The notes beneath the pieces are model-generated. The model saw only the letters and a program-made list of their open reading frames with translations, was not told the DNA's origin and did not search any database. Below, piece by piece: positions 1 to 52,176 of a stretch of DNA of 52,176 nucleotides. The number at the start of each line of letters is the position of its first letter. Within the stretch, counting starts at the first letter, position 1. This DNA is from a virus. The stretch covers positions 1-52,176 of IMG/VR virus record IMGVR_UViG_3300036823_000134; one strand, written 5' to 3'. A program made the position numbers and the translations under genes.

Positions 1-127
1 GAGGCTCAATGCGGCTAAGTACGTACTTGACTTGATCAAGGGAAGCAAGGGCGCTAGCGGCGACCCGCTCTTGGACATGGTAAGGATGTTCCAGGAGACA
101 CAGGGCAAGAAGGCACGAGAGCAATAA
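1..127 (+). CDS. terS: Small terminase subunit, 3' fragment (redundant copy)
   Basis: This is the 3' end of the gene that is complete at 51750-52127. The first full codon is at base 2 and the TAA stop at 125-127. The encoded tail is identical to the C-terminal end of the full protein. It is a product of window opening and not a second gene or pseudogene. Confidence 0.85.
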   Translation, partial: RLNAAKYVLDLIKGSKGASGDPLLDMVRMFQETQGKKAREQ

Positions 128-161
128 CGATAAGGTAATGACGAAGGTAATGACGAAGGTA
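126..161 (+). repeat. 12-bp tandem repeat between terS and terL
   Basis: Three units stand in a row: a diverged AACGATAAGGTA followed by two ATGACGAAGGTA. The redundant right end (52127-52150) carries only the two perfect units. The array starts at the terS stop and ends 40 bp before terL, a place where packaging (pac/cos) signals are often found, but no function can be shown from sequence. Confidence 0.75.
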
Positions 162-168
162 ACCTAAG

Positions 169-182
169 CCGTGTGGGTTTTG
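169..182 (+). repeat. Dispersed 14-mer CCGTGTGGGTTTTG, copy 1
   Basis: Exact consensus copy lying 20 bp before the terL start codon. The same bases appear at 52158-52171 because of the end redundancy. Confidence 0.8.
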
Positions 183-201
183 AAGCGAGAGGAGGGTGCG
201 G

Positions 202-1659
202 GTGGACAAGTCAACGTTCTTCCACGAGATCGGATACCGCCCGCACCTTCAGCAGTTGTGGTTTCACACGTCTGAGGCGCGTTTTAGGGTGGCATGTTGC
301 GGACGTCGCTTTGGTAAGAGTACCATGGCGGCGCGTGACTTGGAGCCCGAATTGTTTCTGCCGGATAGAAGATTCTGGATTATCGGCCCTACTTACGATT
401 TGGGCGAGAAAGAGTTTAGAGTTGTCTGGGACGACCTGATGGTCAAGAAGGGCTTGGCTGCAGATAAGCGGATCAAGAAAAGCTACAGTAAAGCTCAGGG
501 GAACATGTTTATTGAGTTCCCGTGGCACACACGCTTGGAAGTCAGGTCTGCAGACCACCCGAGCAACCTTGTTGGAGAAGCACTCGATGGGGCCATTATT
601 TCCGAGGCGGCCAAGCAGAAGGAAGACACCTGGAAGCGCTACATTCGCCCCGCACTAAGCGACAAGCGGGGGTTTGCTACGTTTCCTACTACGCCTGAGG
701 GGTTCAATTGGCTGTACGACCTATGGCAGTTAGGTCAGGACCCTGACGAAAAGCTGTATGAAAGCTGGTGTTTTCCTAGCTGGGCGAACACAGCAATTTA
801 CCCCCAAGGGTTCAATGACCCTGAAATCCAAGATATGTATCGGACCACCTCGACTGAATGGTTCGACCAAGAGATCGGCGCAAAGTTTACGAGCTTTGTC
901 GGTAAGATTTACGCCGAGTTCGACGAAACCAGGCATGTGCAGAAGCTTGACTTTAACCCTTTGTGGCCGAACTACCTCGCCATTGACTGGGGATTTACAA
1001 ACCCTTCGGCTTGGATCGAGTTTCAAGTCACGCCTAATGACGAAGTACGTATCTGGCGAGAGCATTACCAGTCAGGCTGGACTGTAAGTCGGCACTGTGA
1101 ATATATGAAGACGCGCGAACAGCCGTCCGGTTACCATTTGGATTTGGCCTTTGGTGATAGTGCAGACCCTGCGGCCGCTGCTGATGTGTCTAACTTCCTT
1201 GTAGGATGCTGGACTGACCCGATGGCGAAGGATAATTGGCGCCAGGGAACCGATTTAGTCAAGTCGTTCCTGAGAAACCGCGACGGTGACGGAACAGAAC
1301 CCAGGTTCTTTGTCGACCATAAGTGCAAGCATGTTATCAAGGAGTTCAACAACTACAGGTCGAAGGAAGCCATTAAGGGCAACAACGTACCTGAGTTGGG
1401 CCAGAACGCACAGAACCACGCGATGGATGCAATCCGCTACGGGTTGATGCATGTCTTTGTACTAGGTGCGAACGTGCACTTGAGTGATGTGTACAATCAG
1501 AACGAGTTGTACGGGATTGCAGAAAGCAACTACCGAGAAGTAGTTGACGCTAATAACATAGGCAGCCCGGACAAATCATCTGGGGTGTCCTTGATGTCTC
1601 TTAACGACATGTCTGGATTCGGTGGGGATACTCTCTTCAACGCTGGGACGCGGTTCTGA
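202..1659 (+). CDS. terL: Terminase large subunit
   Basis: This is the ATP-driven packaging motor and headful/cos nuclease. The Walker A-like motif is GRRFGKST near residues 34-41. A Walker B-like region follows (hydrophobic run then SEAA, around residue 130). The C-terminal nuclease shows the expected acidic triad: DWGFTNPSAW near 260, FGDSADP near 315 and HAMDAIRYG near 405. Length (485 aa) is normal for the family. GTG at 202 is preferred over GTG at 196, because the GAGGAGG at 188-194 is then 7 nt away and not 1 nt. terS lies upstream across the window junction and the next gene overlaps by one base (TGATG). Confidence 0.95.
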   Translation: MDKSTFFHEIGYRPHLQQLWFHTSEARFRVACCGRRFGKSTMAARDLEPELFLPDRRFWIIGPTYDLGEKEFRVVWDDLMVKKGLAADKRIKKSYSKAQGNMFIEFPWHTRLEVRSADHPSNLVGEALDGAIISEAAKQKEDTWKRYIRPALSDKRGFATFPTTPEGFNWLYDLWQLGQDPDEKLYESWCFPSWANTAIYPQGFNDPEIQDMYRTTSTEWFDQEIGAKFTSFVGKIYAEFDETRHVQKLDFNPLWPNYLAIDWGFTNPSAWIEFQVTPNDEVRIWREHYQSGWTVSRHCEYMKTREQPSGYHLDLAFGDSADPAAAADVSNFLVGCWTDPMAKDNWRQGTDLVKSFLRNRDGDGTEPRFFVDHKCKHVIKEFNNYRSKEAIKGNNVPELGQNAQNHAMDAIRYGLMHVFVLGANVHLSDVYNQNELYGIAESNYREVVDANNIGSPDKSSGVSLMSLNDMSGFGGDTLFNAGTRF

Positions 1660-2342
1660 TGGCGCGCCATGTGAAGCCACATACGGTTAAAGCCCACACT
1701 GTGCAGGGCCACATGGTGAGTACACACACGGTTCGAGCGCATACTGTACCAGCACATTCCGTTGCGACGCACACGGTCAAGGCACATACTGTGAAGGGGC
1801 ATGAGGTTCCTGCTTCCTTCATTCCAACGTACGAAGTGCCAGCTTTTATTGTTCCCGCGCACACTGTGCGAGCTCATGTTGTTGCGGCGCACGAAGTTAA
1901 GGCTTACGTGCAGCCGGCACATATGGTACGTGCACATATGGTACGAGCTCACAGCGATCGCGCCCACTTTGTTCGGCAGCACACTGTTCGAGCGCACACC
2001 ACTAAGCTTGGCACGTTCGTCTCAGCGTATGTGGAATCTGGCCATATGGTCAGTGCGCATATGGTCCGCGCACATATGGTTCGTGCTCACATGGTCAGAA
2101 CACATATAGTGCGTGCACACTTCGAACCTGCACACCGCGTTCCTGCATTCCGTGTGTCGGAGCATAAAGTTCAGGCACATACTGTTAAGGCACATACTAT
2201 ACCCGCACACTTTGTTAGCACTTACAGTGTTCCTGCGCATACTGTACGCGCACACACAGTTGCAGCACACACTGTCCGAGCATTTACCGTTCCTGCACAC
2301 TTTGTACCTTCTTACTTCGTTGCAGCATACACGACCAAGTGA
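1659..2342 (+). CDS. His-rich pentapeptide-repeat protein of unknown function
   Basis: The 227 residues are almost entirely a five-residue repeat with consensus A-H-T-V-R. Position 2 is His, Tyr or Phe, position 4 is nearly always Val, and position 5 is Arg, Lys or Pro. There are about 44 units, and His makes up roughly a fifth of the protein. The DNA shows the matching 15-bp periodicity, with several nearly identical GCACATATGGTACGT units around 1917-2100. No signal peptide or membrane segment is visible. Period five recalls pentapeptide-repeat beta-helices, but the usual A(N/D)LXX pattern is absent. It sits between terL and portal, so it may be a virion or packaging protein. Function is unknown. 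The start overlaps the terL stop. Confidence 0.85.
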   Translation: MARHVKPHTVKAHTVQGHMVSTHTVRAHTVPAHSVATHTVKAHTVKGHEVPASFIPTYEVPAFIVPAHTVRAHVVAAHEVKAYVQPAHMVRAHMVRAHSDRAHFVRQHTVRAHTTKLGTFVSAYVESGHMVSAHMVRAHMVRAHMVRTHIVRAHFEPAHRVPAFRVSEHKVQAHTVKAHTIPAHFVSTYSVPAHTVRAHTVAAHTVRAFTVPAHFVPSYFVAAYTTK

Positions 2343-2354
2343 GGATTCGACATA

Positions 2355-2588
2355 ATGGCATTTACTGCTAAGATGGCTATCTGGGACATGGCAGACGCTG
2401 GAGATAACCAGACGCGTCTTCGATTCAATGCACCTTACAACGACAAGGACGGCAATAGGATCAACGAGGAGTGGGCTAAGTATACTCCTGCTCTAAACCT
2501 CGACATGACCGTAATGAACGAAGTTGTTGAAGCTCAGGCACTGGAGATCGGCGACTCGTTCACGGTTAGGTTCGACAAGGAGAACTGA
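2355..2588 (+). CDS. Small late protein, unknown
   Basis: 77 residues, acidic and probably globular, with no recognised domain. The ATG at 2355 follows the repeat protein by 12 bp and the stop overlaps the next start (TGATG at 2586-2590), so it is translationally coupled within the head operon. Family unknown. Position suggests a head-associated or packaging accessory role, but this is only inference. Confidence 0.7.
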   Translation: MAFTAKMAIWDMADAGDNQTRLRFNAPYNDKDGNRINEEWAKYTPALNLDMTVMNEVVEAQALEIGDSFTVRFDKEN

Positions 2589-2689
2589 TGCCTTGGTGGG
2601 CCTGGCTGTTGATAGGACTTTTCGGTGGAGCTGGAATAGTCCTCGCAATTATGTATAAGGGTCTGATAGATTTGCAGAGGAGGCTCTAG
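2588..2689 (+). CDS. 33-residue single-span membrane protein
   Basis: A short ORF beginning MPWWAWLLIGLFGGAG. One hydrophobic helix covers about residues 3-23 and a basic tail follows, ending in QRRL. It is tightly packed: the ATG overlaps the previous TGA and its TAG overlaps the next GTG start (2687-2691). A GAGGAGG just before its stop is the ribosome site of the next gene. Real coding is supported by the overlaps. Function is unknown. Confidence 0.6.
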   Translation: MPWWAWLLIGLFGGAGIVLAIMYKGLIDLQRRL

Positions 2690-2916
2690 TGCCACTCATT
2701 ACCGCAGCTTCAGCGAACTGGAAGAAGAGGCGCACGCTCACGTACGTTGACGTCAACGGCAAGACACATAACGTCGTACAGACTGCAGCACCTTCCGCTG
2801 GCGCTGCTACATTCCGGATCGCAGAGCGTCTGGGCACGACAGCTCGTGTGCTCACTGGCATTGCTTCGGCAACGACTCTCGCCAGTACCAACGCTTACCA
2901 GCTGAGGCAGGACTAA
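2689..2916 (+). CDS. Small late protein, unknown
   Basis: 75 residues with a GTG start 7 nt after GAGGAGG, ending in a TAATG overlap with portal. The N-terminal half is basic (NWKKRRTLTY) and the rest is Ala/Thr-rich. No family recognised. Its position directly before portal suggests a head gene. Confidence 0.7.
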   Translation: MPLITAASANWKKRRTLTYVDVNGKTHNVVQTAAPSAGAATFRIAERLGTTARVLTGIASATTLASTNAYQLRQD

Positions 2917-4499
2917 TGACTAACGCTCGTGTGGGTTTTGTGCGAAGCATTGCAGGAACCGGTCTGCGCAAACCGACTACGAGCGTTGAGTTGCGTTCTC
3001 TGACTGAAGCACTTGCGAGCAAAGATATTATCGATATCGATCCTGATACCGGTGCTATCCTTACGACAGAGCGAATTAGTCTTGCCGAGCCGAAGAGCAA
3101 GCCGAATCTGTCTGAACTTGGTTCTGTTAGCCCTTCTCCGTTTACTGCATGGCTTCGACGTGAATACAACCCCGAACTTCGAGATCTTCAGGGGCTTCGC
3201 AAGTTCGACGAAATGTGGCGATCGGACTCAACTGTACGTGGCACTGTACGCGCGATGATGACACCTATTCTGACTGCTCGCTGGTTTATCAAGCCTGCGA
3301 GCGATTCAGCGCAGGATAAGAAGATTGCCGACTTCGTCTATTGGAACTTGACGGAGGGTATGACAATCTCGTGGGCGCAGATTGTCTATGAGGCACTCCT
3401 GATGCTGAAGTACGGCTACTACATGTTTGAGAAGGTTTACACGTCTTCGAAGTCGACACCGTTTGGCACTCGTACATGTTGGCAGAAGTTTGCTCCTCGA
3501 CACCCAATGGATGTTGTTGAATGGCACTGGGATGGAAACGGCGGACCTGAGTCCGTCGATGTTTACAACCCGGTACAGCTCACATCTGGCGGTGTCGATA
3601 ACACGACGAAGAATATTCCAATCGACAAGTTGGCAGTATTCACGTTCGATAAGGAAGCTGGAGACATGACAGGTGTCTCGCTTCTTCGTTCAGCATATAA
3701 GCCTTGGTACTACAAGACGCAACTGGAGAAGATCGATGCTATCCAGAAAGAGCGTCACGGCATCGGTGTCCCGATCATTACGTTGCCTATCGGGTTCAAC
3801 AACGACGACAAGAGTCTTGCGGAAGCAATTGGACGTAACCTGCGAACCAATGAACGTGCGCATATCGTTCTTCCGCCTGGTTGGACAATCGAGTTTGCGA
3901 AGCTCGAAGGTCAGCTAACCGATGCTCTGAAGTCAATTGAGTACCACTCTACCGAGATCGCTAAGAATATCCTCGCGACGTTCATCGAGAACCGTGCAGG
4001 CTCTCCCGATGCTAGTCAGGACCTATTCTTGAAGTCCTGCCGGTACGTAGCTGCGGTGGTTGAACAAGTGTTCAACATTTACTGCATCCCGCAGCTAGTG
4101 AATTTCAACTGGTTGGGGATCAAGAGGTTTCCGCAGCTGAAGGCTCGACGTATTGGCGAAGTCATCGACCAGCGCACGTTCAGTTTTGGTGTTAGGAACA
4201 TGGTAGGCGCTGGAATCATTCGGCCAGACGATCCGCTAGAGGAACTGGTCCGCGATGAGATGGATCTGACTCCGATTGATGAAGAAACACTTCGTATGGT
4301 TGCTGCTAACTACAACCGGAACGAAGAACCAGTTCCTCCGCAGGAAGATCCCTCCAAGGGAGTTCCTCCAGGAAATCAGAACGCCGGACCTCCGACGGCG
4401 CCTACTCCGTCACCGGCTCAGCTACCTCGACAATCAGCCAAGCCGCCAGTGAATGCTGGCAACAAGAGTATTGGTACCGACAGGAGTGGTGGAAAGTGA
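2916..4499 (+). CDS. Portal protein (DUF935 / Mu gp29-like)
   Basis: The dodecameric portal through which DNA enters the head. The 527 residues show the family layout: a charged N-terminal arm, an alpha/beta core with a WRSDSTVRGTVRAMM-type helix near residue 100, a GDMTGVSLLR segment near 250, an IAKNILATFIENRAG stretch near 350, and a Pro-rich, disordered C-terminus (about 470-527). The order terL-portal-head proteins supports the call. The 14-mer repeat overlaps codons 4-8 (ARVGF). The next gene overlaps by GTGA. Confidence 0.85.
   Translation: MTNARVGFVRSIAGTGLRKPTTSVELRSLTEALASKDIIDIDPDTGAILTTERISLAEPKSKPNLSELGSVSPSPFTAWLRREYNPELRDLQGLRKFDEMWRSDSTVRGTVRAMMTPILTARWFIKPASDSAQDKKIADFVYWNLTEGMTISWAQIVYEALLMLKYGYYMFEKVYTSSKSTPFGTRTCWQKFAPRHPMDVVEWHWDGNGGPESVDVYNPVQLTSGGVDNTTKNIPIDKLAVFTFDKEAGDMTGVSLLRSAYKPWYYKTQLEKIDAIQKERHGIGVPIITLPIGFNNDDKSLAEAIGRNLRTNERAHIVLPPGWTIEFAKLEGQLTDALKSIEYHSTEIAKNILATFIENRAGSPDASQDLFLKSCRYVAAVVEQVFNIYCIPQLVNFNWLGIKRFPQLKARRIGEVIDQRTFSFGVRNMVGAGIIRPDDPLEELVRDEMDLTPIDEETLRMVAANYNRNEEPVPPQEDPSKGVPPGNQNAGPPTAPTPSPAQLPRQSAKPPVNAGNKSIGTDRSGGK
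2927..2940 (+). repeat. Dispersed 14-mer, copy 2 (TCGTGTGGGTTTTG)
   Basis: One mismatch to the consensus at the first base. It lies inside the portal gene 11 bp after the A of the start codon. Confidence 0.75.
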
Positions 4500-5359
4500 C
4501 GGCTCTCTTCGAGTTGGGGCGGCAAGATTTCCTTGCTGGGGCGATCGCTGCCGCTTCCGACACACTACGTGTAGCGCTGCTGAACCTGTCTACAGGCGCG
4601 GCGGGTGCTAAGTCGATCTCAGGCGCAACCAACGCTACTCCTATTGTTGTTACGACGACTTCAGCGCATGGCTTCGCCAATGGTGACGTCGTCTACATCG
4701 ATGGTGTTGCAGGCAACGTTGCAACGAATGGCATCTGGACTATCTCTAGTGCTTCTGGTTCGAACTTCACACTGGTCGATCCTGTAACAGGTGCACAGCC
4801 TGTGGTGGGCTCAGGTGCATACACTTCAGGTGGCGTTGCTGTAAATCTGGGTCCGTCGATCAGCTTCTGGAGTTCGTACTCTGCACTGCTAGTAGGAACG
4901 GCGGGTGCTTTGGCATCAGTCACTACTACACAGGGCGTACTAGATGCTTCAGACCAGACCTACACCAACGTTAGCGGCTCGCAAGTGCAGGCGATTGGTA
5001 TCTACAAAGATACTGGTACGGCAGGCACTTCCAGGATGATCGCGCTGATCGCAGGCAAGTTCGTTGTGACGTGCGATACTCAGGCCGCTTCTTCGGCGAC
5101 GACGATTGCTGTCGAACCACTGAAGGCAGGGATCCCGAGTGGAACAACGCTTGTCTTTTCCAACGGTGCTTCGGCCACTACGTCCGCCGCTGCGAATGCT
5201 GGTGACCGATCGCTCACTGTTTCGGCGCTGGTTGCAACTGTCTCTGCAGGGAGTCGTGCTCTCGCTCCTGCGACGGGTTCTGGTCTTCCTGTCACACCAA
5301 ACGGCGGCAACATCACAATCCAGTGGGACAACGGTCCGAACAAGATCTTCAAGCTCTGA
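4496..5359 (+). CDS. Putative head decoration or structural protein
   Basis: 287 residues, rich in Ala, Ser, Thr and Gly, with no membrane segment. Residues about 45-100 resemble the small beta domain often found in phage structural proteins (HGFANGDVVYIDGV, then NGIWTISSAS and FTLVDPVTG). The C-terminal third (GTTLVFSNGASATT and following) is a second beta-rich segment. The GTG start overlaps the portal stop. It is probably a virion component, but the exact role is unknown. Confidence 0.65.
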   Translation: MTALFELGRQDFLAGAIAAASDTLRVALLNLSTGAAGAKSISGATNATPIVVTTTSAHGFANGDVVYIDGVAGNVATNGIWTISSASGSNFTLVDPVTGAQPVVGSGAYTSGGVAVNLGPSISFWSSYSALLVGTAGALASVTTTQGVLDASDQTYTNVSGSQVQAIGIYKDTGTAGTSRMIALIAGKFVVTCDTQAASSATTIAVEPLKAGIPSGTTLVFSNGASATTSAAANAGDRSLTVSALVATVSAGSRALAPATGSGLPVTPNGGNITIQWDNGPNKIFKL

Positions 5360-5372
5360 CTGAGGCGGCGAA

Positions 5373-8300
5373 GTGGTCGCGATCGACTGGGTAGTCCCTT
5401 GGGACTATGTTCAGGGTGTGGACACCTTTCCTAAGACGGTGTCCATACCTTCTGCGCTAGTAGGACACAAGTTGTTCTTCCTGGCTGCAGGTTTCGCGAT
5501 TGCTGATGCTTCAAGCTTTACACGACTTGACGCTTATCCTGGTCACGGCAATCAAGATGTTGGAATTTCAGAACTAGTAGCTGCTGGTGGTGAGACGTCA
5601 GTCACCTTCAGTCTTAATGGTAGTGGCGCAAGTTGCTCAGGTGTTATCTTTAGTGTAGGCTCTGGGACTTCGTTTGTGGCGTTTAGTAATAACGATGGTG
5701 GTGCTACAGTTGATGTCACAACCGACTTCCAGATCACTCCGACAACAGATCTTACTGCCACAGGTGATAGTATTCTACTATCTGTCGCATCGGTGAGTTC
5801 GGCTTCCGCCTTCTCGACAGCTAACAGACTTAGGCAGCATGGACCGTACGCCAGGATTCTGCGAGAAGGCGGAAACCAAAGCTTTAGCAGTGAAAAGTTA
5901 ATCTTCCAATGTGCTATTGCTGATGTCAATGCTACAACTAGTTATCCCAGGTCACTTGCTGCAGGTCATTGGCGTGCGACTACCGACTGGCTTGCATCAG
6001 GTGACTGTTTTATCACTCAGGCACTTCTTACTGATACTAGTGGCGTGCCCACAGTATCAGTAGCACCTAATGCGATTGTAGAGGAAAACAGTCTTCCAGG
6101 TACAGACAATGGTAACTACTTCCTGGGAATAGCTGGCACATCACCCAACGTTTCTGGATATACTGATAAGTGTACTTACCAGGCAGGCGATACGGTTAAC
6201 TTCCAAGTCTTCACCGAAGACACCGGAACAGGTCAAGTAGAGATCTATCGTCGAGGTTTTTACAGTCGTCAGTCCTTTGGTGCACGCAGTGTGCTAGGCA
6301 ACCAGGACGGTTATCTAACAGTAACTCCTACAGTGCAGCCTGCACCTACGTTTGATAGTACTACAGGTATGAACTCCTGTGCATGGACAACTAATGCAAG
6401 CTGGACCATACCTTCAGATACGCCTTCAGGTCTATACTATGTCGTTTATCGACGTACAGATATGACAGCTGCAGCATCAGGACACTTTATCGTTAGGCCT
6501 AGTAGTTTTGCAGATAAGTTCGTTTACCTGATCAGTGATGCAACGCACCAGATGTACAATCTCTGGAGTGATCCTGGTGACTTTGGGCCGCGCGATATTG
6601 GCGGCGTATATTCAACTAACTCGCACGACGTATATCAGGCCGGCACGGATCTTGCATTTTCGCAGTTTACAAATCGAGGTTATCAAGTATCGTTTGATCG
6701 ACCATATACTACGCAGTCTAATAATGATACTACGTATATCAACGACGTATGTGTAGGACAGATCTGCTTCTTCGAAGCGCAGGGCTACGATATAGTCTAC
6801 GCATCCGATATGGATTGCATGACTGACGAGCACGTCTTCGACGATGCCAAGGCTATCATCTTTGGCGGACACCATGAATATGTCCATGAGAAGATGTACA
6901 ATGCTTATCGCAACGCTCAGGCTAACGGTGTAGACTTTGCCGATCTTTCTAGTAATACAGCACTCTGGCGTATAGGATTTGATCCGGCAGACACAAGTTT
7001 TCGTAACCCTTTCTGCTACAAGGATACGGGTACTATCACAACAGGTGCAGGTTTCACAGGCGATGGATTTACTCCTGCTGGCGTACTCGACACTGACTGG
7101 ACAGGTACTTGGCGAGATTCACGTTCACTAAATCCCGACATACGACGTGAGAACGAACTGTTCGGACAGATCTTTGTAGCTTCAGGTCCTGCACTGCAGG
7201 TAGCGCAGATCGATCAAGCGTTCCAGAATTCGCCTGTCTGGCGTAACTCTTCTGACATCCTTGCCTTAGGTCCGAGTGCTACTTATTCTAGTACAACGAA
7301 TATGGAAGGATTCGAGCTAGAAAGTCGCGACGGTTCTCTGGGTGAACCTACTAACATAGTTGATCTTTGGCGGCACTTGTACACAGGTCTTCACTTCCTG
7401 ACTAATGATGATGGTTCTACGTACAATGATATAGGCGATCTAGAACTTGGCTGGACACTGCACCGTGTTGATAGTACTGAAGCAAATGGCATTCCTGCAC
7501 CATTCGTCTTCAACGGTGGCGCTTGGCGTTGTACGTGGAGTTTAACGCTGTGGCAGTCAGGAAGGCCTTCTGGGTCTGTTACTGACCTGAATATGCAAAA
7601 TGCGTTCTTGTCTATATTCAATGATATAGGCATGGTTCCTGTTACTCTTCAGTCAATGAAGCCTGGTGAAGATCCTGACGTTACAGATCCCAGTATCGGT
7701 GCTCCTGGTCCAGGTAGAGCTGACGTAGCAAAGGCGTACGGACTATCTGTACCTGATCAGACTATTAATGCGGTAGGTATCTCAAGCTCCGAATCGTTCG
7801 AGAATGTCACTGTCGCGTCTGGCTCGACGAGCCTAACTCCCAGAGGCGTGATTAGTGATGAACGATTCGGAACCGGTACCCTGACTACAAGTGTTACCGT
7901 ACCTCCAGTAGGGATTGTTTCTTCTGGCTCCGTAGGCAACGCTACCTGCACTAGTGTAGTCTTCGTCGAGACTCAAGGAATTCCTTCAGCGGCAGCACTT
8001 GGTAGTCAGGGTACCGCACTATCTACGTCTGTGACACCTCCAGGCTTGAACTTTTCTGGTTATCCGGGCGCTGCGGAGGTTGTGCCTATAATTTCCTCCA
8101 CAAGTGTTTCGACAGGTGAACTAGTAAGTTCTGCCGATTCTGTATTTGGTGTAAACACCATATCACCGGCAGGAGTGAAGAGTAGTGAAGAGTTTGGCGC
8201 GTCACAGACAACAACCCAGAGTTTCATTCAACCATCAGGATCGACATCCAGTGAACAAACTGGATCTCCAACACGCTCAACCACTACAGGAATCCTTCCC

Positions 8301-9476
8301 GGAGGGGTTGGAAGCGTTGAGGGGTTTGGAAACGCTTCGGCTACTGGTAGCAACATCATATCCCCAGGTGGACTCCCAGATGCTGCTCGATTCGGAAACG
8401 GAACTGTTGCAAACCTTGCTGAAGCTCAGCCGGTCGGTATCACGTCACAGGAAACCGTCGGCGCCTCGACGGTTGTGGCGGGGAGTATTGGAATACTTAC
8501 GACAGGTTTGGCAGAACCTGAAACTGTAGGTATGCCTACGGTCGTAGTAGGCCTGGCTACTATAGATCTTGCGGGAGTTGTATCTAGGGAACAACTGGGT
8601 AACACCAGCCTCACGACAAGTATTACATCCAGTGTTAATACAATTCCTACTAGTGCAGAAGTGGGAACGCCAAATGTCTCTGCAAATGTTTCAATCTCCC
8701 CTACCGGAGGACCTTCTTCCGGAGAGGCATTCGGATCTGCCTCTCTGGATGCTGCAGTGGCAGCAGTGGCAGGAAGCGTTACGAGCGAACAAGCGACAGG
8801 CACGCCGCAGGTCGGATCAAACATACGGTTCACCGTTCCAAGCAATGTTGGACCATTCGAGAGCGTGGGCACGCCTAGTGTCAGCATTGGCGCCGTTACG
8901 ATCATTCCAGCTGGGATTAGATCTGAAAATCGTTTCGGTGTCTCATCTGCAACCCCTAGCAGTGTATCCGTTCAGTTGGTCGGAATCACCAGTGATGCAG
9001 CCACTGGCGCCGTCTCGGTCGCAGTACTCGGAGTACTTATCCAACCAGTTGGCATTGTTTCCGAAGAGCATACTGGAAATTCCCGTACAATCCCGGGTAG
9101 CCTCACGATTGCCACTAACGGTATCGATTCAGGCGAGGGATTCTCTGTCACCGACGTTGAACTCACTAGATCAACCCCTGTTGAATCTGTGCCGTCGGGA
9201 GAGCAGCTGGGTAATGTAACCCTAGGCCGTGTGGGTTCTGCTAGTAGTATTAGTTCCGCTGAAGCGTTTGGCATTCCAGCTGTTCATACAGGAGCGGCAT
9301 TCATTGTACCTCCGGGTATATCTTCGTCGATACAGGTAGGGTCCAGCCGCATAAGTTTGGCTATTTCATTCGTGCGCGTCGAAGCTGATGGTGCAGTAGT
9401 CTTGTTCGGTGCAGATATGGGTGAGTTGTTCTATAATGCTGTACCTGTCCTGCTCTGGGAAGGTGAACCAGAATGA
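5373..9476 (+). CDS. Large virion protein with N,N-dimethylformamidase-beta-like domain and C-terminal repeats
   Basis: 1367 residues. Residues 1-220 are beta-rich. From about 237 (ENSLPGTDNGNYFLGI) to about 770 the sequence resembles the large domain of N,N-dimethylformamidase beta subunit-like proteins: SGYTDKCTYQAGDTVNF, VEIYRRGFYSRQ, WTIPSDTPSGLYYVVYRR, and a GGHHEYV segment near 507. About 790-1320 is an array of roughly 18 diverged repeats of 25-32 residues, with consensus I-x-P-x-G-I-x-S-x-E-x-F-G. It could be a fibre or glycan-binding head appendage. The GTG start has GAGG 7 nt upstream. It lies among head genes and not with the tail fibres. Enzymatic activity is unproven. Confidence 0.7.
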   Translation: MVAIDWVVPWDYVQGVDTFPKTVSIPSALVGHKLFFLAAGFAIADASSFTRLDAYPGHGNQDVGISELVAAGGETSVTFSLNGSGASCSGVIFSVGSGTSFVAFSNNDGGATVDVTTDFQITPTTDLTATGDSILLSVASVSSASAFSTANRLRQHGPYARILREGGNQSFSSEKLIFQCAIADVNATTSYPRSLAAGHWRATTDWLASGDCFITQALLTDTSGVPTVSVAPNAIVEENSLPGTDNGNYFLGIAGTSPNVSGYTDKCTYQAGDTVNFQVFTEDTGTGQVEIYRRGFYSRQSFGARSVLGNQDGYLTVTPTVQPAPTFDSTTGMNSCAWTTNASWTIPSDTPSGLYYVVYRRTDMTAAASGHFIVRPSSFADKFVYLISDATHQMYNLWSDPGDFGPRDIGGVYSTNSHDVYQAGTDLAFSQFTNRGYQVSFDRPYTTQSNNDTTYINDVCVGQICFFEAQGYDIVYASDMDCMTDEHVFDDAKAIIFGGHHEYVHEKMYNAYRNAQANGVDFADLSSNTALWRIGFDPADTSFRNPFCYKDTGTITTGAGFTGDGFTPAGVLDTDWTGTWRDSRSLNPDIRRENELFGQIFVASGPALQVAQIDQAFQNSPVWRNSSDILALGPSATYSSTTNMEGFELESRDGSLGEPTNIVDLWRHLYTGLHFLTNDDGSTYNDIGDLELGWTLHRVDSTEANGIPAPFVFNGGAWRCTWSLTLWQSGRPSGSVTDLNMQNAFLSIFNDIGMVPVTLQSMKPGEDPDVTDPSIGAPGPGRADVAKAYGLSVPDQTINAVGISSSESFENVTVASGSTSLTPRGVISDERFGTGTLTTSVTVPPVGIVSSGSVGNATCTSVVFVETQGIPSAAALGSQGTALSTSVTPPGLNFSGYPGAAEVVPIISSTSVSTGELVSSADSVFGVNTISPAGVKSSEEFGASQTTTQSFIQPSGSTSSEQTGSPTRSTTTGILPGGVGSVEGFGNASATGSNIISPGGLPDAARFGNGTVANLAEAQPVGITSQETVGASTVVAGSIGILTTGLAEPETVGMPTVVVGLATIDLAGVVSREQLGNTSLTTSITSSVNTIPTSAEVGTPNVSANVSISPTGGPSSGEAFGSASLDAAVAAVAGSVTSEQATGTPQVGSNIRFTVPSNVGPFESVGTPSVSIGAVTIIPAGIRSENRFGVSSATPSSVSVQLVGITSDAATGAVSVAVLGVLIQPVGIVSEEHTGNSRTIPGSLTIATNGIDSGEGFSVTDVELTRSTPVESVPSGEQLGNVTLGRVGSASSISSAEAFGIPAVHTGAAFIVPPGISSSIQVGSSRISLAISFVRVEADGAVVLFGADMGELFYNAVPVLLWEGEPE
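9227..9240 (+). repeat. Dispersed 14-mer, copy 3 (CCGTGTGGGTTCTG)
   Basis: One mismatch to the consensus (T to C at position 12). It lies near the 3' end of the large virion gene, where it is read as GRVGS. Confidence 0.75.
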
Positions 9477-9799
9477 AGCAGATAGTAATGCCTGCAATCT
9501 CACAGCAGTACATTCGAGCACGTGTGCGAGCGTTTGATGTCGATGGTAATGAAACAGACCCCACGAATGCAACTGCGACGTGGGCGTTTACTGTTGACAA
9601 CAGTGAAGTGCAGGTTAGTGACTGGCAAGCAGGTGACTGGGAAACCGGAACCGATGCTAATGGGAAGCCGCAGTACTACGCACGGTACTTGCAGGAAGCC
9701 AATGTCTTCACCGCAGGAGTGCAGTATGCTATGTGGTTGAAGGTTGATGGAGTTACTGAGGCGCCAGTGATGCTACTGGGTAACCTCAACGTAGTGTAA
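9473..9799 (+). CDS. Small beta-rich structural protein, unknown
   Basis: 108 residues. The start overlaps the preceding gene by ATGA. The sequence (RARVRAFDVDGNETDPTNAT, TWAFTVDNSEVQV, WLKVDGVTEAPVMLLG) looks like one or two immunoglobulin-like or fibronectin-like beta sandwiches. It may be an accessory or chaperone of the large upstream protein. Family not identified. Confidence 0.65.
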   Translation: MKQIVMPAISQQYIRARVRAFDVDGNETDPTNATATWAFTVDNSEVQVSDWQAGDWETGTDANGKPQYYARYLQEANVFTAGVQYAMWLKVDGVTEAPVMLLGNLNVV

Positions 9800-9817
9800 C
9801 CGGTATATACTAATACG

Positions 9818-9847
9818 TTGTTTCCCAAGTTGACCATATAGTATACT
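9818..9847 (+). promoter_or_regulatory. Sigma70-type promoter for the capsid operon
   Basis: TTGTTT (9818-9823), an 18-bp spacer and TATACT (9842-9847) lie in the only gap between 9473 and 15932, just before the protease-capsid genes. GGGAGGAGG at 9852-9860 then serves the ATG at 9868. An internal promoter here would raise capsid expression. No experimental support. Confidence 0.5.
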
Positions 9848-9867
9848 AGTAGGGAGGAGGTTCCTGA

Positions 9868-10896
9868 ATGGCTACGATGTCCTTCCTGGTCGATATGGCC
9901 AAGGTACAGCTCAACGAATCCGGGCCCACCTGGATTCAGGGTTTCCCACTGGGCACGTGGCATCACCCAGCGCACGGCGAGATCAAGATCACTCCCGAGC
10001 GTGTCAAGCGGTTCGCCGAGGGTGTTGCGAACCGCGTACGTGGTCAGGATCTGAACATTGATTACGACCACCAGACGGGTGAAGCTGCAGGTTGGGTTCG
10101 TGCAGCAGAAGACCGTGGCAACGATGGCCTCTGGCTCAACGTTGATTTCACGCCGACTGCACGCCAGCAGTTGTCCGAGAAGAAGTACCGATACTTCAGT
10201 CCGGAGTATCAGGATGAATGGGAAAGCCCCGTCAGTAAGCAGAAGTTCACTGACGTACTGTTCGGTGGTGCTCTCACCAATCGGCCGTTCCTCAAGGGGA
10301 TCGTGCCGATCAACCTGTCCGAGGCATTCGCCGAGGCGTTGAAGGGAGATCCAGTGGGACAACCGCCCACGCCGCCGACGCCCCCAGCGCCGACGCCTCC
10401 GACGAATACTCCGCCAGCTCCGGCACCTGTCATGCTGACTGAAGATCAGTTGAAGGAAATGCCCTTCATCAAGACGCTCATGGAGCAGAACAAGACGCTG
10501 ACTGACACGGTCAAGACGTTGGGTGAAGCTCACAAGCTGAGCGAGGCCAAGTCGCAGTTGAGTACTCTCAACCAGCCGACCAACGGTCACGCTCTGTCGA
10601 GTGCTGTACTTGATCAGGCAGCTGTTATGCTAGCAGATCCAAGCAAGGCAGCTTTGGGCATCACGACGATCTTGCAGGCTGTCAGGGACGGTAACGCTCT
10701 AGTTCCTGTAGGTGAGACTGGTGGTCAGCGTACGCGCCACGAAGATCCTGATGCGATCAAGCAGTTCATGGAACTGGTAACCAAGTACCAGACGGACCAC
10801 AAGTGCGACTACGCTATGGCTGCAGCGGCAGTCCAGCGTGAGAACGTACAACTGGCCGAGCGGTACTCCAACGCAGTCATGGCGAAGGAGAACTGA
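9868..10896 (+). CDS. Mu-like I protease / scaffold protein
   Basis: 342 residues. The N-terminal half matches Mu-like prophage I proteins (peptidase U35 group): GTWHHPAHGEIKITPE, then DLNIDYDHQTG, AAGWV, DGLWLNVDFTP, KKYRYFSPEY and LTNRPFLKG. After a Pro-rich linker near 170-190 comes a helical, charged C-terminal part (about 195-340), typical of a fused scaffolding domain. It would guide capsid assembly and then be cleaved. It is followed by the cement and major capsid genes, as in other phages of this type. Confidence 0.85.
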   Translation: MATMSFLVDMAKVQLNESGPTWIQGFPLGTWHHPAHGEIKITPERVKRFAEGVANRVRGQDLNIDYDHQTGEAAGWVRAAEDRGNDGLWLNVDFTPTARQQLSEKKYRYFSPEYQDEWESPVSKQKFTDVLFGGALTNRPFLKGIVPINLSEAFAEALKGDPVGQPPTPPTPPAPTPPTNTPPAPAPVMLTEDQLKEMPFIKTLMEQNKTLTDTVKTLGEAHKLSEAKSQLSTLNQPTNGHALSSAVLDQAAVMLADPSKAALGITTILQAVRDGNALVPVGETGGQRTRHEDPDAIKQFMELVTKYQTDHKCDYAMAAAAVQRENVQLAERYSNAVMAKEN

Positions 10897-10897
10897 C

Positions 10898-11359
10898 ATG
10901 GCCGGTCCGAACATGATTCTGGACAAGGGCTTTTACCTTGACCCTGCGTCGACTGCGGTCAACTTCGGTTGCGCTGCAGTATTCGCTTCAGTGTCAGGTG
11001 GTAACTCTGGTGTTCTGGGTGACACTGTAAAGTCCGCTGCGACGAGCGACGGTGCAAACTTCGTTGTCGGCATATATCAGGAAACTCTGGATGCTGTGAA
11101 GGTTAGTACTGGCAAGGCCACAGCCAGCGTTCGCGTGATGGGGATTTCCCGAGCTGTATCTGATGGTGCTGCAGCTATTACGGTAGGTCAGTCGATCGTA
11201 CTGTCGGCTGCGACTGCCGGTCAATTCAAGGGCGCCGCTACTGCAGTTGGTAACCAGAGGATGGTTGGCGTCGCAATGAGTCCGGCTGCTGCTACGGCGG
11301 GAGCGGTCTTCGACTTGCTCCTGACGCCAGGTGGACAGCTCAACACGGCAGCTAGCTGA
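10898..11359 (+). CDS. Capsid cement / decoration protein (DUF2190-like)
   Basis: 153 residues, beginning MAGPNMILDKGFYLDPA. It is Gly-, Ala- and Val-rich with the pattern of DUF2190-type decoration proteins (GVLGDTVKSAATSDG, ASVRVMGISRAVSDG, GQSIVLSAATAGQFKGA, GVAMSPAAATAG). The ATG at 10898 lies 2 nt after the protease stop. An upstream start at 10838 in the same frame is rejected, since it would overlap the protease C-terminus. It probably caps or stabilises the capsid shell. Confidence 0.75.
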   Translation: MAGPNMILDKGFYLDPASTAVNFGCAAVFASVSGGNSGVLGDTVKSAATSDGANFVVGIYQETLDAVKVSTGKATASVRVMGISRAVSDGAAAITVGQSIVLSAATAGQFKGAATAVGNQRMVGVAMSPAAATAGAVFDLLLTPGGQLNTAAS

Positions 11360-11376
11360 CAAGGAGGAGGTGAAGC

Positions 11377-12369
11377 ATGGCGGTTTACAGTCCTTCGGGA
11401 TCTGGGCAGGTCCACATTGATATTCTGCTTACGCAGATTTCGATGCAGTTCCCGTTGAACCGGAACTACGTGGGTCCCAACCTCTTCCCGCAGGTGACGG
11501 TCCAGAAGCAGTCGGACAAGTACGGCATCTTCGATCGTGAGAACTTCAAGCTCGAGGCGCACGACGTCCGTGCTCCTGGTGATATCGCGAACGAGATTCC
11601 TGGTCTGCGGTTCTCCACAGACACGTACTACTGCAACGAGCACGCTCTGCAGATCGCGATCACGGATGAGGAGCGGACTAACGTCGATGCTCCCCTCCAG
11701 CCCGACATTGACGGTACCACTTTGGTGACTGACCGCATCATGTTGGGTCGCGAGAAGAAGATGCATGACTTGGCAACCACAATCGGTAACTATGCATCGG
11801 GCATGTCTGCTAACTACGCGAGTTCGTCTACTTCGCAGTGGAACGACTACGTGAATTCCAACCCCATCCAGGACTTCCGTACGGCGTGCCGTGCTGTTAA
11901 TGCTAACATCTTCATGGATCCTAACCTGGCGATCATTCCCTACCAGGTCATGTCGTTCCTGGAGGATCACCCGGACTTCATCGAGCGCATCAAGTACTCG
12001 GAGAGGGGAGTCATTACGGAAGAGATCATTGCCACAGTGATCAACATCTCCAATATCAAGGTGCCTTCGGTCGGCTTCTCCAGTGCTGGTACGGGTGTTC
12101 CTGTCACCACGTCGTCTGTTGGTTACATGTGGGGCAAGGATGTCATCATCGCATATGTCCCACCATCGGCAGGTCTCCGTCAGATTAGCTTCGGCTACGA
12201 ATTCGTGTGGCCGATCGGCGGCACGCAGCAGCTCGTGGATCGCTGGCGTGAAGAGCAGCGTGTGTCTGACCTCGTCCGGGTTAGGCGACGCTACGACCTG
12301 AAGCTGACTGGCGGCGAAACTGCCAATCAGCAGCTGGTTGGCTTTCTCTACAAGGCAGCGATCGCGTAG
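11377..12369 (+). CDS. Major capsid protein
   Basis: 330 residues of HK97-like type, placed right after protease and cement. Features include VHIDILLTQISMQFPLNRN, a YVGPNLFPQVTVQKQSDKYG segment, repeated charged helices in the middle (TDRIMLGREKKMHDLATTI) and a conserved end with FGYEFVWPIGGTQQLVDRWR. A strong AAGGAGGAGG ribosome site lies 5-14 nt before ATG, suiting a very abundant protein. Codon use is clean and biased, as expected for high expression. Confidence 0.85.
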   Translation: MAVYSPSGSGQVHIDILLTQISMQFPLNRNYVGPNLFPQVTVQKQSDKYGIFDRENFKLEAHDVRAPGDIANEIPGLRFSTDTYYCNEHALQIAITDEERTNVDAPLQPDIDGTTLVTDRIMLGREKKMHDLATTIGNYASGMSANYASSSTSQWNDYVNSNPIQDFRTACRAVNANIFMDPNLAIIPYQVMSFLEDHPDFIERIKYSERGVITEEIIATVINISNIKVPSVGFSSAGTGVPVTTSSVGYMWGKDVIIAYVPPSAGLRQISFGYEFVWPIGGTQQLVDRWREEQRVSDLVRVRRRYDLKLTGGETANQQLVGFLYKAAIA

Positions 12370-12569
12370 TGGCAAGTGGTGACATCGCTTATAGTCAGAG
12401 CGGTCTGAATGTCGTCAGTAATGGAACGAGTGGTAATACGCTGACTACGACGTTAAGCAATGGTACCGCGCAGAATGTTACAGTTGTATCTGTTCATTCT
12501 GTCCCTACCGATTCGACGTTTCATCAGGCTGGAGATCCTACGTACACGGTAACGATTACGGAGGACTAA
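12369..12569 (+). CDS. Small beta-rich head protein, unknown
   Basis: 66 residues, rich in Ser, Thr, Gly and Val, with no recognised family. The GTG at 12369 overlaps the capsid TAG by one base and its TAA overlaps the following ATG. It may be a minor decoration protein. Coding is supported by the overlap chain. Confidence 0.65.
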   Translation: MASGDIAYSQSGLNVVSNGTSGNTLTTTLSNGTAQNVTVVSVHSVPTDSTFHQAGDPTYTVTITED

Positions 12570-12760
12570 TGGCAGGCAAGCTCAAGGGTGGACAGTTCGT
12601 CTCTAAGACTGTTGCTAATGCTGCTCTTGCGAAGTTGTCGGGCAGTCCTGCAGCTGCAGTTCCTACGGGCAAGGGCGGGAAGAAGCGCAAGAGGCGCGGC
12701 TCGCCAATGGCTGGCAAGAGCGGCGCAGGCGTTGCAGCAATGAAGAACCCAGGTTACTGA
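12569..12760 (+). CDS. Small basic protein, unknown
   Basis: 63 residues. The middle is strongly basic (GKGGKKRKRRGSP), which suggests nucleic acid binding or interior head location. It overlaps the previous stop (TAATG). No family recognised. Confidence 0.6.
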   Translation: MAGKLKGGQFVSKTVANAALAKLSGSPAAAVPTGKGGKKRKRRGSPMAGKSGAGVAAMKNPGY

Positions 12761-12761
12761 T

Positions 12762-13010
12762 ATGTCCAATGCTTACCGAGTTGCAGCGGGGAACTACGTT
12801 TTGTATCTTCCGGCGCACAACTCGGTAAGCAACCCTAACGACACATTCGACGTGCGTTGGCGTTCGGCTTACGTCGTTTCGGTAACCGATCAGAGCAATC
12901 TTGTCCTTGCAGTTCACAGATCTGACGGCAGTTTCGTAAACCTTAACGCTGGAGAAGCTGTTCCGAAACGAACAGCACATGGACAGACAAACGTTTGGAG
13001 GCCTTACTAA
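12762..13010 (+). CDS. Small head-region protein, unknown
   Basis: 82 residues, beginning MSNAYRVAAGNYVLYLPAHN. Predicted mixed beta fold, no transmembrane segment, no family recognised. It starts 1 nt after the previous stop and ends in a TAATG overlap. Confidence 0.6.
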   Translation: MSNAYRVAAGNYVLYLPAHNSVSNPNDTFDVRWRSAYVVSVTDQSNLVLAVHRSDGSFVNLNAGEAVPKRTAHGQTNVWRPY

Positions 13011-13252
13011 TGGCTAACCAGTACGTAGCCAATACGCTTGTCGGCATCGATGTGCCTGCTGATGACGTCGACAGCGGTTTCAAGACTGCCTGGTACGAAA
13101 AGGGTGAGGTCATCGAGGCGCCTCACGCTAGTGCTATGAAGGAAGAAACACTGCGAACTATGATCAACGACGGTTCAGTGCTCGTGCAGAACATTCGTAA
13201 TCAGCCGGCCGAAGCTCCTGCGCCCAATGACCCGCCGAAGGACAGCAAGTGA
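13010..13252 (+). CDS. Small acidic head-region protein, unknown
   Basis: 80 residues from ATG 13010. A longer in-frame start at 12995 has no ribosome site and would overlap the previous gene. The C-terminus is Pro- and Ala-rich and probably disordered (about 65-80). Overlaps the next start by GTGA. Function unknown. Confidence 0.65.
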   Translation: MANQYVANTLVGIDVPADDVDSGFKTAWYEKGEVIEAPHASAMKEETLRTMINDGSVLVQNIRNQPAEAPAPNDPPKDSK

Positions 13253-13740
13253 GAATCACTCCAGCAGATGTGCAAGCTTGGTGCGAACCCACCAAGCTGC
13301 CTATCGCTGAGCTGGAGGATGTTCTTGATACACAGGTAGAAGCTCAGGTGATGGGCACGCTCGAAGCAGGCTTCGACGTGTCCCCCTGGGTTGATACTGA
13401 TACTACGCCTCGGATCATTCGTAATGCTATCGCAATGAAGTACGCTTCATTGCTTTATGACAGAACGTATTCTGAGGACAGCGACAGTAGTAATGCCTGG
13501 GCAGCACGTCTTGACATGATGTCAGACGACCTGATATCAGGCATGCTCGATGGCAGTGTAACAATTGATGGATTTGTGAGTGCTGAAGAGCATTCTAATC
13601 CTGAGGCATATCCTACCGATCAATCTTCCACACCTATGCCTGAACGTGACGGCTTTCGGAACGTGCAATGGTCTCCGAATCACATTAGTGGCGATCCTTC
13701 CGCGCAGCCTCCTGCCTTTTCAGTAGGGATGAGGTTCTGA
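13249..13740 (+). CDS. Head-to-tail connector (adaptor-like)
   Basis: 163 residues, mainly helical. The N-terminal RITPADVQAWCEPTKLPIAE and the central RIIRNAIAMKYASLLYDRTYSED are typical of head-completion adaptor proteins of the gp6/gp15 class. The position (after capsid, before the Mu gpG-like protein and tail terminator) agrees. GTG start overlaps the previous stop; its TGA overlaps the next ATG. Confidence 0.65.
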   Translation: MRITPADVQAWCEPTKLPIAELEDVLDTQVEAQVMGTLEAGFDVSPWVDTDTTPRIIRNAIAMKYASLLYDRTYSEDSDSSNAWAARLDMMSDDLISGMLDGSVTIDGFVSAEEHSNPEAYPTDQSSTPMPERDGFRNVQWSPNHISGDPSAQPPAFSVGMRF

Positions 13741-14243
13741 TGGCGATCACAGGCATGGTAGTTGATTACGGTTTTCACCCGAGCCCGCTGATTATGGCAG
13801 GCGAGATGGAGACGTTCGGCCTGAACGTTCGATCGTTCCGCGAACCCCTTACGCGTGCTGTCAAGCAGGTCATGATTCCCTCTATCCAACAGAACTTCAA
13901 CGTCGGTGGTCGTCCTGCATGGCAACCTGTCAGTGATGCTACTGACCAGATCAAGTTCGCTGGCGGCTTCAATGGTGGTCCACTGATCCGCACAGGTACT
14001 CTGAAGCGTAATATGGGCTACCAGAGCATGTGGACAATCGACAAGAGTCAGGCAGCGATTCAGGACTTGCCTGAACGTATTGCATACGGAAGTGTACATC
14101 AAGCAGGCTCTTCATCTGGTTCGGGCAGGGGTTCTAACATTCCTGCCCGACCTTTTGCTACGATCCAGGATGCAGACGAAGAACGCATCGAAGATGTCTT
14201 CGCGACCTGGCTCGCCGAAAGAGCGGCGGCTGTCGGATGGTAG
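13740..14243 (+). CDS. Tail completion / virion morphogenesis protein (Mu gpG-like)
   Basis: 167 residues with the hallmarks of the phage virion morphogenesis family: an RTGTLKRNM segment near 83, then IAYGSVHQAG near 118, and IPARPFATI near 136. The family acts at head-tail joining. It overlaps the adaptor stop (TGATG) and the tail terminator start. Confidence 0.75.
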   Translation: MAITGMVVDYGFHPSPLIMAGEMETFGLNVRSFREPLTRAVKQVMIPSIQQNFNVGGRPAWQPVSDATDQIKFAGGFNGGPLIRTGTLKRNMGYQSMWTIDKSQAAIQDLPERIAYGSVHQAGSSSGSGRGSNIPARPFATIQDADEERIEDVFATWLAERAAAVGW

Positions 14244-14692
14244 ATCTTACAGATAGTCTTGTAGCCCTTTCTGACTTCCTCTTCAACTTGGTGGAAGACA
14301 ATAAGGTGCCACTAGGCATCATTGATACGTTTTATGGCGAGCAAATGAAGTATCCGCATACTCCTGCAGTATCGATCGAGACAGATAATAAGGCGCGCGA
14401 AATCGATGGTGCTCCACGTCGCACGTTGAACACACTTACTGGTTATATCATTGTATATCACAGCCCTGTGTCGGATGTGCAGAAGACGCGTAGGGATGTA
14501 GACTTAATGGCGGAGGCCATTGAGAAGCTGGTCCACGCCGACAGCACGATGGGCGGCTTGGTTATCCATTCGCTGGTAACAGAGATACAGTCAGGCTATC
14601 AGAATAGGCCTGGGACACAGTATCGCTCTAGTCGTCTTACAGTAGTAGCGACTACGCAGTCCCAACTTCCCCTAGCGAGGCGACCAATATGA
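14237..14692 (+). CDS. Tail terminator-like protein
   Basis: 151 residues, between the morphogenesis protein and the tail tube, where the tail terminator (Neck/gpU class) normally lies. The sequence has the alpha/beta pattern of that class (TPAVSIETDNKAREIDG, TGYIIVYHSPVSD, DVDLMAEAIEKLVHAD). The ATG at 14237 overlaps the previous gene by 7 bp. Confidence 0.65.
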   Translation: MVDLTDSLVALSDFLFNLVEDNKVPLGIIDTFYGEQMKYPHTPAVSIETDNKAREIDGAPRRTLNTLTGYIIVYHSPVSDVQKTRRDVDLMAEAIEKLVHADSTMGGLVIHSLVTEIQSGYQNRPGTQYRSSRLTVVATTQSQLPLARRPI

Positions 14693-14994
14693 GCGACGAA
14701 CAACCAGAATGGACGATCGAGATCGACCTGCAAAACGTCCCCGAGGGCATCCCGGTGGAAGTTCATGGTCTGGGTTCCTTCAAGAACGGTGGCACGTACG
14801 GCATTCCTAATGAGATGGTTAATCTGTACAGGTTGGAACGTGCCGAGCGTGATGCAGGAGGCAACGTAGTCAAGGGTCAGAAAGATCCGATGACTACTAT
14901 GAACCATACCGACGGCATCATGATCTATCCGACAGCTGGCGGGCGCCCGGAAAGCCGTGTGGGTTCTGAGAGTGAAGAAGGGGTTGCGCAGTGA
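14689..14994 (+). CDS. Small tail-region protein, unknown
   Basis: 101 residues, acidic, beginning MSDEQPEWTIEIDLQNVPEG. It starts in an ATGA overlap and ends in a GTGA overlap with the tail tube gene. No family recognised. The 14-mer repeat falls in its last codons. Confidence 0.65.
   Translation: MSDEQPEWTIEIDLQNVPEGIPVEVHGLGSFKNGGTYGIPNEMVNLYRLERAERDAGGNVVKGQKDPMTTMNHTDGIMIYPTAGGRPESRVGSESEEGVAQ
14955..14968 (+). repeat. Dispersed 14-mer, copy 4 (CCGTGTGGGTTCTG)
   Basis: Same variant as copy 3, 23 bp before the tail tube start codon, inside the 3' end of the preceding gene (SRVGS). Confidence 0.75.
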
Positions 14995-15932
14995 CTACTC
15001 CAGGCATTGGTGGCTCCGGATTCATTGGCGTTGCCATCGAAACTACGTCAGGCACGTACTCACCTCCGACCAAGTTCTTCCCGATCACGTCCGAGACGTT
15101 GAAGCAGATGCAGGACACCCAGTATCGCACTCCGATTCGGCACATGGTCGACATCCTAGGAGCCGTACAGGGTGACGTACACATTGAAGGCGACATCGTC
15201 ATGGAGGCACTGGTCGATGTCTTCCCGTACTTCCTCGACGTATCTCGTTGCACTCTAGTCAAGACGGGTTCTAGTTCTCCCTTCACCTACACTGCAACAC
15301 CCACAGCGGTTGCGCTTCCGACTAAGACAATGTCGATCACTATTGTCAGGAATGGCATTGTGATGGGCTACGTTGGCTGTTCCGTGTCACAGTGGAAGCT
15401 GGAGATCAACAACGGTATCCTACAGGTTACGTGGTCAATGGTAGGATTCAACGAGGCAACTCAGTCCGTTCCGTCGGACACGTACACCAATGGCGTTCCG
15501 TTCGGCGAGGGTATGTACGATGTCGAACTGCCCACAGGGACGCCTGTGTTTGACTCAGACACGTTTGACTTTACGGTCAATGACAATGGCACGCCAAACT
15601 ATCGCATGCGAAGCGATACTGTTGGAGCTTCGTTCATCAACTGGGGAGAACGACAGGTAACGTTCGACTACACTCGTGACTTTCTGAGTCGTGCTGACTA
15701 CGATGCATACAAGGCGTTGTCTGTCTTCGGCTCTACGTTCAAGGCAACACAGAATGCAAACAACAGTATCGCAGTGACATGTCCTGCATCGATCCGTGAT
15801 ACTCACGAGACCAACCTGGACGGACAGGGTAACCTGATCCGCTCGAAGATCGCCTACAAGTCGATGTGGGACGCAGGAACCTCTCGTCCGTACCAGATTG
15901 TAGTGATTACTACCGAGAATATGGTTCCATGA
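14991..15932 (+). CDS. Major tail (tube) protein
   Basis: 313 residues. The pattern of long-tailed phage tube proteins is visible: an N-terminal GIGGSGFIGVAIETTSGTY, a MEALVDVFPYFLD helix, paired beta strands (KTMSITIVRNGIVMGYVGC then VSQWKLEINNGILQV) and a middle domain ending with DRDF-like DYTRDFLSRADYDAYK. It is the last gene before the chaperones and tape measure, as expected. GTG start with GAAGAAGGGG upstream. Confidence 0.8.
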   Translation: MTTPGIGGSGFIGVAIETTSGTYSPPTKFFPITSETLKQMQDTQYRTPIRHMVDILGAVQGDVHIEGDIVMEALVDVFPYFLDVSRCTLVKTGSSSPFTYTATPTAVALPTKTMSITIVRNGIVMGYVGCSVSQWKLEINNGILQVTWSMVGFNEATQSVPSDTYTNGVPFGEGMYDVELPTGTPVFDSDTFDFTVNDNGTPNYRMRSDTVGASFINWGERQVTFDYTRDFLSRADYDAYKALSVFGSTFKATQNANNSIAVTCPASIRDTHETNLDGQGNLIRSKIAYKSMWDAGTSRPYQIVVITTENMVP

Positions 15933-15933
15933 T

Positions 15934-16044
15934 GTCTATGAGAGTCTAACAACTGAATGATCATGCCCTATAGTTGAGTAGCTGAGCAGTAAGTCCAAGC
16001 GAGCAGACCCAGCGTAGAATCGGTCTATCGCTCAAGTCTACGAG
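15934..16044 (+). repeat. Dispersed ~110-bp element, copy A
   Basis: 111 bp just after the tail tube stop. It shares with copies B (26329-26437) and C (43406-43516, reverse) the start GTCTATGAGAGTCTAACAA, a middle GATCAT and GAGTA/GAGC block, and the end GGTCTATCGCTCAAGTCTA. AGCGTAGA and TCTATCGCT can pair in a nested hairpin near the 3' end. See the findings for the comparison. Confidence 0.7.
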
Positions 16045-16088
16045 ATTAGCTAATCAAGTAATCTTGGAGCCCGCGTCCAAGGAGAGCA

Positions 16089-16493
16089 ATGCCAATCGCG
16101 ACAGTTAGTCAGGATGCTGAGAAGTTCCAGTTGAAAACTGCACCACCCGATGGTTGGGTCTCGCTGAAGCGTATGACCTACGGGCAGAAGCTGACCAGGT
16201 CTCAGACGACGACCAAGATGTCCATCCTCATGAGGAAGGGACAGAAAGACGCACAGGGTTCGCTGGAGACGTTGCAGATGGCAGCGGCTATGCACGACTT
16301 CCGGGTGTGTGTTGTAGATCACAACCTGGAAGACTCTCAAGGGCGGAAGCTAGACTTCAACAGCCCACAGGATGTGTCAACTCTCGACCCACGAGTCGGC
16401 GAAGAGATTTCCACCTACATCGACAAGCTGAACAACTTCGAAGAGGATGATGAAGAGGGAAACTTGCCGAGCGCATCCGACAAGCAGTCCTGA
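16089..16493 (+). CDS. Tail assembly chaperone (lambda gpG-like)
   Basis: 134 residues, acidic C-terminus (NNFEEDDEEG). Located directly between tail tube and tape measure. Normal translation stops at 16493, but the slip sequence GGGAAAC (16457-16463) lets part of the ribosomes move into the -1 frame to make the longer gpGT-like protein. ATG follows AAGGAGAG. Confidence 0.8.
   Translation: MPIATVSQDAEKFQLKTAPPDGWVSLKRMTYGQKLTRSQTTTKMSILMRKGQKDAQGSLETLQMAAAMHDFRVCVVDHNLEDSQGRKLDFNSPQDVSTLDPRVGEEISTYIDKLNNFEEDDEEGNLPSASDKQS
16457..16463 (+). promoter_or_regulatory. -1 ribosomal slip site GGGAAAC
   Basis: The heptamer is in the correct phase (G GGA AAC relative to the ATG at 16089). The -1 frame downstream stays open to the TGA at 16736-16738, and the zero frame stops 30 bp later. 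This is the canonical arrangement for siphovirus chaperone genes. Confidence 0.85.
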
Positions 16494-16738
16494 GGAACGA
16501 ACAGGACATAGGGCCGCTTGTCGAGTATGCTATAAACATTGGACGTACATGTAGAACGTTCCAGTGTCTTCCTTCGGCAGGTGGCTTGCTTGATCAGGAT
16601 GCGCGTGACGTGTTCTTTCTCCAAATCGTAGCGGCAGCTGATAACGAGAAGGCGGAGATCGAACGTAAGGCGAATCAGGAGATGAACCGTGGGCCTGGGA
16701 ACCAGAGAGCTCCTTCTTATCATTCGCGGACAGGATGA
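16464..16738 (+). CDS. Tail assembly chaperone, frameshift extension (gpT-like part)
   Basis: This is the -1 frame segment, made only as a fusion to residues 1-125 of the 16089 gene. After the slip the product reads LAERIRQAVLRNEQDIGPLV and continues for about 91 residues, mostly helical and charged. It overlaps the start of the tape measure gene by 50 bp. It lacks its own ribosome site, consistent with expression only by frameshift. The fusion recruits the tape measure during tail assembly. Confidence 0.8.
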
Positions 16739-19700
16739 ACTGTCAAAAGTTCTTCGTGGCGTCGGCGGATCGATGGGAACTCTTTCGGCTCAGGCCCAGC
16801 AAGCAGCACAGAAGCAAATGGCCCTTGGCAGCGCCATATCAACCGTAGGTGTTGGTATGGCTGCTGTCGGGGCCATTGGTGTCAAATGGCTCGGTGACGC
16901 GGTAAGTACGGCAAAGACGTTTGACACTGCTATTGCACTAGTCAAGACACAGGTTGACAATGTTAATACTAGTCAGCAGCAGTTGGCAACGGTCTCCAAG
17001 AACGTTGCGAAGAGTATTGCAGCGCCAATCGATCAACTGAACGCTTCGCTGTATGACATCTTCTCTTCGATGGATGTTACAGTTCCACAGTCGCAGCAGA
17101 TCCTCACAGGATTTGCTAAGGCAGCTGTTGCCGGTCAGGTCGATGTGCAGACGGCTGGCCGCGCGACGATTGCAATTCTTAATGCTTGGCATCAACCAGT
17201 CTCAATGCTGAGTCAGGACTTGGACGTCCAGTTCCAGCTGGTGAGAAAGGGTGTTGGTACATACCAAGAATTCGCTCAGTCTATTGGTCAGGCGATTCCG
17301 TCTGCGCAGCGAGCAGGTCAGAGTATCCAGACACTAGCTGGTATGCTAGCGTACTTGACTCGTAACGGTTTGAGTACGTCTATGGCAGCAGCATCTGCAC
17401 AGCGCGCCTTGGATGCATTCTCGAACCCGAAGGTTGTCGATCGCCTCAAGGGTATGGGCGTCGCCGTCCTTAATAATAAGGGCGGCTTCAATGACTTTGG
17501 AGTTGTGATTGACCAGCTACAGAAAAAGCTGGCCAACATGACTGAGCCGCAACGTACTGCCGCCTTGCAGAACCTATTTAAAGGCGCAGGCGGTACGATT
17601 CAGGCGATGCGCTTCTACGACACTGTTACGCAGAGTTCAACAGCTGTAAAACAGTTCACTTCACTAACCGACGACATGAAGAACTCTTCCGGCGCACTCA
17701 ATACAGCGTACGGTACCATGTCGAACACGATGACTGCCAAGACGCAGCTGTTGAACAACCAATATCAGCTTCTGAAGGTCAGTGTAGGTAATGCACTGAT
17801 TCCAATCTTGACAAAACTGATTCCAGTCATCCAGGGCATCTTCAACTGGTGGAATAGTCTGTCGGGTAGTACGCAGAAGATTATCGTTTGGATCGTCGCA
17901 GCAACGTCAGCCTTCTTCTTGGTTGGCGGTGCGATTCTCTTTATCGCTGGCACCTTCATTATGCTGAGTGCGGCTGCTGCATTAGCCGACGTTGCTTTAG
18001 CTCCAATCATTCTTACAGTCATCGCAGTCATCGCAGGCCTGGCACTTCTAGGCGTAGCTGTCTATGAATTGATTACGCACTGGAACCAGGTGGCCAGCGC
18101 TGTCAAGTCCGTGTGGGTTCCGGTAGTCAATGCCTTGGGCGCTGCCTGGAACTGGCTCTGGAAGACAATTCTCAAGCCGTTGTTTACATGGCTCTGGAGT
18201 CAGGTAGGCGGACCGCTTACCTCACTCTGGAACTCCATGAAGAGTGACGTCTCGAGTGCAATGGATGCCATTCACCAAGCTGTGACAGGTTCGATCGGCA
18301 AAGTTGGCCAATTCATCAACGAGATGATAGCCAATGTCACTGACTGGTGGAATACACACTGGCAGCAGATCAAAGGCACTGTTCAGATCTTTGTCAACTT
18401 CTGGACAGCGATCTGGCCTTACATGCGAGGCTTCTTCAGTAACATTCTATACGCGATCATGGCTACGTTCCGCAACGTTTGGGACTTGATCGCAGGCATC
18501 TTCCATGATGTATGGGCAGGCATCGTCGGTGTCATCAAGGGTGCATGGGAAATTATTTCTAGTGTCATTCGCGGTGCGATCGACATTATCGAAGGCATCT
18601 TCGGTCTATTCTTCGATATCATTACTGGCAGGTGGGGGCAAGTATGGGGCGACATTGTTAAGATCCTCAAGGGTGTTTGGGAGATCATCCGAGGTGTAGT
18701 GGCAGGTGGCTGGGAGATCATCGAAGCCATCTTCAATACTGGTGGTAGGATTATTGGTTCGGTCTTTACCTTCGCTTGGCGTGAACTAGTTGTTCTCTTC
18801 AAGGCAGGTGTAGGCCTTGTAGGTAATATCTGGGATGGCTTCGTAGCAGGTTTGGAGCAGGCCTGGAAAACGGTTTGGAATTCAATTATCGACTTCTTCA
18901 AGGGTGTTGCACGGAGTATTGGCACTCTTGTTAAGGACCTCGGCAGTGCGATCGGTTCAGCCTGGAAAAGCGTTGAGAGTGCATTCGTTGCACCCATTAA
19001 CTGGGTGATCGACATTGTCATTAACGGTGCACTGATTCCGTTCTGGAATAGTGTTATGAACTACCTAGGACTCCAAGGTTTGTACATGCACGACTTTTCG
19101 AAGATCGGAGGCCATAAGGAAGGTGGCCTAATTTCAGGTGCGGGCTCCGGAACAAGTGACAGTATTCTTTCCTGGCTATCAGACAAAGAGTTCGTTGTTA
19201 ATGCCAAGTCGACAGCACAGTGGCTACCATTCCTACATGCAATCAACAACGGTATGGCACCCGGATTTGCTCAAGGCGGGCAGGTCAATGCTAATGTTAG
19301 TCAGGTTCTAGGAAGTGCAAGCATCTCCAAACAGGCATCGACAGTTATTAGCGATCCATATAACGCTGTTGCATCTAAGGGCAACATAGCTAACAACTGG
19401 CTAGTAGCTGGTGCGACTTCAGGTTTGAGTCTTGTCAATAGAGCAGCTAACTTCCTCGTAGGGAAGATTACTAAATTCCTTGGCAGTATTGGTAATGCAT
19501 TCCGTGCTACGCCAGGTGGTTCGCCTTCAGCTGCACAGTCGACAATGTATCAGTACGCTTCAACTCTGTTCAGCCGCTACGGATGGGCAGCCCGAGATAA
19601 CCTTCCTGCACTGATTAGGTTGTGGACAAAGGAATCCGGCTGGAACCCGTTTGCAGTCAACAAGAGCTCCGGTGCTTATGGTATCCCACAGGCTCTAGGT

Positions 19701-20102
19701 CATGGACACCCGTACAACTTGGGTGACTGGAAAGCACAGATCCAATGGGGTGAAAATTATATCTCAGGCAGGTATGGTAGTCCACTAGCTGCTTGGGCAC
19801 ATGAAGTATCGCACAACTGGTACGACAAGGGTCTTATGTCAGGCTTTGTGCCAAAGGGCGCTTCGATGATGCTCAATGGTACGGGTGCCGACGAACATCT
19901 CAGCGTTATGACTACTTCGCAGTGGAGTGTTCTGGATAAGCTGGCAAACAGTAGTACAGGACTTATTAACAGTCAGACTGGAAACACATTCAACATTACC
20001 GTTGAAGGTATTAACATCTACACCGATGGTAGTGATCCTGCTGCACTTGGTGCGCAGTTGGGTGAGTACCTAGTTGGAATGGGGGCGAGAGTAACACAAT
20101 GA
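16689..20102 (+). CDS. Tape measure protein with C-terminal transglycosylase-like domain
   Basis: 1137 residues, setting tail length. The N-terminal part is helical (LSKVLRGVGGSMGTLSAQAQ). Residues about 195-300 match tape measure cores of the TP901 type. Hydrophobic segments are near 385-455 (e.g. IIVWIVAATSAFFLVGGAIL), and Trp-rich helical repeats span about 460-760. Residues about 960-1060 carry a lytic transglycosylase-like domain (LWTKESGWNPFAVN, SGAYGIPQALG, WAHEV), likely for cell wall entry. The GTG start overlaps the frameshift ORF. Confidence 0.9.
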   Translation: MGLGTRELLLIIRGQDELSKVLRGVGGSMGTLSAQAQQAAQKQMALGSAISTVGVGMAAVGAIGVKWLGDAVSTAKTFDTAIALVKTQVDNVNTSQQQLATVSKNVAKSIAAPIDQLNASLYDIFSSMDVTVPQSQQILTGFAKAAVAGQVDVQTAGRATIAILNAWHQPVSMLSQDLDVQFQLVRKGVGTYQEFAQSIGQAIPSAQRAGQSIQTLAGMLAYLTRNGLSTSMAAASAQRALDAFSNPKVVDRLKGMGVAVLNNKGGFNDFGVVIDQLQKKLANMTEPQRTAALQNLFKGAGGTIQAMRFYDTVTQSSTAVKQFTSLTDDMKNSSGALNTAYGTMSNTMTAKTQLLNNQYQLLKVSVGNALIPILTKLIPVIQGIFNWWNSLSGSTQKIIVWIVAATSAFFLVGGAILFIAGTFIMLSAAAALADVALAPIILTVIAVIAGLALLGVAVYELITHWNQVASAVKSVWVPVVNALGAAWNWLWKTILKPLFTWLWSQVGGPLTSLWNSMKSDVSSAMDAIHQAVTGSIGKVGQFINEMIANVTDWWNTHWQQIKGTVQIFVNFWTAIWPYMRGFFSNILYAIMATFRNVWDLIAGIFHDVWAGIVGVIKGAWEIISSVIRGAIDIIEGIFGLFFDIITGRWGQVWGDIVKILKGVWEIIRGVVAGGWEIIEAIFNTGGRIIGSVFTFAWRELVVLFKAGVGLVGNIWDGFVAGLEQAWKTVWNSIIDFFKGVARSIGTLVKDLGSAIGSAWKSVESAFVAPINWVIDIVINGALIPFWNSVMNYLGLQGLYMHDFSKIGGHKEGGLISGAGSGTSDSILSWLSDKEFVVNAKSTAQWLPFLHAINNGMAPGFAQGGQVNANVSQVLGSASISKQASTVISDPYNAVASKGNIANNWLVAGATSGLSLVNRAANFLVGKITKFLGSIGNAFRATPGGSPSAAQSTMYQYASTLFSRYGWAARDNLPALIRLWTKESGWNPFAVNKSSGAYGIPQALGHGHPYNLGDWKAQIQWGENYISGRYGSPLAAWAHEVSHNWYDKGLMSGFVPKGASMMLNGTGADEHLSVMTTSQWSVLDKLANSSTGLINSQTGNTFNITVEGINIYTDGSDPAALGAQLGEYLVGMGARVTQ
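18109..18122 (+). repeat. Dispersed 14-mer, copy 5 (CCGTGTGGGTTCCG)
   Basis: Two mismatches to the consensus, inside the tape measure gene (read as SVWVP in a Trp-rich helix). Confidence 0.6.
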
Positions 20103-20980
20103 CAGCGCCTGTTCTTGCTGACTACTCATTTCAGTATGGTGACAGTGGTATCCTATTGAATGGCGATCCACTGTCTGACGGCTCCATACTTGACATTACA
20201 CAGATTGATGGCCTTGACTCTGCGCCACTCAAAACGTCAACTGCTTCGTATGAAGGTCGCGATGGAGGCATCATCAATGCCTTCAATGAAGATATGCGAC
20301 AGCCGGTAATCACTGGTACGCTCTACGGTGGCAGTGATCCGATCTTCCAAACTATCGACATGCTAAAGGATAACTTCGCACCGCGTGACGATGGGGAGCC
20401 TCAGCCTCTTTACTTTCAGCAGGAGGGTACTGATCTCCGGCAACTCTTCTGTAAGCCGCTAGGGTTCAATTATTCCTGGACAGCAGCAATGCGAACAGGT
20501 ACTACGCCGTTCACGATTAAGTTTCAGGCAGAAGATCCTACCATCTACGGTACTGATTTTCAGTCGATCCAGGGAACATGTCTGACACCTAACAGTGTAC
20601 CCGGCTACGCTTGGAGTCGAGCTTGGTCGTATAGCTGGGGTGGTGCAGCATCCGTTGGCACGTCACAACTCTTTAACAACGGTAACAAGTATACAGGCTT
20701 CTACGCAGACATTATGGGTCAGGCATGTACCAATCCGGTTATTGCTTGCGACACGCAACCTGGCATGTTCGTGTCGACTAATATTACGATTGGTGCTCAG
20801 GATACGCTGAGGTTCGACTTCTACAATCAGGCGCTACTACTTAACGGGCAGAGCAGAGGAAATTCCGTGCTAAATGAAGGATGGTTCTTCCTAAAGAAGG
20901 GAATCAACCAACTTCGATTCTCTGCTGATTCCCTCACGCCCGCAAACATTCAGTATCAGTACTTCTACGGCTACCGGTAA
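20099..20980 (+). CDS. Minor tail protein (distal tail-like)
   Basis: 293 residues. First gene after the tape measure, overlapping its stop by ATGA, which is the usual place of the distal tail protein. The N-terminus is beta-rich (FQYGDSGILLNGDPLSDGS) with VITGTLYGG and a following domain rich in aromatic residues. The C-terminal half resembles a carbohydrate-binding or galectin-like beta sandwich, as in many Dit proteins. Confidence 0.65.
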   Translation: MTAPVLADYSFQYGDSGILLNGDPLSDGSILDITQIDGLDSAPLKTSTASYEGRDGGIINAFNEDMRQPVITGTLYGGSDPIFQTIDMLKDNFAPRDDGEPQPLYFQQEGTDLRQLFCKPLGFNYSWTAAMRTGTTPFTIKFQAEDPTIYGTDFQSIQGTCLTPNSVPGYAWSRAWSYSWGGAASVGTSQLFNNGNKYTGFYADIMGQACTNPVIACDTQPGMFVSTNITIGAQDTLRFDFYNQALLLNGQSRGNSVLNEGWFFLKKGINQLRFSADSLTPANIQYQYFYGYR

Positions 20981-20989
20981 GGAGCTGAC

Positions 20990-22063
20990 GTGGCCATTAT
21001 TCTTCCCGGAGCCTTCAACCAGAATGCGAACGTTTCGGTCACAGCACAGTATGAACGACTTCGCAATGCATTCTTTACACGTGCATATCCAGCAAGCGCG
21101 ACCAACGGCAATACGCGATCTGACGGTCAGGGCGGTGTCTGGCCTCAGCCTAATGCACTAAACGTAACTGCGACTGCTACGCCTGACATGAATGTTCACG
21201 TAGATCGTGGCGGCGGCTTGCTGCCCGGCTCACAGAACACTAATCAGGGTAACTACCCGTTCTTTAACGGCGCAAGCTTTCCCGTAGGGATCAACCCCTC
21301 GAATACGCAGGCACGTATCGACTCGATTGTCGCACACTCGAAGGACACGTTCTATTCGGGCACACAGGATGTTCAGGAGTTCTTTTCCTTTCCCGGTACG
21401 CCTGGCTCAGGCAGTCCGCCCAACTTGACTTCGCTTGACAACAACTTCCTAGAGATTGCCCGAGTCGCTGTTGGTGCGAATGTCTCATCGATTAACAATT
21501 CAAATATCACAAACATGCAACACTTGCTCCCTGTGGGTCTTGACATACCGCTCAGTTCCGAGTTGTCGAACCCTGGATCATTTGTTGGTCAGCCTCGAGT
21601 GAATACAACCTCAGGCGAATACGAATGGTGGGATGGTAGTGCATGGCGAGGGCAGAAGTGGGTTGCCTACAGTCCTACCTGGGCAGGCATTTCTGCTGTA
21701 GGCACAGGTTCAACCTTCGGGGGTAGGTACTTCAAGACAGGTACTAAGTGTCTTGCAAAGGCTTGGATTAAGGCTGGTAGTACGGGTGCAGTTACACTTG
21801 GTACTGGACATGTAACTTTTACACTGCCTTTTACTGCCGCTAATCCTTCGACTAACGATCAGTGGTACGGCGAGGGATCGTCTCGTCCAGCTCCTGCCGG
21901 TTTGATCAATTTGCTATGGACTGTAGTAGGCACGGGTGCTACAGCTGCTGAAGTTCTGGCAGTAAGTAGTACTAACACGTTGGTAGTTCCAGGCACTGCT
22001 AGTATTCCATGGACTTCCAACTCGATCATCTTGGCGCATGTAGAGTACGAAACAGCCTCGTAA
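20990..22063 (+). CDS. Minor tail protein, possible receptor-binding or baseplate component
   Basis: 357 residues, GTG start 6 nt after AAGGAG. The N-terminal 40 residues (QNANVSVTAQYERLRNAFF) look like an anchoring segment. The rest is rich in Gly, Ser, Asn and Thr, with beta-strand repeats, as in tail appendages. A short SGEYEWWDGSAWRGQKWV segment resembles a motif common in tail fibre proteins. Precise role not established. Confidence 0.6.
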   Translation: MAIILPGAFNQNANVSVTAQYERLRNAFFTRAYPASATNGNTRSDGQGGVWPQPNALNVTATATPDMNVHVDRGGGLLPGSQNTNQGNYPFFNGASFPVGINPSNTQARIDSIVAHSKDTFYSGTQDVQEFFSFPGTPGSGSPPNLTSLDNNFLEIARVAVGANVSSINNSNITNMQHLLPVGLDIPLSSELSNPGSFVGQPRVNTTSGEYEWWDGSAWRGQKWVAYSPTWAGISAVGTGSTFGGRYFKTGTKCLAKAWIKAGSTGAVTLGTGHVTFTLPFTAANPSTNDQWYGEGSSRPAPAGLINLLWTVVGTGATAAEVLAVSSTNTLVVPGTASIPWTSNSIILAHVEYETAS

Positions 22064-22072
22064 GGAGGTGCT

Positions 22073-22873
22073 ATGAAGATCCTACCGGATAACATGTACG
22101 ACGCTATCCCTGCGTTGATCTCTAAGATTCCAGCCAACGCTAAGTACGTTGCAGGGTACGTAGATAGTGTCAGCTTTACATGGTCGAAGGCTAATTGGGA
22201 TAAGTTCCCGAACGCTGTACATGTTACGATTAGCACACGAGGTCTTGTCCCTGCACATTGGGGTGATGTTGAAACAGGTGACTTGACACCTCAGAGGGGA
22301 TATGACCTGTACGTCGCAGGTAAGATCAGAGGTATCTACTGCAATACAGGTGAGAAGTGGCCACTAGTGCAGGCTATCTTCAGGAGTCACGGCACCCCGC
22401 AGCCCCCGTATTGGGTTGCAGCGTACCCTGGTGGAGGTCGAGTACTACCTGTGTTGAATGGCATTACATCAGTAGGACATCAGTATATCAATACTGATCC
22501 GGTAGATGAGTCAGTTATTACAGATACGTTTCTTGAGATTGTTACTGGAGGAAGTATGACGCAGCCGACCAATCAGGATATTTCCAATCTGATCAAGGCA
22601 CACGATACACATCTACTGACAGTGCGTGATGAGCTGACGACGACGATCGCCAATGCCGTCACTACGCTTGCAGGTGACGTAACGGCAGTCGACGAACATA
22701 CGTCGGCACAGTTCGCAGCAGCTGTACCTCAGCTCATGACGGCGATGAGCCAGGCAGGTCCGATCAATGTGACGCAGGATGAGATTCAGGCAGCATTGTC
22801 GAGCTTGAACATCCCACAGGGGATTATTACGGCCTTCTACAACGTGCTTGCTGCAAGCCAGAAGCCAGCGTAG
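22073..22873 (+). CDS. Lysin or tail-linked glycosidase (DUF1906/GH25-like)
   Basis: 266 residues. Residues 1-165 look like a DUF1906/GH25-type TIM barrel domain: YVAGYVDSVSFTW, FPNAVHVTIST, DVETGDLTPQRG, IRGIYCNTGEKW, PPYWVAAYPGG and GHQYINTDPVD. The acidic pair in DVETGD would sit at the active site. Residues about 170-266 form a helical tail. It probably cleaves host peptidoglycan for lysis or entry. AAGGAGG precedes the ATG and the stop overlaps the next GTG. It is the best endolysin candidate in the genome. Confidence 0.7.
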   Translation: MKILPDNMYDAIPALISKIPANAKYVAGYVDSVSFTWSKANWDKFPNAVHVTISTRGLVPAHWGDVETGDLTPQRGYDLYVAGKIRGIYCNTGEKWPLVQAIFRSHGTPQPPYWVAAYPGGGRVLPVLNGITSVGHQYINTDPVDESVITDTFLEIVTGGSMTQPTNQDISNLIKAHDTHLLTVRDELTTTIANAVTTLAGDVTAVDEHTSAQFAAAVPQLMTAMSQAGPINVTQDEIQAALSSLNIPQGIITAFYNVLAASQKPA

Positions 22874-24033
22874 TGACAGGTTTTCTCGTAGGATCTCGGC
22901 CTGACCCCAAGTACAGGTATATCTTCGAAGATACACTAACTGGAGCAAAGATTCGTACGCTTCCGATGTATGGTGTAAACTTCAAGAGGTACCTTGCTAC
23001 TTGGGGTCAGTCGAGTACCTATGGTACATTTACTGGAACAGTACGTGCAGATACACCAGGGCTTGCAGTATCTGATATCCTCGAGGCAACACTTCCAGGT
23101 AGGACAAACGTTTGGGTAGAGCGAGACGCTGTCTTGATCTGGGGCGGCCTTATTACTACTCGAACGTATCAGTCTCAGGCTTACACTTACCAGATCGATG
23201 CACAGACGTTTGATACGTTTACACAAGGAGTATTTCAGCTTACCGATCAAGCTTCGACGTCTGACGATCCTCGCAATGTCATAATCAATCTGTGGAACAG
23301 TATGCAGTCGGATTCCACACAGGACATGCGTGTCATCATACCACCTCTAGTGTCAGCACTGACTCCTGAGTACACGTACTCGTGGACAGGTACTGACCAG
23401 AATGCAAACTCTGATCTTATCAGTTCCGCTGTGCAGGGTGGCGCTGAATACAGGTTGGACTATGCCTACGATGTTAATGGCAACCGAACGTGTACGCTTG
23501 TTCTCGGTCGTTGGGATCAGTCAGGCGTAGGTACTACCATTGGTGCTCTCCCCGGTGATGTTAGTACGACAACGTTTAAGTACCCTGGTAGCATATCTGA
23601 TTATTGGATCAGTGAGTCAGGTCCTCAAGGAGCTACGTTCGTATTGGGTATCGGCTCGGCAAGTGGTGACACGACTCCGAGCGGCACATTGACTAATACT
23701 GGAATGCTAGCACAGGGCTGGCCCAAGTTTGGGATCAAGTTTAACTGGACTGATGTTACTGCTCAGTCACAGTTAGATACGCAACTAGCGACAGCTCTTC
23801 AACAGTTTGCACCGCCGTTCATTTCGCCTACGTATAAGTTGAACGGTAGTGGCGACTATGGCAAGTTCAACTTGGGTGACTATCTTCATATCGTGCTAAA
23901 CGATCTGAACCGTTTCCCCGATGGTCCATTTGTGCAGGACATTAGAGTGCTTGCCATGGAGCTCAGTCCTACAACTGACACGGATGTTGAACAGGCTGAC
24001 TTTACTGTCGACCAACCCTCTACGACAGGGTGA
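22873..24033 (+). CDS. Minor tail protein, baseplate hub-like
   Basis: 386 residues, GTG start overlapping the previous TAG. It has the features of siphovirus tail hub proteins: KYRYIFEDTLTGAKIRTLPM at the N-terminus, a central ANSDLISSAVQGGAEYRLDY, and a C-terminal FNLGDYLHIVLNDLNRFP domain with conserved aromatic residues. Tail tip localisation is inferred. Confidence 0.65.
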   Translation: MTGFLVGSRPDPKYRYIFEDTLTGAKIRTLPMYGVNFKRYLATWGQSSTYGTFTGTVRADTPGLAVSDILEATLPGRTNVWVERDAVLIWGGLITTRTYQSQAYTYQIDAQTFDTFTQGVFQLTDQASTSDDPRNVIINLWNSMQSDSTQDMRVIIPPLVSALTPEYTYSWTGTDQNANSDLISSAVQGGAEYRLDYAYDVNGNRTCTLVLGRWDQSGVGTTIGALPGDVSTTTFKYPGSISDYWISESGPQGATFVLGIGSASGDTTPSGTLTNTGMLAQGWPKFGIKFNWTDVTAQSQLDTQLATALQQFAPPFISPTYKLNGSGDYGKFNLGDYLHIVLNDLNRFPDGPFVQDIRVLAMELSPTTDTDVEQADFTVDQPSTTG

Positions 24034-24037
24034 TACG

Positions 24038-24175
24038 ATGCCAGTGAGACAAAGGCGAAATGTTCCGACTCAGACACCTCCACTACAACGACCGCACCAG
24101 CCCGATCTGTACGGAATCATTAAGGACCTGCAGAGGAGGATTTCGAAGCTTGAATCAAGATTGAATACGCACTAA
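24038..24175 (+). CDS. Short coiled-coil protein, unknown
   Basis: 45 residues from ATG 24038, beginning MPVRQRRNVPTQTPPLQRPH and followed by a short helix with heptad spacing (IIKDLQRRISKLESRL). A longer frame to the left overlaps the hub gene and is not supported. It may be a tail tip or lysis accessory peptide. Confidence 0.5.
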   Translation: MPVRQRRNVPTQTPPLQRPHQPDLYGIIKDLQRRISKLESRLNTH

Positions 24176-24184
24176 GGGGTACTC

Positions 24185-24475
24185 GTGGACGAGGCTGCCT
24201 GGATTGCTATCGTTTCAATCCTAGGAACTCTTCTTGCAGGCATGCTGATCCCAATTGCTACGGGTGGTTTCGTTCGACGTGCAGAGTACGACAAGGTCCA
24301 GACTAAGCTCGAACACGAACAGGAACTTCGTACGATTCAGGACAAGCGCATAGAGGAGAAGGACAAGGCCATCCAGCTGATCGAACACCAACGGGACATG
24401 CTGGAAAACAAGGCCGATATCGCAACCGACGTACTGACAGCTATTAGGGCAGCAGTACAGGGTGGTGGAAAGTAA
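24185..24475 (+). CDS. Membrane-anchored coiled-coil protein (holin-like)
   Basis: 96 residues with one N-terminal hydrophobic helix (about 5-27: AWIAIVSILGTLLAGMLIPI) and then a charged helix with coiled-coil pattern. This matches small lysis cassette proteins. GTG start; ends in a TAATG overlap. Confidence 0.6.
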   Translation: MDEAAWIAIVSILGTLLAGMLIPIATGGFVRRAEYDKVQTKLEHEQELRTIQDKRIEEKDKAIQLIEHQRDMLENKADIATDVLTAIRAAVQGGGK

Positions 24476-24690
24476 TGAGGCTCTTCAAGCGGAAGTCGGA
24501 GACAAATGTAAAGCCACATCCTGACGCCGATATCGTTGAGGCGAGAGCCAAGCTTCAAGAGGATAAGGACAAAGTACAACAGGTTCGCGAACATGCTAGT
24601 ACTGTTGCGGACAAAGTTAACAAGGCATCCTATCACACTGCACGCAACGGATTCACTGAACTGTTCAAGCAAGGCTTGAAGGGGGCGTAG
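24475..24690 (+). CDS. Small charged helical protein, unknown
   Basis: 71 residues, basic N-terminus (MRLFKRKSE) followed by a long charged helix. Translationally coupled to the upstream gene. No family recognised; probably part of the lysis cassette by position. Confidence 0.55.
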   Translation: MRLFKRKSETNVKPHPDADIVEARAKLQEDKDKVQQVREHASTVADKVNKASYHTARNGFTELFKQGLKGA

Positions 24691-24691
24691 T

Positions 24692-24991
24692 ATGAGCGCC
24701 ATCACAGTAGAAGTATTTATTGCAGGCTTCTTCTCGCTGGGAACGCCGTTCATCTACCTGGGCTTTCATAAGTGGCGAGCTAATCCCTTCACTCGTATGT
24801 TTGCAACGTTAACTACGGGCTTTGCATTGATCCTTGCGTACGTTTGGTATAACATTGCAGCGGAACTCTTCGGTTGGCCAATTGCTACAGGTACGATCGT
24901 TGCAGTGATAGTGTACGGTCTAATCGCATTGATCGAAGTTGTTATGTTCTCTGTTGTGTACTATCTAACATTCATCAAGAGGAGATTGTAA
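24692..24991 (+). CDS. Multi-span membrane protein (holin candidate)
   Basis: 99 residues with about three hydrophobic segments (near 7-25, 38-58 and 65-93). The C-terminus is basic (IKRRL). Its size and place next to the terminator fit a holin or antiholin. Overlaps the next gene by TAATG. Confidence 0.6.
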   Translation: MSAITVEVFIAGFFSLGTPFIYLGFHKWRANPFTRMFATLTTGFALILAYVWYNIAAELFGWPIATGTIVAVIVYGLIALIEVVMFSVVYYLTFIKRRL

Positions 24992-25224
24992 TGTTCACAA
25001 AAAAGTTCTGGCTCGATGCGTCAGAGAGATGCATCAAGACAGGCGCACAAGTTCTGTTGGCCACTCTTGCTGTTACAAATATCTTTGTCCTTGCACACAC
25101 TACAATTATCGCCGACCTCGGTGCAGCAGGTACGGCGATGGTGTTATCGCTACTGACGTCCGTTGCCTCAAGTGCAGTTGGGGACAAGACGAGTGCTTCG
25201 CTCGTCAGTACTACCTCTGGGTGA
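24991..25224 (+). CDS. Small membrane protein, holin candidate
   Basis: 77 residues from ATG 24991 with GAGGAG upstream. Two hydrophobic stretches (about 20-37 and 42-60) are joined by a short loop. Last gene before the late terminator. The C-terminus is Ser- and Thr-rich. Likely role in membrane permeabilisation; unverified. Confidence 0.6.
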   Translation: MFTKKFWLDASERCIKTGAQVLLATLAVTNIFVLAHTTIIADLGAAGTAMVLSLLTSVASSAVGDKTSASLVSTTSG

Positions 25225-25242
25225 CTGCGTCCGCTCAGAGAG

Positions 25243-25278
25243 CAACCCCCCGGGAGCGCGGGCCCTCGGGGGGTTGTT
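25243..25278 (+). terminator. Strong intrinsic terminator at the end of the late genes
   Basis: AACCCCCCG pairs with CGGGGGGTT (9 bp, very GC-rich) and is followed by TTGTTTAT. It sits between the convergent late and early transcription units and may also act on the minus strand. Confidence 0.9.
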
Positions 25279-25284
25279 TATGCT

Positions 25285-25836
25285 CTACTTCAGTAGTTGG
25301 AACCATCGTTCATCTTGGAGAGTAAATGTCATATGGTGAAGTAGGTGCTTGAGGGCATCCATCTCGTGCCTGCGGTTCGGAGCCCACAGCCCCAGTTGCT
25401 TTACCTTGTCATCGGTCCAGAAGACGTTGTCGTTGCCCTTGATGGTAGCAGCAACCTGTTCAAAGTACCATTCGCGTTCCCTGAACATGGTCATTTGATT
25501 GCTTTCCTGCACGAAAGCCTTGACGACACCAATGTACTCAGCAGAGACGATCTCTTTCCCCATGCCACGATTTTGAAAAGATTCACATACTAGGTGCATA
25601 TTGTCGTGACGCTGATGCTCCAGGAACCGGAGCAGTTTCTCGTGGTGCTCTCCTGGCCCTAGAGTTAAGAAGTCGAAGCGAGCAGAGAGTGGGACACTGC
25701 CACTACCAAGCCACTCCACCTCGTTGTCCGGATTGACCATAAGGCTCTGAGCGAACATAGCAATGCCAGTATGACCGCCAGGGTCAAGTGCTGTAACAGT
25801 GTAAGTACCGCTTCCGCGGATCAGATCAATCCTCAT
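25285..25836 (-). CDS. RuvC-like Holliday junction resolvase
   Basis: 183 residues. The RNase H-fold pattern of phage RuvC-like resolvases is clear: ALDPGGHTGIAMF near 16-28 with the first catalytic Asp, LVCESFQNR near 82-90 with Glu, and NRRHEMDALKHLLHH near 153-167 with the last acidic residue. It would resolve branched DNA before packaging. Overlaps the upstream P-loop gene by GTGA-type contact, as the last gene of the left-facing unit. Confidence 0.75.
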   Translation of the reverse strand: MRIDLIRGSGTYTVTALDPGGHTGIAMFAQSLMVNPDNEVEWLGSGSVPLSARFDFLTLGPGEHHEKLLRFLEHQRHDNMHLVCESFQNRGMGKEIVSAEYIGVVKAFVQESNQMTMFREREWYFEQVAATIKGNDNVFWTDDKVKQLGLWAPNRRHEMDALKHLLHHMTFTLQDERWFQLLK

Positions 25837-26144
25837 CCGCGCTCCGTATAGGTTATAGGTCCTATGTTCATGCCTAGTAGCACGACAAGAACCTGCTCGA
25901 GTTCGTCGACCGCGAGCGTACTGCGATCCATGAAGAAGTTCGACCTGCCACGAAGAGAGTGCAGAGTGTGCGGAGTAACGATTCGACTGTACACTTCGTC
26001 TTTCGGTGAGATGTGATACTGACGTCCGATACGTACCTTCTCGTGTTCACTCATAACTAGTAGTGCGCGGCTCTTACTCCGCATTAGCCACTCTACGACT
26101 CTGGTAGTCTTCCCAGTGCCTCGAGGCATTTCAATCAGTTCCAT
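25833..26144 (-). CDS. Small P-loop NTPase
   Basis: 103 residues from ATG 26144 (a longer frame to 26285 is rejected, as it overlaps the membrane gene). Walker A is MPRGTGKTT at 6-14. A later LAVDELEQVLVVLL is Walker B-like. It resembles the first part of phage DNA-translocase or helicase-type ATPases and is short. Possibly a partner of the neighbouring resolvase. Confidence 0.65.
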   Translation of the reverse strand: MELIEMPRGTGKTTRVVEWLMRSKSRALLVMSEHEKVRIGRQYHISPKDEVYSRIVTPHTLHSLRGRSNFFMDRSTLAVDELEQVLVVLLGMNIGPITYTERG

Positions 26145-26317
26145 ATTGGATGTCCAATCACGAAGAAGAATCCGAACACGATACCTGCACATGCAGCACA
26201 GATGACGACAGAGGCGATTACGATACTGATCAGGAAGCCAATTCGCTCTGACCAACGCATCTCTGCCCAGAGAGTCTCTCCCCATGTACGATACGTCCGT
26301 GTGGGTTTTGCTTGCAT
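26135..26317 (-). CDS. Small membrane protein
   Basis: 60 residues, start taken at ATG 26317 (MQAKPTRTYRTWGE). A hydrophobic segment covers about 27-53 (FLISIVIASVVICAACAG). It ends inside the first codons of the P-loop gene. The 14-mer repeat overlaps codons 2-6. Ribosome site weak (GGGGAG too close), so the start is uncertain. Confidence 0.5.
   Translation of the reverse strand: MQAKPTRTYRTWGETLWAEMRWSERIGFLISIVIASVVICAACAGIVFGFFFVIGHPIWN
26297..26310 (+). repeat. Dispersed 14-mer, copy 6 (exact)
   Basis: Exact CCGTGTGGGTTTTG on the + strand, opposite to the reading of the surrounding genes, 7 bp inside the start codon of the membrane gene. Confidence 0.8.
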
Positions 26318-26328
26318 AGCTCCCCTAA

Positions 26329-26437
26329 GTCTATGAGAGTCTAACAACGAAGGATCTTGAGGTATAGATAGGTACGAGAGCTACGGCTAAAAGCTAGTAG
26401 AGTCCTAGAGACTCGGTCTATGAGCTAAGTCTGCGAG
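26329..26437 (+). repeat. Dispersed ~110-bp element, copy B
   Basis: 109 bp in the gap between two minus-strand genes but in + orientation. It shares its first 20 bases exactly with copy A and the block TACGAGAGCTA with copy C. Its end (TCGGTCTATGAGCTAAGTCT) follows the same plan. It fills nearly all of the intergenic space. Confidence 0.7.
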
Positions 26438-26444
26438 CTTTGCT

Positions 26445-26852
26445 TCACTTGAAATCCTTGAGCTTGTAGGCGTCCTGCGCCTGAGGAAGAGCTGTGATAC
26501 CTTCTAGCGCATCTGCAACAGTTTGACCTTGTTCTGCCAGCTTCTTCTGGTTCTCTACATCTTCGATCATAGCAAGGATGTCGTCACGCTTAGTGTATAG
26601 CGCAGCGAGCTGCGCGTCGAACGTGACAATTCGCTTCGTGCGAACCTCGATATTGTCCTTATTCAGGTTCCTTCGATTACCATCACTGAAGTAAACTCGC
26701 TCACCCTTACGTAGCGGTCGACCAAGCTTCTCTTCCATCAGGATGTGATGGGTTAGTCTGAACCTTCCATCCTGCTTCGTGTAGTGGTAGCCATTGTCAC
26801 TAACGTACGTAGATCCGTCAGGTTTACCGACAGCTACGCGGGAATTGGCCAT
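26445..26852 (-). CDS. HNH-type endonuclease relative, apparently degenerate
   Basis: 135 residues. Residues 15-75 follow the HNH_3 plan: YVSDNGYHYTK, then LTHHILMEEKLGRPLRKGE, then VYFSDGNRRNLNKDNIEVRT. In active members the second block starts VHHIDGN. Here the His is replaced (FSDGN), so catalysis is doubtful. The C-terminal half is a charged helix. Such genes are often mobile or accessory DNA-binding proteins. The start overlaps the polymerase stop. Confidence 0.65.
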   Translation of the reverse strand: MANSRVAVGKPDGSTYVSDNGYHYTKQDGRFRLTHHILMEEKLGRPLRKGERVYFSDGNRRNLNKDNIEVRTKRIVTFDAQLAALYTKRDDILAMIEDVENQKKLAEQGQTVADALEGITALPQAQDAYKLKDFK

Positions 26853-29188
26853 TTCTTCAAGTCACCCCATGTCTCGCCGACTTTGGCATCTACTTCGAAC
26901 GGAACGTAGTCGGTCCACTGTGCACCCGAACCAACCATTGCAGTCTGAATAATGTGCGCAACTTCAGGAAGGTTTTCTTCTGAGCATTCAGCCGTAAGAG
27001 CGTCGTGAATAGTGAGTCGAAGAAATCCAAGCCCGACCAACTTAGGACGACAGTTAATAAGAGCTCGGAGACAGATATCGGATGCCGTTGATTGTGGTTT
27101 GAACGAGAGTGCCTCATTCAGTACGTCCTTCCGGTTCTCTCTAGTGATAAGAGGAAAGCGTCGATGACGTCCGAATGTTGTAGTGAGATCCCTTCCAGAT
27201 AGAACCTGACGCTGAATAGATTCTTGCCATGCCACAATGCCTGGGATAAGTCCCTTGAACGCTGCTACATCTCGTTCAGCTTCTCGAGGAGACCATCCGT
27301 ATTCCATTGCAATGCTATAGGCATCTCGGCCATATCCAAGGCCATAGAAGTACGCCTTGACTCTGACTCGCTCATCTTCGGTCAGACCATTCTTTGAATA
27401 CAACTTCGTTCCCAGTTCAGTAAACAGGTCACGCTCTGAGTCACAGAAGATACTGCGCAGGTATTCATCCTGCGCAAGTGTTGTCATTACTCTTCCTTCA
27501 GCCTGCTTGTAATCAAATTGTGCCAGAACGTTCCCCACCCGTGACACTCGGAACTGTCGCTTGATGTTATCATCACGGACAATATTTTGTAGGTTGGGGT
27601 TTCTGCTGGCCAGTCGACCTGAAGTAGAACCGTGTAGGAGGTAGGTGGTGAAGAGGCGTCCTCGATACACACGCTTACGTAGTCCCTTGACGTATGTACT
27701 GTGACGTTTAGCCTCTCGCCGATGCTTGAGAAGTTGTCGTGTGAATTCGTGGAGCTCCCCTGTGAGCCTAGGAAGGATAGACTCGAGAGTATCTGCAGTG
27801 GTGTCCCTAAGGAAGATTCGATGATCGGCATAGAATGCTGTGAGCTGTTTGGGGCTTCGTGGATTGATCCCCCCTTTCTTGTCGTAGTCTTTCGAAACCA
27901 TTTCATCGAGTGCCTCTTCCATTTTGCCTAGTACTTCAACGTACGAAGCATCTAGTGCGGCGTTATGTGTAAGGTCGAACTTGATTCCGTTGAGTTCCAG
28001 AAACATCAGCTCATTGGAAGCCGCAACGAGAAAATCGTGAAGCTTTCGGAGCCCAAGTCGCTCAAGTTCATCCTCGAAGAACGTAGCGAGCTCCCAAGTG
28101 CAGTCAACATCATAAGCGTTGTATCGATAGAGGACTGGTCGAGGGATGTTAGCGTAGGAAGCTCTCTTACCAAGGTACTTATCCAAGTCCCTATCGTACT
28201 GAGGTGCGCCAAGTATTTCAACAGCGAGGTACTTGAGGCCGTGGTGCCCTGGCCTTTCATCGAGACAGTAATGCGCAAGCATGGTGTCGAAGTGCAATCG
28301 TAGACGACCCACGTATCGATAAAGGCCTGAGAGGTCAAATTTGCCATTCTGCGCAATCAACTTCTTCCGGTTGAAGAGCCACTCTAAGCGTGACCAAACT
28401 CTAGGAGTGAAACAGTTCTCACCGAAGACGAGCGCCTTCTTCTTTGCATACTGCACACCAACGCAAAGCATGTCATGCTCGTTGGGATGATCGAAGCTGG
28501 TATCCTTCTCGATTCCAACTTCGATGTCAACGACAAGTTTGTCTGTTAGTACATCGAGTTGCGCAATCGCTTCGAGAGCACGAAGTTCGTCATCCACAAT
28601 GTCGATCGTCGGCGGAATCCACTCGGGCTGTTCATGAATGAGCTTACCGGTGTCATTGACGAGCGAGGGGAAGTGGTCCCCACTGCGAAGACAAGCAGCA
28701 GGATGGAAAGTAGCAACGACCTTTTTGCCTTCCCAGTCACGGGCTGGACCGACGCGGAGAGCTGTGATGCCTTGTGTTGCACGAAGGATAGACCTCGCTG
28801 CGACATTTCCCAGCGCAAGAACTTGGTCAGCTTCTCGGAGGTCGTCGAGTAGCCGTCCCCTGCAAGCCTCGACTGCTGCTGCTGGAGGCGTTGCATTATC
28901 GAGAGGGCGGCAGAGGCAGGCGTTAGTGACGATCGCAGCCTGGCGATCAAGTCCGTGGTGGTCGAGTACTCGCTGGAGGAGCTTACCCGAAGGGCCAATG
29001 AATGGCTTACCGGCGTACGCTTCCTGTAGTCCGGGAGCTTCTCCAACAATTGCAAGACGTTTGGCCCCGTTATGTGAACGGCTTGGGGACTGTGTAGGGA
29101 CAAAGGATCCATCCTCTCGTAGAGGGCAAGATTCACAGTGCGCTCTTGGATCTTTTCGCCTTACTGACGAGGCGCGGTCTTCCACCAT
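26834..29188 (-). CDS. Uracil-DNA glycosylase / DNA polymerase A fusion
   Basis: 784 residues. The N-terminal ~200 show family 4 UDG motifs: GEAPGLQEAYAGKPFIGPSG near 50, NACLCRPLDNATPP near 88 and FHPAACLRSG near 160. A 3'-5' exonuclease domain follows (VVDIEVGIE, NGKFDL, YDVDCTWEL). The polymerase carries TSGRLASRNPNLQNI, motif A as FDYKQAEGR (usual DYSQIELR), an O-helix KAYFYGLGYG with Tyr at the dNTP-selecting position, and motif C IHDALTAE. It is the replicative polymerase. ATG at 29188 has GAAAGGTG upstream. Confidence 0.9.
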   Translation of the reverse strand: MVEDRASSVRRKDPRAHCESCPLREDGSFVPTQSPSRSHNGAKRLAIVGEAPGLQEAYAGKPFIGPSGKLLQRVLDHHGLDRQAAIVTNACLCRPLDNATPPAAAVEACRGRLLDDLREADQVLALGNVAARSILRATQGITALRVGPARDWEGKKVVATFHPAACLRSGDHFPSLVNDTGKLIHEQPEWIPPTIDIVDDELRALEAIAQLDVLTDKLVVDIEVGIEKDTSFDHPNEHDMLCVGVQYAKKKALVFGENCFTPRVWSRLEWLFNRKKLIAQNGKFDLSGLYRYVGRLRLHFDTMLAHYCLDERPGHHGLKYLAVEILGAPQYDRDLDKYLGKRASYANIPRPVLYRYNAYDVDCTWELATFFEDELERLGLRKLHDFLVAASNELMFLELNGIKFDLTHNAALDASYVEVLGKMEEALDEMVSKDYDKKGGINPRSPKQLTAFYADHRIFLRDTTADTLESILPRLTGELHEFTRQLLKHRREAKRHSTYVKGLRKRVYRGRLFTTYLLHGSTSGRLASRNPNLQNIVRDDNIKRQFRVSRVGNVLAQFDYKQAEGRVMTTLAQDEYLRSIFCDSERDLFTELGTKLYSKNGLTEDERVRVKAYFYGLGYGRDAYSIAMEYGWSPREAERDVAAFKGLIPGIVAWQESIQRQVLSGRDLTTTFGRHRRFPLITRENRKDVLNEALSFKPQSTASDICLRALINCRPKLVGLGFLRLTIHDALTAECSEENLPEVAHIIQTAMVGSGAQWTDYVPFEVDAKVGETWGDLKKWPIPA

Positions 29189-29538
29189 TCTTTGACACCT
29201 TTCTCACGCGCCATCAGAATGTCAATATAGTGCTGACACTTCTGCAAGTCTTCTTCACTGCCTTTACGATGATAGCGAAGGAGATACTTAAGTGCATTAC
29301 CCTCGAAGAAGTCCAGACCAAGAGCTGCAATGATATCGAACGGCTGGATAGCGAGTGACGTGTAGTGATCTCCGCCGACTTGCACACGAGGCATGGCGAC
29401 CTCAGTCGGCGGGTGCTCGAGAAAAACGTAATCATCGTGCGGCGTAGGCATAGGTGGTGGCATCTCACCTTTGTGAGGATCACCGCCGAAGCCAGGCAAA
29501 GCATAATCCTTCTGCGTGCGCCTCACGTGGTCACCCAA
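29161..29538 (-). CDS. DUF3310 family protein
   Basis: 125 residues. The C-terminal half matches the short DUF3310 domain common in phages: VGGDHYTSLAIQPFDII, LDFFEGNALKYLLRY and KCQHYIDILM. Members are often placed near nucleotide metabolism genes, but function is unproven. The Pro-rich first 50 residues look disordered. It overlaps dpdA by 16 bp and the polymerase by 28 bp. Confidence 0.75.
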   Translation of the reverse strand: MGDHVRRTQKDYALPGFGGDPHKGEMPPPMPTPHDDYVFLEHPPTEVAMPRVQVGGDHYTSLAIQPFDIIAALGLDFFEGNALKYLLRYHRKGSEEDLQKCQHYIDILMAREKGVKEWWKTAPRQ

Positions 29539-30290
29539 TCAATCATTTCCTGACAGTTATGCTTGACGGAGATGTTATCGAAGTGATGCTGGTCAAGGTG
29601 GAAGTATTCTCCCGGCCGTGATATGTTATCGAAGTGTTCGACGAACTTGCCGCAGTTAGCATAGTTGAAGGGTGCAGATGTGTCTACGCCGCGAACACCC
29701 AAGGCAACGAATTCTGATCCAAATCGAGAAAGCTCGCGGATATAATTCGGGTTAGTTCCGAGTAGGTGTAGTGCGAATCGCGATCCATAACGCTCTGTAA
29801 TGTTTCTGCACACTGACAAGCGAGCTTCAGGGTCACCCAATGTGTCGAGAAGGATTCGGGGGATGCCAAGGGTGGTAACGTGATCGAAGGAATTATAAAA
29901 GTCAATGCATGTAATGACGTCATTCCACGTCTGACCTTGAATAACTCCCATGTATCGGAAGTCATGAAGCTCTGCGATGTTAGTAGGCCGGTAGAGATGT
30001 TCATTGAAGTCCAACACCTCCTGCTTCGTACCTTCGAGATCGCCTAGAACGTCAGGCATAACAACCTCTTGCACCATGATATCTTCAGCTGTGGCAAGCA
30101 GTTCTTCGTTGTCGGCCTTGTGTCCTTCTGCAGCGCCGTTGTCGAGGATGAGAAAGTCGCCACGCTTGCGAGCTTCTCGGTAGGCGTCGTAGTAGGTCAT
30201 GTCGTTCGTAAGGTGCGGCAAGAGCAGCTGATAGTCGGTTCTGAAGATGTTATCAAGCAAGCTGATCGGAGGAATCAGTGCGATTTTCAC
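29523..30290 (-). CDS. dpdA: DpdA-like 7-deazaguanine DNA transglycosylase
   Basis: 255 residues, TIM-barrel of the tRNA-guanine transglycosylase superfamily. Expected features: MKIALIPPISLLD at the start, FLILDNGAAEGHKAD with the catalytic-type Asp, VVMPDVLGD, FRYMGVIQG, LGIPRILLD, and HLLGTN near 190. DpdA swaps guanine for preQ0-type bases in DNA. The folE, queE, queD and queC genes alongside supply the base. GTG 30290 with AAAGG upstream is preferred to GTG 30320, which would overlap the MazG-like gene more. Confidence 0.75.
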   Translation of the reverse strand: MKIALIPPISLLDNIFRTDYQLLLPHLTNDMTYYDAYREARKRGDFLILDNGAAEGHKADNEELLATAEDIMVQEVVMPDVLGDLEGTKQEVLDFNEHLYRPTNIAELHDFRYMGVIQGQTWNDVITCIDFYNSFDHVTTLGIPRILLDTLGDPEARLSVCRNITERYGSRFALHLLGTNPNYIRELSRFGSEFVALGVRGVDTSAPFNYANCGKFVEHFDNISRPGEYFHLDQHHFDNISVKHNCQEMIDWVTT

Positions 30291-30654
30291 TCTTGATGAA
30301 CCTTTCGTTGTTGAATTCACGCTTCACTTCGTACGCGGTAGCAAGATCGATGCCTAGCATGCCGACTACGTTCATCAGATAGATGAATATGTCTGCTACC
30401 TCGTCCGTGAGGTTGGGAAACTCGACTTCGACGCTTCTGTCGCCACGCTCGATCTTCTTGACGATATTGGCGAGTTCGCCGGTTTCACCGCACAGTGCCA
30501 GAACACTATGTGCTAGACTTTTTGCCGTCTCCGGGAAGTACTTCTTGCTGTCACCGATGCACTGATTGGCGAAGTCTCGTAGTACTTCGCGTTGCCTAAT
30601 CTCACGCGCCGTACGACCGAACTTACCTTCGGGGTGATTAATCAGATTAGCCAT
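30253..30654 (-). CDS. MazG-like nucleotide pyrophosphohydrolase
   Basis: 133 residues from ATG 30654. Helical all-alpha NTPase pattern: LCGETGELANIVKKIERGD (ExxE metal site) and NLTDEVADIFIYLMNVVGML (ExxD site). It would remove non-canonical or excess nucleotides, consistent with a base-modification locus. It lies between folE and dpdA, overlapping both, so it belongs to the same operon. Confidence 0.75.
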   Translation of the reverse strand: MANLINHPEGKFGRTAREIRQREVLRDFANQCIGDSKKYFPETAKSLAHSVLALCGETGELANIVKKIERGDRSVEVEFPNLTDEVADIFIYLMNVVGMLGIDLATAYEVKREFNNERFIKSENRTDSSDQLA

Positions 30655-31180
30655 TACGGATCCACTCCATGAATTCAACCTTCGCAGTGCGATCGTGAAG
30701 AGCGAACACACCTGTCATCTTCGCCGTTGTCGTAATTACTCCAGGCTGCTTCACTCCTCGCATTGCCATGCACAGATGTTCTGCCTTAAGTACTACTGCA
30801 ACTCCCTTCGGGTTCAAATGTGTTTCCAAACCTACTGCGATAGCACCTGTCAACTCTTCCTGCACATGAAGACCCTTGGCAATGTACTTCACGAGGCGTG
30901 GGATCTTACTGAGTCCTGCAATATCCTTATTCGGTACGTAGCCGACCCACACGTTGCCAAAGAACGGTACGACATGATGTGAGCACAACGTATAGAACGG
31001 AATCGGACCCATTGTCACCATCTCGTCAGACGTAGATGGAAACGTCGTGAAATTGAATTCCTCGGGCGTCATCATCTCCGTCATCATGTCAACGAAACGC
31101 TCCGCGGTCCTAGCCGTGTGGGGTGTGCGTTCAATGCCCAGTTCCGAAAATAGATTCTCTGCAGCAGCGTATGGTCCCAC
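30647..31180 (-). CDS. folE: GTP cyclohydrolase I
   Basis: 177 residues. First step of 7-deazaguanine synthesis (GTP to dihydroneopterin triphosphate). Signature motifs: FYTLCSHHVVPFFG near 63-76 with the zinc Cys and His, GLSKIPRLV near 90-98 and EHLCMAMRG near 134-142. It is somewhat shorter than bacterial FolE because the N-terminus is trimmed. GTG start overlaps the queE stop by one base. Confidence 0.9.
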   Translation of the reverse strand: MGPYAAAENLFSELGIERTPHTARTAERFVDMMTEMMTPEEFNFTTFPSTSDEMVTMGPIPFYTLCSHHVVPFFGNVWVGYVPNKDIAGLSKIPRLVKYIAKGLHVQEELTGAIAVGLETHLNPKGVAVVLKAEHLCMAMRGVKQPGVITTTAKMTGVFALHDRTAKVEFMEWIRNG

Positions 31181-31941
31181 TACACACCTCGCTTATTGTC
31201 GTTGAGAAGGATCTGCTGCCGAAGAGTAAAGTTCCACCCCTGATCCAGTACCGCTTGCTGAAGACGACGACCGTTCCAGATTACATGACCTGACATAGTA
31301 CCTTCAGGCATGATCCAGATCTGTCCAGGAAGTAGGCGTAACCTACTTGCGATACTATTTACCTCGACTAAATCTTTCGCGCTTACAATTACAAACTTAA
31401 AGTCGCAACCTGTACGTGCGTACTCTTCCAGACGAGGCCAGATAAGTCGACGTTCCAATGGATTGCCGCTATTTGTCAATTTCGGACTAACTGTGATATG
31501 CATTGTCTGACTGTCGCGGAGATATTCCACTAGCGGCTTCATTGGGCGAGTACCCGCAGTCTCGATTGCGTACTCACCATAGCCGTTCTGGTAAAGAAGT
31601 TCACACACTTCTGCGATCTTCTCCGACTGCAGCATTGGCTCTCCACCACTGAACACAACGAGAGTGTTCAAAGGCACAAGTTCCATGATACGTTCAACGA
31701 CAGCCTGTGCTGACATGTTATGGATCTCGACTGCAGGATCGTACGTCTTGCTCTCCACATGTAGAGATGCCTTACGGTCATCGAAGAAGACTGCAAACGG
31801 TGTATCACACCATACACAGGCGAGGTTGCACGTGGCCAATCTCACGAAGACGCAATAGCGACCAGCCTGAGAACCTTCTCCTTGCCACACAGGACCGAAG
31901 ATCTCATTCACTAGTAGTTCAGAAGCCACACTCAGCCCCAT
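31180..31941 (-). CDS. queE: 7-carboxy-7-deazaguanine synthase (radical SAM)
   Basis: 253 residues. The CxxxCxxC iron-sulfur motif is CNLACVWC, followed by DTPFAV. EIFGPVWQGEGSQAGR at the N-terminus and VVFSGGEPMLQ (GGEP, SAM binding) are typical QueE features. It turns 6-carboxytetrahydropterin into 7-carboxy-7-deazaguanine. Overlaps queD by 23 bp. Confidence 0.9.
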   Translation of the reverse strand: MGLSVASELLVNEIFGPVWQGEGSQAGRYCVFVRLATCNLACVWCDTPFAVFFDDRKASLHVESKTYDPAVEIHNMSAQAVVERIMELVPLNTLVVFSGGEPMLQSEKIAEVCELLYQNGYGEYAIETAGTRPMKPLVEYLRDSQTMHITVSPKLTNSGNPLERRLIWPRLEEYARTGCDFKFVIVSAKDLVEVNSIASRLRLLPGQIWIMPEGTMSGHVIWNGRRLQQAVLDQGWNFTLRQQILLNDNKRGV

Positions 31942-32398
31942 TCGAATTAGTCTCTTGTACGTTTACACGTACATGTAGTGGGCTGTAAATTTCGGATGCC
32001 CAACCAAAGATCGTCTTGGTCAGGTTTTCAACGTTTGGATCGCCACTGGTCATTAATAGACCTGGGTAGAACTTTTGGAAGATGTCTATCTTTTCATCAA
32101 GTGAAATGGTGAAGCTTTCGTTTCCGTGAGTCCAGAAGTCGAAACACTGCCTGAGCAACGGATCGTTCACGTTCAGAAGTAGTCGGTGATCGTAGTGCTG
32201 ATCGATCCAACTGCGGAACTTCTTTTTGATTACGCCAAAGTCGAGTCCACCCATAATGCCATTGTCATCAGTCGGACCCATCAACCACAGTTCCACCTGA
32301 AGAGAGTGCCCGTGGATCTGCTGACACTTCCCTGGAAGCATCGACAATCTGTGGGCGATCTCCGCGTTGTGCTTCACGTATAACTTCACCGTAGACAT
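31919..32398 (-). CDS. queD: 6-carboxy-5,6,7,8-tetrahydropterin synthase
   Basis: 159 residues from ATG 32398 with GGTGGAGG 4 nt upstream; a longer frame to 32443 lacks a ribosome site. Zinc and active-site pattern of the PTPS/QueD family: HNAEIAHRL, then CQQIHGHS, DHRLLLN and PNVENLTKTIF. Second enzyme of the preQ0 route. Confidence 0.88.
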   Translation of the reverse strand: MSTVKLYVKHNAEIAHRLSMLPGKCQQIHGHSLQVELWLMGPTDDNGIMGGLDFGVIKKKFRSWIDQHYDHRLLLNVNDPLLRQCFDFWTHGNESFTISLDEKIDIFQKFYPGLLMTSGDPNVENLTKTIFGWASEIYSPLHVRVNVQETNSNGAECGF

Positions 32399-32554
32399 TA
32401 AACCTCCACCACAATGCGGCTTCGTCATGACTACCCGACACATGGCAGTTACGTACGGCGTAGAGCTCTTCGTCCGTAACCGTTACGTTGCCGCCTAGTT
32501 TACTGATCAGGACCTTGATAATGCCTTCGAGGTCATCCCTCGTACTGTGTCGGG
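32268..32554 (-). CDS. Possible small overlapping ORF between queC and queD
   Basis: The 134-bp gap between queC and queD is open in one frame and reads RDDLEGIIKVLISKLGGNVT, followed by a DEELYAV segment. It looks like a small helical protein. No ATG lies in the gap, and the frame runs on into queD to 32268 and back into queC. A GTG with GGGAGGAG upstream exists inside queC near 32615. Start is unknown, so the left boundary is arbitrary. Could be coincidence. Confidence 0.3.
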
Positions 32555-33198
32555 TCGTCGATGCAGGCAAGCTTAAAGGCTTCCTTGCGTTCGACGCAGG
32601 TTCCACACTTTCCACAGTGCAACTCTCCTCCCTTGTAGCAACTCCAGGTCTCTTCCCACGGTACCAGGAGCTGATTACCTGTTTTGGCAATCTCTGCCTT
32701 GGATAGCTGTACGAAGGGTGCTGCGACCTGAAAACTGGGAACGATAAAACCTTCGTTGGCAACTCGGAGTGTCTGCTCCAACGAATAGATGAATTCGGGT
32801 CGACAGTCAGGATAGATGGCATGATCGCCAGCGTGTACACCCGTTGCTACGATATTCGCCTCAGAGCTGATTGCCCAACTGGTCGCGATGGATAGCATAA
32901 CCATGTTGCGGTTGGGAACTACTGTAGCCTTCATCGACTCTTCGGCGTAATGACCTTCGGGCACTTCGATCTTATCGTTGGTCAGTGCACTCTTGGCGAT
33001 TTCCTTCATGCACGACAGGTCAAAGATGACATGAGGTACACCTAGCTTGTCGCAGGTAGCTGAAGCAAACTTCAACTCTTTGACATGCTTCTGTCCGTAG
33101 TTGAAACTGATCGCAGCAGTTTCGAAGTCCATATTCCTCATCCAGTACAACAAGGTGGTAGAGTCCATACCGCCCGACAGAACAGCGACAGCCTTCAT
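32533..33198 (-). CDS. queC: 7-cyano-7-deazaguanine (preQ0) synthase
   Basis: 221 residues. PP-loop ATPase motif SGGMDSTT at 8-15, central VVPNRNMVMLSIA and GVHAGDHAIYPDCRPEF, and a C-terminal zinc site SCYKGGELHCGKCGTC. It makes preQ0 from 7-carboxy-7-deazaguanine. First gene of the modification set; the stop of the primase-helicase (33195) overlaps its start. Confidence 0.9.
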   Translation of the reverse strand: MKAVAVLSGGMDSTTLLYWMRNMDFETAAISFNYGQKHVKELKFASATCDKLGVPHVIFDLSCMKEIAKSALTNDKIEVPEGHYAEESMKATVVPNRNMVMLSIATSWAISSEANIVATGVHAGDHAIYPDCRPEFIYSLEQTLRVANEGFIVPSFQVAAPFVQLSKAEIAKTGNQLLVPWEETWSCYKGGELHCGKCGTCVERKEAFKLACIDDPTQYEG

Positions 33199-35360
33199 GC
33201 GTACACTCCAATGGATGTGTATGTAACTGGATGCTTGCCCAGCTCTTTGATTTCGCCACGCTGTATGAGCGTTTCGAAAAGATTGTTTGCATCGCGTGCA
33301 TTAAGATGATACGCACGCATTAGTTCGCTGCGAGTTACTCCAGGTTGCTTACGTACTGCATCGCGTATTTGATCTAGTCGAACCTCATATGCAGTCGTTC
33401 CTACGCCAGTAAGTACTTCATCAACGTAATCTTTCCAGCCTTGGACATAGGCAATCGCGGAAAGTATATGTTCTAAACCCACACGGACTTTGCTTCCCGC
33501 TTCCGGATGTTGCATGCTTGCTGCGATCAGGATAGCGACACGTAATCCACTCTTGCACAGGCGGTCATAGGTTGGTGTCATGTAGTCCTTGCGATCTGTA
33601 TCCAACGCTAGGACCATCATGTCATGTTCTAGTCTATTGTAACGATCCCATGCTTCAGGCGTTAGTTCAGCCATGAAAGGATTTGTCTCACGAAGCTGAA
33701 CGAAAGTCTTCTTCGTTATAGGATCTTGTGTCACGATTTGTTCCTGCGTTGATGCGTAGCGCGTAATCATCGAACGCATTTCGTCTAGGAGAGATTCCTT
33801 CCCAGTCGTATCGACCTGCGTCGGCGGTCCCATAGGCTTAATGCGACTCGTGTCGCTTTCCGCAGTGATAAAAATGAACCGAGGAATAAAGCCAGAACTA
33901 ACATGCTCCGCAGTAAGAAGCGAACAAACACGATTCTTAATACCTCCGGCGAACAAGATTAGGGTTGGGTCTCTGATCTCGATCGTCTCTTTACGGAGTA
34001 CGCGCTTCTGCATTTTACCGTCGTACAGCTTCGTGAGCATCTCCGCAAAGCCTGCGTAGTAGTCTTTCTTCACCATCTGCTCCAGGAGTCCTGAAAACTC
34101 ATCCCGAAGGAAGATTGATGGGATACCTGCACGTACAGCAAGTCCTCCCAAGAGCCCCTCTAGCGATCCGTCAGTTGCAAGCAAGGGTTCGCCATCGATA
34201 TCGTTGAGCAGGTCCATGGCAATATCCATTGCGGTTGATTTCCGTGTGAGTGTGGTGTCTGCTAGTAACATAAACCAGACGTTCGGCTTTATAATGCCGA
34301 AGGAAGTAGGTAGATGAACCCTCCCACTAAGAAGAGCAGACAAGATAACAAAACCACCAGCCTGGTGATATTGCGTTGCCGCATCGCCCAGACTGCTAGC
34401 CCAATGTATGTAGCGATCAATAAAAGTGTCAGTAGTTCTGTTTTCATATTCCTGATCTGACATCAACCGTGTGGGCTTTGGGATTGACGGTGCCGTGCGC
34501 TTCGCATTGTTCTGGTAGGTAAGGAATCCTCGTACGACATCACTCCAGAGATAAGTGTCCGATCTACTATCGCGTGCATACTTGTTGCATTTTGCTCCGC
34601 GACAAAGAACGAACACTTGCTCTCTAGTCAAATCGGCTTCGAATAGTGCTAGGATAAGGTTCCAGAGCCTACCGCTCCAGTCCTTCTCAGGCACGGTGTC
34701 GTAGAGAATGTGAATCGAATTATTAAATCTGTCATCGTATTCTGTTAGAAGTCCTTCTGCTGTGTCGGTGATTCCTTGTGGATAGGGAAACTTTTCCACT
34801 GCGGTATCGACAGCATCTGGATAGGCAGTAAAGTCTTGGAGACGGTAGGCGCCAGGAACTTCCCATTCCAAAGCAACAATGGGTTTGTCATCGTACTTAT
34901 GGTTCTTGGTATCTGGTACCCGTAGGAGTTGAGTAAGGTCCCAACCTGATCGATCGCATCCTTCGTCTGCATGGTAGTAAGCAATCCGTTTGGCAAGACG
35001 TTCGGCGATCTCACCTTCGATCGGGTCATCAAGTCGCCAATAGCCTTGCCAACGGCCTGGAGAGCTCTGTACCACCAACGAAGGATGGACCAGAAGCTTT
35101 GTAGGGTCACATGTATCGAGATCAGCCCAGATCGCAATGCATCGACTAATTGCATCCTTGCTCCTCTTCTTTCTGTCGAGGAGTTGTGCACAGAAGTATA
35201 CGTCGAAGGTGTCTTTGGAAGTCTCACACAACGCTGATGCCGCTGCGACATCCTGGGGATAATTGAAGTATCTTTCAATCATCCCTTCGCCCCGCTTAAG
35301 GAGCGCAATACACAGGTAGCCGGTTTCGTTACCGAACAGACTCCTAAAGAATCGTTCCAC
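33195..35360 (-). CDS. Primase-helicase
   Basis: 721 residues. The N-terminal ~250 resemble a RepB/primase-polymerase-like domain (RCIAIWADLDTCD with acidic pair, SGWDLTQLLRVPDTKNHKYD). A C-terminal DUF3987-type helicase/ATPase follows, with ADTTLTRKSTAMDIA as a Walker A variant (RKST in place of GKST), FLRDEFSGLLEQM as Walker B and GFIPRFIFI. The end is a winged helix (QPGVTRSELMRAYHLN). It would prime and unwind phage DNA. GTG start follows AAGGGGGTG. The 14-mer repeat lies between the two domains. Confidence 0.75.
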   Translation of the reverse strand: MERFFRSLFGNETGYLCIALLKRGEGMIERYFNYPQDVAAASALCETSKDTFDVYFCAQLLDRKKRSKDAISRCIAIWADLDTCDPTKLLVHPSLVVQSSPGRWQGYWRLDDPIEGEIAERLAKRIAYYHADEGCDRSGWDLTQLLRVPDTKNHKYDDKPIVALEWEVPGAYRLQDFTAYPDAVDTAVEKFPYPQGITDTAEGLLTEYDDRFNNSIHILYDTVPEKDWSGRLWNLILALFEADLTREQVFVLCRGAKCNKYARDSRSDTYLWSDVVRGFLTYQNNAKRTAPSIPKPTRLMSDQEYENRTTDTFIDRYIHWASSLGDAATQYHQAGGFVILSALLSGRVHLPTSFGIIKPNVWFMLLADTTLTRKSTAMDIAMDLLNDIDGEPLLATDGSLEGLLGGLAVRAGIPSIFLRDEFSGLLEQMVKKDYYAGFAEMLTKLYDGKMQKRVLRKETIEIRDPTLILFAGGIKNRVCSLLTAEHVSSGFIPRFIFITAESDTSRIKPMGPPTQVDTTGKESLLDEMRSMITRYASTQEQIVTQDPITKKTFVQLRETNPFMAELTPEAWDRYNRLEHDMMVLALDTDRKDYMTPTYDRLCKSGLRVAILIAASMQHPEAGSKVRVGLEHILSAIAYVQGWKDYVDEVLTGVGTTAYEVRLDQIRDAVRKQPGVTRSELMRAYHLNARDANNLFETLIQRGEIKELGKHPVTYTSIGVYA
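33473..33486 (-). repeat. Dispersed 14-mer, copy 7 (minus strand, one mismatch)
   Basis: Reads CCGTGTGGGTTTAG on the minus strand inside the primase-helicase gene (RVGL). Confidence 0.6.
34467..34480 (+). repeat. Dispersed 14-mer, copy 8 (CCGTGTGGGCTTTG)
   Basis: One mismatch; + strand, so opposite to the primase-helicase that contains it. It falls in the inter-domain linker (PKPTRL). Confidence 0.65.
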
Positions 35361-35395
35361 TACACCCCCTTAAGTCTGCGAGCGAATTGAAGGTA

Positions 35396-35433
35396 CGGCG
35401 CCGGTCGAAGCTCTTCGCATCCGACCGGCGCCG
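35396..35433 (-). terminator. 12-bp GC-rich hairpin between genes
   Basis: CGGCGCCGGTCG pairs perfectly with CGACCGGCGCCG around a 14-nt loop. It lies between the 35447 gene and the primase-helicase. No T-run follows on the minus strand, so it may reduce rather than end transcription, or protect the RNA. Confidence 0.6.
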
Positions 35434-35446
35434 CGATCAGGGTGTA

Positions 35447-35713
35447 TCAGGAACTGCTGGGCGGAGCCTCACTTGGTACAGGATCGCTGCCCGTCTGCGC
35501 CGCCTTGCCCGCGACGTCGGCGAGATCACTTGCGCCTTCCGACCCGAGCTTCTTCGCCTCCTCGAGAGCTTCGTTGGCGTGATTCTTCAGATCGGTCTTG
35601 GCTTCGTCGAGCAGGTTGCCAACGTCGGTCTTGACGTCATCACCTACCTTGCCAGTGACCTTGTGCCAGAGGTCCTCGAAAACCTCTTCGACCTTCTCGA
35701 TCAGGTTTACCAC
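35447..35713 (-). CDS. Small helical protein, unknown
   Basis: 88 residues from GTG 35713 (AGGAAA 8 nt upstream). An amphipathic helical run with heptad-like spacing covers about 5-60 (VEEVFEDLWHKV, LLDEAKTDLKNHANEALEEA), then a Ser/Pro-rich tail. It has the look of phasin-like or scaffolding helices. Family unknown. It follows a perfect 20-bp palindrome at 35735-35754. Confidence 0.6.
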   Translation of the reverse strand: MVNLIEKVEEVFEDLWHKVTGKVGDDVKTDVGNLLDEAKTDLKNHANEALEEAKKLGSEGASDLADVAGKAAQTGSDPVPSEAPPSSS

Positions 35714-35744
35714 AATTATTTCCTTTCCTATCTTCCCTGATCGA

Positions 35745-36254
35745 TCAGGGAAGCAGTGCCGACTCCCCTGCAGCGGGAGTCTTGCCAGTATATTCCAGGT
35801 AACCCTTGATCTCGTTCCTGGCATCGTACTGGCCGCTTTCGGGCTTGATGCGAACCTTGCCGATCACGTGCTGGCCGATCAGCGACTGAGTAGTTGGTAG
35901 CTTGAAGCTACCCTCCTCGATGTCATTGCCGAGCGCCTTCATGAGCTGGCTGAGAGTGTACAGTGCACCGTTGAAGAGCATGCAGTTGTCCCAGACCTTA
36001 CGGCCGTCGTAAGGACCTTCCTGTACCGTAAGCGTTAGCTTCCAGTACGGCTTGCCAGGGTTCTTGCTCTCCGGGCCACAGCGCGCAACTTCTGCGTCAG
36101 TGATCACGAGATGGTAGTTGCCACGCGGGAAGGGGTCGAGCGCCTTGCTCTCCGCTTCCTTGTCAGTGAAGTTGACCCTCAGTTCGTCTGCACCCAGGTC
36201 GGGGTCGACCTCGTTCGAGAAGTCGTCAGGCATTGCGTCTTCGAAGTCAGGCAT
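35745..36254 (-). CDS. DUF669-like putative single-strand DNA-binding protein
   Basis: 169 residues from ATG 36254 (a longer upstream frame overlaps the recombinase gene). FPRGNYHLVITDAEVARCG, PYWKLTLTVQEGPYDGRKVWDNCML and TLSQLMKALG match the DUF669/ssDNA-binding-like pattern next to recombination ATPases. The C-terminal part continues with a GYLEYTG strand. It would coat ssDNA for the neighbouring Sak4-like ATPase. Stop lies in a palindrome. Confidence 0.65.
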   Translation of the reverse strand: MPDFEDAMPDDFSNEVDPDLGADELRVNFTDKEAESKALDPFPRGNYHLVITDAEVARCGPESKNPGKPYWKLTLTVQEGPYDGRKVWDNCMLFNGALYTLSQLMKALGNDIEEGSFKLPTTQSLIGQHVIGKVRIKPESGQYDARNEIKGYLEYTGKTPAAGESALLP

Positions 36255-37011
36255 TTTCAGTTTCTCCGTTGATGAGTTTCCAAATAGTGGACATAGTTGG
36301 ATTGGCGAGAACCATTGGAAGCTTCGCCGTACGATCCTTGGCTGTGAACTGATCCGTGGATCCGGTGAGCAGCATGCGCGTCTGAACGCCATCGACGTCC
36401 TTGACGTACATGTATGTCACGATGTCCAGGAAGGCCGTAATCTCTCCAGAGAGCTTGCCGGAAAGAGAAGGCAACCTAGTTGTGACACCTGTCTTCTCGT
36501 TCTTCTTGTCCATTGCTAGACAAGTGAATAAGGTGTTCATGGGGAGATCTCGAAATGCACGAATGTACTTGCGCATCTGTTCTAGATTCTTACCCCACTC
36601 ACGCATGCCTGGAATGTCAGGGTCGAGATCGGGTCGACTTTTGACTAGCTCGATCATGACATTGGACATGTTGAACTTCTGCATCTCGTTGGCTGAGTCG
36701 ACTACTGCTGTAGTGTACCCGTGACTCGTACCCTTGAGGCCTTCGTAGACCTCTCTGATTTGCGCGAAGCTAGTAATGCGAACGGTATCGATGTTAGGAT
36801 ACAAGTCCCTGATCGACATTGTTCCGCCTTCGATGTCCAGGAAGATGATCTTGCGAAAATCCGGAACCTCATCGGCGGAGCCTAACAGTCGCGTCTTACC
36901 GACACCACTGTCACCGTATACCATCATGTTGATTGTACTGATTGCCTGACCGGACTTGATCAGAGGCAAGCCAGCAAATCGCTTTGCAGGTGTAAGAACT
37001 AGGTCAGACAC
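36247..37011 (-). CDS. Sak4-like recombination ATPase
   Basis: 254 residues of the AAA_24/Sak4 type: Walker A YGDSGVGKTR near 32-41, IIFLDIEGG near 54-62, AVVDSANEM near 100 and LFTCLAMDKK. It is RecA-like and takes part in single-strand annealing or strand exchange during replication. GTG start overlaps the nuclease stop. A Cas4-like nuclease and ssDNA-binding-like protein are its neighbours, forming a recombination set. Confidence 0.8.
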   Translation of the reverse strand: MSDLVLTPAKRFAGLPLIKSGQAISTINMMVYGDSGVGKTRLLGSADEVPDFRKIIFLDIEGGTMSIRDLYPNIDTVRITSFAQIREVYEGLKGTSHGYTTAVVDSANEMQKFNMSNVMIELVKSRPDLDPDIPGMREWGKNLEQMRKYIRAFRDLPMNTLFTCLAMDKKNEKTGVTTRLPSLSGKLSGEITAFLDIVTYMYVKDVDGVQTRMLLTGSTDQFTAKDRTAKLPMVLANPTMSTIWKLINGETENA

Positions 37012-38305
37012 CCGTAGCCCTCCTGTCAGTCGACATGGGCTCTTGTTCCCAGTAGTGATATTCCTTCTTGTCGAACAACGTAGCCAATGTATATGCTACG
37101 TCCCCTTGGCTATTCGCCTCGAGACATGGTTGCCTGAACGCACAGTTCTGGCAATTGAATCGACCTGGGTTCGGGTAGATCTTCAGATCGGGATCAACCT
37201 GATCAGAGGCTTCATCCCAGATGACCTTGCCCGATTGGTCAAGCTCACGTTCGTTTCGGTAAATCTGGAAGCGGTGGTAGAAGTGTTCGTTGCGTTCCTT
37301 GAGCTGTTCGATAAACTCTTTGTAGAGTCCGTCGCCGTAGGCCTCAGGATCAAGCTCACGTACAGTCCGCTCGTAGATCTCTGCAGTGGTGTCAATATCC
37401 TTATTGACACTGAAGAGCCGTCCGAGCCGCCTTCGCGTCATCGGTTCTGGCTCTATCGGGAATGCCTTCTTCAGTTCGTGATACAGAAAGCCTGCAATGT
37501 TGTAGCCCAATGACCGCAATGCATAGCAGTAGCGAGTGATCTGATCATCCAGAAGAAGAAACTCTTCCTGATCGACACTCAGCTGCGCTGCCGTCTTCCA
37601 GTCTACTATCCAGACCCTACCGTCAGGCCCTTCCACGACACAGTCGATGCGACCGCCGTAAGTAACAGGAAGACCCTTCCAGTCCAAGTAAGCCTGGCGG
37701 TAATAGTCCTTACCTACGCAATGGCGAGCGTATCGGTCCCAGCAGTTGGTACACTTACACCAGAGGATATCATCGACAGCTTGTGCTTTCTGTTCCAGGA
37801 TCGCCTGAATGGTGTCGTTGTCCGGGATGGTCTCGTAGGGGTCAATGATCGGAATCTCGAACTTGACCTCAACAAGGATTGGCCTGAAGCCGTTTTCCTT
37901 GTCCTTACGTCGACCTGTCTTGACGCAATTTTCCAACATCCCTCTGCCGAGCCACTTGCGTTCACGGTAGTCAGCGAGCACTTCAGGATCGGCTGCACCG
38001 AAGGCTTCTTCGTATTTATTGAACTGTGCGTCGCATATCCTGAAGAACGTAACAATTGCCAGTTGGAGAACTACATCTTCTGGCTTGTTCCAGAGTTCAG
38101 GGTCGTACAGCACTTCCATCGCCTTGTGAAAGGCGACGCCGAACTCTAGCGGCTTAACAGTTACCTTCGGGTAGTAGAGTTCCTGCGTGAGCCAGCTCCA
38201 GCGACGTCTGCACCCGCGGAAGCTCTTCGATCCTGAAGTATGTATCGAGTGCGTAAGATCCGCCTCGATGTAAGCATTAATGTTAGGCAACATTGCAGTA
38301 TCCAC
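37004..38305 (-). CDS. Cas4/RecB-like PD-(D/E)XK nuclease with Fe-S cysteines
   Basis: 433 residues. SKSFRGCRRRWSW near 26-38 has the first cysteine, GVAFHKAMEVLYD the conserved His, GGRIDCVVEG...VDWKTAA the catalytic GxxD and DxK pair (near 215-240), and CQNCAFRQPC near 390-400 the cysteine triad of a 4Fe-4S site. This is the Cas4/AddB/RecB exonuclease pattern. First gene of the replication operon, with promoter 38331-38359 upstream. Confidence 0.8.
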   Translation of the reverse strand: MDTAMLPNINAYIEADLTHSIHTSGSKSFRGCRRRWSWLTQELYYPKVTVKPLEFGVAFHKAMEVLYDPELWNKPEDVVLQLAIVTFFRICDAQFNKYEEAFGAADPEVLADYRERKWLGRGMLENCVKTGRRKDKENGFRPILVEVKFEIPIIDPYETIPDNDTIQAILEQKAQAVDDILWCKCTNCWDRYARHCVGKDYYRQAYLDWKGLPVTYGGRIDCVVEGPDGRVWIVDWKTAAQLSVDQEEFLLLDDQITRYCYALRSLGYNIAGFLYHELKKAFPIEPEPMTRRRLGRLFSVNKDIDTTAEIYERTVRELDPEAYGDGLYKEFIEQLKERNEHFYHRFQIYRNERELDQSGKVIWDEASDQVDPDLKIYPNPGRFNCQNCAFRQPCLEANSQGDVAYTLATLFDKKEYHYWEQEPMSTDRRATGV

Positions 38306-38330
38306 TTCTTCCTGTGGCTGCTTCTATATA

Positions 38331-38359
38331 AGTATATAGTATTCAATCTTAGAAATCAA
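38331..38359 (-). promoter_or_regulatory. Minus-strand promoter for the nuclease operon
   Basis: TTGATT (38359-38354), 17 bp, TATACT (38336-38331), about 26 bp before the nuclease start. Same design as the other early promoters. Confidence 0.65.
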
Positions 38360-38832
38360 GGGAAAGCTTTTGCTATCGCATTTACAAAAGACTCAGGAAG
38401 TAGTTTTTCCCTATTGATCTTGTCACGCTTACGCAGCTCGATGATCAATGGCTGTTCTTCGAACCATTCCTCGTCGCGCTGTTCCAGCAGACGGTCAGCG
38501 ATATCATCGAGAGCGTCCTGGGCCATCTCACCACCATCGTGATGTACGGCAATCATGCACCACTTGTTTTCGTCCATGAACTTGAGCGTCTTCCGCTTCT
38601 TCCAGAGGTAGTTTAGTACATTGGAGATATACTGGGGTTCCATGTCTCTGATGCGAATCTTCCGACCAGTAATGTCGTACCAGAACTCAGCCTGTTGCAA
38701 TGTGTCTGCACGTATCTTACCTTCACGTGCTTTCATTGAATTAGTTTTCATTCTCTGACTTTCTAGTGAGCGAATATTGCTATCATCAGTGCGAACCATA
38801 TTAACATGAAACATGTCATTAAACATGTCCAA
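38356..38832 (-). CDS. Unknown helical protein
   Basis: 158 residues if started at the TTG near 38832; starts at ATG 38826, 38799 or 38751 are equally possible, as no clear ribosome site is visible. The middle (WYDITGRKIRIRDMEPQYISNVLNYLWKKRK) is conserved-looking. Charged, helical C-terminus. Family unknown. Its stop overlaps the nuclease promoter. Confidence 0.55.
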   Translation of the reverse strand: MDMFNDMFHVNMVRTDDSNIRSLESQRMKTNSMKAREGKIRADTLQQAEFWYDITGRKIRIRDMEPQYISNVLNYLWKKRKTLKFMDENKWCMIAVHHDGGEMAQDALDDIADRLLEQRDEEWFEEQPLIIELRKRDKINREKLLPESFVNAIAKAFP

Positions 38833-39287
38833 CTTGTGAGGGGCAGCTCCCCGACTCTACGCCAGACTCTACGCCAACTGACTTTCGACCGTGTGGGTTT
38901 TGGGTAGAGCCAGTTCATCAGTTCTGCGAAGCGTTCCTCGTCTACCCAATCCCAATCAGGGTGAAGATGTTCCATCCAGGACCGGAATGCTGCCTTCTCA
39001 TCTTTATTATCCGTATACTTGAAATGAGGGTAATAAAATTCGGACTTTTTACCGCAGTTGCACCGCCACAGCATGCCGTTGAAGCCTTTTGGCTGAAAGA
39101 GTTTATACTCCCAGTCAGGACTGCAGCGAGGGGTGGTTCTTATGATCAGGCCCTCGATATTCGGGAGCTGATTCCGATATTGGAAGTAGGTTGGTCCCAA
39201 GGGCTGTGTACCAGGCATCTCCACGTGCCCATCCTGCTCCTGGTTTGTGGCAGATTGTGCAGACCCACCATCCAAACTTTCGTCCAC
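38763..39287 (-). CDS. Unknown protein, start uncertain
   Basis: 174 residues from the longest start, but the first ~57 overlap the previous gene, so the true start may lie further downstream. A CNCGKKSEFYYPHFKY segment has a partial zinc-ribbon look. The last 25 residues form a hydrophobic helix (CLMTCFMLIWFALMIAIFAH), perhaps a membrane anchor. The 14-mer copy 9 lies in it. Function unknown. Confidence 0.5.
   Translation of the reverse strand: MDESLDGGSAQSATNQEQDGHVEMPGTQPLGPTYFQYRNQLPNIEGLIIRTTPRCSPDWEYKLFQPKGFNGMLWRCNCGKKSEFYYPHFKYTDNKDEKAAFRSWMEHLHPDWDWVDEERFAELMNWLYPKPTRSKVSWRRVWRRVGELPLTSWTCLMTCFMLIWFALMIAIFAH
38889..38902 (+). repeat. Dispersed 14-mer, copy 9 (exact)
   Basis: Exact consensus on the + strand, opposite to transcription, inside the 38763-39287 gene (PKPTRS). 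Confidence 0.8.
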
Positions 39288-39513
39288 GAGTCCATCCTCT
39301 CTGCTTCATGTTACTTGCCTTGACATCACTGTTAATACCACACTTACAAAACATCGTCGGCATCTTCCACATGCCTCGAACGTACGTGGTGATCGGAATT
39401 ATGTGTCCGACTTTGTCACTATCGAAGCCGTGCTCGGAAGCATTCTGCATACCGTCAACGAAGTCGAGAGCATCTTGATCACTCTCGAATGCTAGTAGTA
39501 TGTATCTAGCCAC
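39115..39513 (-). CDS. Zinc-ribbon-like small protein, unknown
   Basis: 132 residues from GTG 39513. The first 45 (VARYILLAFESDQDALDFVDG) are alpha/beta. A four-cysteine zinc ribbon follows: CKCG, then WWVCTICHKPG. The stop codon overlaps the following gene in another frame. Family unknown; may bind nucleic acid. Confidence 0.5.
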   Translation of the reverse strand: MARYILLAFESDQDALDFVDGMQNASEHGFDSDKVGHIIPITTYVRGMWKMPTMFCKCGINSDVKASNMKQRGWTRGRKFGWWVCTICHKPGAGWARGDAWYTALGTNLLPISESAPEYRGPDHKNHPSLQS

Positions 39514-39772
39514 GTCCCAGGATCTCCTCTCGCATCGCAGGGTCAACTCGATCGAGGTTGACCAGGCGCACATCCTTGTGCTGACAGTCACAGAACGAAG
39601 CTGCGTCCTCTTCCTGTAGCCTGAGAAGCTCCACGTCGTACGGTGTACCAATGGTAACGTCCTGAGCTAGAACTACCTGTGCACTCTTACATCCGGCCTG
39701 AGCATGTGCAATGAGGCCGAGGAGTTCGACGTCGGCAGCACGGCGGCAATCTTTGCAGATCAAAACCCACAC
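39506..39772 (-). CDS. Small protein, unknown
   Basis: 88 residues, starting at a GTG inside the 14-mer repeat (GTGTGGGTTTTG is read MWVL). Two CxxC-type pairs (ICKDC and CDC near 60) hint at metal binding. Ribosome site lies outside the repeat and is weak. Function unknown. Confidence 0.5.
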   Translation of the reverse strand: MWVLICKDCRRAADVELLGLIAHAQAGCKSAQVVLAQDVTIGTPYDVELLRLQEEDAASFCDCQHKDVRLVNLDRVDPAMREEILGRG

Positions 39773-39774
39773 GA
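39761..39774 (-). repeat. Dispersed 14-mer, copy 10 (TCGTGTGGGTTTTG, minus strand)
   Basis: One mismatch. It contains the GTG start codon of the 39506-39772 gene. Confidence 0.75.
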
Positions 39775-39790
39775 CCTTAGGTTGCAGTTA

Positions 39791-40075
39791 TCAGATTAGA
39801 CCTAGCTTTTGCAATTCCTGGAGACCCTGCACGAACTCGTGCACAAGTGTGACTACAGAAGTTGCTTGCAGCGCGGCAGAGATCTTCACTTGTTCGTGCG
39901 TATTGTTCTTGAAGCCTTCCATGTCGATGATGAAGATCGGTTCCGGCGGGTGAAGTTCGTGACACGAATCGCACGCATGTGGCTCACCCATGCCCATGAT
40001 TAAGGAAAAGCCTTCGATCAGGATAGTCTCCTGTCCAACAGCGAAGAGGTCACCTGGCCTCATCTCATGACTCAT
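39791..40075 (-). CDS. Small protein with CxxC/His cluster, unknown
   Basis: 94 residues from ATG 40075, which overlaps the helicase TGA by one base. The segment EPHACDSCHELHPPEP has a Cys/His arrangement that could bind zinc. The remainder is alpha/beta. Translationally coupled to the helicase. Confidence 0.6.
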   Translation of the reverse strand: MSHEMRPGDLFAVGQETILIEGFSLIMGMGEPHACDSCHELHPPEPIFIIDMEGFKNNTHEQVKISAALQATSVVTLVHEFVQGLQELQKLGLI

Positions 40076-41577
40076 CAGATCTCCCCAAGGAGTTGTCGAA
40101 TCGTCTTCCACTTCAGTGCTATCTGTTGGAGTCGGCCGCGGTCAACAGTGTTCGTAGCGACGAGGTCGATGATGTGTACAGCGTTTTTCTGACCAACTCG
40201 GTGACAGCGATCTTCCGCTTGACGGTTTTTCGAAGGCGACCAGTCACGGTCAGTGAATACCATTGTGCGTGCTCGTGTGAGTGTAATTCCTTCTCCACCC
40301 GCACGGATTGTTCCTGCAAAGATTCGTATGGTGCCGAGTTGGAAGTCTCGTACTATAGCATCTCGAATCGGCTTCGGAGTGTCTCCAGTGTACACCCCAT
40401 GACTGATTTCCGATCGTACGAGGCGCTCAGCGAGTAGGTTGATAACCTGTTTGAATTGCGAAAAGACAACGATGCTCTCATTGGGGTTGTCCTCAATGAT
40501 TTGCATTAGGGTGTCCAGCTTGGAGCTGGGCTCGACCATTCGGTATACCTTGATGGGCACCTTGTACGGTTGTCCAACTTCTATCATGTTACCTTGACGC
40601 GCTGCGACTCGTACGTCAGCTTCGTTGTAGTGCTGCGTCTTGAAGCCGTCAACCAAGTCCATGTGTGTCAGAGCAAACTGTTGCAGCCTCATCAGTCTGC
40701 TAATAGCTACTGGAGCTGCAAGTGGTTTGTCTTCGTTCTCTCCGACCCAGGCAAGCATCTTCGACTTCATGTCGTTGTATGCCTTACGCTGCTTAGGACT
40801 GAGTTGAATATGGTACTCGGTGTACTGCTTGTCAGGCAGCTCTGGAAGGACTTGGTCCTTCATCCGCCTGATGTAGAACGGTTTGATATCATTCAGGAAC
40901 TGTGGAACGTTCTTTACACCCTTGACGATACGATAGCCACCCTTGGGATGTGTATCCCAGAGAATGTGCTCGTTGTAGAATCGCCAGTACGAAGTGTACT
41001 TCTTCGGCCACAACCAGTTGAGGATCGACCAGATGTCGTGCGGCTTATCCTCTGCTGGCGTACCCGTACATGCTGTCTTGTTGTCGGCACGAATGCGCTT
41101 GAGTGCCTGAGTCATCTGTGCTTTACGATTCTTTGCACGGTGTGCCTCGTCGGCAATCACGTGGAACCACTGACGCTTGTTCAGGCCAGGCATCAGTCGT
41201 AGTGAATCCCAGTGCACGATGTACACGTCGACGTTCTGCTTGAAGAGGTCATTGCGATCCTTGGGGTCAAGAACCGCAACAGTTAGTTCAGGTGCCCACT
41301 CTGCGAAGTGCTCTCGCCAAACGTCCAGGACGCTAAGAGGTGCTACGACTAGAGTTCGCTTCTTAGCTGCCGGAGTCTGTTGGCGCTTTATCTTGTCCAA
41401 GAGAACGGCCTCGACTGTTTTCCCAAGTCCCATATCGTCGCCGATTAGTACGTTTGCTACCTTGGTCATCCGTTCCACGCACTGCACTTGGAACGGGAAC
41501 GCAATCTTCCCGGTTCTCGATGTTAACTGCGACTTCGTAATGCCTGATGTTGCACCACGGGAAAACAATGCGATCAC
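40075..41577 (-). CDS. SNF2-family DEAD-like helicase
   Basis: About 500 residues from the putative GTG 41577. Helicase motifs: GDDMGLGKT (I), IADEAHRAKN (II), CTGTPAED (III), SIVVFSQF (IV), RAGGEGITLTRA (V) and EDRCHRVGQ (VI). The true N-terminus is unclear: the frame continues upstream to 41673, overlapping the 41363 ORF in another frame by over 200 bp. Family members remodel or unwind DNA during replication. Confidence 0.75.
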   Translation of the reverse strand: MIALFSRGATSGITKSQLTSRTGKIAFPFQVQCVERMTKVANVLIGDDMGLGKTVEAVLLDKIKRQQTPAAKKRTLVVAPLSVLDVWREHFAEWAPELTVAVLDPKDRNDLFKQNVDVYIVHWDSLRLMPGLNKRQWFHVIADEAHRAKNRKAQMTQALKRIRADNKTACTGTPAEDKPHDIWSILNWLWPKKYTSYWRFYNEHILWDTHPKGGYRIVKGVKNVPQFLNDIKPFYIRRMKDQVLPELPDKQYTEYHIQLSPKQRKAYNDMKSKMLAWVGENEDKPLAAPVAISRLMRLQQFALTHMDLVDGFKTQHYNEADVRVAARQGNMIEVGQPYKVPIKVYRMVEPSSKLDTLMQIIEDNPNESIVVFSQFKQVINLLAERLVRSEISHGVYTGDTPKPIRDAIVRDFQLGTIRIFAGTIRAGGEGITLTRARTMVFTDRDWSPSKNRQAEDRCHRVGQKNAVHIIDLVATNTVDRGRLQQIALKWKTIRQLLGEI

Positions 41578-41707
41578 CCCACTCGGGCGTGTTAGGACGA
41601 ATAATGAGACCAATCGGTGCTGGTCGCCAAGAGTAATACTTGACGCCCCCGACCGTGTATGCGAGCGTCTCACCGTCCATGAAGACGATTGTTAGTTCAG
41701 CCGACAT
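41363..41707 (-). CDS. Small beta-rich protein overlapping the helicase
   Basis: 114 residues, of which the first ~68 (VFMDGETLAYTVGGVKYYSW, then FPWCNIRHYEV) look like a real beta-rich protein, and the last ~45 read through the helicase N-terminal region in another frame. It may be a separate gene with a long overlap, or the true 5' part of the helicase joined by a +1 frameshift near 41515-41525. See findings. Confidence 0.5.
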   Translation of the reverse strand: MSAELTIVFMDGETLAYTVGGVKYYSWRPAPIGLIIRPNTPEWGDRIVFPWCNIRHYEVAVNIENREDCVPVPSAVRGTDDQGSKRTNRRRYGTWENSRGRSLGQDKAPTDSGS

Positions 41708-41909
41708 CTTCGACCTTCACTTCTGCACTACCCTTGACAACGTCGTCGATCTCGATCCCGATTTCGTTGCCATCCAGGTAGTAGAAGTACTCACCTTCAT
41801 TCAAGTCTTCCTTGAGGAGAGCCAGCTTCTCGTTCAGCCTCTTGGTCATCTCGGTCGGCTCGAGATCGGAGCTCACTACGAAGGTGATCGTGATTCGCTT
41901 GTCAGCCAT
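41697..41909 (-). CDS. Small alpha/beta protein, unknown
   Basis: 70 residues from ATG 41909. Pattern beta-alpha-beta (KRITITFVVSSDLEPTE, then LLKEDLNEG). Short overlaps on both sides show operon coupling. Family unknown. Confidence 0.6.
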   Translation of the reverse strand: MADKRITITFVVSSDLEPTEMTKRLNEKLALLKEDLNEGEYFYYLDGNEIGIEIDDVVKGSAEVKVEDVG

Positions 41910-42183
41910 TGATGTCATCTCCCATGATTCGTGCGATCATGTCGTCGGCACTCTCGTACGGGTCGACATTTCTGCCCGCGTTCTTGATTTCGAGTTCCAG
42001 AACCTTTTCGGCTGAAATCGTCAAGGCGAAGTTACGTCCGAGTGCTGCGTTCACATCGCTCAGCCACATCTCTTCAGCCTTCTTCTGGTTCTCCCGCTTC
42101 TTCTGGAGTGCCTTCAGTTTTGCGATCTTCACCTGAAGTGCTACCTGTTCCGGATTCCTCGGTACTACTATCGCCTTTGGCAA
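41902..42183 (-). CDS. Small helical protein, unknown
   Basis: 93 residues with a TTG start (GGAGAG 7 nt upstream), a long charged coiled-coil segment (about 18-40) and an acidic C-terminus. It overlaps the 42074 ORF by 110 bp, so one of the two may be shorter than drawn. Confidence 0.5.
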   Translation of the reverse strand: MPKAIVVPRNPEQVALQVKIAKLKALQKKRENQKKAEEMWLSDVNAALGRNFALTISAEKVLELEIKNAGRNVDPYESADDMIARIMGDDING

Positions 42184-42424
42184 GAATCAGCTCTCCAATG
42201 TCATGCCCAAAGTTCGGGCAAAGCCAACGTAGTCTAATCGGGTCTCTGTCGAAATCGTACGCTATCTTACATACCATGTATCCGTGTCGCTGCTTGCACC
42301 GGCGACACCAGGGTCCATCTTCCTTCAGCTCTGCACCTGTATACAGACTGCTGAAAGATGCACCCTGGTGACGACGTCTCCGCCGATAGACTTTCCTACC
42401 GGCGGAGAAAGCTTCGTCACTCAC
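42074..42424 (-). CDS. Putative zinc-binding protein, unknown
   Basis: 116 residues. The basic N-terminus (KVYRRRRRHQG) is followed by WCRRCKQRHGYMVCK and CPNFGHDIGE, a likely four-ligand zinc site. The C-terminal 35 residues are low-complexity (Glu, Gly, Thr) and overlap the next gene, so the stop may be misplaced. Function unknown. Confidence 0.5.
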   Translation of the reverse strand: MSDEAFSAGRKVYRRRRRHQGASFSSLYTGAELKEDGPWCRRCKQRHGYMVCKIAYDFDRDPIRLRWLCPNFGHDIGELILAKGDSSTEESGTGSTSGEDRKTEGTPEEAGEPEEG

Positions 42425-42732
42425 GGCGTGATTGGTCCCTTGTCGGTAAACCTAACCGGATACTCTTCGTCCATCGCCTCACGGTCAAGATACTCCTCAA
42501 GGCGAGCTCTGCAGCGCTCTAGATTGCGCTCCGCTCCTAGAACATCTCGAACGCGTTCGTACTCCGGGCAGTAGCATGATGTGCTATAGTCGGTGTTACA
42601 CACACAGTTGAAGTTACGTGCGAGTAGGTGTTCGAACCATTCCTTGTCGATTTTGAAGAATTCTAGAACACGTTCGACGTCTTCAGCTTCCAGCGTTGGC
42701 CATTCCTTGATCTTCTTCGTCGCTAGAGTCAT
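42421..42732 (-). CDS. Small protein with Cys cluster, unknown
   Basis: 103 residues from ATG 42732. Helix-rich, with CVCNTDYSTSCYC near 43-55 (five cysteines in a short span, possible metal site). Overlaps both neighbours. Confidence 0.55.
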   Translation of the reverse strand: MTLATKKIKEWPTLEAEDVERVLEFFKIDKEWFEHLLARNFNCVCNTDYSTSCYCPEYERVRDVLGAERNLERCRARLEEYLDREAMDEEYPVRFTDKGPITP

Positions 42733-42964
42733 TAGACTGCACACCCTTCTTGAAGATCTGATCTGCCTCTGCGATCACGATCACGCGGCGTCCACATTCA
42801 CACGTACGTGTCTTTAGCTTTCCTGTTCGGATGTAGTAGTAAACCATCTGCGGACGAATGCCATGAGTCTTGGCGTAATCGACCGGTGAGGCAAGTGTTT
42901 GCAAGGAGACACGATCTGCACGTTCGTCCTCCTCCATTGCCGCCAGAAGCTCGTCAGTGTTCAT
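42683..42964 (-). CDS. MerR/excisionase-like small DNA-binding protein, paralogue 1
   Basis: 93 residues from ATG 42964. The segment DYAKTHGIRPQMVYYYIRTG resembles a short helix-turn-helix of excisionase or MerR type, followed by RTCECGRRVIVIAEAD, a beta hairpin. Two other genes (45470, 50928) share the PQxVYxYIxxG core. Probably a regulator. C-terminal part is acidic. Confidence 0.6.
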   Translation of the reverse strand: MNTDELLAAMEEDERADRVSLQTLASPVDYAKTHGIRPQMVYYYIRTGKLKTRTCECGRRVIVIAEADQIFKKGVQSNDSSDEEDQGMANAGS

Positions 42965-43205
42965 CCGGAAACATCTCTTCGATTGTATCCGGAAGATCGC
43001 TGAGTTCAGCTCCTCCCACTTCACGGATCTTCGTCTCGACACGGCGAATGTTCTCGCGATCCTTCTTGATGATCTCGAGTGAGTACTTCGTGTCAGGATC
43101 GTTGATCTCTGCGAGCTCCTCTTCTGAAGTGCCCCAGTCGATGTCGCTTTGCGCGAGAGAGCGAAGGGTGCTCGAAGCTTCCTCTGATGTCAAATTGATA
43201 TCCAT
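42954..43205 (-). CDS. Small acidic protein, unknown
   Basis: 83 residues, start at ATG 43205 with AAAGGAGAGG just upstream and promoter 43224-43253 close by. Highly charged and probably helical. Overlaps the next gene by 11 bp. First gene of a transcription unit. Confidence 0.6.
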   Translation of the reverse strand: MDINLTSEEASSTLRSLAQSDIDWGTSEEELAEINDPDTKYSLEIIKKDRENIRRVETKIREVGGAELSDLPDTIEEMFPDEH

Positions 43206-43223
43206 CTTACCTCCTCTCCTTTA

Positions 43224-43253
43224 ATTATATAGCGGAATCTCGCTTGACATCAA
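43224..43253 (-). promoter_or_regulatory. Minus-strand early promoter
   Basis: TTGATG (43253-43248), 18 bp, TATAAT (43229-43224). Serves the 42954 gene and the operon below it. Confidence 0.75.
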
Positions 43254-43338
43254 GTCCCAGACGGCGTCTCACCTTCGGGTCAAACCAGTCATCGGTAGCG
43301 ACAACGTGATCTAGCTTTTTCAGACATCTGAACCACAG

Positions 43339-43352
43339 CCGTGTGGGTTTTT
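43339..43352 (+). repeat. Dispersed 14-mer, copy 11 (CCGTGTGGGTTTTT)
   Basis: One mismatch at the last base; intergenic, so it is not held by coding constraint. Confidence 0.75.
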
Positions 43353-43405
43353 TATCTGAAAGGAATACTCGCACCCTTCGCATTGAAAAACTCCTAGTAG
43401 CTCAA

Positions 43406-43516
43406 CTTAGTAGACTTAGTGATAGACCAAGTCTAAACGGGGTCTACTCGATTTTTCCCCTAGCTCTCGTACTCATCTAACGGGCATGATCCTTCACTTG
43501 TTAGACTTTCAGAGAC
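43406..43516 (-). repeat. Dispersed ~110-bp element, copy C
   Basis: 111 bp in reverse orientation, starting at the stop of the 43509 gene. On the minus strand it reads GTCTCTGAAAGTCTAACAAG first and ends AAGTCTACTAAG. TCTAAC can pair with GTTAGA. TAGAC and GTCTA form a tight hairpin with loop TTG, and AGTAGAC pairs with GTCTACT around it. Confidence 0.7.
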
Positions 43517-43805
43517 TTGTGTCTTCCGTTAGTCCGTTTGCGGCATCGATGATCTCATAGGCAACACGAATCGGTACATCATTAAACATTACTTCATGCT
43601 GGCGAACAGCTTGGGCGAGATCGGCGAATAGCACTACGAGTGCTCCAGCAGTGTTAGGCATGTTTGGAAATACCTTGTTGACTAAGCCTGCAGCCTCCTT
43701 CAGTACCTCGATTGCGCCTGCGTCCTTTGCTGCGCTGTTCATCGATTCCAGTAAGTTATCCTTGGCGTCCTGCAGAATTTTGATCTGCGGATCCATTGAG
43801 TTCAC
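43509..43805 (-). CDS. Helical protein, unknown
   Basis: 98 residues from GTG 43805 (AAGGGAAG 6 nt upstream); the longer ATG 43826 has no ribosome site. Mostly alpha-helical, with LVVLFADLAQAV and an acidic end. It has no recognised family. Confidence 0.55.
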   Translation of the reverse strand: MNSMDPQIKILQDAKDNLLESMNSAAKDAGAIEVLKEAAGLVNKVFPNMPNTAGALVVLFADLAQAVRQHEVMFNDVPIRVAYEIIDAANGLTEDTSL

Positions 43806-43950
43806 TGCCAACTTCCCTTCTTGCATCTAGCACCATGTGTACGACCTGACCTAGTTCTCCAAGCGTAAGGCCCTGGAGAGTCCGGAAGCGCGCATCGCCA
43901 ACCATCTTCGGAACGATTCGTTCGACCAGCTCACGTCTTGTAATGGCCAC
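43756..43950 (-). CDS. Small protein, unknown
   Basis: 64 residues from GTG 43950 (GAGGAA upstream). Sequence MAITRRELVERIVPKMVGDA with a helix-loop-helix look, followed by QGLTLGELGQVVHMVL. The pattern (RRELVERI...TLGELGQVV) resembles short helix-turn-helix proteins. Overlaps both neighbours. Confidence 0.5.
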   Translation of the reverse strand: MAITRRELVERIVPKMVGDARFRTLQGLTLGELGQVVHMVLDARREVGSELNGSADQNSAGRQG

Positions 43951-44299
43951 GATGTTCCTCGTTTCCACTGTCGCTGTTGAACGGCTTTGTCGTCAACAGC
44001 GACGGTGCCTTTTTGAACTCTGACTCCTGCGAAATCGGATCCAGGCCAAGCGCTTCCATGAGCTCCGCAGCACAACCCACAGGGTCGTTGCTATCCAAAA
44101 CATGCTTCGAGCCGCAGATGTTCAGGCGAGCGTGCAAGAGGGTGTCGTCGTCCAGCTTGGGAACACCCTCAGATACGATTGGAACGTTTGCGAGAAACAC
44201 GTCTGCTTTCTTCACCAATTTGGTCTGACCCACCGGAGTGCCATTTCTAGAAGCTCGCATACCTTCAGAGCGGATCGTATTGAAACGGTTGACTCTCAC
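43931..44299 (-). CDS. Unknown small protein
   Basis: 122 residues, GTG start in a GTGA overlap with the previous gene. The middle (KLVKKADVFLANVPIVSEGV) reads as beta-alpha and NDPVGCAAELMEALGLDP as a helix. Family unknown. Confidence 0.55.
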   Translation of the reverse strand: MRVNRFNTIRSEGMRASRNGTPVGQTKLVKKADVFLANVPIVSEGVPKLDDDTLLHARLNICGSKHVLDSNDPVGCAAELMEALGLDPISQESEFKKAPSLLTTKPFNSDSGNEEHRGHYKT

Positions 44300-44625
44300 C
44301 TAACTTCTCCACCACCTCGTGTGTCAGCGTCGAGAATCCTTTGGCCCTGCTCTAGTGCGGCCTTGTTCCTCTGGTTGAACAGCAACGGATTGATCCGAGG
44401 GTACATCCGCTCCTCGCGATCGTCAGGCTTACGGTCTCGCGCCTCGGGAACTGAACCGTCGGGATTGATCTGAACAGCCCATCCGGTGTTGAACCAGCGG
44501 CACTTGTCGTTACGACAGAGTAGCGTAGCGACCTTGTAGCCAGGCTTCTTACCAGGCAATCTATTAACTTCTTCGCCTGGCAAGTCACAGCGCGGGCATC
44601 GAGATGCATCTTCCCAACTAGCCAT
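44296..44625 (-). CDS. Zinc-ribbon protein, unknown
   Basis: 109 residues from ATG 44625. CPRC near 10 and LLCRNDKCRWF near 38 form a four-cysteine zinc ribbon. The rest is polar. Such small ribbons in phages often act as transcription or replication co-factors. Overlaps both neighbours. Confidence 0.6.
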   Translation of the reverse strand: MASWEDASRCPRCDLPGEEVNRLPGKKPGYKVATLLCRNDKCRWFNTGWAVQINPDGSVPEARDRKPDDREERMYPRINPLLFNQRNKAALEQGQRILDADTRGGGEVR

Positions 44626-45040
44626 CCAACTCAACACCTTTGGCAAGCAAGTCGTACAGTCGATCGACACGGCTAGACAACCGAATGACTCGATCTTCAA
44701 TTTCATCCATGCGTGTCAACTTCTTTGTTTGCACCATCTTAGGGCCTTCGAATAGCTCTAGTGTAGGCTCATGAAGAAGCTCCCACTGGCTAGGTGTCGA
44801 AGACCCGCCGCGTCGTAACTGTTCGACGCAGCCCATTGCTTCAAGTGCCTTGAGAATCTTCGTGTAGTAGGGAACAGACAGACTCAGCTCGTCTCGAATA
44901 ACGTGCGTCATGAAGCCAGTCCACACTACGCGCTCGTTGCGATTGTCATCCTTGATGATGTCACTCTTAGAGCGCAGAAACTGATACGCTCGTACACAAT
45001 GATTGAACAGCATCACTGGGGGAGAATCGGTCTCCGTCAT
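44618..45040 (-). CDS. Winged-helix regulator candidate
   Basis: 140 residues from ATG 45040, 8 nt after AGGAGG. The middle (ERVVWTGFMTHVIRDELSLS, VPYYTKILKALEAMGCVEQL) has the spacing of a winged-helix DNA-binding domain, and the C-terminal 30 residues form a coiled coil. Alone after a strong promoter (45064-45093). Target genes unknown. Confidence 0.6.
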   Translation of the reverse strand: MTETDSPPVMLFNHCVRAYQFLRSKSDIIKDDNRNERVVWTGFMTHVIRDELSLSVPYYTKILKALEAMGCVEQLRRGGSSTPSQWELLHEPTLELFEGPKMVQTKKLTRMDEIEDRVIRLSSRVDRLYDLLAKGVELDG

Positions 45041-45063
45041 GGTCATCACCTCCTCTATATCTA

Positions 45064-45093
45064 ATTATATAGTAGTCATTACTGTGAAGTCAA
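45064..45093 (-). promoter_or_regulatory. Minus-strand early promoter
   Basis: TTGACT (45093-45088), 18 bp, TATAAT (45069-45064). The strongest match in the family; it lies between the tRNA-like RNA terminator and the winged-helix gene. Confidence 0.8.
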
Positions 45094-45102
45094 CGGGGTA
45101 TA

Positions 45103-45133
45103 AAACTAGCCCGTACGGACTTGTACGGGCTAG
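45103..45133 (-). terminator. Intrinsic terminator after the structured RNA
   Basis: An 11-bp perfect stem (CTAGCCCGTAC with GTACGGGCTAG, loop of 6) is followed on the minus strand by TTTTAT. It ends the transcript that starts at 46011-46040 and carries the 45470 gene and the tRNA-like RNA. Confidence 0.9.
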
Positions 45134-45168
45134 TAAGTGACTTGCAACGGACTCGTTATTGTCACTCG

Positions 45169-45314
45169 TAGGAGAGGCTGGATTCGAACCAGCTGACAGG
45201 TTATCCAAGGCCAAATACATTCGGCGGATAACTCTATAGGAGTGCACTTCCTACCATGCTTCCGAGAACGTCTTATGAGTTCTCACCGACGCTCATCACG
45301 TACGGTACTCTCCT
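45169..45314 (-). ncRNA. tRNA-like structured RNA, ~146 nt
   Basis: On the minus strand a perfect 7-bp closing stem (AGGAGAG with CTCTCCT, then unpaired A) and a T-arm (GCTGG, loop TTCGAAT, CCAGC) have tRNA spacing at the 3' end. A 4-bp D-arm-like stem (ACCG with CGGT), a 6-bp arm with GAGAAC and GTTCTC around TCATAAGAC, and two more hairpins (TAGGA with TCCTA; GTTATCC with GGATAAC) follow. The length is about twice normal and no standard 7-nt anticodon loop forms. It might be a tRNA mimic, or a tRNA with an expanded variable region. Transcribed from the 46.0-kb promoter and terminated at 45103. Confidence 0.5.
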
Positions 45315-45377
45315 CCAGCAGCGTAAGTAGACCAGGCAATAGAGAAGCTCACCTATTGTCAGTTACCATGCGCTACG

Positions 45378-45462
45378 TGTGTTGGCCCGACTCGAAATTA
45401 AGGCTTTCGCCCGGGCAGGGGATCCTAACACAGGTCGCCGTGCCTGTTTCTCCCGCAACACA
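45378..45462 (-). ncRNA. Second structured segment upstream of the tRNA-like RNA
   Basis: TGTGTTG (5') pairs with CAACACA (3') over 7 bp, enclosing about 71 nt. Inside are ACAGG with CCTGT, GGCGAAAGCC (a GNRA hairpin), and GCCCG with CGGGC next to a T-loop-like TTCGAGT. It resembles a distorted tRNA. No coding potential was found in the 45315-45469 gap. Confidence 0.35.
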
Positions 45463-45469
45463 TCACTCG

Positions 45470-45967
45470 TCAGCTCTCGGCTTCGGTGAACTCACCTTCG
45501 GCCTCGACCGGCGAAGCTTCCTTCACTGCGGGCTTCGCGACCTTCTTCGCGGCGGCGTTGGCCTTGCGCTCGGCGGCGCGCTTCACCTTGTCGGCCCACC
45601 ATGCCAGGCCTTCGTCCAGCTTGAACGCCCGACGCTCGACCTGGTTGTCGTCGAGGATCATCTTCAGGTCGCCGTTCTCGGTGTTCGGGAACGGGTGATC
45701 CTTGGGAGCATTCTTGATGTAGCTGTACACGACCTGCGGAGGCACGATCACGTTCGTCTCCGCGGGCTGATTGTCATCGTTGCCGTAGCCCTTGCTCGTC
45801 AGCTCCTTGGCGAACTGCACTGGCGTGACGTAGCCATCGGGCAGCGTGCCTCGCTTCGGCTTCGTGGCGACAGTCGGCTTGGCTTCGGTGGGGGTAGCGG
45901 CCGTCTCGGGAACCTCTTCGGTCTCGTCGAAGTTCTCGACTTCGGCGTCCGTGTCTGCGTGAGTCAT
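45470..45967 (-). CDS. Acidic regulator with PQxVYxYI motif, paralogue 2
   Basis: 165 residues. The N-terminus is acidic and Pro/Ala/Thr-rich. A helix-turn-helix-like core follows: TPVQFAKELTSKG, VIVPPQVVYSYIKN, then a beta hairpin and helix (ILDDNQVERRAFKLDEGLAW). The C-terminus is Ala/Lys-rich, like histone tails. It is the only gene in its unit, with promoter 46011-46040 and terminator 45103. High expression is likely; DNA binding is inferred. Confidence 0.6.
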   Translation of the reverse strand: MTHADTDAEVENFDETEEVPETAATPTEAKPTVATKPKRGTLPDGYVTPVQFAKELTSKGYGNDDNQPAETNVIVPPQVVYSYIKNAPKDHPFPNTENGDLKMILDDNQVERRAFKLDEGLAWWADKVKRAAERKANAAAKKVAKPAVKEASPVEAEGEFTEAES

Positions 45968-46010
45968 TTCTGCGTCTCCTCGCTTGGTAATGTTTTTTGC
46001 TTCTGAGTTA

Positions 46011-46040
46011 ATTATAGCTTAGGACATACTAGGATATCAA
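46011..46040 (-). promoter_or_regulatory. Minus-strand early promoter
   Basis: TTGATA (46040-46035), 18 bp, TATAAT (46016-46011), ahead of the 45470 gene and its downstream RNA. Confidence 0.8.
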
Positions 46041-46085
46041 GGCTAAAAACTGGGGAAATTTCTGATTTCAGCAAGATCTTTTTGA

Positions 46086-46304
46086 TCAGTCTCGCGCATA
46101 CCTGGCCACCTTGGAATGCCTAACCCAAACAGGCCTTCCCATGACCATGTTGACTCCTAGAGCGCCAAACATAGCTGCTCCACCGAACATCATGATCCCG
46201 AAGGGTGCAAGAACGATCGTGCAGCATAGTGCTGCTCCTACTAGGCAAACAACAGTAGCTACCAGACAGATAAGCAACCCCCCGATAACTTTAACGATGC
46301 GCAT
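46086..46304 (-). CDS. Small membrane protein, unknown
   Basis: 72 residues from ATG 46304 (GGAGG 5 nt upstream). Two hydrophobic helices (about 7-30 and 33-55) and a basic C-terminus. Lies just below hammerhead ribozyme 1. Function unknown. Confidence 0.65.
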   Translation of the reverse strand: MRIVKVIGGLLICLVATVVCLVGAALCCTIVLAPFGIMMFGGAAMFGALGVNMVMGRPVWVRHSKVARYARD

Positions 46305-46317
46305 ATTCACCTCCTCG

Positions 46318-46371
46318 GGACCATCGTCAGGGCGGTCTCAATTCCGCCGACCCCTCACGGGGTTTCGGTCC
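46318..46371 (-). ncRNA. Type II hammerhead ribozyme 1
   Basis: On the minus strand: stem II GGACC, then GAAA, stem III CCCC-GTGA-GGGG closed by the A-U pair, cleavage site GTC (between 46349 and 46348), stem I GGCGG with CCGCC, core CTGACGA, then stem II GGTCC. One T is bulged beside the core (46323). It lies between the 46374 and 46086 genes, ending about 14 nt before a start codon. Confidence 0.8.
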
Positions 46372-46373
46372 AG

Positions 46374-46568
46374 CTACTTACGGATTACTTTCCGTGCGAT
46401 CACAATCGGATCGTCGACGTACTCGGCTGCAAACGGTTTCGCCAACGCATCTGCATGCACTTCGGTGATTGCCTTCAGAACGACAATGACGTCAGTCTTC
46501 CCAGAAGGTCTCTGGCTCTTCTTCCCCTGGAACTTCACTTCCCAGGTCTTGGACGTTAACTTTCGCAT
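46374..46568 (-). CDS. Small basic protein, unknown
   Basis: 64 residues, beginning MRKLTSKTWEVKFQGKKSQR, with a beta strand pair and basic end. The stop is 3 bp before hammerhead 1. Overlaps the 46492 ORF. Family unknown. Confidence 0.55.
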   Translation of the reverse strand: MRKLTSKTWEVKFQGKKSQRPSGKTDVIVVLKAITEVHADALAKPFAAEYVDDPIVIARKVIRK

Positions 46569-46704
46569 GTCTTCTCAGGCTCCTGTAGTCCCAACCGATT
46601 TCTCTGAGCACTTGAATTGCCTGTCTCCGCAACGATACTCCGATATCGTACGGGTGTGCAACAGTGAGTGTATACGTCCTTGGCTGTACTTTAGCGAACC
46701 GCAC
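46492..46704 (-). CDS. Small protein, unknown
   Basis: 70 residues from GTG 46704. The central QAIQVLREIGWDYRSLRRHAKVNV is helical and basic and the tail is acidic. It overlaps the next gene by 77 bp, so its 3' end may not be real. Confidence 0.45.
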   Translation of the reverse strand: MRFAKVQPRTYTLTVAHPYDIGVSLRRQAIQVLREIGWDYRSLRRHAKVNVQDLGSEVPGEEEPETFWED

Positions 46705-46906
46705 GACGCCACTGCTTCTTGGACACGCCGTAAGGCTTGCGGACTCTTGTCTTCACCTTGTTGATGCCCATGTTGTACGTGGATACCTGAACACGCTCTT
46801 CCTTGCGGCCTTGAGCATTCTCCACGAGCAACGACCTGTGTTCGACGATGAAGTGCTTCTTCGAACCTTCGATCTCCTGCAGCTCTAGCGACTTACCGTG
46901 TGCCAT
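46691..46906 (-). CDS. Small basic protein, unknown
   Basis: 71 residues from ATG 46906; longer frames overlap the gene before it. Very basic C-terminus (KTRVRKPYGVSKKQWRRAVR). Possible nucleic acid binding. Family unknown. Confidence 0.55.
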   Translation of the reverse strand: MAHGKSLELQEIEGSKKHFIVEHRSLLVENAQGRKEERVQVSTYNMGINKVKTRVRKPYGVSKKQWRRAVR

Positions 46907-47126
46907 CGGACTGCTCCTCTGCGCGGTTCTTTTCGGTACGCATTGGTAGTGATTCGTACGCCCGTACGGCTGCGAAGTGAGCCTGAGCGAGAGTTGCCAA
47001 CGCAGTTGCCCTTTCGTGATGGAAGATCGTGTGATCAAGATCGATAGACTCCGCTGCGATCTTCAGGCACTGATTCGCTTCGACGAGAAGCTCTTCGCCC
47101 TTGTCGTAGTGTTCGTTCCTGTTCAT
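46893..47126 (-). CDS. Small helical protein, unknown
   Basis: 77 residues from ATG 47126. One long amphipathic helix (EELLVEANQCLKIAAESI) and an Ala-rich second one. Coupled to its neighbours by short overlaps. Family unknown. Confidence 0.55.
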   Translation of the reverse strand: MNRNEHYDKGEELLVEANQCLKIAAESIDLDHTIFHHERATALATLAQAHFAAVRAYESLPMRTEKNRAEEQSDGTR

Positions 47127-47128
47127 CA

Positions 47129-47275
47129 CTACTTTCCAATCGCCGGATTGATGTTGTGTGCGATGTTGATAGCGATCCACTCGAACGCACCTGCGATGGC
47201 TTCGATCACCTGAGGCCACACGATGGATACGATCAGGTAAAGAATCGCAATCAGGCCCAATACTGCCCACTTCAC
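47129..47275 (-). CDS. 48-residue membrane protein
   Basis: Starts at GTG 47275 in a GTGA overlap with the 47272 gene and ends TAG at 47129-47131. Sequence begins MKWAVLGLIAILYLIVSIVW; one transmembrane helix about 3-20 followed by an amphipathic helix. The gap would otherwise be empty, and the overlaps support it as a real gene. Confidence 0.6.
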   Translation of the reverse strand: MKWAVLGLIAILYLIVSIVWPQVIEAIAGAFEWIAINIAHNINPAIGK

Positions 47276-47466
47276 CTTTTGTGCTCCCAGCTCTCGATCA
47301 GCTTACGCATACCTCTGTCATACTCCGGGAAGAAGCTGTAGTGTCCCCAGTTACCTTCCAGGAACTTCTGAGAGATCAGGTAAACGCGTCCATCCTCATG
47401 GGTGAAACGCTTCAGTGCTTGCGCACTGGTTACCTCTGCATCAATTTCTCTTACTAGGTCACTCAT
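47272..47466 (-). CDS. Small protein, unknown
   Basis: 64 residues from ATG 47466 with GGGAGAG 7 nt upstream. Beta-rich (EDGRVYLISQKFLEGNWGHY). Lies directly below hammerhead ribozyme 3, whose 3' stem II is 16 nt before the start. Confidence 0.6.
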   Translation of the reverse strand: MSDLVREIDAEVTSAQALKRFTHEDGRVYLISQKFLEGNWGHYSFFPEYDRGMRKLIESWEHKR

Positions 47467-47481
47467 GACTAACTCTCCCTT

Positions 47482-47531
47482 GAGCTCATCAGCACGGTAT
47501 TGAACCGTGGACGCCTCTCGGCGTTTCGCTC
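47482..47531 (-). ncRNA. Type II hammerhead ribozyme 3
   Basis: On the minus strand: stem II GAGC, GAAA, stem III CGCC-GAGA-GGCG, cleavage at GTC (between 47510 and 47509), stem I CACGGT with ACCGTG, core CTGATGA, stem II GCTC. Every conserved core base is present. Stem III differs from ribozymes 1 and 2 by a paired C-G to G-C swap, which is covariation. Confidence 0.88.
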
Positions 47532-47533
47532 TG

Positions 47534-47737
47534 TCAGCCCTTGAAGTCCGGTTCGTCTTCTGTCTCACGTCCTTCCAGGTTCGCTTTCTCTGCGTCGGTC
47601 AGCTGAGCCTCCTGAATAATTTCGTACCTGCCGTGGTGCTCGTCTTCGGTCGAGAGATCCAACTGGTGTTGGTACGCCTCGACCACATCACCGAAAAGGT
47701 CCTGACAGTCGAGACACTTCAGAATCAACGTAACCAT
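47534..47737 (-). CDS. Small acidic protein with CxxC, unknown
   Basis: 67 residues. LILKCLDCQDLFGD has a CxxC pair; the rest is acidic and polar. Its stop is 2 bp before ribozyme 3 in transcription order. Family unknown. Confidence 0.55.
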   Translation of the reverse strand: MVTLILKCLDCQDLFGDVVEAYQHQLDLSTEDEHHGRYEIIQEAQLTDAEKANLEGRETEDEPDFKG

Positions 47738-47741
47738 CTTG

Positions 47742-48047
47742 CTACTCCTGTCGTCCTCGAACTTTCGACGCGTAGTTCTTACACGTCATTTCGCCACACG
47801 CTCCGTCGGAGAACTTCTTGTGTCTGCACTCTTTGACGATCATCACGAGGGCGAAGTGGTAGAGATCCCAGAGTATGTTCGGATTGCCTGCATGACGGGA
47901 GTTAACGATGTCTTCAGGTGTGACGTCCAGCTGCTGGTAGTAGTGAACGACTGTCCACACGGCTTCATCGTTCAACGGTTCACCATCAGCGTCTGCGGTG
48001 ATCTCCTGCACAACCCAGTTGTGCAATGCAGTGATATCCTGAGGCAT
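47742..48047 (-). CDS. Small protein, unknown
   Basis: 101 residues from ATG 48047. Two helical halves (MPQDITALHNWVVQEIT, DLYHFALVMIVKECRHKKFS), with Cys residues near the end. Family unknown. One-base overlap with the gene above. Confidence 0.55.
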   Translation of the reverse strand: MPQDITALHNWVVQEITADADGEPLNDEAVWTVVHYYQQLDVTPEDIVNSRHAGNPNILWDLYHFALVMIVKECRHKKFSDGACGEMTCKNYASKVRGRQE

Positions 48048-48391
48048 TATGACCAACCCCTCAGTGCATTGAGGCGTGCCTCTTGCTCGTCGCCTTCGGT
48101 CCACTCCGTGAACTCCACATCATCGAGCGTGTGCTCCTGCTTCCGGAGCTTCTCCGTACGCACTGCCTCGTTCGCGACATTGCGGTGGTGCTTGGAGCAC
48201 ATCTTGTCGTGCGCCTTGATCACTGCATTCCTCGACCCGAACACCAGCAACTTACTAGCAGACTTGTTCAGGACGGTGTGATTCGCACTGTTGTCGTAGA
48301 TGCAGAACCTCGCACCATGTCCGTAAAGCTTTCGATCGTCTATCGTCAAGAGCCGGATCTCGTAGCGGCAGGTGTGGTCAACCGCTTCCAT
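48047..48391 (-). CDS. Small protein, unknown
   Basis: 114 residues. A beta-rich first half (CRYEIRLLTIDDRKLYGHG) and helical His-rich second half (KMCSKHHRNVANEAV). It is the first gene below hammerhead ribozyme 2. Family unknown. Confidence 0.55.
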   Translation of the reverse strand: MEAVDHTCRYEIRLLTIDDRKLYGHGARFCIYDNSANHTVLNKSASKLLVFGSRNAVIKAHDKMCSKHHRNVANEAVRTEKLRKQEHTLDDVEFTEWTEGDEQEARLNALRGWS

Positions 48392-48417
48392 CTTGTGAAC
48401 TATTTCGGTTCCTCTCT

Positions 48418-48469
48418 AGGTCTCCTCAGCACGCCTATTAGACGTGGACCCCTCACGGGGTTTCGACCT
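48418..48469 (-). ncRNA. Type II hammerhead ribozyme 2
   Basis: On the minus strand: stem II AGGTC, GAAA, stem III CCCC-GTGA-GGGG, cleavage at GTC (between 48447 and 48446), stem I CACG with CGTG (9-nt loop), core CTGAGGA, stem II GACCT, five perfect pairs. It sits 3 bp beyond the 48472 gene and 27 nt before the next start. Confidence 0.85.
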
Positions 48470-48471
48470 CA

Positions 48472-48666
48472 CTAGATTTCGTTGACTGCTGCAAACCAAT
48501 GTCCGTTGGAGAGCCCAACCTGCACGTTGTAGCTCCAATCCCACGGGACGCCTGCCCAGAACGTGCTACCGTAGAACGCAAAGCTTCCGCTGATGAACAT
48601 GTACGCCAACGCGCAACCGAGAACGATCAAAACCCACACGGACTTTCGTTGCATGACCTTGTTCAT
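48472..48666 (-). CDS. Small membrane protein, unknown
   Basis: 64 residues from ATG 48666, in an ATGA overlap with the previous gene. Hydrophobic segment about 12-30 (VLIVLGCALAYMFISG), aromatic C-terminal half. The 14-mer repeat overlaps codons 8-13 (SVWVLI). Confidence 0.55.
   Translation of the reverse strand: MNKVMQRKSVWVLIVLGCALAYMFISGSFAFYGSTFWAGVPWDWSYNVQVGLSNGHWFAAVNEI
48628..48641 (-). repeat. Dispersed 14-mer, copy 12 (exact, minus strand)
   Basis: Exact consensus on the minus strand, 25 bp after the start of the 48472-48666 gene. Confidence 0.8.
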
Positions 48667-48905
48667 GCTCTCCACCCTTCTCCCATCTGTCCTTTGATCT
48701 GTGACATCGCGGTCAGCATGTCCGATGCTGTCCTGTGAAAGAACGCCATCTCCTCCTGCTCGGGTGCTGTGAGGTGTCGTCCTGCAGCCTTCTTGCTCAG
48801 TACTTCGATACCGTCAAGCACCGCATCCAGTTGCGTTTCGCAAGCAAGGTACACTGGACTGCACATGTGCTCCGAAATCTGTATTTCGCCGTCCATTGTA
48901 TACAT
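48663..48905 (-). CDS. Small protein, unknown
   Basis: 80 residues from ATG 48905, 8 nt after AAAGGAGG. Helix-rich (LDAVLDGIEVLSKKAAGRHL and a following EQEEM stretch). First gene after promoter 48960-48989. Family unknown. Confidence 0.6.
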   Translation of the reverse strand: MYTMDGEIQISEHMCSPVYLACETQLDAVLDGIEVLSKKAAGRHLTAPEQEEMAFFHRTASDMLTAMSQIKGQMGEGWRA

Positions 48906-48959
48906 TGTTCCCACCTCCTTTCAGACGGATAGTAAGTCCCAATCTTTTGCTTTCAATTA

Positions 48960-48989
48960 ATTATATCTGCGACCACAAGGACTAATCAA
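48960..48989 (-). promoter_or_regulatory. Minus-strand early promoter
   Basis: TTGATT (48989-48984), 18 bp, TATAAT (48965-48960). It drives the 48905-to-46086 gene string that carries the hammerhead ribozymes. Confidence 0.8.
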
Positions 48990-49005
48990 GGCTCAATTTT
49001 TGACT

Positions 49006-49263
49006 CTAACTTGACTTTGCCACCGTAAGAGGCCCCGCAATCGTAACAAAGGTCTCAACGTCGTTCGTACCGTCGTTCATCCACTGCTGAACTAGGTCCC
49101 ATGCGTGCTTCTCGAGTTCCTTTATCATCGTCGTGATATACACCTCTGTCTGCTCCTCCGTGAACCCTGGCGGAATAGCTAGTTGCATCGGTCTCACGAA
49201 GGTCACTTGCACTTGGAGGTTGGGCGGCGTCTTCCTCGGCCAACTGCGCTTCCTTAGCTTCAT
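49006..49263 (-). CDS. Small protein, unknown, overlapping its neighbour
   Basis: 85 residues. The segment RPMQLAIPPGFTEEQTEVYI followed by KELEKHAWDLVQQWM looks like genuine protein. It shares over 200 bp with the 3' part of the 49055 gene in another frame. A later start (M26) is possible and would shorten the overlap. Confidence 0.5.
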   Translation of the reverse strand: MKLRKRSWPRKTPPNLQVQVTFVRPMQLAIPPGFTEEQTEVYITTMIKELEKHAWDLVQQWMNDGTNDVETFVTIAGPLTVAKSS

Positions 49264-49861
49264 GTAGTTCTACCTTTCTTACTGCATTGGTGAATTCGAG
49301 CTTAACCTGCTCACGGATCATTGGTGGAACTGTTGTGTACAGGAGCTGCACGGCTTCTCTTGAGACCCGTTCCATTTCATCCAGGAACGCAATGACATAC
49401 CGTGGCACTACAAGGTATGGATCGTTGGGTAGAATGGGCCGCCCTTGTTGCTCACGACCAGCTTCCTGCAACTCACAGTAGATGGAAATGTCTATTCTTT
49501 TATCCACGGCGTGCCACCTGCGGTAAGCTATCATGCATTGCGAGCAGATACGTTCCCCGAGGTAAGTAGTTCGAATTTTCGTGCCACAGCACCTGCAGGG
49601 CTCGACGGTGGCCTTCGCCCTACCACCCGCGTGAACCTTGTGAAATGGTATCGGCAACCCCAATCGCGCCCGCAGCGTGCGGTAATCCTGAATAGAGAAC
49701 TTCTCGCCCCTGGTCTTGGCACGGTTACGCCTGCGTTGGTAGTCACTCCAACAATCTGCGCAGTAGTTCGCACCGCCAGTCATCGCTTTGGCCTCAGGCG
49801 GACGCTCTGTGCCACAGATGGCACAGATGAATGACCCCGGAACTCTCAAATCGTCGTTCAT
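49055..49861 (-). CDS. Double zinc-ribbon protein, unknown
   Basis: 268 residues. Two four-cysteine ribbons: CAICG with CADC (about 13-37) and CRCCG with CSQC (about 89-115). The middle is basic and helical (YQRRRNRAKTRGEKFSIQDY). The last 70 residues, rich in charged and polar residues, overlap the 49006 gene and may not be translated as such. Possibly a nucleic acid-binding early protein. Promoter 49868-49896 is adjacent. Confidence 0.6.
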   Translation of the reverse strand: MNDDLRVPGSFICAICGTERPPEAKAMTGGANYCADCWSDYQRRRNRAKTRGEKFSIQDYRTLRARLGLPIPFHKVHAGGRAKATVEPCRCCGTKIRTTYLGERICSQCMIAYRRWHAVDKRIDISIYCELQEAGREQQGRPILPNDPYLVVPRYVIAFLDEMERVSREAVQLLYTTVPPMIREQVKLEFTNAVRKVELHEAKEAQLAEEDAAQPPSASDLRETDATSYSARVHGGADRGVYHDDDKGTREARMGPSSAVDERRYERR

Positions 49862-49867
49862 ATTTCT

Positions 49868-49896
49868 ATTATATAGTAGTCACTGGGTAATCTCAA
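49868..49896 (-). promoter_or_regulatory. Minus-strand early promoter
   Basis: TTGAGA (49896-49891), 17 bp, TATAAT (49873-49868). Leader to the 49861 start is very short. Confidence 0.75.
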
Positions 49897-50396
49897 CTCC
49901 ATACCCTCCGGTTACGCTTTTTGATGCTCTATATAATTTTTTCGCTACCCTCCGGCTAATCTCGATACCGGCTCATGCGCACTCTGATCGTAGAATTCAA
50001 TTGAAAAAACAGAGCGTCATTCGGTGGATGATCAACGCTTTTACTATGCCGGTATCGATAATAATCAATCATCGCAGCAAGCTAACCTTTTATAAGATTT
50101 ACGGTCCTACTTTTTGGCTTCTGCCAGGAAATTTAGGGGAATCTACAAGAAATTTGTGCTCTGCGAGGTCGTTTTCTTATAGATTCCCATGAAGTCTCTA
50201 GTAGAGGATCATTAGGATCTTACTTTGTGTATTTATGAGGATGTTGTTACTATATATATATAAGTATATAGTAGAGATATGAAAATATCATGTGTTCCCG
50301 GGTTACTACTGCCTCATAAATACACAAATCGCTCTTTTAAAAGATAGTTCTACAGAGACGATCATGAGGCTGCTATATACTAGTAACCCGATATAG
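49897..50396. other. AT-rich non-coding region with four long inverted repeats
   Basis: No convincing gene. Inverted pairs: GATACCGGC 49964-49972 with 50048-50056; GGGAATCTA then AAGAAA 50137-50152 with 50173-50188; a 17-bp pair beginning TTTGTGTATTTATGAGG 50224-50240 with 50312-50328; and CGGGTTACTA 50299-50308 with 50381-50390. CCTCAT of the third can also pair with ATGAGGC at 50364-50370, an alternative fold. TACCCTCCGG occurs twice near 49905 and 49937. It may be a replication origin or an RNA-based regulatory region. Confidence 0.65.
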
Positions 50397-50582
50397 TCAG
50401 ACGCTGATTATCCAAACAAAGACGTGTAGACCATCGTTGGAGAACCACGCGCCCATACCTGGAATTCCGAGAACCACTACGAACAACCAGTGGATCGCGA
50501 AGAGAAATACGGCTCCCGCTACAGCGGCGACTCCGGTTGCCACGGCAGAAACTTCAATGATGTCCTTGATCCGAGTCTTCAC
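50397..50582 (-). CDS. Small membrane protein, unknown
   Basis: 61 residues, GTG start with GAGAGG 5 nt upstream. Hydrophobic stretch about 12-38 (GVAAVAGAVFLFAIHWLFVV) and a second near the end. No family recognised. Confidence 0.6.
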   Translation of the reverse strand: MKTRIKDIIEVSAVATGVAAVAGAVFLFAIHWLFVVVLGIPGMGAWFSNDGLHVFVWIISV

Positions 50583-50629
50583 GGTGACCTCTCATTCTGG
50601 AAGAAATCCTGAAATGCTGTGTAGGGGTC

Positions 50630-50657
50630 GATCTCTTCGCTCCGTAACGAAGAGATC
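50630..50657 (-). other. 10-bp perfect hairpin
   Basis: GATCTCTTCG pairs with CGAAGAGATC around 8 nt, between the tiny membrane genes and the 50397 gene. No T-run follows. It may be an RNA processing or attenuation structure. Confidence 0.5.
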
Positions 50658-50674
50658 CGCCCATGGAACGCACG

Positions 50675-50688
50675 TCGTGTGGGTTTTG
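50675..50688 (+). repeat. Dispersed 14-mer, copy 13 (TCGTGTGGGTTTTG)
   Basis: One mismatch; + strand, in the non-coding gap 3 bp beyond the stop of the 50692 gene. Confidence 0.75.
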
Positions 50689-50691
50689 GGC

Positions 50692-50769
50692 CTAGATGTG
50701 TGCGAAGAGGGTGACCAACATCACGATCAGGAAGCAGAAGGACATCCACGGGTACGTGTACTTCGGCAT
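50692..50769 (-). CDS. 25-residue membrane peptide, paralogue 2
   Basis: ATG 50769 overlaps the preceding TAA (TAATG). It reads MPKYTYPWMSFCFLIVMLVT and then LFAHI. One membrane helix. The core WMS followed by a hydrophobic run is shared with the preceding gene, so the two are probably duplicates. GGTGGG is a weak ribosome site, so coupling is likely. Confidence 0.6.
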   Translation of the reverse strand: MPKYTYPWMSFCFLIVMLVTLFAHI

Positions 50770-50858
50770 TACGCACCCACCGCCACGTAGGTTACCGATA
50801 TCACCAGTACCACCAACAGGCAGTAGAGTGACATCCAGGTTGCCCGAACGGTCAACAT
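50769..50858 (-). CDS. 29-residue membrane peptide, paralogue 1
   Basis: ATG 50858 is 6 nt after GGAAAGG. Sequence begins MLTVRATWMSLYCLLVVLVI. One membrane helix. Directly after the terminator at 50893, so read-through or a weak promoter would be needed. Confidence 0.6.
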   Translation of the reverse strand: MLTVRATWMSLYCLLVVLVISVTYVAVGA

Positions 50859-50892
50859 CACGAACCTTTCCGTCGACAAGTAAATAAGGAAA

Positions 50893-50919
50893 GGGGAGGG
50901 TCGGTCGATGACCCTCCCC
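50893..50919 (-). terminator. Intrinsic terminator after the 50928 gene
   Basis: GGGGAGGGTC pairs with GACCCTCCCC (10 bp, loop of 7) and TTTCCTTATTT follows on the minus strand. Confidence 0.85.
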
Positions 50920-50927
50920 AACCTTAC

Positions 50928-51209
50928 CTACTCGCTGATCGGGTTCGCGGGAGCGTTCAGGATCACCGACTCCTTCTTACCCAACACGTTCTTGTTGTAG
51001 TACTTCGTGAACCAGGTCTGCAGTTCGGTACCGTTGACGTACGACTTACCCTCGATCACGTCGGAGACGATGTACCCCTTCTTGACGTAATTGTAGAACA
51101 TCTGGGGGGCGACCTTCTTCTCGACACCCAGCTCCTCCAACCATCCGTTCACCACGGAGCTGCACTCGTAGGGGGAGTAGAAGCTGTTGTTCTCGTCGAT
51201 CTTGATCAT
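50928..51209 (-). CDS. Small regulator with PQxFYxYV motif, paralogue 3
   Basis: 93 residues from ATG 51209 (GAAGGG upstream). A helix-turn-helix-like core VEKKVAPQMFYNYVKKGYIV is followed by a beta hairpin (EGKSYVNGTELQTWF) and a basic end. Monocistronic, with its own promoter (51253-51281) and terminator (50893-50919), which suggests high early expression. Resembles the 42683 and 45470 proteins. Confidence 0.65.
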   Translation of the reverse strand: MIKIDENNSFYSPYECSSVVNGWLEELGVEKKVAPQMFYNYVKKGYIVSDVIEGKSYVNGTELQTWFTKYYNKNVLGKKESVILNAPANPISE

Positions 51210-51252
51210 GATCTTTACCCTTCGGGTTGGTTTTTCTTTTCCTTCTAATTCT

Positions 51253-51281
51253 ATTATACAGCGGATCTTGAAGACCTGCAA
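51253..51281 (-). promoter_or_regulatory. Minus-strand early promoter
   Basis: TTGCAG (51281-51276), 17 bp, TATAAT (51258-51253). First leftward promoter from the divergent region. Confidence 0.75.
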
Positions 51282-51749
51282 TGGGATCTTGATAACTTTC
51301 ACAAGATCTTTATTACATGATCTTTACCCTACCCGTATATCTTCTACCCTAAGATATAGGTACCCCTAAGTGTCCAGGGTCTAGGTATCTTAGGTACGTA
51401 AGGATCTAGTGTCGTCTTGATCCTTACGTCGGTGCAGGACATTGAGTTGTCAATGATCTACTTCGTCTTGATGTTGTTTTTTTTCTTATACCTTAATTGT
51501 AGTCGCGATCTTGTAATTACATACCCGCCATTCAGGTCATGCTTACATGATCTTTTTGTCAAGATCATTTTCGTTAGGAAACCTTTTAGTTACTGTACGA
51601 AACTATATTCTAAAAGATCTTGACGTAAACATCGTGTGACGTTAGGGTAATATCAAAATGGAGGAAGAAACATGTGTTACCTTTATATACCAATAGGTTG
51701 CTTACATCGTTGTCCTTGTGATATACTATACGTGGAGGAGGTGGCGTTG
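51282..51749. promoter_or_regulatory. Divergent control region between early and late units
   Basis: No gene. It holds an 11-bp inverted repeat ACGTAAGGATC 51396-51406 with GATCCTTACGT 51419-51429, and ATGATCTT 51547-51554 with AAGATCAT 51561-51568 followed by TTTTCG. The word GATCTT or its complement is repeated many times. TTGCTT 51698-51703 with TATACT 51722-51727 (18-bp spacer) is a rightward promoter just before terS. Confidence 0.6.
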
Positions 51750-52127
51750 ATGGCCGCAGATCCGAAGTTGGTCTACATGATTCGAGAGGATCAGTGGAAG
51801 CAGGGCAAGGGCCCGCATCCTGGTCCTCCTCCCCCAGGCTACCGTGAGATGTATGGCGAGCCAGAAGAGCCTGAGCATGGCGGTGAGCACGACGGTGAGA
51901 CTTCCGCCGCGGCAGCTTTGCGCAAGCTTGAGTCGGTTGCCGGTGCGGCTGCACAGGTTGTGACGGACATCGCCCTCGATGAAAAAAATGCGCCAGCAGT
52001 GAGGCTCAATGCGGCTAAGTACGTACTTGACTTGATCAAGGGAAGCAAGGGCGCTAGCGGCGACCCGCTCTTGGACATGGTAAGGATGTTCCAGGAGACA
52101 CAGGGCAAGAAGGCACGAGAGCAATAA
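51750..52127 (+). CDS. terS: Terminase small subunit
   Basis: 125 residues from ATG 51750, with GGAGGAGG 8 nt upstream. The N-terminus is Pro- and Gly-rich and the C-terminal half a helical domain (AAQVVTDIALDEKNAPAVRL, then YVLDLIKG). It lies directly before terL and is the only candidate for the DNA-recognition subunit. An in-frame ATG at 51672 also has a GGAGG 7 nt upstream; it would add 26 odd residues and lies across the promoter, so it is less likely. Confidence 0.7.
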   Translation: MAADPKLVYMIREDQWKQGKGPHPGPPPPGYREMYGEPEEPEHGGEHDGETSAAAALRKLESVAGAAAQVVTDIALDEKNAPAVRLNAAKYVLDLIKGSKGASGDPLLDMVRMFQETQGKKAREQ

Positions 52128-52176
52128 TGACGAAGGTAATGACGAAGGTAACCTAAGCCGTGTGGGTTTTGAAGCG
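52001..52176. repeat. Right copy of the terminal redundancy
   Basis: Same sequence as 1-187 but 11 bp shorter, lacking 127-137. See the left copy. Confidence 0.9.

Follow-up and report, generated by a model that had tools for sequence, protein, structure and literature searches.

Three type II hammerhead motifs in the gene gaps of a putative early operon of a tailed phage

Introduction

Why would a run of small phage genes be interrupted by the same kind of folded RNA element three times? This question is raised by the window analyzed here, which is the complete IMG/VR virus record IMGVR_UViG_3300036823_000134 (52,176 bases) of a tailed phage, with structural genes on the plus strand and replication and early genes on the minus strand. 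A sequence-only reading had placed three type II hammerhead ribozymes in the early region and proposed that they cut a polycistronic RNA into pieces. Type II hammerheads, their abundance in bacteria, their clusters flanking prophage genes and a proposal of mRNA processing were published in 2011 (PMC3088659), and a 2017 review described the role of hammerheads in prokaryotes as open (PMC6155905).

The phage primase is about 29% identical to primases of Arthrobacter, Streptomyces and Curtobacterium phages and one Stenotrophomonas phage. No significant hammerhead match was found in the two contigs of primase relatives (L001, which is most of a 24 kb contig, and L002), no phage record matched the hammerhead region at the nucleotide level, and no relatives were confirmed through gene M or gene O. 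One viral contig (L117) has genes M, O and P in common with the window (38-50%); a single compact hammerhead lies upstream of its gene M, about 1.4 kb away.

Organization of the minus-strand gene unit

The minus-strand genes A to L are bracketed by two promoter-like sites ending at 48960 and 46011, and these consensus matches suggest that A to L form one transcription unit. Pfam and PHROGs searches with the operon genes gave nothing convincing. The features are as follows (all on the minus strand; genes are open frames):

48960-48989, promoter-like site TTGATT-18-TATAAT at the head of the putative operon, 10 of 12 consensus bases, promoter function presumed
48663-48905, gene A, 80 aa
48472-48666, gene B, 64 aa, N-terminal half hydrophobic by eye
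48047-48391, gene C, 114 aa, weak ribosome site
47742-48047, gene D, 101 aa, start overlapping the gene C stop
47534-47737, gene E, 67 aa
47272-47466, gene F, 64 aa
47129-47275, gene G, 48 aa, mostly hydrophobic by eye, overlapping F
46893-47126, gene H, 77 aa, weak match to PHROG 16141 in the PHROG search
46691-46906, gene I, 71 aa, overlapping H
46492-46704, gene J, 70 aa, overlapping I
46374-46568, gene K, 64 aa, overlapping J
46086-46304, gene L, 72 aa, hydrophobic by eye, ribosome site GAGGAGG
46011-46040, promoter-like site TTGATA-18-TATAAT, matching 11 of 12 consensus bases and belonging to the next unit (gene M, 45967-45470)

The hammerheads (HH1 to HH3, numbered from the lower coordinate) lie at the junctions K/L, E/F and B/C, which are the only real gaps in the unit (69, 67 and 80 nt, respectively); the other eight of the eleven gene junctions range from -77 to +4 nt. 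The predicted cuts fall 24-25 nt past the stop codon and 43-55 nt ahead of the next start. Each element had been described as lying between a stop codon and the next ribosome site, and this holds for the three gaps between genes, with the qualification that the ribosome site downstream of HH3 is weak (AGAGAGGA, about 17 nt upstream of the gene C AUG). Gene B ends in UAG, and the next in-frame codon is UGA, whose A opens stem II of HH3.

Identification of the three hammerheads

All three elements have the same order on the minus strand, namely stem II strand, GAAA, stem III hairpin, GUC, stem I hairpin, CUGANGA and stem II strand, with stems I and III closed by loops and stem II open, which is the type II topology. 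The invariant core CUGANGA and GAAA, and GUC (NUH) before the cut, are present in each of them. Their parts and their scores with the covariance model R1 (described below) are as follows:

46318-46371, minus strand, HH1, type II hammerhead with a bulged U at 46323 (sequence, fold, R1 40.6 bits, E 8.6e-9); stem II 46371-46367/46322-46318, GAAA 46366-46363, stem III hairpin 46363-46350, predicted cut 3' of C46349, stem I 46348-46344/46335-46331 (loop AAUUGAGA), CUGACGA 46330-46324
47482-47531, minus strand, HH2, compact type II hammerhead (sequence, fold, R1 67.3 bits, E 4.8e-16); stem II 47531-47528/47485-47482, GAAA 47527-47524, stem III hairpin 47524-47511, predicted cut 3' of C47510, stem I hairpin 47509-47493 (loop UCAAU), CUGAUGA 47492-47486
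48418-48469, minus strand, HH3, compact type II hammerhead (sequence, fold, R1 63.1 bits, E 6.6e-15); stem II 48469-48465/48422-48418, GAAA 48464-48461, stem III hairpin 48461-48448, predicted cut 3' of C48447, stem I hairpin 48446-48430 (loop UAAUA), CUGAGGA 48429-48423

Cleavage after 46349, 47510 and 48447 would give 5' ends at 46348, 47509 and 48446. The coordinates, element order and cut sites of the sequence-only reading were exact to the base, and the compensating changes that it had quoted for stems II and III are present. Its description of a full hammerhead plan stands in that all three are complete type II hammerheads, and needs amending for HH1, in which CUGACGA is separated from stem II by an additional unpaired U (46323) and which is the weakest R1 match.

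When folded alone, each stretch of 52-56 nt gave a three-way junction, with minimum free energies of -24.2, -19.2 and -22.0 kcal/mol (z -2.7, -2.6 and -2.3). A scanner demanding the core and stems of 5/5/4 bp matched the window three times, and 60 Markov resamplings of the window gave no match. The covariance model R1 was built from 52 viral relatives with the window excluded, and its 100% paired cells arise by selection because the seed was chosen for pairing. Applied to the window, R1 returned exactly HH1, HH2 and HH3, with no further hammerhead elsewhere in the 52,176 bases up to E = 10.

It is extremely improbable that the three elements are inactive relics or chance look-alikes. The HH1 bulge and the lack of an Rfam match above threshold would speak for such a view, but the E-values from the independent model range from 5e-16 to 9e-9, the resamplings gave no chance match, the cores are intact in all three and the bulged form has recurring relatives. 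The loop and flanks of HH1 match a small subgroup made up of four viral contigs and several bacterial genome contigs. Its loop type, RAUYGAGA, is present together with the bulged U in viral contigs L068 and L128-L130, and also occurs in genome contigs of a Melainabacteria MAG, Saccharopolyspora and Lentzea; in all, the loop type was listed in L068, L128-L131, L143 and L145.

Pairing in relatives and the two type II forms

Viral contigs were searched with a hammerhead-like pattern in which no pairing was demanded in stems I and II. Among the matches listed, at least 111 were distinct; stem I had at least 5 bp in 109 of 111 (random 1%), stem II reached 3 bp or more in 107 of 111 when a 1-nt bulge was tolerated (random 5%), and the free stem III position was complementary in all 111. 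Stems I and II show heavy covariation among the relatives.

This covariation bears on the view that the hammerheads mark gene-cassette boundaries, spreading with or guiding the recombination of exchangeable early genes, with cleavage being secondary. Similar hammerheads do stand beside a wide variety of genes, and common stem III stretches of 18-19 nt could aid recombination; the strong covariation, on the other hand, preserves an RNA fold and not a DNA sequence, and three different topologies with an invariant core occupy one position (see below), so that this view is quite improbable.

The sequence-only reading had looked to the Rfam type II model as a check, and a match above threshold was not obtained. 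RF02276 Hammerhead_II scored HH2 at 24.8 bits, the best value, and one other at 18.1 bits, with HH3 unlisted, against a gathering cutoff of 37, although our own covariance model finds all three. Rfam misses the window hammerheads because Hammerhead_II describes a long, pseudoknotted form. The viral type II hammerheads split into two groups, long and compact. The long form has a stem I of about 22 nt and a stem II of mostly 3 bp, and pairing between loop I and the tail after stem II lies far above that of shuffled tails. In the compact form (121 distinct), stem I is 17-19 nt and stem II 4 bp, and pairing between loop I and the tail is not above that of shuffled tails. The window elements agree with RF02276 in their core and in their circular permutation (loops close stems I and III, and stem II is open), but differ from it in a stem II of 4-5 bp versus 2-3 bp and in lacking the loop I-tail pseudoknot, the longest Watson-Crick run between the two being 2 in each of HH1-HH3.

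Rfam was dropped as an arbiter: it found all nine hammerheads of the long form in phage R4, but none of 18 compact relatives across six loci, and likewise none in phage Wentworth or in L117, L046, L131, L143, L145 and L147. Standard RNA annotation thus misses the compact type II form.

In the compact relatives, an unpaired U is found at loop I position 1 in 66 of 67 and an A directly before stem II in 65 of 67. These near-invariant bases suggest that the compact form may join its stem I and stem II arms through another contact. Both bases are present in HH2; in HH3 the A can pair with U, and HH1 has another loop type. In the 2011 survey, about 40% of hammerheads were noted to use the pseudoknot, and the others must use something else or nothing.

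Position relative to stop and start codons

The placement of viral hammerheads was compared with random positions, counting stop codons of open frames with 40 or more codons. In a set of 190 type II hammerheads, 77% begin -6 to +10 nt from a stop codon (random 6%), and in 70% a ribosome site and start follow 11-30 nt downstream (random 6%); with looser limits, both features were found in 71% (random 3%). In most relatives the upstream stop codon adjoins or overlaps stem II, and UAG often gives the first stem II base. Around the 205 hammerheads having both neighbors, 182 different gene-family pairs were counted, and therefore the hammerhead is not tied to particular genes. An early impression that hammerheads travel with the downstream gene weakened after duplicates were removed.

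The same kind of junction is used by other topologies. A type I scan with the same letters listed as many matches as type II, and when types I and III were sought without preference for either, the matches listed included at least 106 of type I and at least 33 of type III, with type III also between genes. For type I, 59% were at a stop codon, 53% had a start 11-30 nt downstream, and 46% of loci held several copies, compared with 45% for type II; type III begins 11-30 nt past the stop. Where a stop codon lay within 60 nt, the cut was at least 15 nt past it in 96-99% of types I, II and III. The median stop-to-cut distances were 43, 25 and 33 nt for types I, II and III, a distance that is partly fixed by geometry in types I and II and tested freely by type III alone (37 cases). 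Since all three types are found between genes, the common property is a cut between cistrons. The idea that type II prevails because only type II leaves hairpins on both product ends was rejected as a general reason, because types I and III, which have other product ends, occupy the same junction kind.

Judging from established ribosome footprints, RNA at such a cut distance would lie outside the stretch covered by a terminating ribosome, and the cuts in the window (24-25 nt) would be clear of it.

The contact between stop codon and stem II raises the question of a regulated switch, in which a terminating ribosome at stem II, or another signal, blocks folding, so that the cut reports upstream translation and alters the fate of the downstream message. 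Regulated cleavage of phage hammerheads was suggested in 2011 (PMC3088659), and the adjoining or overlapping stop codon in most relatives would fit. Yet type III starts well past the stop although its junctions are of the same kind, neither a conserved extra domain nor an alternative fold was seen, and the diversity of gene-family pairs favors a constant role over a gene-specific one. A regulated switch is accordingly considered unlikely.

Proposed role of HH1 to HH3

Taken together, it is likely that HH1-HH3 are active type II hammerhead ribozymes acting as cistron separators. Type II identity, intergenic placement and processing of a polycistronic RNA, as first proposed from the sequence, find support in the independent model and in the placement statistics of hundreds of relatives; cleavage itself is predicted. 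RNA polymerase starting near 48953 would produce one transcript carrying genes A to L, and each ribozyme would fold on emerging and cut at its own GUC. Four pieces would result, namely A-B (about 0.5 kb), C-D-E (937 nt), F to K (1161 nt) and L, and every piece would be a complete message because the cuts avoid the space of terminating and initiating ribosomes. From hammerhead chemistry, a 2',3'-cyclic phosphate would be expected on the upstream piece, whose last element would be the stem III hairpin, and a 5'-OH on the downstream piece, which would open with the stem I hairpin. Small early gene blocks would in this way be released from translational coupling and from one another's RNA decay, which would be the most likely benefit to the phage.

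Two features of the window run against a separator role, the bulged U beside the core of HH1 and the weak ribosome site downstream of HH3. In the 2011 study, 4 of 18 consensus hammerheads showed no cleavage (PMC3088659).

The same predicted ends could also lead to RNA circles, if the pieces between ribozymes (5'-OH and 2',3'-cyclic phosphate) were closed by an RtcB-type ligase or by the reverse reaction. Direct repeats of the ribozyme flank gene blocks, and the expected end chemistry would fit ligation. However, spliced or circular products of clustered hammerheads were sought in 2011 and none were detected (PMC3088659), a single hammerhead is the commonest case (63 of 119 viral loci among the matches listed), and the distances to stop and start codons fit linear messages. 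Circle formation is therefore very improbable.

Beyond the cistron separators proposed for the window, hammerheads may be a general modular punctuation of phage polycistronic RNA, with all topologies cutting beyond the terminating ribosome (at least about 18 nt past the stop) and ahead of the next ribosome site, and with the compact, pseudoknot-free type II class (contact between the loop I U and the A at the end of stem II, overlooked by Rfam) as a major part. This wider reading is tentative, and we find it nearly, though not quite, probable.

Comparison with known systems

Three hammerheads in one operon had been regarded as special, and this is not supported. About 45% of the viral loci found hold at least two, some hold 7 or 11-12, phage R4 has nine, and clusters with the same processing proposal were described in 2011 (PMC3088659). 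Those of Perreault et al. include the Agrobacterium tumefaciens triple around ardA, Azorhizobium caulinodans and Clostridium scindens; three clusters were cleaved in vitro and one in E. coli (PMC3088659). Clustering of this type is found in the window, where three elements lie on the minus strand between consecutive genes of a presumed transcript. As in the 2011 prophage clusters, there are several hammerheads per polycistronic phage transcript, flanking single genes or short blocks. The window differs in that cleavage is predicted, whereas it was demonstrated there, and in that all of its elements are type II and lack the common pseudoknot.

RiboJ, a synthetic insulator composed of the sTRSV hammerhead and a hairpin, raised the transcript level about twofold in E. 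coli (PMC6206723). Its self-cleavage likewise leaves a downstream message with a hairpin at its beginning, but it was engineered from another hammerhead and sits after a promoter and not between cistrons, which makes it an analogy and not a family relation.

The present finding is a clear new example of a known arrangement, with the addition of a compact form missed by existing models and a placement rule that points to function. A literature search covering few subscription journals returned no paper that describes the placement rule or deals with hammerheads of Streptomyces phages. The role of phage hammerheads has been open since 2011, and the placement rule, the diverse gene pairs and the cultured Streptomyces phages bring it within reach of ordinary experiments.

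Streptomyces phage R4 (NC_019414) and phage Spernnie (MT701594) resemble the window in that each has nine type II hammerheads in the early region, between small early genes, but these are of the pseudoknotted form that Rfam detects; phage Wentworth (MH019216) has the compact form, like the window, and is missed by Rfam. In Spernnie, most hammerheads lie between the end of a deposited CDS and the next deposited ribosome site. In known phages, hammerheads were found to be annotated as small genes or gene starts.

Apparently promoter-headed early units and the position of the hammerheads

On the minus strand of the window, five strong sigma-70-like promoters were found, with 10-11 of 12 consensus bases and a spacing of 17-18, at the following positions by consensus match:

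43224-43253, minus strand, sigma-70-like promoter
45064-45093, minus strand, sigma-70-like promoter
46011-46040, minus strand, sigma-70-like promoter
48960-48989, minus strand, sigma-70-like promoter
49868-49896, minus strand, sigma-70-like promoter

These promoters apparently head consecutive early units, and among these units the hammerheads were confined to that at 48960-46011. Also on the minus strand, between early genes, a long, AT-rich, imperfect inverted repeat was observed at 50119-50206, and at 50893-50919 a GC-rich hairpin of 10 bp that is followed by a short stretch rich in T.

Hammerheads and annotated genes in other phages

In Streptomyces phage R4 (L124, positions 30000-51071 of the record), hammerheads coincide in part with three mini-genes of the annotation, gp60.1 (L124 11763-11846), gp67.1 (14126-14218), and gp75.1 (17074-17175), which are probably not real genes. 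The annotated start of R4 gp72, an OCR-like antirestriction gene, lies upstream of the hammerhead at L124 15760-15809. In phage Spernnie (L126), a tandem pair of type II hammerheads, 16 nt core to core, precedes a single gene (5139-5252), and the deposited start of CDS 075 falls within the second of the pair. A similar tandem was present in two further compared records, L029 and L047. In another, L057 (524-590), one GAAAC hairpin is apparently common to type I and type II readings, so alternative ribozyme folds may compete there.

Hammerheads in bacterial genome contigs

The exact hammerhead pattern was found in 17 stretches in genomes versus more than 119 in viral contigs, and is rare in genomes by comparison. 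Four Saccharothrix and Lentzea genome contigs (L136, L139, L142, and L146) carried type II arrays of up to eight hammerheads in 8 kb, and these array-bearing stretches are probably prophages or integrative elements.

Other features

The window encodes a 1367-aa protein (5373-9476, plus strand), whose C-terminal half resembles, by eye, many degenerate repeats of ~30 residues (P.GI.S.E..G). In L117, which shares genes M, O, and P with the window, an Rfam tRNA match spans 113 nt (10211-10323, minus strand), far above normal tRNA length; the excess is an insertion or intron, unless the match was extended by chance.
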